Origin: a virus
DNA length: 21,476 nt
Reading direction: 5' to 3' (one strand)
Virus record (IMG/VR): IMGVR_UViG_3300040751_000309
Coordinates: 1 to 21,476 of that record
The stretch's first letter is position 1. The number at the start of each line of letters is the position of its first letter. Positions 1-21,476 of the stretch are shown one piece after another. Position numbers and translations under genes: made by a program. Below the pieces are notes generated by a model that saw nothing but the letters and a program-made list of their open reading frames with translations, was not told the DNA's origin and did not search any database.

Positions 1-207
1 GGCTTCACAGAGGAACAGAGTGAGAAGCTTGAGCTTGTTATCCTTAAATCGAAGAAGCTTCCCTTATATCACAGAAGACTCTTCGATCTTTATTATCGCG
101 AAGGGTTATCTATTCAGAAGATCGCTGACTCTTGTAACCTTCCGAAGACAACTATTCAGAGAGAGATCGAGAAACTAAAAACGCAACTAAAAACAGATAT
201 AACATGA
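1..207 (+). CDS. Helix-turn-helix protein, 3' end only (sigma region 4-like)
   Basis: This reading frame is open from the first base of the window and ends in TGA at 205-207, so only the last 68 residues are visible. The segment YYREGLSIQKIADSCNLP followed by KTTIQREIEKLK reads as a helix-turn-helix like the region 4 of small sigma factors or a phage transcription regulator. It probably binds DNA; whether it acts as a sigma factor, a repressor or a late-gene activator cannot be told without the N-terminus. Its stop overlaps the next start as ATGA, so the two are likely translationally coupled. Its position just before the packaging genes fits a late-gene regulator, but that is inference. Confidence 0.6.
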   Translation, partial: GFTEEQSEKLELVILKSKKLPLYHRRLFDLYYREGLSIQKIADSCNLPKTTIQREIEKLKTQLKTDIT

Positions 208-467
208 ATACAATTATTTTACTCTTCGGAGTTCCCTCGCTTGTGGTCATTCTTATGCACGAATTGACAGTGTTCGGATATAAGATATATCCCTTAATTG
301 TGAAGCTCCTTCCTTTTAAACCTTTTACCTGTGAGCTCTGTCTGTCCTTTTGGACTTATCTCGGAGTCAAGATCACGCTCGAAGGCTTTAATTATTACAC
401 AATATTCGAGAGCTTTATCGCGGGAATGATCGGATATCTACTCTCGAACAAGTTCTTAAAATTCTAA
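204..467 (+). CDS. Small membrane protein with a CELC motif
   Basis: An 87-residue protein with two or three hydrophobic stretches: residues about 3-20, a middle stretch around 45-58 and a C-terminal stretch around 68-82. Between them lies CELCLSFW, a Cys-x-x-Cys followed by an aromatic patch, reminiscent of small membrane proteins of the DUF1360 kind; that resemblance is weak. It starts by ATGA overlap with the preceding gene. It probably sits in the host inner membrane. No function can be assigned; membrane proteins in this part of phage genomes may act in superinfection exclusion or lysis timing, but nothing in the sequence decides that. Confidence 0.65.
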   Translation: MNTIILLFGVPSLVVILMHELTVFGYKIYPLIVKLLPFKPFTCELCLSFWTYLGVKITLEGFNYYTIFESFIAGMIGYLLSNKFLKF

Positions 468-478
468 AATGTAATATT

Positions 479-793
479 ATGATAATGAGATTCACGGATC
501 AAGCTAAAGAAGACAAGAAGCTTCAGAAGGAGCTCTTCTCAATTAATGAAGACTTAAAAAAGAACGGACTTCCGAAAACTATCGAAGGACTGAAGAGAAT
601 GTACGACGTATATAATATCGTTTATGGACAGAACAAGAAGATAACTAACTGTGTTTACTGTCGGAAGTCTGTCGCTCAGTATATCGATAAAGCTGTTCTT
701 CTTCTTGATATTCAACCGGAGAAGGCGATAAAAACACAGCGGAAGAAGTCAGCTCCTAAGAAGAAAACAACGAAGACGACAAGGACGAAATAA
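479..793 (+). CDS. Unknown small basic protein with a Lys/Arg-rich tail
   Basis: About 104 residues; translation may start at the ATG at 479 or at 485 two codons later (ATG ATA ATG). The protein is charged, with a helical-looking N-terminal half, a Cys-x-x-Cys (NCVYC) near residue 58-62 and a C-terminal tail of about 20 residues made almost only of Lys, Arg and Thr. Such a tail suggests contact with nucleic acid. I do not recognise the family. It lies in a series of small genes directly upstream of the terminase, a common place for packaging accessory or HNH-like proteins, but no nuclease motif is visible. Confidence 0.65.
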   Translation: MIMRFTDQAKEDKKLQKELFSINEDLKKNGLPKTIEGLKRMYDVYNIVYGQNKKITNCVYCRKSVAQYIDKAVLLLDIQPEKAIKTQRKKSAPKKKTTKTTRTK

Positions 794-817
794 TAAAAAC
801 GAGACTGTGACTCTTGA

Positions 818-907
818 ATGAAAGCTCACAGCTCCGGATTATCTCTCAGCTCTTTGATCAGGAAAGTCCTAAAATCAGCACATAAAACAGAGGACTCTGA
901 ATCTTAG
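818..907 (+). CDS. Possible 29-residue peptide
   Basis: An ATG at 818 opens a frame of 29 codons, rich in Ser and Lys, ending in TAG at 905-907. It fills part of a 148-base gap between two better genes. There is no A-rich leader like those before the accepted genes and no domain can be seen, so this is a weak call and the gap may simply be untranslated. Confidence 0.18.
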   Translation: MKAHSSGLSLSSLIRKVLKSAHKTEDSES

Positions 908-941
908 GGCGGGAGTTAATCTGTTCAATTATCAGAATAAT

Positions 942-1082
942 ATGAAAGAGATCGCTGTAATAACTTGGATCACTGGACTCTTCTTCGTGATCCTCGGAAT
1001 CGTTCAGGGAGAGATCACAGTTAAACAGAGGACAAACAGAGGAGAGAATGAAGGACAAACAGATAAAAAAACAGACCGATAA
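942..1082 (+). CDS. Small single-pass membrane protein (46 aa)
   Basis: A 46-residue reading frame from ATG at 942 to TAA at 1080-1082. Residues 4-23 (starting IAVITWITGLFF) form one clear transmembrane segment; the rest is a strongly polar, Lys/Arg/Gln-rich tail. The start is preceded by an AT-rich stretch (AGAATAAT) like other starts here, and the codons (GGA, ATC, CTC) match the neighbours. Its end overlaps the terminase small subunit start by 35 bases in another frame, typical of the packed layout of this phage. Function unknown; the topology is compatible with a lysis accessory or exclusion peptide. Confidence 0.45.
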   Translation: MKEIAVITWITGLFFVILGIVQGEITVKQRTNRGENEGQTDKKTDR

Positions 1083-1479
1083 AAAAGGGAAGACCGGAAG
1101 AGAGATATCGAACCAAAATCTCAAACCTTTCAAGAAGGGACAGAGCGGAAACCCGAACGGACGTCCGAAGAAGTTCGTCAGTCTCCTGAAGGATCAGGGA
1201 TATAAACTGAGCGAAGTTAACGACGCGATTCAGACTCTCCTCTCAATGAATGAAGAGGAGCTTTCTGAAGTGTTCGAGGATCAGAACGCGACTATCCTCG
1301 AGAAGACGATCGCGTCCGCTTTAAGAAGATCGTTCAAGAATGGAAGTCTATATTCACTCGAGACGCTTCTGTCAAGAGTTTACGGATCGCCAAAACAGGA
1401 AGTAAAGACAGAGATTCAGATTCAGCCTCCTCTCTTCCCTGATCTCAATAACGATAAAGACAAAAAGATCGGAGAATGA
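1048..1479 (+). CDS. terS: Terminase small subunit-like protein (DUF5681 type)
   Basis: A 143-residue protein whose residues about 26-42 contain KPFKKGQSGNPNGRPKK, the hallmark of the DUF5681 family (consensus near WKKGQSGNPxGRPK), found in phage proteins just upstream of the large terminase. The N-terminus is highly basic and the middle is helical, fitting a DNA-recognition role. In packaging, the small subunit binds the phage DNA and hands it to the large subunit. Its stop overlaps the next start as ATGA, consistent with coupled synthesis of the two subunits. Identification as TerS rests on this motif and on position; I see no classical TerS helix-turn-helix. Confidence 0.75.
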   Translation: MKDKQIKKQTDKKGKTGREISNQNLKPFKKGQSGNPNGRPKKFVSLLKDQGYKLSEVNDAIQTLLSMNEEELSEVFEDQNATILEKTIASALRRSFKNGSLYSLETLLSRVYGSPKQEVKTEIQIQPPLFPDLNNDKDKKIGE

Positions 1480-2648
1480 GCTTCGTCAGGACGACAGCGA
1501 TAAACAAGATCGGACGAATGAGCTCCCGGAAGAAGATTATTCAGGGAGGAACTTCAGCCGGAAAGACTTTCGGAGTTCTCCCGATCCTGATCGATATCGC
1601 TCTCAAATATCCGAACAAGGAGATCAGCGTCGTCGCTGAGTCGATCCCTCACTTAAGGAGAGGAGCTCTGAAGGACTTTCTTAAAATAATGAGGTTAACC
1701 CTTCGATTCAGAGAGGAAGAGTATAACAAGAGTCTTCTTCGATATGAATTCGCGAATGGTTCGTTTATTGAGTTTTTCTCAGCGAATGAGGAGAGCAAAT
1801 TGAGAGGAGCTCGAAGGAATATCCTGTATATCAACGAAGCGAATCTGATAACCTTTGACAGTTATTATCAACTCGCGATCAGGACGGACGAGGATATATA
1901 TCTCGACTTTAACCCGACGCAACCCTTTTGGGTTCACGAAGAAGTCGTTCCTGAAGAGGACTCAGAGATTATCGTTCTTACTTACAGGGATAACGAAGCT
2001 CTCTCAGAGACTATCGTTAAGGATATCGAGAAAGCTCGAGAGAAAGCTCGAAAGTCTTCTTATTGGTCGAATTGGTGGAAGGTTTACGGACTCGGACAGA
2101 TCGGATCGCTTCAGGGAGTCGTCTTCGAAAATTGGTCACAGATCAAGGAAGTCCCAAAGGACGCGAAGCTTCTCGGAGTCGGTCTCGATTTTGGATATAC
2201 AAACGATCCGACAGGGATAGTCAGTCTGTACTCTTATGACGGAGAGCTTATCGTTGACGAGCTTCTATACAGGACAGGAATGAGGAACAGTGATCTTGCT
2301 GACTTCCTGAAGAGATCAACTCCTCCCGGGACTCTTGTGATCGGAGACTCAGCTGAACCGAAGTCGATCGATGAGATATTCGATAAGGGGATAAATATCT
2401 TCGGAGCTACAAAAGGAAAGGACTCGATTCAATTCTCTGTTCAGCTCCTTCAGGATTATCGGATCAGAGTGACAGAGAGATCAGTTAACTTAATCAAAGA
2501 GCTCCGGGGTTATATTTGGGAGACAGACAGAACAGGGAAGAAGGGACAGCGTCCTGACACTAACTGTCCTGATCACTTGATCGACGCTCTGAGATATATC
2601 GCTGTTCGGACTCTGAATCAGAGAGACGTCGATTATTCAATTTATTAA
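1476..2648 (+). CDS. terL: Terminase large subunit (packaging ATPase and nuclease)
   Basis: This 390-residue protein is the motor that cuts phage DNA and pumps it into the prohead through the portal. The N-terminal ATPase carries a Walker A motif GGTSAGKT at residues 24-31 and a Walker B-like ILYINEAN at 116-123, with Glu121 as the likely catalytic residue and Asn in the place of the usual Asp. The C-terminal RNase H-like nuclease shows three acidic positions: Asp238 in GVGLDFGYTNDPTG, Asp290 in LVIGDSAEP and Asp370 in CPDHLIDALRY. Family: Terminase_3/6-type. The length is at the short end for TerL but all motifs are present. It is coupled to TerS by ATGA. Confidence 0.95.
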   Translation: MSFVRTTAINKIGRMSSRKKIIQGGTSAGKTFGVLPILIDIALKYPNKEISVVAESIPHLRRGALKDFLKIMRLTLRFREEEYNKSLLRYEFANGSFIEFFSANEESKLRGARRNILYINEANLITFDSYYQLAIRTDEDIYLDFNPTQPFWVHEEVVPEEDSEIIVLTYRDNEALSETIVKDIEKAREKARKSSYWSNWWKVYGLGQIGSLQGVVFENWSQIKEVPKDAKLLGVGLDFGYTNDPTGIVSLYSYDGELIVDELLYRTGMRNSDLADFLKRSTPPGTLVIGDSAEPKSIDEIFDKGINIFGATKGKDSIQFSVQLLQDYRIRVTERSVNLIKELRGYIWETDRTGKKGQRPDTNCPDHLIDALRYIAVRTLNQRDVDYSIY

Positions 2649-2702
2649 TGAGATACAAACGTGATCCGAAGAGCTTTCAGTTATACAGATAAAAGAGAAA
2701 CA

Positions 2703-3101
2703 ATGACAAAAACCTTAACCGCGATCGGAATCAGCTTAACCGGGTTCTTCGCTCCTCTTACGACAGCTTTTACTGTCGCTATATTTTTAGTCTTCTTAGA
2801 TACGTTCTCAAAGGTTATCGTCGTCGGGAAGACTCAAGGGATCGGAGCGATCAAAAGTCGGAAGCTATATCGGGTAGTTCCGAAAACTATTTTTTACATG
2901 ATCTTTATTATTCTGGGTCAACTCTGTCACGATTTTATCGACGTCGAAATTCCTTTTCAGAAGCTTGTCCTTGTCGGGATAATTGGGATCGAAGTCTATT
3001 CGATCGATGAAAATTTTGAAGAGTTAACAGGGTTCAGCTTCATTAAGAGAATACTTGAATTCACAAAGAAGATCACTCAGATAAAATCAGACAGACAATG
3101 A
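2703..3101 (+). CDS. Phage holin
   Basis: I choose the ATG at 2703, preceded by AGAGAAACA, over a GTG at 2661; the protein is then 132 residues. It has a long hydrophobic N-terminal region (residues about 4-42) and further hydrophobic segments around 62-78 and 88-105. Near the C-terminal membrane segment is EVYSIDENFEELTG, matching the E-x-x-S-I-x-E-N pattern of the phage_holin_4 / toxin-secretion holin family. Holins form inner-membrane holes that time lysis and release the endolysin. It is separated from the endolysin by over 17 kb in this window, an unusual split. The stop overlaps the next gene as ATGA. Confidence 0.75.
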   Translation: MTKTLTAIGISLTGFFAPLTTAFTVAIFLVFLDTFSKVIVVGKTQGIGAIKSRKLYRVVPKTIFYMIFIILGQLCHDFIDVEIPFQKLVLVGIIGIEVYSIDENFEELTGFSFIKRILEFTKKITQIKSDRQ

Positions 3102-3400
3102 GATCACTAACAGAAACCCTGAACGATATGATCGAAAAGAACCCGACGACAGAGCTCGGAGTTTTTGTGATGTCGATTAATAATCTTCAGAAGTTCAGGA
3201 AGACTCACGGCTTCTCCGGGGAGTTTAAGGGTCACAAGGTCAGAGGAATGAAACAAGCTCCTGACGACAAAATATATTTACTCGGAGAGGAGGATTATCA
3301 ACAGCTCAACGAAGCTGTAAAGAACCCGATCAAGACGATCAAAAACAAGGACAAAAATGAAACGATTCAAGAAACTACTCAAGCGACTGAAGACGCTTAA
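3098..3400 (+). CDS. Unknown 100-residue protein
   Basis: A small soluble protein starting by ATGA overlap with the holin gene. The first half looks folded, with mixed hydrophobic and charged residues (for example TELGVFVMSINNLQKFRKTHG and DKIYLLGEEDYQQLNEAV); the last 30 residues are low-complexity Lys/Asn/Thr/Glu. I do not recognise the family. It overlaps the start of the following chaperone gene by 44 bases in another frame. Position between holin and the tail block gives no firm hint. Confidence 0.6.
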   Translation: MRSLTETLNDMIEKNPTTELGVFVMSINNLQKFRKTHGFSGEFKGHKVRGMKQAPDDKIYLLGEEDYQQLNEAVKNPIKTIKNKDKNETIQETTQATEDA

Positions 3401-4064
3401 AAGGTGGGTTAAGCTCAGAAGCTCGATCCCGAAGAATTGGAATCAGGTAACGATCGAACAATTCATTCAGCTGAACGATCTTCCTCAGACTTCAAACGAA
3501 GTCACGAACTTAGTCAATAAGCTGACTGTATTAACAGGACTCACAGCTGAACAGATCAGATCAATGTCAGCTCAAGAGATTCAGAAAATTAATAAGCGAC
3601 TGAGCTTCTTGTCAGAGCTTCCTAAAGAGAAGGACGTTAAGAGCTTCAGCTTTAAAGGGAAGAATTATAAAAGAGATAAGATCGAATTCTCGACTGTTGC
3701 TCAGGTCACTGATCTACTTCAGATGAATCAGGACGAGGAGAACGTCGGAGCGAAGATATTAAACGCGATCGCTGTGATATATTATCGAGACGGAGAGTCT
3801 GAATATACAGCTCAGAGATTCAAACAAATGAAGGACGAACTCCTGACTCTTCCCTTCCCTGTCGCTTTAAATTCGTCGGTTTTTTTTTCTCGTGGCTTGA
3901 GGAGATTTTTTCCCGACGTTTTAAGGGACTCTTTGAAGAAGCTGACGATTCAACAGACGGAGAACCTGATCCAAGGGATAGAGAACGAATCAGAATCGAA
4001 CGACTTCGGAAGGTTTTTCAATGGTACGACTTCACTCTCGGACTTGCTTCAGGAGACGTCTTAA
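3357..4064 (+). CDS. Tail assembly chaperone, short (unshifted) form
   Basis: The unshifted frame gives 235 residues. After a basic N-terminal stretch of about 22 residues comes IPKNWNQVTIEQFIQL, then a helical middle, then LPFPVALNSSVFF near residue 165-177. This resembles proteins of Bacteroidetes phages thought to be tail assembly chaperones, which coat the tape measure protein before the tube polymerises. After the T9 run (3880-3888) the zero frame continues for 58 codons rich in codons this phage seldom uses and ends at 4062-4064. I think this tail is either the short form of a two-form chaperone (as G in phage lambda) or a product of reading past a shift site. The start at 3357 is the only ATG near the N-terminus and has an A-rich leader. 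Confidence 0.6.
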   Translation: MKRFKKLLKRLKTLKRWVKLRSSIPKNWNQVTIEQFIQLNDLPQTSNEVTNLVNKLTVLTGLTAEQIRSMSAQEIQKINKRLSFLSELPKEKDVKSFSFKGKNYKRDKIEFSTVAQVTDLLQMNQDEENVGAKILNAIAVIYYRDGESEYTAQRFKQMKDELLTLPFPVALNSSVFFSRGLRRFFPDVLRDSLKKLTIQQTENLIQGIENESESNDFGRFFNGTTSLSDLLQETS

Positions 4065-4165
4065 AATATGCGGAAGCTTCCCGGATAACATTCGTCGAAG
4101 CTTGTATTTATTACGGATATAATAAACAGTATAAAAATGCAATTAACACTGAAGGAACTAACTGA
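3357..4165 (+). CDS. Tail assembly chaperone, long form by -1 frameshift
   Basis: Slippage at T TTT TTT (3881-3887) moves reading from codons starting at 3885 to codons starting at 3887 and gives about 269 residues: 177 from the zero frame and 92 from the -1 frame. The joined region reads SSVFFFSWLEEIFSRRFKGL, and further on VFQWYDFTLGLASGDVLKYA, then a stop at 4163-4165. WYDFTxxLAxGDVLKY is the kind of sequence I associate with the second part of tail chaperones in Bacteroidetes phages, and its codons (GGA, GAC, GTC, GCT) match the rest of the genome. This parallels the G/GT pair of lambda. A single-base deletion in the T run or an assembly error would give the same picture. It overlaps the next gene by 29 bases. 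Confidence 0.6.
3880..3888 (+). promoter_or_regulatory. Candidate -1 ribosomal frameshift site (T9 run)
   Basis: Nine T residues follow GGT context as GTT TTT TTT TCT in the zero frame, giving the slippery heptamer T TTT TTT at 3881-3887. Both frames stay open downstream, and the -1 frame carries the more protein-like sequence. A short possible stem (TCTC 3888-3891 with GAGA 3902-3905) and another (TCCC 3911-3914 with GGGA 3925-3928) lie just after; neither is strong. Confidence 0.55.
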
Positions 4166-4595
4166 CAAGCTTAAAGACTTGCTTCTGACTCACGCTAAGC
4201 TCAAGGACGTTAACGTCTGTACTTACGACGATCTTCTGATCAAGGTCAGCGAAAATAAAAACGAATATTTCGGAGCGTTTATAGTTTATGATCTGAGACA
4301 GATTCAGCTCCTTGAATGGTCGACAGTTATCCCTTTAACGATTATCTTCGCTGACAAGCTGAGACCGAACCGGGAGAATGAAATATTTATTCATTCAGAT
4401 ACTGTCTCGATCGCTGTCGATTCTGTCAAAATGATTCGAGATTATTGTCGCGATAATGGTCTTGACGGACTTGATCAGGTCACTCTTGATATATGGTCAG
4501 AGGACGAATCAGATTCGAGACTCGCGGGATCAAAGATCGACTTCTTAATGAACTTAAATATCGGGGGTTATTGTGACGTCCCGCTTAATTCGTAA
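4137..4595 (+). CDS. Tail terminator / head-tail joining-like protein
   Basis: A 152-residue soluble protein. It begins with a helix (LTLKELTDKLKDLLLTHAKL), continues with beta-like strands (FGAFIVYDLRQIQL, STVIPLTIIFAD) and a long helix around residues 88-105 (SIAVDSVKMIRDYCRDNG), and ends with a strand-rich segment containing IDFLMNLNIGGYCD. This order matches tail terminator or tail completion proteins, which cap the finished tube and join it to the head. Fold-level resemblance and position (before a gp10-like gene) support the call; no decisive motif exists. It starts inside the frameshifted end of the chaperone gene, preceded by TATAAAA. Confidence 0.45.
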   Translation: MQLTLKELTDKLKDLLLTHAKLKDVNVCTYDDLLIKVSENKNEYFGAFIVYDLRQIQLLEWSTVIPLTIIFADKLRPNRENEIFIHSDTVSIAVDSVKMIRDYCRDNGLDGLDQVTLDIWSEDESDSRLAGSKIDFLMNLNIGGYCDVPLNS

Positions 4596-4613
4596 CAATC
4601 AAAAATTAATAAA

Positions 4614-5378
4614 ATGAGAATCTATCAATTAAACAACGTGATTATCTGTGAGAAGCTCACAGAGAAAATAGCTTTTAATCCTTCTATGACTACTTATGAC
4701 GTTAACACAGAGGAGGGAGTCGTTACTGTCATGGAGCGAACAGATTATAAAAAAATGATCTCAGCTGATATCTCAGATATTCAGGACGGAGACGGGACTT
4801 CAATTATCGGAGAGAAAGCGATTCACACTTATATCTCACAGCTTATAAATTTTAAGACGTCCGCGGGAGGAAGCGTCGGACTATTTGCACAGGTCGAAGA
4901 AGGAAGAGCTATCACGACAGTCGGAGAGAAGACTCTTCTCGGGACGGGAGTCGGGAGCTTGTCTGTTCCCGCTGATACTTTTCAGATTGGAGACTCTTAT
5001 CACTTTAAAATCGGAGGAATCTTAACAGCTGACGGAACAGGAGGAACTCCGACAGAGATTAATTTCAAAATCAAGAACGGACTGAACGTTATCGCTGAAT
5101 CGGGAGCGATTGAATTTAATTCTGTCAGCGGAACAGGGTGGGAGATTGAACTCGATTTTACAATCTCTCAGATCGGATCGAGAGGAGTCTTGTTCACGAA
5201 TGGAGACTTATCTTATATTGAAGACGGAGCTCAAGAATTATCCGGTTTTGTTTTTGAGTCGAAACTTCCTATCGATACAACAGTCGACAGCGTTCTTGAC
5301 GTAACAGCTGAATTCGTTACTATCAACACAGGAGACTCAATTCAATCGGTTAACGCTGTATTATATAAAACATATTAA
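4614..5378 (+). CDS. Virion structural protein with a jelly-roll-like middle
   Basis: A 254-residue protein with two apparent parts. Residues 1-85 hold a pattern seen in Bacteroidetes phage virion proteins (FNPSMTTYDVNTEEGVVTV, then ADISDIQDGDGTSI and IHTYISQLINF). Residues about 105-225 are rich in beta strands and Gly/Thr (TFQIGDSYHFKIGGILTAD, FNSVSGTGWEIELDFTISQIG), like the jelly-roll domains of decoration or tail proteins. It could be a tail or fibre-associated protein; I cannot choose between these. The leader ATCAAAAATTAATAAA directly before the ATG is almost the same as the one before the endolysin. Its stop overlaps the next start (TAATG). Confidence 0.5.
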   Translation: MRIYQLNNVIICEKLTEKIAFNPSMTTYDVNTEEGVVTVMERTDYKKMISADISDIQDGDGTSIIGEKAIHTYISQLINFKTSAGGSVGLFAQVEEGRAITTVGEKTLLGTGVGSLSVPADTFQIGDSYHFKIGGILTADGTGGTPTEINFKIKNGLNVIAESGAIEFNSVSGTGWEIELDFTISQIGSRGVLFTNGDLSYIEDGAQELSGFVFESKLPIDTTVDSVLDVTAEFVTINTGDSIQSVNAVLYKTY

Positions 5379-5908
5379 TGACAGAGGAGGAGCTTATCGG
5401 GAGTCTGAATAAGTGGGGAGCTTCTGTCGTTTCTGATATGGTTTCTTTTTTAGGGACTATCGGGAAGACTAACACAGGAGCTCTCGCTGAATCTCTTCGA
5501 GCTGAAGCTCGGAAGGACGGAGAGAATATCGTCCTCGAATTCTTCGGAAATAATTACAGTGAATTCGTTCGTCAAGGAGTTAAGGGATCAGTCAGTTCGC
5601 GTAAAGCTCCGAACAGTCCTTTCAGATTCGGATCAGGAACAGGAGAGAAAGGAGGACTTCGTCGATCTATTGACAAGTGGGTTATCACGAAAGGGATCAG
5701 CGGAATCAGAGACGAGCGCGGACGCTTTATAAAGAGGAAGAGTCTCGTCTTCCTGATCTCTCGAAAGATTTATCGATTCGGGATCAAACCGACGAATTTT
5801 GTCTTCCCGTTCTTCAAACGACAGGACGAGCTTGTCGAACTTATCGGAAAGGAGTTCGCTGATATTGTACTAAATGAATTAAGATCGGCTTTCAATGGTA
5901 ACAAATAA
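5378..5908 (+). CDS. HK97 gp10-like / virion morphogenesis protein
   Basis: A 176-residue protein with features of the gp10-like head-tail joining family: an N-terminal helix, TGALAESLRAEARKDG, then an FGNNYSEFVRQGVKG segment (the position of the family's Y-x-x-Y/F-V-x-x-G motif), followed by RKAPNSPFRFGSG, a segment KWVITKGISG, and a C-terminal helical tail with LVFLISRKIYRFGIKP. Such proteins act in tail completion or as head-tail adaptors. It starts on TAATG with the previous stop and overlaps the following gene by 14 bases, so it sits inside one tightly coupled tail block. Confidence 0.55.
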   Translation: MTEEELIGSLNKWGASVVSDMVSFLGTIGKTNTGALAESLRAEARKDGENIVLEFFGNNYSEFVRQGVKGSVSSRKAPNSPFRFGSGTGEKGGLRRSIDKWVITKGISGIRDERGRFIKRKSLVFLISRKIYRFGIKPTNFVFPFFKRQDELVELIGKEFADIVLNELRSAFNGNK

Positions 5909-8096
5909 CAATACACTCCCGGAGCTTTATCCGGCTTTTAACAAGAATCTTCTTGAGATTGAATCGTCAAATTTTACAAAGGAGAAACATAACTATATTC
6001 TGGACGTTTTAACAGATAGGACTCTTCACGATACAGTCGTTCAGGGAACTCTGTTCGGCTTTACTTATCCGGCTATTTTTGGAGGGATAGGAACGTCAGC
6101 GTTAACTCCGGGAGATTATGTCCTTGTCAACGTTATTACAGGAGCTTTTAATTATTCAGGGATATATCGAGTCGTCCTGATCCCTAACGATTCGACTGTG
6201 ATTATCGAAGCTGATTTTTTAGGGACAATCACAGGAGGAGAAATTGAAGTCTTTAAGATTTTCAGGAATAAGCTTCCCGCGAACCCTGAAGGAAGAGCGA
6301 TCTTCGACGTCAACGGCTTCAGCGTCGGAAGAGTGACAGAGGACTTCAGTCTGAATAACGTCGGAGCTTTTAACGTCCCGAACTCGTTTGACCGCTTTCA
6401 GACTCTGAGCTCTGAGGAGTTTTATCAGAACTTGACGACCGGAGCGATCGTCGATAATAACGGACTGATAAAAGTGACAGACGTTCAAGGAGGGGAGCTC
6501 GAGATCGGGGGCTTCGTTAATTATATTAACGACAATCCTTCGACGACGATTTATAACGGGATATTCGAGATAGTCGATATCGAGATTGACGCGTTCGGTC
6601 AGACTAACGTCACTCTGAACAGATCGTTCTCTGTTGGAGTTTTATCGACAGGGATATTTATAACGTTCCCGAAGGTCGCTCAGAATTATCGCGATCTTAA
6701 TCAGATCACTGATCCGAAGCTGATCTTTAACGGAGCTCTTCCTTATCCTGAGATTTTGAACTTTGATCCTGTCGCTTTCGATATGTCTCAATTCGCTTCA
6801 GCGGACTTTTTGACGACAGCTCCGACAGTGAACAAGATTAAGCTCAATCAAAGAGCTTACACTCAATTTTATCAGAGCGTTAACACAACAGCGACTCAGT
6901 TCCTTGTCACAGTCACAGACGAGAACGGAATCGATCACGAATATATCGTTCAGTTTTCAGCTTCTCCTGATAACTTTATCGGACTCGCTGTCGGGACTTA
7001 TGATCTTAATCAGCTTGATCCTTCTGACTTTATTCAAGTTTCTCCTCGAGGACTTCCGATAATTCAAGAGTGTGATTTGTCTTACTGTGTTAATTTATAC
7101 GGAGAGGACAGCTGTGATATTAACGGACTTCAGACGACGAACTTTGCTCACCCTTACCCTTCTGTTTTAAGTCCTTCTTTGTGGACTCAGACGTCTTCTC
7201 AGTTTATGAATATCGAAGTTCTTGATCTTGAGATCGGAGGAGTCTCTCAGGTAGTCACTCCGACAGGGAATAACTACAATCAAGCAACAGTAACGGGACA
7301 GACGGAAGAAGAAATATATTCGGACGAGATAGCTCTTCAGACGGGTCTAAATATTCAGAGCTCTGGCAGTTACGGATCAGGACTCTCTTCGGGTCATTGG
7401 ATCGAGGTCGATCAGGATCAAGATTTTAAAATGACAGTCCGACTCAGACTCTTCGGAGCTTCAGTCTTATCCGGATTAAAAGTCGTCGTATTTTATGAAT
7501 GGGACTCTTCGACTTGTACGGCTACATATAAGCTAACGAACGGAGTAAAGCCTGTGACAGTAGGATTAAATAATCCGAATCAAGTTATATTTACTCAGAA
7601 CCTGAAGGGGTGGATCGGACTTCAGTCCTTCCCGATTAATCCTCTTCTGATCTCTTCGTCTTTATGCTTTGAGCTTGATTACACTCCTTTTGCTTATCGA
7701 GGAATTCGTCTCTTATTTCAGGATAGGCTCGGATCGTTTATCGGGTTTAATATGAACCTGAAGACAATCAGAAAGCTGTCTACTTCTTCGGACGGATATG
7801 AAGTCGATCGATATCAGATCGGAGACTTGTCAACTATTTCAAGAGGGTTCAAAACTATTCAGACAAGTTACTCTGAAGCGTGGGACTTAAACTCTGACTT
7901 CTTAACAGAAGAGGAAGTTCGATATCTTGAGGAAGCTCTCACAAGTCCGAACGTATTTATTCAGGACGGGGATCAGGTTCTTCCTGTTATAATAGAACCG
8001 AAGACAGAGACGATCCCGTCGAAAGAGAACAACGATCTTCGAAGACTCCTGATCACGATCAGAGTCAACGGGACTCAATATTCACAGAGAAATTAA
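5895..8096 (+). CDS. Large tail protein, distal tail / tail-tip type
   Basis: A 733-residue, strand-rich, Cys-poor protein apart from a cluster around residues 395-410 (ECDLSYCVNLYGEDSCDI). The N-terminal 300 residues contain repeated beta-sandwich-like sequence; the C-terminal part has FQDRLGSFIGFNMNLKTIRK, then a segment with WDLNSDFLTEEEVRYLEEAL, TSPNVFIQDGD and VLPVIIEPKTETI. The L-x-S-x-(W/F)-L-T-E-E-E then SPxV pattern is typical of big tail proteins of Bacteroidetes phages that sit at the tail tip upstream of the next gene's product. Exact role (distal tail protein, hub or adhesin) is inference. It starts inside the preceding gene by 14 bases. Confidence 0.6.
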   Translation: MVTNNNTLPELYPAFNKNLLEIESSNFTKEKHNYILDVLTDRTLHDTVVQGTLFGFTYPAIFGGIGTSALTPGDYVLVNVITGAFNYSGIYRVVLIPNDSTVIIEADFLGTITGGEIEVFKIFRNKLPANPEGRAIFDVNGFSVGRVTEDFSLNNVGAFNVPNSFDRFQTLSSEEFYQNLTTGAIVDNNGLIKVTDVQGGELEIGGFVNYINDNPSTTIYNGIFEIVDIEIDAFGQTNVTLNRSFSVGVLSTGIFITFPKVAQNYRDLNQITDPKLIFNGALPYPEILNFDPVAFDMSQFASADFLTTAPTVNKIKLNQRAYTQFYQSVNTTATQFLVTVTDENGIDHEYIVQFSASPDNFIGLAVGTYDLNQLDPSDFIQVSPRGLPIIQECDLSYCVNLYGEDSCDINGLQTTNFAHPYPSVLSPSLWTQTSSQFMNIEVLDLEIGGVSQVVTPTGNNYNQATVTGQTEEEIYSDEIALQTGLNIQSSGSYGSGLSSGHWIEVDQDQDFKMTVRLRLFGASVLSGLKVVVFYEWDSSTCTATYKLTNGVKPVTVGLNNPNQVIFTQNLKGWIGLQSFPINPLLISSSLCFELDYTPFAYRGIRLLFQDRLGSFIGFNMNLKTIRKLSTSSDGYEVDRYQIGDLSTISRGFKTIQTSYSEAWDLNSDFLTEEEVRYLEEALTSPNVFIQDGDQVLPVIIEPKTETIPSKENNDLRRLLITIRVNGTQYSQRN

Positions 8097-8105
8097 TTCT
8101 TAATT

Positions 8106-10406
8106 ATGGAGCTAATAACCACAAGAGGACGGGTCGATCTTTATGATGATTTTTCTTATTCGCTCAATTTTAAGACAGCTGACGTAATTAACCTGACAGG
8201 AAGGAAGTCTTCCTTCACGAAGACGATAGTCGTTCCGTATACGTCAAATAACGCGATAATTTTTCAAGGTATTGATCAAGCGAATTCTGATAATGTCGGG
8301 TTCGATACTCGCGTTCTTCTTCCTTGTTTCCTGTCGCATAATGGACGGATATTAATGAAGGGGAGCTTAACTGTACTTTCTTGGAGCAAATTAAAGGACA
8401 GACAAGAGATCGAGCTTCAGATAGTTCAGAAGACGAAGGAGCTTGTCTCAGCTATTAAAGGCGTCACTCTGAATGAGCTTGATTTTTCTTATCTAAATCA
8501 CGATTATTCGAGAGAGAATATTCTTCTCAGTTACGACGGCTTTAATATTGTTAACGGATCAGTTCAGTCAAAGAACGGATATATATATCCTCTTGTCGAT
8601 TATGGTAAAGACGACTCTGTTCTTTATACTAACGAATGGAGAGTAGAAGATTTACGTCCTTGTTTGTTCATTAAGGAGATCGTCGATAATATTTTCAGAA
8701 CAGCGGGTAAAACATATACGTCAAACTTTTTTGACTCTCCTTATTGGAATTCGTTAATACTATTGAACACTCAAAAAGAGATCGATTATACTGACGATCA
8801 AAAAGCTCCTTATCAGACAAATGTCACGAACTCGACGACTCAGGAGACAGAATCAGGAACAAGCTTCCCGGCTATTCCGGGGAACGTCGAACAGTTCGAC
8901 GATATTCGAATCGATACGATCGTGACTGATCCCTCTCTTCAGTGGGATATTTCAAATCCTGACGCTCCGACTGTGACAGCTCAAACTTCAGGTAAATATC
9001 AGTTTACACTCAAAACAGATATAACTTTCAGTTATGCTCTGGATATGTTTTTTATTAACCTGAACAGTCTTCCGACTCAACCGAACCCGCGGACAATAAT
9101 TCAGGGAGCTGTCACTCAATACCTTATTCTAAAAAAGAACGGGACGAATTTTACAAACTTCGCAATCACGAACACCCCGCTCGATACTGTTTTCGGAAGC
9201 GGGTCGCTTCAGTTTTTATATCAGGATCAATCAACTCAGTCGGAGACATGGAGCTTTGATATTGATCTTCCAGCGGGAGACGTTTTAAAATTTCAGATTC
9301 TTAGAGATGAATATATTGATTCAGGAGTGAGTCCTTACTTATATCCTCGCTTCGTATTGAATAACACTCGGATAACTTCTGAGCTAATAAAGAAGGAAGT
9401 CGGAGAAGGAGACGAAATAAACTTTCTGAATTATATCCCTGTCATAAAAGCGGACGAATTTATAGATACAATTTTTAACGCTTTTAATCTGTGGGTTATT
9501 GATAATCCTTATCAGGAAGACGATCTAATTATCGAACCGCGGACGAACTTCTTTGATCTTGGTGGGTTCGTAAATTGGAGCGATAAGCTTGACGTCTCTC
9601 GAGAGCTTAAGAACTTGTATCTCGCGGACGAACTTCCGAAGAGGTTTATCTATAAATTCGACAAGTCTGAGGACGTACTTTCGAAAAGATATTTCGAAGA
9701 AAATCAGGAAGGTTACGCGGACTATATATCAGAAGTTCCTGAGGTCGATCTTAGTCGAGACGATCAAGAGATCAAAACGAAGTTAACTCCCTTGATCGCT
9801 CAAGAGAGTGACGGACTTATATATCCTCAGTTTTTCGCTCAGGACGAAGGATCAACAGACAAGAGATCAATTAAAAACTTCTTAAAAATTGGCTTCGTAA
9901 ATAAACGACAGGGAGCTTACTTCTTAACCGATCAGACGGGTCAGAACGTTCAGAATGAATATATCGTTTGTTCAGAATTCGACGATCCACAAGCTCCGAC
10001 TTATTCTCTGACTTTTGGAGAACCTGAGACTGATCTTCCTCAAACGTCTCCGGCTTATTGGAACTTATTCAGACTCTTTCACAAATTAACAGAAGAAGAG
10101 AAGACAAGAAAGGGAGCGAAGATCGTAGAAGCTTTTATTTATCTGAACGAGAACGATATTAATCAGCTTGATCTCAGAAGAGTGATCTTCATTAATCAGG
10201 TTTATTATCGACTCGTTTCAATTGATAATTATGATCCGACGACGAGCTCTCCGACAAAGGTTAAGCTTCTTCAGATCGATGTTGTTAAATATGACTTTAC
10301 TTCGAACGATATAATCTACAAACAGAATCAAGGCTTTATAAAATTGCTTTCAAATAATAAGGATCAAGCGATTCAAACAAACAAGAATAAATATGTCACA
10401 GTTTAG
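8106..10406 (+). CDS. Large tail protein, baseplate/tail hub type
   Basis: A 766-residue protein. The N-terminus follows a pattern known from flavobacterial phage tail proteins: RVDLYDDFSYSLNFKTADV, then GRKSSFTKTIVVPYTSNN (the S-F-T/S-K-x-x-x-x-P-x-T-x-N motif) and a stretch with VLSWSKLKDRQEIELQIV. Around residues 180-210 comes PCLFIKEIVDNIFRTAGKTY, resembling hub proteins of the gp27/tail-associated kind. The middle (residues about 245-420) is a beta-rich, possibly inserted domain. No lysozyme or peptidase motif is seen. I infer it forms the ring or hub at the tail tip with the product of the gene upstream. It overlaps the next gene by 14 bases. Confidence 0.6.
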   Translation: MELITTRGRVDLYDDFSYSLNFKTADVINLTGRKSSFTKTIVVPYTSNNAIIFQGIDQANSDNVGFDTRVLLPCFLSHNGRILMKGSLTVLSWSKLKDRQEIELQIVQKTKELVSAIKGVTLNELDFSYLNHDYSRENILLSYDGFNIVNGSVQSKNGYIYPLVDYGKDDSVLYTNEWRVEDLRPCLFIKEIVDNIFRTAGKTYTSNFFDSPYWNSLILLNTQKEIDYTDDQKAPYQTNVTNSTTQETESGTSFPAIPGNVEQFDDIRIDTIVTDPSLQWDISNPDAPTVTAQTSGKYQFTLKTDITFSYALDMFFINLNSLPTQPNPRTIIQGAVTQYLILKKNGTNFTNFAITNTPLDTVFGSGSLQFLYQDQSTQSETWSFDIDLPAGDVLKFQILRDEYIDSGVSPYLYPRFVLNNTRITSELIKKEVGEGDEINFLNYIPVIKADEFIDTIFNAFNLWVIDNPYQEDDLIIEPRTNFFDLGGFVNWSDKLDVSRELKNLYLADELPKRFIYKFDKSEDVLSKRYFEENQEGYADYISEVPEVDLSRDDQEIKTKLTPLIAQESDGLIYPQFFAQDEGSTDKRSIKNFLKIGFVNKRQGAYFLTDQTGQNVQNEYIVCSEFDDPQAPTYSLTFGEPETDLPQTSPAYWNLFRLFHKLTEEEKTRKGAKIVEAFIYLNENDINQLDLRRVIFINQVYYRLVSIDNYDPTTSSPTKVKLLQIDVVKYDFTSNDIIYKQNQGFIKLLSNNKDQAIQTNKNKYVTV

Positions 10407-11466
10407 ACTGATTAAAATAAATGAGCTCGAGGAAGAAATCTCAGCGGGAGCGAATTATTATCTCGCTGTCGACGTTCCTGATCCTCTGAGTCCGACAGGT
10501 TACACGACAAAAAAGATCGCTCTGTCCGTTTTAAATTCAAGAGCTTTACAGTCTTTATATGAAGTCTTAACTGTCGGGAATGAAACGAGCGGGAATTCTT
10601 TAACGATATCGGACGGAGACTCTCTCGATCTTGAGAAGGGTTTATTTAAGGCTTCTCTTCTTCCTTCTTCTTCTTTGGGAGCTGATATCAATATAGAAAG
10701 TCCTCGAGAGTCCGGGACGCTTTCTCTTGAACTTGAGACAGCGTGGAAGTCTATCCCGGTTTATAACGGCTCTTATGGTTTAGCGGATACAGGATCAGTC
10801 GAATATCGTCCGAAGATAAAGATTCAGAACAGGACTGTCTTCGTTAATGGGTGGTATTTAATACCTATGACGACAGGAGCGGGACTCCTTCCTTTAGATA
10901 GTAACGGAGTCGGATATCCTTTAAACTTTTACAGTGATGTTTATCAGGGATCAGGAGACGGACTCGAAGTAACGACAAGAGATCAGTTAATAACGTGGTC
11001 TCCGATCCTTCCGGCTGTACTCAGACCCTCTGAGACTTGGGTCTTCGCAAATAACAGAATAATTAATAGGACAGTTAACTTAAACGGGAGGACTCGTCTT
11101 AACGCTATTATTCAACAGGGAGCTATCTTATCAGACGGACGAATGATAATAAACTCAGTCGAAGCTTCAGAGAGGAACGGACTGACGACTTCAGCGTTCA
11201 CGAAATCAAGTCAGATCAGGAAGATCGTCGATATCTTTAAGAATGGGGACGATATGGAAGAGTTCGATCTTTGGAGAAACTCTCACAGCGGAGGGTTCGT
11301 GACAGATAACAGAGTTTATCAAGATACGGGTGTTAATTGGAATTTTGATCACGATTCAACGAAGGCGAATAATCTCGGAGGGTATTTAATCAGAACTGAC
11401 TTCTCTTATCCCTTATCTGAATTGAGCTCACTTAATCAGATCGAATCAGCGTTTAATTCACTTTAA
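10393..11466 (+). CDS. Putative tail fibre / receptor-binding protein
   Basis: A 357-residue protein. The N-terminus (RLIKINELEEEISAGANYYL, then AVDVP and TKKIALSVLN) is the typical attachment segment of tail fibre proteins in Bacteroidetes phages (INELxE... YYLAVD... TxKIxLxxL). It is followed by LQSLYEVLTVGNETSGNSLT and DGDSLDLEKG, a fibre-shaft-like pattern. The remaining part (residues about 120-357) has aromatic and Asn/Gly-rich strands and no repeat that I recognise, and is the candidate receptor-binding part. Receptor specificity cannot be read from sequence. It starts inside the end of the hub gene, and is followed after 11 bases by the next gene. Confidence 0.6.
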   Translation: MSQFRLIKINELEEEISAGANYYLAVDVPDPLSPTGYTTKKIALSVLNSRALQSLYEVLTVGNETSGNSLTISDGDSLDLEKGLFKASLLPSSSLGADINIESPRESGTLSLELETAWKSIPVYNGSYGLADTGSVEYRPKIKIQNRTVFVNGWYLIPMTTGAGLLPLDSNGVGYPLNFYSDVYQGSGDGLEVTTRDQLITWSPILPAVLRPSETWVFANNRIINRTVNLNGRTRLNAIIQQGAILSDGRMIINSVEASERNGLTTSAFTKSSQIRKIVDIFKNGDDMEEFDLWRNSHSGGFVTDNRVYQDTGVNWNFDHDSTKANNLGGYLIRTDFSYPLSELSSLNQIESAFNSL

Positions 11467-11477
11467 AAAATTTATAT

Positions 11478-11885
11478 ATGATCACAACTATCGAGGAACA
11501 AAAATTTTATTCAGGTACAGAGCAAAAAATCGGCTTCCTTTACGCTGAAATTAATTCTTACTTGTTTAGTGAGAACGATAATATTATTCAAGTTCAAAGA
11601 GTTATCGGGGAGAAAAAATCAAAATATGACGACGTTCTTCAGGATAATATCGAAACTTTTGAACCTTTGTCTGTTAGTGTTATTAATTACACTGATCAAG
11701 AATTCAAGGAGTTAATCGAATCGACAAGAACAGACTTCAATTCTCCTGTGACGAATTTACTTCTTCAGGAGTTCGCGAAGCTTTCAGATAATCTGATCCT
11801 GAAAGATATCGAGCTTAATCCGAAAAATTATTTCGGGATAACTGTCGAAAATTGGACTAGCTCTAAAGCTGTACCTAGTAAATAA
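11478..11885 (+). CDS. Unknown 135-residue protein between fibre and tape measure genes
   Basis: A soluble protein preceded by an A/T-rich leader (AAAAAATTTATAT). It has mixed helix/strand character, with EQKIGFLYAEINSYLF near the N-terminus, VSVINYTDQEFKELIESTRT in the middle and NYFGITVENW near the C-terminus. I do not recognise the family. Genes in this place may encode tail chaperones or fibre-assembly factors, but the visible sequence does not favour either. Confidence 0.6.
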   Translation: MITTIEEQKFYSGTEQKIGFLYAEINSYLFSENDNIIQVQRVIGEKKSKYDDVLQDNIETFEPLSVSVINYTDQEFKELIESTRTDFNSPVTNLLLQEFAKLSDNLILKDIELNPKNYFGITVENWTSSKAVPSK

Positions 11886-11910
11886 AACAACGAATTAAAC
11901 TCCCGGAGAC

Positions 11911-14697
11911 GTGGCTGAACAGGTAAATATTAAAGTATTAATTGACGCGACAAAAAGCTCGAAGACTTTACAAGAGCTCGAGAACAATGTCGAGAACTTG
12001 AACGACGCTCTCAACGAAGTTCCTGAAGGGTCTCAGGCTTTTGATCAATTAACGGAAGCGATCGAAGACAGTTCAGATCAGGCTCTTGAACTGGCTGTTA
12101 ATATTGATAAATCGAAGGCGACTATCGGAGAACTCGAACGATCGATCGAAGTATTATCAGAAGAGCTCAAGGGAGTCGAAAGAGGATCAAACGAATTCGG
12201 TCGTCTCAGCTCTGAACTTATTGAAGCGAATCGTCAGCTTAAGAACGTTGAGTTAAGTCTCGAGGCTCTCGATACTGAACAGGTCGCTTCTGAACTTGGA
12301 TCAGTGACAGGAGCTGTCGGAGACGTGACAGCTTCCTTCATTCTTCTCGGAGGGGAAGGGAATGAAACACTTGAAGAGATCGGTCGAAATTTAGAGATCG
12401 CGATCGGATTAAGTACGGGAGTTAAGGGAGCGATCGAAGGAATTCAGTCCGGGATTAAATTATACAAGAATCTCGGAGATCAGATCAAACAGTCGAACGT
12501 ATTTATAAAACTCGCGACAGTTTCTCAGTCCGCGTGGAATGTAGTTCAGGGAGTTTTCTCAAAGGTCGTCGGAGGATCGACGAAAGCTGTCAACGGCTTT
12601 AAGGTCGCTCTGATCTCGACAGGAATCGGAGCTTTAATAGTTTTGATCGGGACGCTTGTCGCTCAGTGGGAAAATATCACGAAGGCTTTAAGCTTTACGA
12701 CTGACGCTCAGAATCGTCAGAACGAAGTTAGCTCTCAAGCTATTGAGAAAGCGGGAGAAGAGCTCTCAGCAATTGACAAGCTTCAGAAAGCTATTCAGTC
12801 CGGGAACTTATCGAGAGAGCAACAGATCGACGCTGTCAAAGATTTACAGGAACAATATCCGGACTTACTTCAGAATATTGACGCTGAAAAAATAACTCGG
12901 GAGGAGCTTAACGAAGCTCTCCGTCTTAACGCTGAATTGATAGAACTTAAAGCTCAAGCTGATGCGATCGCGGAGCTCAGAGCTGAATCTTACAAACAGA
13001 TACTTCAAGAACAAGCTGACGCTCAAACAGGAGCGAATGTCGGAATCATTGACTATATACAATCGTTAGGGACAGGAGTCGAGGCTCAAGATTTAGCTAA
13101 CTTCAAAACAAAAGAAAGGATTCAAGGCTTAAAAGATGAAACTAAAGCCTACGACGAACTCGACAGGGGAATTCAGGACTCAATTAATTCTCTTGAGGTC
13201 AAGCTCGGAGTCGATCGAGAAGCTGAAGAAGCAAGGAAGAAAGAGGAAGAGGATCAGAAAAAAGCTGAAGCTGAAGCGAAGAAGCGACAAGCTGAAGCTA
13301 AGAGGAGAGCGGAAGAAAAGAAGCGACAAGCTGAAGAACAGAGGAAAGCTGAGGAGAAGAGACTCAGCGATCTCGCTATTCTCGAAGAAGAATTTTTTCA
13401 GAAGTCACTCGCGACAGACGAAGAGAGAGAAGCTCGTCGATTAACACTCGCGTTCGAAGCTCAGAGAAAAAGAATCGAGTCTCTTGTTAAAGACGACGAA
13501 AAACTGAAGACGCTTCTTAAACAGAATGAAGAGTTTTTTCAAAAGGACTTACAAGCTATCGAGGACAAATATTCTAAAATTGACGAAGACAAAAGGAGAG
13601 AGCTAAATAATAAAAAGATTCAGAGCTCGAGAAACGTCGCGATAATTGAGGAACAGATCAGACTTGAAAGCTTAACCGATCAGGAGAGAGCGGGAGAGGA
13701 GGGTCTTAAAATACTTAACAAGATCAATGATCTAAAAATCGAACAGCTCCGGGAGAACAGAGATATCGAACTTCAGAACACTGAGTTAACAGCTGAGGAA
13801 CGTCTTGAGATCGAGAAAAAATATCTACTTGAAGAAGAGAAGATTAATAATGAATCACGAAGAAGAGAAGCGGAAGCGGACGCTGAAGCGAATAAATCAA
13901 AAGCTGAACGGAGGAAAGCTCTTAAAGATGAACTGATCTCCCTCGCTTTTGATACAGCTCAGGCAGTTTCAGATTTAGCTTTCGAGATAGCTGAACAGGA
14001 GGCTCAGAGAGAGTCTGAAATGAGACTCGAAAATCTTGACAATACTTTCAACGCTGAACAAGATCGACTTAATCAGAAGGTTGAAGACGGGTTAATAACT
14101 CAAGCGGAAGCGGATCGACAGTCCGCGGAACTCGAGAAGAAGAAGAACGCGGAAGCTCTCAAGGAACAGAAGAGACTCTTCACAGAACAGAAGAAGAGAC
14201 AGAAGACTCAAGCTGTTATTAATGGAGCTTTAGCCTTCACGAATGCACTGGCGACGACTCAGCCACTAGTACCGGCGGGTCTTATTGCGGGAGCGGGAGT
14301 CTTGATCTCGACAGGGGTTCAGATCGCGAAGATCGAGAGTCAGAAGTTCGCGAAGGGTGGAATCTTATCAGGGAAGAGTCACGCTCAGGGAGGAATAAAA
14401 ACTCCATTCGGAGAACTCGAAGGAGGGGAGGCTGTTATAAATAAGAGATCGACAAACATGTTCAAGGGAACGCTTTCAAGAATTAATGAAGCGGGGGGAG
14501 GAGTTCGCTTCGCTTCGGGTGGAATTTTAGGACAAGGAACTTCTCAGGGGACGACTCAGGAAGGGACTGATCTCGGAGGAATTTTAACAACTTTAAACGA
14601 CAGATTATCACAACCGATCAGATCGTTCGTCGTCGAGAGTGATGTCTCAGAGACTCAAAATCGAGTCTCAAGACTTGAAAAGAACGCGGACTTATAA
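11911..14697 (+). CDS. Tail tape measure protein
   Basis: A 928-residue protein starting at GTG (no in-frame ATG lies between it and the previous stop). It is highly helical: N-terminal coiled-coil residues 15-125, a hydrophobic segment at about 231-251 (VALISTGIGALIVLIGTLVA), a Lys/Glu/Ala-rich coiled coil at about 437-486, and another at about 690-775. The end shows FAKGGILSGKSHAQGGI and ELEGGEAVINKRST, the usual C-terminal signature of tape measure proteins in Bacteroidetes phages. It sets tail length and is ejected with the DNA. At roughly 0.15 nm per residue the tail would be near 140 nm (inference). Stop TAA at 14695-14697, followed at once by a hairpin terminator. Confidence 0.9.
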   Translation: MAEQVNIKVLIDATKSSKTLQELENNVENLNDALNEVPEGSQAFDQLTEAIEDSSDQALELAVNIDKSKATIGELERSIEVLSEELKGVERGSNEFGRLSSELIEANRQLKNVELSLEALDTEQVASELGSVTGAVGDVTASFILLGGEGNETLEEIGRNLEIAIGLSTGVKGAIEGIQSGIKLYKNLGDQIKQSNVFIKLATVSQSAWNVVQGVFSKVVGGSTKAVNGFKVALISTGIGALIVLIGTLVAQWENITKALSFTTDAQNRQNEVSSQAIEKAGEELSAIDKLQKAIQSGNLSREQQIDAVKDLQEQYPDLLQNIDAEKITREELNEALRLNAELIELKAQADAIAELRAESYKQILQEQADAQTGANVGIIDYIQSLGTGVEAQDLANFKTKERIQGLKDETKAYDELDRGIQDSINSLEVKLGVDREAEEARKKEEEDQKKAEAEAKKRQAEAKRRAEEKKRQAEEQRKAEEKRLSDLAILEEEFFQKSLATDEEREARRLTLAFEAQRKRIESLVKDDEKLKTLLKQNEEFFQKDLQAIEDKYSKIDEDKRRELNNKKIQSSRNVAIIEEQIRLESLTDQERAGEEGLKILNKINDLKIEQLRENRDIELQNTELTAEERLEIEKKYLLEEEKINNESRRREAEADAEANKSKAERRKALKDELISLAFDTAQAVSDLAFEIAEQEAQRESEMRLENLDNTFNAEQDRLNQKVEDGLITQAEADRQSAELEKKKNAEALKEQKRLFTEQKKRQKTQAVINGALAFTNALATTQPLVPAGLIAGAGVLISTGVQIAKIESQKFAKGGILSGKSHAQGGIKTPFGELEGGEAVINKRSTNMFKGTLSRINEAGGGVRFASGGILGQGTSQGTTQEGTDLGGILTTLNDRLSQPIRSFVVESDVSETQNRVSRLEKNADL

Positions 14698-14698
14698 A

Positions 14699-14718
14699 CT
14701 GATTTTTATCAGCTTTTT
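14699..14718 (+). terminator. Hairpin terminator after the tape measure gene
   Basis: CTGAT (14699-14703) pairs with ATCAG (14708-14712) around a TTTT loop and is followed by C and five T residues at 14714-14718. The stem is only five pairs, so it is weaker than the two terminators downstream, but the place directly after the stop codon and before an AT-rich gap supports it. Confidence 0.5.
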
Positions 14719-14740
14719 AACCTTAAATAGATTGACGAGA

Positions 14741-14763
14741 TTTTAATCAGTTATTGATTAAAA
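14741..14763. repeat. 9-bp AT-rich inverted repeat
   Basis: TTTTAATCA (14741-14749) and TGATTAAAA (14755-14763) form a perfect nine-base inverted repeat with a GTTAT spacer. No T run follows on the + strand (it is followed by A), so it is more likely an operator-like site or the arm of a DNA structure than a terminator. It lies 44 bases after the tape measure stop. Confidence 0.4.
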
Positions 14764-14986
14764 AATATCAATTTTACGTTTAATGAACTTTCTTTAAATT
14801 TTAATATATAGACAAGCGGGATCAGGAGAAAGTCTCTCAGATCGCTTAAAAATAAAAAATAGGCGATTTGCATAATTCAAAAATTTTATTAAGGAAAATC
14901 TCAAAAATCAAATTTTTAAATTTTACTACATTTTTAAAATTTATCGCTTTTTGTGTTCGATTATAACCTTTACAGCTTTAGTAAAT

Positions 14987-16648
14987 ATGGAAACTTTGAA
15001 CGGTCTTCCCGTCCTCAGAATTACGATCGACGAAGCTCGATCAGATCACGGAGTCGATAAGATATCTCTTGTCGATCTTCCCGCTATTGAGGAGAATTTT
15101 TTGACTTTCTCTAAAGAAGAAAATCAGGTTCTTGAGGAGACGTTCAAGTTTTTGAGTGACGAACAGATGAAACTCGCGGGAGCTTTTTTAATCCCTGATA
15201 AACCTATTTTAAGACGTGACCCGAAGACGAATCAGGAGTTTTACGTCGTGTTCCCGGAGGAAGTTATCAGAGAGATCGCTGATCGATTTAATCAGAACCT
15301 TTACGGGAATAGCTTTAACGAACAACATGAGACAGACGTGAAGGACGTCTTCGTCTCTGAGAATTGGATTATCGAGGACAGCCAAAAAGATAAAAGCTCT
15401 TTTAAATTTGGTTTCAGTTATCCGGTCGGAACTTGGTTCGGGATCGTAAAAGTTAATAACTCTGATCTGTGGGATAACAAGATCAAGACAGGGGAGCTCA
15501 GAGGGTTCTCTGTTGAACTTCTCGCTGGTCTTAAGTTCGCGATCGACTCGAAGCTGATCGAAGATCACGCTCTTAAGGTTATGGAAGAAGAGCAAGGACT
15601 CGGGGAAGAACTTCCGAAGGGAGCGATCCTGATCAGTGAGTCTGATATCTCAGATAATGAGAACGATTTTAATCTTGACGAAGTTGATCTTGAACAACTT
15701 GAGAAAGATCACGGACTCGAGTTCAGAGTCACAGCTGATCCTCAAGCGAACAGCTCTCTCGATCGACTTAAGATCGGGAAGGACGGGACTCCTGTCGGTC
15801 AGTGGTTAGTCCGTTATAAGTACGACGGAGTTCGAGACGATAAAAATCGTTCATTCTGTGCTCGAGTTTTAGACTATCAGCTGAGAACAGGAAGAGTCTT
15901 CAGGAAAGAGGACGTCGATCAAATGTCATTCAGGGGAGAGAACAGGGAGTTCGGGATATATTCGATCTTTACTTATAAGGGTTCATATGGCTGTCGTCAC
16001 AAGTGGAAGAGATTGATCTTCTTCGTTGACTTCGAAGACAAAGAGACAAGAGCTGTCGGGAACGTTCCCGGAGTGACTTCCTCAATTAACGATTCTGAAG
16101 CAAGGAAGAAGAACGCTAAACCGACAAGAAGTAACTTATCAAAAACAGATAACAAAATGAGTGAATTGAAAACTAAATTCGAGACGATCGAAGAGCTTAC
16201 TCCTGAACAGAGAGTTCTCGACGCTCAAGTCGACAACGAAGACGGGACTTATACTGTCGAGGGAGTGACTTATCAGGTTACTGAGGGAAGAATCACAGAG
16301 ATAATGGAGGAGACTCCTGAAGCTCCTGAGACTCCTGAAGCTACTGAGACTCCTGAGACTCCTGAAGCTCCTGATTCTGACGAATGGAAAATGGAAGTAA
16401 TGAATAAGATCGCTGAGCTTGAGGCAAAAATCGAGCAAATTATGAACGCGATGAACGGAACAGACTCAACGTCTTCGGAACAATTTTCGAAGGTAGAACT
16501 TGAGGAAGTTCTTTCGAAGTTTATGAGCGAACTTAAACCCGCTGAGAACAAAAACGATCAGAAGTCTGATCCTTCTTCAAAGGAGAAGACAGCGGACAAG
16601 GTCGAGAGTGTGATCGTCACGCTTTCAAAAATGAGAAGTAAAAAGTAA
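14987..16648 (+). CDS. XkdF-like prohead protease with Cys/His domain and scaffold-like tail
   Basis: I choose ATG 14987 (TAGTAAAT before it) over an upstream TTG; 553 residues. Residues about 60-180 match the XkdF-like phage serine protease pattern: AGAFLIPDKPILRRD, FYVVFPEEVIREIADRF, SFNEQH with likely catalytic His114, and GELRGFSVEL with likely Ser175. Residues about 268-346 (VGQWLVRYKYDG ... FCARVL ... YKGSYGCRHKW) form a second domain with Cys291, Cys336 and His338, recalling the end of MuF-like head proteins. Residues 391-553 are acidic, helical and low-complexity with an ETP repeat, like a scaffold. The protein would shape the prohead and then cleave scaffold. An internal ATG at 16157 may give the scaffold alone. 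Confidence 0.75.
   Translation: METLNGLPVLRITIDEARSDHGVDKISLVDLPAIEENFLTFSKEENQVLEETFKFLSDEQMKLAGAFLIPDKPILRRDPKTNQEFYVVFPEEVIREIADRFNQNLYGNSFNEQHETDVKDVFVSENWIIEDSQKDKSSFKFGFSYPVGTWFGIVKVNNSDLWDNKIKTGELRGFSVELLAGLKFAIDSKLIEDHALKVMEEEQGLGEELPKGAILISESDISDNENDFNLDEVDLEQLEKDHGLEFRVTADPQANSSLDRLKIGKDGTPVGQWLVRYKYDGVRDDKNRSFCARVLDYQLRTGRVFRKEDVDQMSFRGENREFGIYSIFTYKGSYGCRHKWKRLIFFVDFEDKETRAVGNVPGVTSSINDSEARKKNAKPTRSNLSKTDNKMSELKTKFETIEELTPEQRVLDAQVDNEDGTYTVEGVTYQVTEGRITEIMEETPEAPETPEATETPETPEAPDSDEWKMEVMNKIAELEAKIEQIMNAMNGTDSTSSEQFSKVELEEVLSKFMSELKPAENKNDQKSDPSSKEKTADKVESVIVTLSKMRSKK
16157..16648 (+). CDS. Nested scaffold protein from an internal start (candidate)
   Basis: In frame with the protease, ATG at 16157-16159 (residue 391) is preceded by AAAACAGATAACAAA, very like the leader of the capsid gene (CAAATAACAAACAGATAAAA). 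Translation from here gives 163 residues beginning MSELKTKFETIEELTPEQ, with a beta-like VDNEDGTYTVEGVTYQVTEG, a Pro/Glu linker, a helix (MEVMNKIAELEAKIEQIMNA) and a Lys-rich end, all fitting a capsid scaffold. Lambda C/Nu3 and related phages make scaffold in this nested way. That this start is used is inference. Confidence 0.45.
   Translation: MSELKTKFETIEELTPEQRVLDAQVDNEDGTYTVEGVTYQVTEGRITEIMEETPEAPETPEATETPETPEAPDSDEWKMEVMNKIAELEAKIEQIMNAMNGTDSTSSEQFSKVELEEVLSKFMSELKPAENKNDQKSDPSSKEKTADKVESVIVTLSKMRSKK
16310..16372 (+). repeat. Seven tandem 9-base units coding Glu-Thr/Ala-Pro
   Basis: Seven in-frame copies of GAG ACT CCT or GAA GCT CCT (one ends in ACT) encode a Pro/Glu-rich linker in the scaffold-like part of the protease gene. 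The units differ only at a few bases, so the array could gain or lose copies by slippage. It links the beta-like part to the helical part. Confidence 0.85.
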
Positions 16649-16679
16649 CAAATAACAAACAGATAAAAACCTTAAAAAA

Positions 16680-17573
16680 ATGGGAATTGTTATCACTAAA
16701 CCGGAATACAGAGGAACAGAATTAACTGAATTCTATACAAGAGCGTTTTACAAGAAGAACGCTGTTGATCGCTTCACGATCTTACCGGGGGTCAAAGATA
16801 AATTTGGGGCGAATTTTTTAAATTTTGACGGAACAGTTCTCGGAGCTGACGGCTGTGAATTTAATCCGAACGTTAACGTCGCGTTGACTGAGAAAAATTT
16901 GAATGTAGATACTTACTCGATAGATTTTGAGGAGTGTGTTTCAACTTTCGAACAGTCTTATCTCGCTGACGAATTAAGAGCGGGAGCTAATAACGTTGAC
17001 TTTCCGGCTTCTTTTGAGGAGTGGTTGATGAGTAAACTTCCTGAAGCTATCGCTGACGAGCTTGAGCGTAAAGCTTTTACAGAATTATCGACTGAGTTAG
17101 CGGGAGACTTGAACGCTGTCGCTGTGACTATCGATCCGATCACGACAACGAACGCGATCGACGAAATCGGGAAAGTTTATGAAGGAATCCCGGGAGAACT
17201 TTTCGGCGATCCTGAACTTGTAATTATGATGAACGTGAACACTTGGAAGAAATATCTTCAGAGCGCTTTCGATACTTCAGTTCCTCAGTTAATCACTGAC
17301 GGGATCACAATGACTTATCTTGGTGTTCAGCTTGTTCCCGCTCCTGTTTATAACCTTGCAAAAGGTGGCGGACTTCAAGACAATGTACTTATCGCGGGTA
17401 AACTTTCAAACTTTATCAGAGCGACTGACTTACTTTCTGACGACGCGGAGCTTAACATGATCGATCTTCGTCAAACGACAGGAGACAAAAAGATCAGAGT
17501 AACAGGACGTCTGAAATTTAAATGTACTTACGCGATCTCTGAGGAGGTTGTTTATGCTACAACAGCTCCTTAA
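16680..17573 (+). CDS. Major capsid protein (HK97 fold)
   Basis: A 297-residue protein with the order expected of an HK97-type capsid protein: an N-terminal arm, the segment DRFTILPGVKDKFGANFLNF, an E-loop-like region, a long helix around FPASFEEWLMSKLPEAIADE, then the P domain strands GDPELVIMMNVNTWKKYLQ, VQLVPAPVYNLAKG and DNVLIAGKLSNFIRATDL, and a final strand KFKCTYAISEEVVYA. No cleavable N-terminal delta domain is visible, in line with a separate scaffold. A long A-rich leader (16649-16679) precedes the ATG, fitting strong translation, and a strong terminator follows. It lies directly after the protease/scaffold gene. Confidence 0.85.
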   Translation: MGIVITKPEYRGTELTEFYTRAFYKKNAVDRFTILPGVKDKFGANFLNFDGTVLGADGCEFNPNVNVALTEKNLNVDTYSIDFEECVSTFEQSYLADELRAGANNVDFPASFEEWLMSKLPEAIADELERKAFTELSTELAGDLNAVAVTIDPITTTNAIDEIGKVYEGIPGELFGDPELVIMMNVNTWKKYLQSAFDTSVPQLITDGITMTYLGVQLVPAPVYNLAKGGGLQDNVLIAGKLSNFIRATDLLSDDAELNMIDLRQTTGDKKIRVTGRLKFKCTYAISEEVVYATTAP

Positions 17574-17586
17574 TAATTAACTGAAG

Positions 17587-17611
17587 AGAGTCCTTCGGGA
17601 CTCTTCTTCTT
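17587..17611 (+). terminator. Strong terminator after the capsid gene (UUCG tetraloop)
   Basis: AGAGTCC (17587-17593) pairs with GGACTCT (17598-17604) around a TTCG loop, followed by a T-rich tail (TCTTCTTATTT). Perfect seven-pair stem with an extra stable tetraloop, 14 bases after the capsid stop codon. Confidence 0.85.
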
Positions 17612-17641
17612 ATTTACAAACAGCTCAAAAAATTATAAGAT

Positions 17642-18184
17642 ATGGCTTGTGTATGTGCTAACTTATTGACAGAGGGGATCGACGTTCTTTGCGAAAATAA
17701 CGCGGGAGGGGTTCTCGATATTCTTGTCGCTGATAAATGTCAGATCGCTGATTATACTGAATCTTCTCCGGGAGTCGTTGACTCTATAACTATGGAGACA
17801 GGAGCTCAGTTCTATCGAATCGAGACGCAAAGATTAACAGCTTCCTTCGAAGAGAATGAGACTAACAACTTTGACAACGGATCAAAGTTCTTTGATCACA
17901 TTTTGAATATTGTTGTCGCTCGTCGTGACGTCGCTCGTCGGAACGCGATCGCTGGACTCGGAGCGGGGCAGAAAGATTTAGTTTTCTTGGTTAAAGATTC
18001 AAACTCAACTTGGTGGGAAATGGGTCTTGAGGAAGGGATTAAGCTTCTTACTTCGACAGGAGGATCAGGAACTAAAAAAGAAGATTTGAACGGATATACA
18101 ATTCAGTTCACAGGACAGTCTTCTGACTTAATGTCGACAGTCGATTCAGGAATTATCGACGCTCTTCTTACTCCCGCTCCTTAA
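17642..18184 (+). CDS. Tail-tube-like major structural protein
   Basis: A 180-residue protein that begins MACVCANLLTEGIDVLCENN and has the order of a small family in Bacteroidetes phages often labelled tail tube or major tail protein: GGVLDILVADK, then VDSITMETGAQFYRIE, a FFDHILNIVVARRD helix/strand unit, DLVFLVKDSNSTWWEMGL and DLNGYTIQFTGQSSD near the end. Such proteins form the stacked rings of a long tail. It stands alone between two strong terminators, with its own A-rich leader (CAAAAAATTATAAGAT), which fits a product made in high amount. The alternative is a capsid decoration protein, suggested by its place between capsid and portal genes. Confidence 0.55.
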   Translation: MACVCANLLTEGIDVLCENNAGGVLDILVADKCQIADYTESSPGVVDSITMETGAQFYRIETQRLTASFEENETNNFDNGSKFFDHILNIVVARRDVARRNAIAGLGAGQKDLVFLVKDSNSTWWEMGLEEGIKLLTSTGGSGTKKEDLNGYTIQFTGQSSDLMSTVDSGIIDALLTPAP

Positions 18185-18219
18185 TTGGATCAGGAATAAG
18201 ATTAAACAATGAACAGAAC

Positions 18220-18247
18220 GGACTCCCGCTCAGGTGGGAGTCCTTTT
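18220..18247 (+). terminator. Strong terminator after the tube-like gene
   Basis: GGACTCCCGC (18220-18229) pairs with GTGGGAGTCC (18234-18243), ten pairs including one G-T, around a TCAG loop, followed by TTTT. The stem core (GGACTC/GAGTCC) is similar to that of the terminator before the gene, though inverted in arrangement. Confidence 0.88.
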
Positions 18248-18262
18248 ATACAAGGATAAAAA

Positions 18263-18523
18263 ATGATTCACGCTCAAGAAGGGAATAACACTCTGTTTGT
18301 TTACTCAACGAACGAAGCTCTCACGGACTTCGAGATTACGCTTCAGGGAAAGGAGATCAGAGAAAGAGTCGAAGAGACTTATCCTCTGACTATTATCGAT
18401 TTTAATAACTCTTTTTTTGAGCTTCAGCTCGAGCTTCCTGTTCTTAATTCTGTTGAGTGGTCTTATCAGATAACTTCAGGAGCTGAAATAATTGACTCAG
18501 GACTTTTAAGATATGGCTCTTAG
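18263..18523 (+). CDS. Unknown 86-residue protein
   Basis: A small, beta-rich, acidic protein (for example DFEITLQGKEIRERVEETYP, then SFFELQLELPVLNSVEWSY and ending in GLLRYGS), preceded by the A-rich leader GGATAAAAA. The strand pattern recalls a small immunoglobulin-like or head-decoration fold, but I do not recognise the family. It follows a strong terminator and overlaps the portal start by 11 bases, so it is probably made with the portal. A T7 run lies inside it at about 18412-18418 without an evident alternative frame. Confidence 0.6.
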   Translation: MIHAQEGNNTLFVYSTNEALTDFEITLQGKEIRERVEETYPLTIIDFNNSFFELQLELPVLNSVEWSYQITSGAEIIDSGLLRYGS

Positions 18524-19877
18524 AGATTTATTCAGGTTCACAGCTTCCGAACCTATCAAAGAAGAAACGAAGGACGAGATCGGAAACTTCTCCGTCCCTC
18601 GAGGAAGTTATCACGACAGCTCTGAGCTCGATATTAAAGAGAACAAGTCTGATCACATTTATAATTTCGGACGATTGAACGACTTCCCTCGGAAGCTTGT
18701 CGACTTATACGATACCTCTCCGACGAATCAGGCGATCGTCAACAGAACAGCCTTAATGATCGCGGGAGGAGATATCGAGATTGAGGGAGAGGGAAGCGTC
18801 TTCGATATGGTTCACGCGATCTCACTGAAGAACTTCGCGAACTCAAGACAGAACTTATATCAGGTTTTATATCAGATCGCTTTTGATCTTAAGCTTCACG
18901 GACGTTACGGAATTGAATGTATATGGAACGAAGATCACTCGAAAATCGTTCAAATAAAGAGAGTCGACGCTGAAGGGATCAGAGTCGGATTAATGGAGAA
19001 CGGAGAAGTAACTTCTTATTATTGGTCTGAGGATTGGAAGGACAAGAAAGCGAAGCGGGTTAAATACGCTCCCTTCGATAAATACGGAGAAGAGTCCCGT
19101 CAGCTTCTTTACTTTCAGTTAATCCGATCAGGTCACGAAGTTTACGGACTTCCTGATTATTACGCTTCTTTGAAGTGGATCGATCTTGAGTCTCAGATCG
19201 GAGCTCATTATCTTGATTCAGCTCTTAACGGGTTCAGTCCGAAGCTCTCAGTCGTCTTCCCGGCTAAACCTGAAAGCGAAGAGATCGAAGATCGCATAAT
19301 GAAGAGACTGAACGAAAAATACACTGGCTCACTCGGGAAGAAAGTTATCGGAATATTCGCTCCTCGTCCTGAGCTTAAACCTGAATTTAATCCGATCAAC
19401 GTCGAGAACCTTGACAAACAATATCAAGTAATTGACGAACAGACTCAGAACAAAATCTTAACGGGTCACGGAGTCGTTTCTCCGATGTTATTCGGGATCA
19501 AGACTCCGGGTCAGCTCGGAGGGTCTCAGGAACTCGAGACAGCTTTCTCGATCTATCAGTCGACAGTCGTCTCTCCTTATCAGGATATTATCGAGAGAAG
19601 TCTTAACTCAATACTCGAAGCTTCAGGATCGTCTCTGAGATTCTCTCTCTCTGAGTTCGAGATAATTAATAAGAACGTCGAAGTCGAAGGAGAACAGGGA
19701 TCGAAGGTCGCGGAAGCTCTCAATAAGATGTCTCCTCTTGTCGCTTCGAAGGTTCTCGATAATTTGACTCAGAATGAGATCAGAGCTCTCGGAGGATTGG
19801 AAGGAATCGAAGGAGGTGATCTGACGAAGTCTCAACAGGAACAACAGTCTCAAGAATTTAAAAAGAGCAAAGAATGA
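18513..19877 (+). CDS. Portal protein
   Basis: A 454-residue protein that forms the ring through which DNA enters the head. Visible portal features: IYNFGRLNDFPRKLVDLYDT near residue 50, SPTNQAIVNRTALMIAGG, then GHEVYGLPDYYASLKWIDLE around residue 208-227 (the YGxPxYxxAL-like wing motif), DSALNGFSPKLSVVF, a basic stem region, and LTGHGVVSPMLFGIKTPGQLGG with the long C-terminal helix. The order and length fit the portals of Bacteroidetes siphoviruses. The far C-terminus is Gln/Lys/Ser-rich. It lies far from the terminase (about 16 kb), which is unusual because the two genes are commonly neighbours. Its stop overlaps the next start as ATGA. Confidence 0.85.
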   Translation: MALRDLFRFTASEPIKEETKDEIGNFSVPRGSYHDSSELDIKENKSDHIYNFGRLNDFPRKLVDLYDTSPTNQAIVNRTALMIAGGDIEIEGEGSVFDMVHAISLKNFANSRQNLYQVLYQIAFDLKLHGRYGIECIWNEDHSKIVQIKRVDAEGIRVGLMENGEVTSYYWSEDWKDKKAKRVKYAPFDKYGEESRQLLYFQLIRSGHEVYGLPDYYASLKWIDLESQIGAHYLDSALNGFSPKLSVVFPAKPESEEIEDRIMKRLNEKYTGSLGKKVIGIFAPRPELKPEFNPINVENLDKQYQVIDEQTQNKILTGHGVVSPMLFGIKTPGQLGGSQELETAFSIYQSTVVSPYQDIIERSLNSILEASGSSLRFSLSEFEIINKNVEVEGEQGSKVAEALNKMSPLVASKVLDNLTQNEIRALGGLEGIEGGDLTKSQQEQQSQEFKKSKE

Positions 19878-20350
19878 ACTTGATAATTAACTCCCAATAT
19901 TTTGAAGATAACACTGTTATCGATACAGATTTCAGCGTTGAGAAGTCTTATATTCATTTGATCGAAGCTCACGAAATTCAAGTTTTTGAACTTCTCGGGA
20001 AGGAATTATTTGACCGGGTTCAGACGATACTCAGCGGAACTCCCGCGGGTCTCGAGCTTGATCTTATTAACTTACTTAAACCCTTCACTGTTAAGGCTAC
20101 TGAGATAAATTTGATCCCGTTCCTGAACTCTCCTGTCACAGCAAAAGGAACTCAGGACAGAACAGGGAACTTCACTCAGTCCGCTAACGATACGAACACA
20201 GGACTCACGCTTGACGCTGTGAGATCACGTCTCGAGACTTACGCTCAGAAGGTCAGAAACTTCCTCGACGATAACAGAACAGAGTTCCCGGAGTGGAAAC
20301 ACTGTCATGAAGGAGGTCAGAACTTTTACAGCTGTATTCACGGAGTTTAA
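19874..20350 (+). CDS. Head-tail connector-like protein
   Basis: A 158-residue, mainly helical protein. The pattern SYIHLIEAHEIQVFELLGKELFDRV, then LINLLKPFTVKATEINLIPF and a C-terminal LETYAQKVRNFLDDNRTEFPEW recalls head completion / connector proteins of Bacteroidetes phages (DUF6712-like). Such proteins bind beneath the portal as the adaptor ring. The start overlaps the portal stop as ATGA, supporting a partnership. Two His and two Cys occur in the last 20 residues (CHEGGQNFYSCIHG), which might bind a metal; that is only a suggestion. Confidence 0.6.
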   Translation: MNLIINSQYFEDNTVIDTDFSVEKSYIHLIEAHEIQVFELLGKELFDRVQTILSGTPAGLELDLINLLKPFTVKATEINLIPFLNSPVTAKGTQDRTGNFTQSANDTNTGLTLDAVRSRLETYAQKVRNFLDDNRTEFPEWKHCHEGGQNFYSCIHGV

Positions 20351-20367
20351 ATCAAAAATTTAATAAT
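20351..20367 (+). promoter_or_regulatory. A/T-rich ribosome-binding leader of the endolysin gene
   Basis: ATCAAAAATTTAATAAT stands directly before the endolysin ATG and differs by one extra T and the last base from the leader of the gene at 4614. There is no Shine-Dalgarno. This is the kind of A-rich leader used for efficient starts in Bacteroidetes. Confidence 0.5.
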
Positions 20368-21066
20368 ATGAACGGAAAGGATATCGTAACGATCGCGAAG
20401 AGCTTCGTCGGTCAAAAAGAAATCGACGGGAACAAGGGGTTCGAAAACCCTCGATTCTTGTCAATTATGGAGTCGGTAGGTTGGCAAGTCTCACAGGCTT
20501 GGTGTTCTTATTTTGGGGAAGCTGTTTGGACGCTTTCAGCGAAAGGAGATCAGAAACTTCTGAAGACTCTTGATAAGCTTTTCAGTGGATCAGCTGTCAG
20601 GACTCTTAAGAACTTTGAAGACTCGGGGATCAGAAGATCGTCGAAGGCTGTTCCGGGAGCTCTTGTGATTTGGCAACTTAAGAGAAAGGGTCAAAAAGAT
20701 TGGAGAGGTCACGTCGGAATAGTTATCGAAGTTCATAAGGATCACTTCGTCACAGTGGAAGGAAACACGAACGCGGAAGGATCAAGAGAGGGAGGAGTCG
20801 TCGCTGTGAGAAAGCGTCGTTATTCGTTTGATGTTTACAACGGTCTTGAGCTTCAGGGGTTTATTAACCCGATCGATTCAGATCAGGATCAGGACGGGAT
20901 CGTTCTCCCTTTTAATTCGAAAAAAGAAGGGAACAAGTTTCGAAGGTGGGTTAACGATAATTATCCGGATATCGCGAAGGAGATCGATCTCGACAGATCA
21001 GGGAGTTATAATAATTCATACATAAGAGAAGCTTATGAACGACTTCACGAACTTTATAAGGGATAA
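20368..21066 (+). CDS. Endolysin: CHAP/NlpC-like cysteine peptidase or amidase
   Basis: A 232-residue enzyme that cuts peptidoglycan at lysis. The N-terminal domain shows the catalytic triad of this fold: Cys46 in QAWCSYFGEAVW, His115 in WRGHVGIVIE, and a polar residue in VEGNTN (Glu131 or Asn133). PGALVIWQL precedes the His motif as in CHAP domains. A linker with DSDQDQDG is followed by a C-terminal domain (residues about 183-232, KKEGNKFRRWVNDNYPDIAK ... YNNSYIREAYERLHELY) probably for cell-wall binding; I have seen this tail with similar enzymes from Bacteroidetes phages. No signal peptide is visible, so it needs a holin. Its end overlaps the next gene by 32 bases. Confidence 0.8.
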   Translation: MNGKDIVTIAKSFVGQKEIDGNKGFENPRFLSIMESVGWQVSQAWCSYFGEAVWTLSAKGDQKLLKTLDKLFSGSAVRTLKNFEDSGIRRSSKAVPGALVIWQLKRKGQKDWRGHVGIVIEVHKDHFVTVEGNTNAEGSREGGVVAVRKRRYSFDVYNGLELQGFINPIDSDQDQDGIVLPFNSKKEGNKFRRWVNDNYPDIAKEIDLDRSGSYNNSYIREAYERLHELYKG

Positions 21067-21277
21067 CATTAAAGGGATCGCGATCGCTTATATCGTCGCG
21101 TCCTTTTTCGTGATCGGGATATTAATAAGACGGATCACTTCTCACGAATGTCAGAGAACTATAATCGAGATTAATGAAGAAACAAAACAGAAACTTAAAC
21201 AGATCGACGACGCTGAGACTCGTCACGATATTGATTCTCTCCTTCGGGAGCTTTACGGCTTCGAGTCAGTCGACTGA
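21035..21277 (+). CDS. Small membrane-anchored protein, spanin-like
   Basis: An 80-residue protein with a short N-terminal cytoplasmic segment, one transmembrane segment (residues about 13-32, KGIAIAYIVASFFVIGILIR) and a charged, helical outer part (IIEINEETKQKLKQIDDAET). This topology matches an inner-membrane spanin (Rz-like) or a small holin. It begins inside the endolysin gene and contains the start of the next gene, so it sits in a dense lysis cassette. Shortness against typical Rz (about 150 residues) argues for caution. Confidence 0.5.
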   Translation: MNDFTNFIRDNIKGIAIAYIVASFFVIGILIRRITSHECQRTIIEINEETKQKLKQIDDAETRHDIDSLLRELYGFESVD

Positions 21278-21476
21278 TTCGACTCTTTGCTTCACTCCTG
21301 ATCAGGTTAAGACTTTCTTAAGAACAAAGGTCGAGCTTGATCAGTGTCTTGAATCGAACGAGGTTCTTCTCACTCAGATCAGTCAGCTCGAAGATCAGAC
21401 TTTCGAGCTTCAGGATCAGAACAAGGAGATCACGGAGAAGAATATTAAACTCAAAAAACAGAGAAACCGATCCCGG
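21174..21476 (+). CDS. Exported coiled-coil protein, 3' end beyond the window
   Basis: ATG at 21174 opens a frame with no stop to the window end (101 codons). The N-terminus is a good signal peptide: basic MKKQNRNLNRSTTLR, hydrophobic LVTILILSFGSF, then TASSQ as a likely cleavage site. The rest (DQVKTFLRTKVELDQCLESN, then a Glu/Gln/Leu/Lys coiled coil) would lie in the periplasm. Similar exported coiled-coil proteins follow endolysins in Bacteroidetes phages and may act as the outer spanin or its partner. No lipobox Cys is seen at the expected place, so membrane anchoring is unclear. It overlaps the previous gene by 104 bases in the +1 frame, like the nesting of Rz1 in Rz. Confidence 0.65.
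   Translation, partial: MKKQNRNLNRSTTLRLVTILILSFGSFTASSQSTDSTLCFTPDQVKTFLRTKVELDQCLESNEVLLTQISQLEDQTFELQDQNKEITEKNIKLKKQRNRSR

Follow-up and report, generated by a model that had tools for sequence, protein, structure and literature searches.

The window, by which we mean the whole stretch of 21,476 bases analysed here, is the uncultivated virus record IMGVR_UViG_3300040751_000309 and carries terminase, holin, tape measure, portal and CHAP-domain endolysin-like genes; it is best explained as a tailed phage with a host in the Bacteroidota. The head genes were located 3' of the tape measure gene at 14951-20350 (major capsid-like at 16680, portal at 18513), an order that is permuted compared to that of lambda. 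The features relevant to this study are listed below.

1476-2648, + strand: terminase large subunit (Pfam Terminase_3/3C, phrog_2), the upstream marker of the conserved gene order
3357-4064, + strand: zero-frame product of 235 aa, a probable tail assembly chaperone N-domain plus zero-frame tail (open reading frame and homologue alignment)
3880-3888, + strand: T9 homopolymer, putative slip site, kept as an unbroken run of at least nine T in relatives
3881-3887, + strand: in-phase T TTT TTT heptamer inside T9, candidate ribosomal slip site
3887-4165, + strand: -1 frame extension, 92 residues from TTC 3887, with a W-G-W / LAxGD 'T-like' domain
4137-4595, + strand: gene of 152 aa after the -1 extension, the same gene being next in relatives; its product may be tail terminator-like, judged by size and position
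5378-5908, + strand: connector/neck-like protein (phrog_29822), downstream of the chaperone gene in most relatives
11911-14697, + strand: tape measure protein (phrog_3336, phrog_167), 7.7 kb downstream of the chaperone gene

The zero-frame ORF extends from the ATG at 3357 to the stop at 4064 and crosses the T9 run, flanked by G on the 5' side and C on the 3' side, as GTT TTT TTT TCT, which places T TTT TTT in phase. The -1 frame, open from 3803 to 4165, continues past the run as FFFSWLEEIF and later WYDFTLGLASGDVLKY until a stop codon at 4163-4165, thereby overlapping the next ORF (ATG 4137) by 29 nt. The initial annotation had described a gene split by T9 with a -1 extension, and its coordinates, frames and 29-nt overlap were confirmed. 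After the heptamer, 177 nt are open in the zero and -1 frames alike. No ATG, GTG or TTG is present in the whole -1 ORF of the window (3803-4165), so that this ORF can be reached by slippage only, and in all 58 distinct contexts of the run, the 25 codons that follow it were free of ATG. Separate initiation of the -1 ORF was ruled out given the absence of a start codon. The T9 is the sole T or A run longer than seven in the window; shuffling of the window gave a mean expectation of 1.14 T9 runs on both strands, with T9 present in 57 of 100 shuffles. A single T9 could be due to chance, and it is its conservation that exceeds chance.

Conservation of the two-frame layout

Searches with either half of the window's own protein gave zero matches, and the divergence within two mixed alignments (A1, A2) was too high for scans of the collections. 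Relatives were reached via the terminase (80 loci) and through a scan of viral contigs with the -1 domain, which gave at least 590 matches, 80 of them retained. A total of 140 loci were found through the terminase or the -1 domain, and two further scans provided 86 extra loci, with some contigs fetched twice; related loci share ancestry, and locus counts are not counts of independent events.

Between the terminase and the connector-like gene, most relatives possess an ORF of 200-270 aa and an overlapping -1 ORF of about 100 aa, the end of which reads WGWYxSIYxLAxGDxTKFxxVT...CLTYLxFxKxKNEIE, with QWYDFTLGLASGDVLKYAEASRITFVEACIYYGYNKQYKN as the counterpart in the window. A partner ORF in -1 relation was present in all loci carrying the -1 domain (140/140), as was the combination of a zero-frame ORF, a -1 extension and an unbroken run of at least nine T (140/140, including L106, a T9 locus missed by the first filter). 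The -1 relation and exactly T9 were also observed in 86/86 of the further loci. Eight prophages in Bacteroidota genomes (L171, L172, L175-L179 and L182) carry T9 and both frames, and in the cultured Nonlabens phage P12024L the T9 lies within AFM54760.1 (record position 24388); the gene of phage P12024S is near-identical, its protein sharing 99.4% identity with that of P12024L. A sequencing error in the T run was ruled out by the relatives.

Comparison of the relatives demonstrated that both frames are conserved throughout, and the run in all but L174. This prophage fragment, from a contig of 3.3 kb, reads TCG GTT TTT CAG and retains both frames; it is either a dead prophage or a case of another slip mechanism. 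Relatives with a single uninterrupted frame were sought and none was found in the family. Apparent in-frame versions of the T-like domain occurred only in much more distant, weakly matched proteins (L193, L180/L192 and Elizabethkingia phage TCUEAP1 QGZ15838), which would support the fusion as a functional product. Programmed access to the -1 extension, as initially proposed, is strongly supported by hundreds of relatives, and a programmed two-product gene in the window is near certain. The dual-open stretch of 177 nt and the distance from the tape measure gene had been considered unusual; both were observed, but are normal in the family of this gene.

Substitution patterns revealed dual coding just past the run. 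In the first 45 nt past the slip, compared over 44 pairs of relatives, substitutions amounted to 0.135 at -1 third positions and 0.173 at -1 first positions, the latter being the zero-frame third positions, a pattern suggesting that the zero-frame helix stays under selection for approximately 15 codons past the run, after which the tail drifts. At 150 nt or more past the slip, -1 third positions dominate (0.22 versus 0.12 and 0.06), and the -1 domain is under purifying selection. The zero-frame stop varies in position from +77 to +305 nt, and the -1 stop is steady in most relatives. The earlier view that the zero frame loses its coding character after T9 did not hold immediately past the run, where about 45 nt are still constrained, but held further on, where the -1 frame alone dominates. 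In an AlphaFold model of the homologue from L002 (mean pLDDT 74, core mostly 80-94), slip residues 162-163 sit within a long helix of residues 153-184.

Several loci deserve separate mention. In the P12024L record (L189:23946-24640), a single frame-shifted gene has been annotated as two CDSs, P12024L_40 and P12024L_41, the latter being a start-trimmed piece of the otherwise unannotated -1 extension. At L183:5636-14654, a chaperone homologue with T9 and both frames intact lies near host genes, with lumazine synthase upstream and SusC/SusD downstream, and this locus is possibly a prophage remnant. Distant, weakly matched L193:937-1710, L192 and L166:2164-2703 each display an apparent single ORF containing a chaperone N-domain and a T-like domain. 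Flavobacterium phage 6H AGN89393 (L187:10352-10927), which is probably the fold-search match R9VW65 as judged by the same length, has no T9, and its ORF ends in ...RCFFYSTR* with an open frame containing a T-like segment beyond.

Length, phase and wobble codon of the T run

Over the 58 distinct contexts, the run was T9 in 47, T10 in ten and T12 in one, and never seven or eight; the other T runs in the same loci (405 kb) gave a T7:T8:T9:T10 ratio of 47:16:5:1. The phase was nTT TTT TTT T.. in 53 contexts, nnT TTT TTT TT. in three and TTT TTT TTT T.. in two, in which the heptamer T TTT TTT needs 8, 7 and 9 T, respectively, and this heptamer is in phase in every T-run relative. In prophages of the order Bacteroidales, the codon before the run is GCT, GGT, AGT or GAC and the phase is shifted, with the run still exactly nine, and T9 is kept over phases 0, 1 and 2 with V, L, A, G, S or D as the preceding residue.

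The A-site Phe codon was TTT in 58/58 and TTC in 0/58 distinct contexts. By comparison, each of 14 other conserved Phe columns contained 3-25 TTC and had undergone 3-13 changes by parsimony, 8.5 on average. In the common T9 form, changing the second TTT to TTC would keep both the zero-frame Phe and the -1 Leu (TTA/TTG to CTA/CTG) and leave U UUU UUC; the window differs, as the same T to C change would turn the -1 TTC into CTC. The share of CTA/CTG among Leu codons is 17%, and C at a Phe wobble position beside the run was observed only after a tenth T. These run facts point to a need for an unbroken T run with a length of at least nine. Hydrophobic coding as the only cause of the nine T was rejected, given that it fits most positions and fails for the A-site wobble base.

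Over the 58 contexts, neither flank of the run showed a conserved RNA structure; the z values for downstream structure had means of -0.34 and -0.12, and those of the window were -1.09 and 0.39. RNA structure as a stimulator was dropped, given the lack of a conserved signal across these contexts. A 3' stimulator structure is not obligatory at phage frameshift sites. In 58/58 contexts, the +1 frame ran into a stop no more than 33 nt from the run, the median distance being 6 nt, for example at 3889-3900 in the window; such stops would suit the clean-up of deletion transcripts but may stem from the two overlapping coding frames, and they were given no weight as evidence.

Mechanism and function of the two-product gene

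Ribosomal frameshifting in DNA phages is classically exemplified by tail chaperones made as two products, and to our knowledge all known tail chaperone frameshifts have been assigned to the ribosome. For the window, we consider it somewhat probable that the gene encodes a two-product tail chaperone whose fusion arises by programmed transcriptional slippage with one added U, and untemplated U is predicted. RNA polymerase would stutter on the nine T, converting a fraction of mRNAs to U10, which, when translated normally, would enter the -1 frame, one U inserted at the run giving exactly that frame. Straight reading through T9 would provide the short product, and a minority longer product would combine the shared N-domain with the conserved -1-frame C-terminal domain; we infer both this product ratio and the level, transcription rather than ribosome, at which slippage takes place. 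The presumed task of the two products is to cover the tape measure protein and to bring in tail-tube subunits. Selection against A/T runs starts at nine nucleotides in the coding regions of many bacterial genomes, 8A being non-slippery and 9A slippage-prone, and IS elements exploit transcriptional slippage on 9A/9T (PMC1088944). E. coli RNA polymerase displays more slippage on poly(T), with insertions about three times as frequent as deletions (PMC6260861).

The fusion of the same two-product chaperone could instead be provided by -1 programmed ribosomal frameshifting on T TTT TTT, with the extra T's retained for coding, a reading that is plausible and that we hold to be the less probable. The initial annotation had regarded this heptamer as a classical slip site; it is indeed in phase in all T-run cases, making ribosomal slippage possible everywhere, and there is precedent in lambda G-T and many other phages (PMC5009743). 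Seven T would be enough for the ribosome, yet no run of seven or eight occurs in the 58 distinct contexts, and nine T persist while the phase and the flanking codons change. Most of the T's can nevertheless be explained by hydrophobic residues needed in either frame, and nine is a natural length under frame-preserving indels of three. Ribosomal tests in E. coli (tetramer data, IS usage) showed U_UU.C to shift no less than U_UU.U (PMC4066793), so that TTC should be tolerated at a ribosomal slip site, yet it was absent from the A site in all 58 contexts; Bacteroidota ribosomes or tRNA-Phe might disfavour A-site UUC. The missing conserved downstream structure counts against ribosomal frameshifting but is compatible with it, and L174, which retains both frames despite the lack of a T run, argues against transcriptional slippage. 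What is conserved is the homopolymer with its nine or more T rather than the heptamer as such, and this better fits slippage by RNA polymerase. Taken together, these sequence patterns favour transcriptional slippage over ribosomal -1 frameshifting, and both may act.

It is likely, and with good confidence, that the gene product is a tail assembly chaperone, a role suggested by gene context and two-product architecture. The gene order in the family is terminase, chaperone gene, (terminator-like gene) and connector, and in L175 the C-terminus of a tape measure protein (phrog_3336, as in that of the window) is encoded directly upstream of the chaperone gene. PHROG 32199 ('unknown') was matched by 12/16 members and phrog_166 'tail protein' by 4/16. 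Strong matches in the fold search were uncharacterised phage proteins, the annotated tail assembly chaperones being weak and non-significant (E 0.3-1.3); Pfam and PDB gave no direct homology to gpG/T, and the PDB fold search only noise. It is improbable that the frame-shifted gene is a structural gene other than a tail chaperone, such as a connector or head accessory protein. Proven chaperones are matched neither by sequence nor by significant fold and the window gene adjoins the terminase, far from the tape measure gene, whereas the position in the tail operon, next to the tape measure gene in L175, the two-product architecture, the 'tail protein' PHROG and the tail chaperones as nearest annotated fold matches speak against such an assignment. 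The tail chaperone proposed initially is thus backed by context, architecture, the 'tail protein' matches and weak fold matches, but sequence homology to lambda gpG/T did not prove it. Far less credible is the view that the two frames are separate genes, or a pseudogene or T-run sequencing error, with the -1 ORF having its own start or being untranslated: homopolymers are error-prone and an overlapping ORF pair resembles a frameshift error, but the window -1 ORF contains no start codon, the layout is shared by more than 200 loci from many metagenomes and isolated phages, and the -1 domain is under purifying selection; the view is refuted, barring a single artefact common to all relatives.

Extending the preferred reading, transcriptional slippage, beyond the window, we lean marginally towards a phylum-wide class of Bacteroidota phages and prophages that would set the ratio of their two chaperone products through slippage of RNA polymerase on a conserved stretch of nine or more T rather than through ribosomal frameshifting. 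If true, programmed transcriptional slippage would take part in dsDNA phage morphogenesis, and RNA polymerase fidelity would co-determine tail assembly. If a whole phage group relies on polymerase slippage, the conserved quantity would be the two-protein output, not the decoding trick. Annotation has overlooked the gene, which falls in an 'unknown' PHROG and is divided into 'hypothetical proteins' in P12024L/S, and hundreds of marine and gut phage genomes are therefore open to re-annotation. The cultured P12024L makes the question of transcription versus ribosome directly testable.

The closest known architecture is that of lambda gpG/gpGT and related tail assembly chaperones, reportedly treated by Xu, Hendrix and Duda in 2004. 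Like lambda gpG/gpGT, the window gene combines a short zero-frame product with a conserved -1 C-terminal extension in a tail operon, but it has no detectable sequence homology to that pair, and its slip site consists of nine or more consecutive T, unlike the diverse X XXY YYZ heptamers of the lambda type. The lambda-type gene lies between the major tail protein and tape measure genes, whereas the window gene lies beside the terminase, with 7.7 kb separating it from the tape measure gene further downstream, and the L175 gene immediately follows that for the tape measure protein. Transcriptional slippage on A/T runs has been described for Thermus dnaX (A9), Shigella spa13 and mxiE, and IS elements with 9A/9T (PMC1088944, PMC5009743). 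These systems share with the window family an unbroken run of at least nine, the joining of frames by a one-nucleotide insertion and a length independent of phase; the window gene differs in being a probable DNA-phage morphogenesis gene with putative slippage, the run of which also holds a ribosomal heptamer. The nearest cultured counterpart is that of P12024L (AFM54760.1 and P12024L_41), which, like the window gene, follows the terminase and contains T9 and a -1 extension with the WGWY domain, is about 25-28% identical to the family, and is annotated as a hypothetical protein and a separate small ORF with no frameshift.

Follow-up and report, generated by a model that had tools for sequence, protein, structure and literature searches.

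The DNA analysed here, referred to as the window, is the whole IMG/VR record IMGVR_UViG_3300040751_000309 (21,476 bases), and is probably derived from a member of the Bacteroidota phages. It contains a single ORF that combines an N-terminal capsid protease and a C-terminal scaffold-like region and lies directly 5′ of the capsid gene, the ATG of the capsid candidate being located 31 bases past the stop of the ORF (Table 1). The upstream neighbour is a long coiled-coil-rich gene (11911–14697), which is tape-measure-like by appearance. The assignment of an XkdF-type protease in the preliminary description of this DNA was borne out by the Peptidase_S78_2 domain, which scored 52.9 bits against the gathering cut-off of 24 and was the sole significant Pfam match of the ORF; searches of Pfam and NCBIfam gave no named family for the Cys/His domain or the scaffold. 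The N-terminus (MExxxGxPVL) is kept in the aligned relatives. The AlphaFold2 model of the full protein, built with five sequences, had a pLDDT of 40 and was used for rough secondary structure only. The C-terminal tail contains 39 Asp/Glu against 19 Lys/Arg, and is regarded as a putative scaffold on the basis of its position, acidity, predicted helices, and precedent rather than homology to a proven scaffold.

Table 1. Features of the protease/scaffold locus and neighbouring head genes in the window
Feature	Position	Strand	Remarks
Full-length ORF, 553 aa	14987..16648	+	XkdF-type protease, Cys/His domain, and putative scaffold tail; ATG 14987
Peptidase_S78_2 (XkdF) domain	15155..15517	+	Pfam PF14550, E=4.8e-14, residues 57–177
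Cys/His domain	about 15785..16057	+	BLASTP 9e-8 to Nonlabens P12024L portal; HMM survey; alignment
Linker, ~33 residues, from Cys/His domain to internal start	16058..16156	+	Length and sequence vary among relatives (alignments)
SD-less A/T-rich leader of the putative internal start	16137..16156	+	A at −3, −6, −12, −13; AACAGATAA at 16144–16152
Putative nested scaffold ORF, 163 aa, pI 4.3	16157..16648	+	Opened by internal ATG (Met391)
Second AACAGATAA	16658..16666	+	Within the capsid gene leader
Major capsid protein candidate	16680..17573	+	phrog_11320, 4e-20; weak match to major head protein phrog_10, 1.3e-3
Portal protein	18513..19877	+	PHROG portal, 1.3e-28; without C-terminal Cys/His domain

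As had been noticed earlier, the ATG at 16157 is in frame with the full-length ORF and opens the acidic tail. It had also been placed exactly at the border between the Cys/His domain and the scaffold; it does coincide with the beginning of the scaffold region, but a linker separates it from the Cys/His domain. The further claim that its leader is nearly the same as that of the capsid gene held only in part, because at equal spacing no more than 11 of 20 bases match, and five of 167 other ATGs, four of them predicted gene starts, match the capsid leader better. What the two leaders have in common is AACAGATAA, which occurs three times in the window against 0.26 expected and lies at different distances from the scaffold and capsid ATGs. 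The capsid leaders (16649–16679 in the window, and the corresponding segment in L003, L005, L007, L088, and L009) carry a (A)CCTWAAAA element before the ATG, which was not seen in the scaffold leader. The start leaders of these phages show no Shine–Dalgarno (SD) pattern; G is scarce between −12 and −7, and A is overrepresented between −14 and −9 and between −5 and −2. Such an SD-less, A-rich pattern has been described for Bacteroidetes, and in Flavobacterium johnsoniae initiation is favoured by A at −3, −6, −12, and −13 (PMC6847099); the leader of ATG 16157 has A at all four positions. The promoter motif TANNTTTG was absent from the up to 300 nt preceding the internal ATG in all six records searched.

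Relatives were gathered by IMG/VR scans with portal, protease, and capsid alignments, an initial scan with the protease alone having given none. The closest named relatives are the Nonlabens phages P12024L and P12024S (36% identity over the protease), to which the matches of a tblastn search with the whole ORF against 50,697 phage records were confined. Three arrangements were found. In the clade of the window (group A; seven members, namely the window, L003, L005, L007, L009, L088, and L099), the protease, Cys/His domain, and scaffold are in one ORF. In groups B (Nonlabens, L052, L104, and L106–L111) and B2 (L031, L041, and L049), the protease and scaffold share one ORF without the Cys/His domain. 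In the third arrangement (L016, L025, L114, L143, and others), the protease ORF ends before the scaffold, which has an ORF of its own. Relatives at greater distance were numerous. A scan of GTDB genomes with the capsid protein gave no match, and one with the protease gave two Sphingobacteriaceae prophage-like loci, both with separate scaffolds. In the protease-domain tree, the fused state requires about two changes (bootstrap range, 2–3), and may have a single origin.

The window and its relatives also have peculiarities of composition. Throughout the window (1–21476), motif avoidance is extreme: CCA, GCC, CAT, TAG, GCA, TGC, and CTA occur at 0.1–0.4 of expectation, of which only the avoidance of CAT, GCA, and TGC is shared by the relatives, and out-of-frame (+1) ATGs number 71 where synonymous shuffling predicts 163. 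The window has 282 GATC sites in its 21 kb, and the 9.3 kb of L003 analysed has none, a contrast possibly linked to methylation or restriction.

Fused relatives lacking an ATG at the junction, which by the preliminary description would have spoken against the internal start, did not occur: a junction Met is present in all 24 different fused ORFs, which as relatives are not independent samples (L088 and L099, for example, are near-identical in the protease/scaffold region). Every member of group A has the Met within varying neighbours (TDNKMSEL, NKLNMNKD, NKLNMYKE, NSINMKNE, NKIEMSEE, and NTNMKIN), the automatic alignment placing it a few columns off in some of these rows. The linkers around the junction Met likewise change (EVKMSE, EVNMSEN, KEQPMSDN, NNQDMSKS, NQVNMSEQ, and KDTNMSTQ), and in group B Ser follows the Met directly throughout. 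Since a Met within a linker of 15–30 residues is not rare by itself, the weight lies on the leader and the alignment. Some proteases have long tails yet no Met at the junction (L112, L121, L141, and others). They were considered as counterexamples and set aside, as their tails hold other domains and the scaffold, where found, is a separate ORF. A mobile segment of ~80 residues (YxDYPxxVxxNAKRG...CGTxVGKxRAxQLA...IxRMYSYLSRH) is located either in the N-terminal part of the protease or in the C-terminal tail of some relatives (L033, 55–1014; L112, L155, and L121).

The matrix used to score the leader was derived from 148 starts and 536 internal ATGs, with the tested family left out each time and two false gene starts of the window (13136 and 14020) excluded. 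In all seven members of group A, no other internal in-frame ATG of the record scores as high as the border ATG (number of internal ATGs above it, 0/48 in the window and 0/25, 0/35, 0/34, 0/5, 0/28, and 0/15 in the others), which lies at the 38th–78th percentile of real starts. When every codon of the ORF is ranked by leader score, the border codon comes 1st–3rd in five of six records and 15th in the sixth, and local RNA pairing at the border is below that of 96–100% of internal ATGs. When synonymous codons were permuted within the eight codons preceding the border ATG, the P values were 0.0018 (window), 0.0013 (L009), 0.021 (L003), 0.027 (L088), 0.031 (L007), and 0.053 (L005), indicating that the peptide alone does not account for the leader; by calibration on 175 other internal ATGs, 6.3% fell at P ≤ 0.05 and none at P ≤ 0.002. 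Judged by these nucleotide patterns, the scaffold border appears to have both an internal start codon in frame and a signal for initiation. The fused relatives without the Cys/His domain (groups B and B2) have A/T-rich leaders of modest score (9th–36th percentile of starts; shuffle P, 0.016–0.68). If the bulk scaffold of group A has to be free of the Cys/His domain, a stronger leader there would be expected.

In about 56 relatives, the same scaffold has a gene of its own, which starts at its own ATG and lies downstream of the protease. A profile built exclusively from 12 of these separate scaffolds recognized the fused tails with E-values of 3e-24 to 4e-14 for groups B and B2, and of 6e-6 for the window. 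By counting back, a procedure that assumes no insertions or deletions, position 1 of the profile was placed 1–3 residues from the internal Met in L002, L050, L054, L104, L106, L107, and L109, 7–13 residues off it in L108, L110, L052, and L111, and 11–14 residues before it in group B2. The group A matches start at a more internal position, so that the profile is silent on the position of the Met in the clade of the window. The independent mapping of the start comes from this separate-scaffold profile only, the one used for the junction-Met survey having been trimmed relative to the Met.

The alignment of 17 members of the Cys/His domain has seven invariant residues (R, C, Y, G, C, H, and W), and the shared R..C...C.H.W pattern, together with the BLASTP match, indicates homology to the C-terminal Cys/His domain of portal proteins such as those of phrog_33693. 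The domain is found at the portal C-terminus in Nonlabens, L051, L052, L042, and L044, and as a short ORF of its own, downstream of the portal gene, in L031 (6670–7134), L034, L041, and L049. The portals of the separate-scaffold group (L016–L033) have a more divergent domain, accepted on the aligned pattern at profile E-values of 0.04 or worse. In group A, it is inside the protease gene and the portal is devoid of it. The domain thus moves between genes, as exemplified by the window (15785–16057), the L002 portal (3405–5087), and the L031 ORF. Its structure model (pLDDT, 70) gave no PDB match below E = 4.5, and sequence searches gave no solved relative; against viral models, the matches were weak, with the best at 7.6e-3 and the second, a 531-aa XkdF protein, at 0.065. 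In the L025 portal (4926–6923; separate-scaffold group), a winged-helix DNA-binding-like segment (HTH_24, 1.3e-9; residues 505–552) precedes the Cys/His domain. Because the portal location is widespread, the direction of the move is taken to be from portal to protease. We suggest, tentatively and as one possibility among others, that a portal-type domain has moved into the protease gene upstream of the scaffold start, so that the long form alone would carry it and dock the protease, and with it scaffold nucleation, at the portal vertex, leaving the bulk scaffold free of it. Such a docking role is plausible by analogy with lambda, whose initiator complex is made up of portal, protease, and scaffold (PMC3224144).

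Altogether, the leader tests in the clade of the window, the junction Met, the split relatives, and the profile mapping outside the clade agree with the earlier proposal that a separate scaffold arises from an in-frame internal start. On these sequence comparisons, we estimate at roughly four in five the probability that protease and scaffold form a nested gene here, resembling lambda C/Nu3 or Mu I/Z, in which the internal ATG makes the scaffold as a protein of its own. Ribosomes starting at ATG 14987 would produce a 63-kDa protein consisting of the protease, portal-type Cys/His domain, and scaffold, and those initiating de novo at ATG 16157, behind the A-rich, weakly structured, SD-less leader of Bacteroidota type, would produce the 18-kDa scaffold alone. 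The short form is presumed to be made in excess over the long form, and would constitute the bulk of the scaffold core. The long form, in fewer copies, would bring the protease into the procapsid through the shared scaffold tail, and may be targeted to the portal vertex by its Cys/His domain; the protease would then degrade the scaffold core.

Other explanations were weighed against the nested gene. Only the full-length protein might be made, with the scaffold being freed by self-cleavage near the junction, in a P2-like manner; the Met and leader would then be incidental, or the peptide would be the cleavage site. P2 and lambda indeed have protease and scaffold in one gene (PMC8508860), and several close relatives retain a short peptide (ENFNKLN and variants) in front of the Met. 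The peptide of the window itself differs (SNLSKTDNK), though, and the Met is retained while the linker length and flanking residues change; moreover, the leader nucleotides go beyond what the peptide needs, and in many relatives the scaffold has its own gene. We consider cleavage without internal initiation to be unlikely.

Still less probable is that the locus is a relic of fusion, in which a once separate scaffold gene lost the preceding stop and its old start and leader persist without function. The similar A/T-rich leaders of the separate scaffold genes and the approximately two fusions suggested by the tree would fit this history, but the window and its relatives have ~50% protein identity and 32–39% identical synonymous codons, a distance at which a leader free of selection would be expected to have drifted, whereas this leader still scores as a start across the clade. 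Least credible is pure chance, by which an Asn/Lys-rich linker would give A/T-rich codons and happen to contain a Met. The linker peptides are in fact rich in amino acids with A/T-rich codons, and with ~2% Met assumed, we estimate that about one-quarter to one-half of such linkers would contain one; this is hard to reconcile with its presence in every fused ORF, the top rank of the leader in the entire clade, and the calibrated synonymous shuffles. Each of the three agrees with part of the data, but none accounts at once for the leader, the junction Met, and the split relatives.

A nested gene at this locus would extend the lambda/Mu route to much scaffold and little protease to phages with an S78_2 protease and SD-less starts of Bacteroidota type, and would provide an example of an SD-less start embedded in a coding sequence. 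The split and fused relatives offer a natural experiment on the origin of nested genes. As phage genes of this kind are annotated as one hypothetical protein, including that of an isolate, Nonlabens phage P12024L (gp01), the scaffold protein is probably missing from the annotation.

In lambda C/Nu3, the scaffold is made from an internal in-frame start and the capsid gene is located downstream. The window is alike in having an N-terminal protease and a C-terminal putative scaffold in one frame, a probable internal start, and a downstream capsid gene, and is unlike it in the S78_2 type of the protease (Pfam), the SD-less start, and the portal-type domain between protease and scaffold. The lambda parallel drawn in the preliminary description therefore holds as a way of working, but does not extend to homology of the protease with lambda gpC, in view of the single Pfam family and the Nonlabens-only tblastn matches; no lambda match was found for the window protease, and any homology would have to be very distant. 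The nested arrangement of lambda (PMC8508860, citing Shaw and Murialdo 1980) has counterparts in Mu I/Z and in gene 27 of the Mu-like phage PaMx73 (PMC4378225), the starts of which have SD sequences (with a Val codon in PaMx73), unlike the ATG with the A-rich Bacteroidota leader in the window. Among S78_2 proteins, PBSX XkdF is comparable in the protease domain, which in the window scores above the curated cut-off, but the Pfam model covers the protease alone, and a nested scaffold is outside the family definition. A similar organization is seen in gp01 of P12024L (Inhavirus), in which an XkdF protease is fused to a scaffold tail with the junction Met in KMSEEKK; it differs in that the Cys/His domain is absent from the protease and located at the portal C-terminus. 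The nested arrangement itself is known from lambda and Mu, and what would be distinct here is its setting, namely the SD-less starts and the S78_2 protease.
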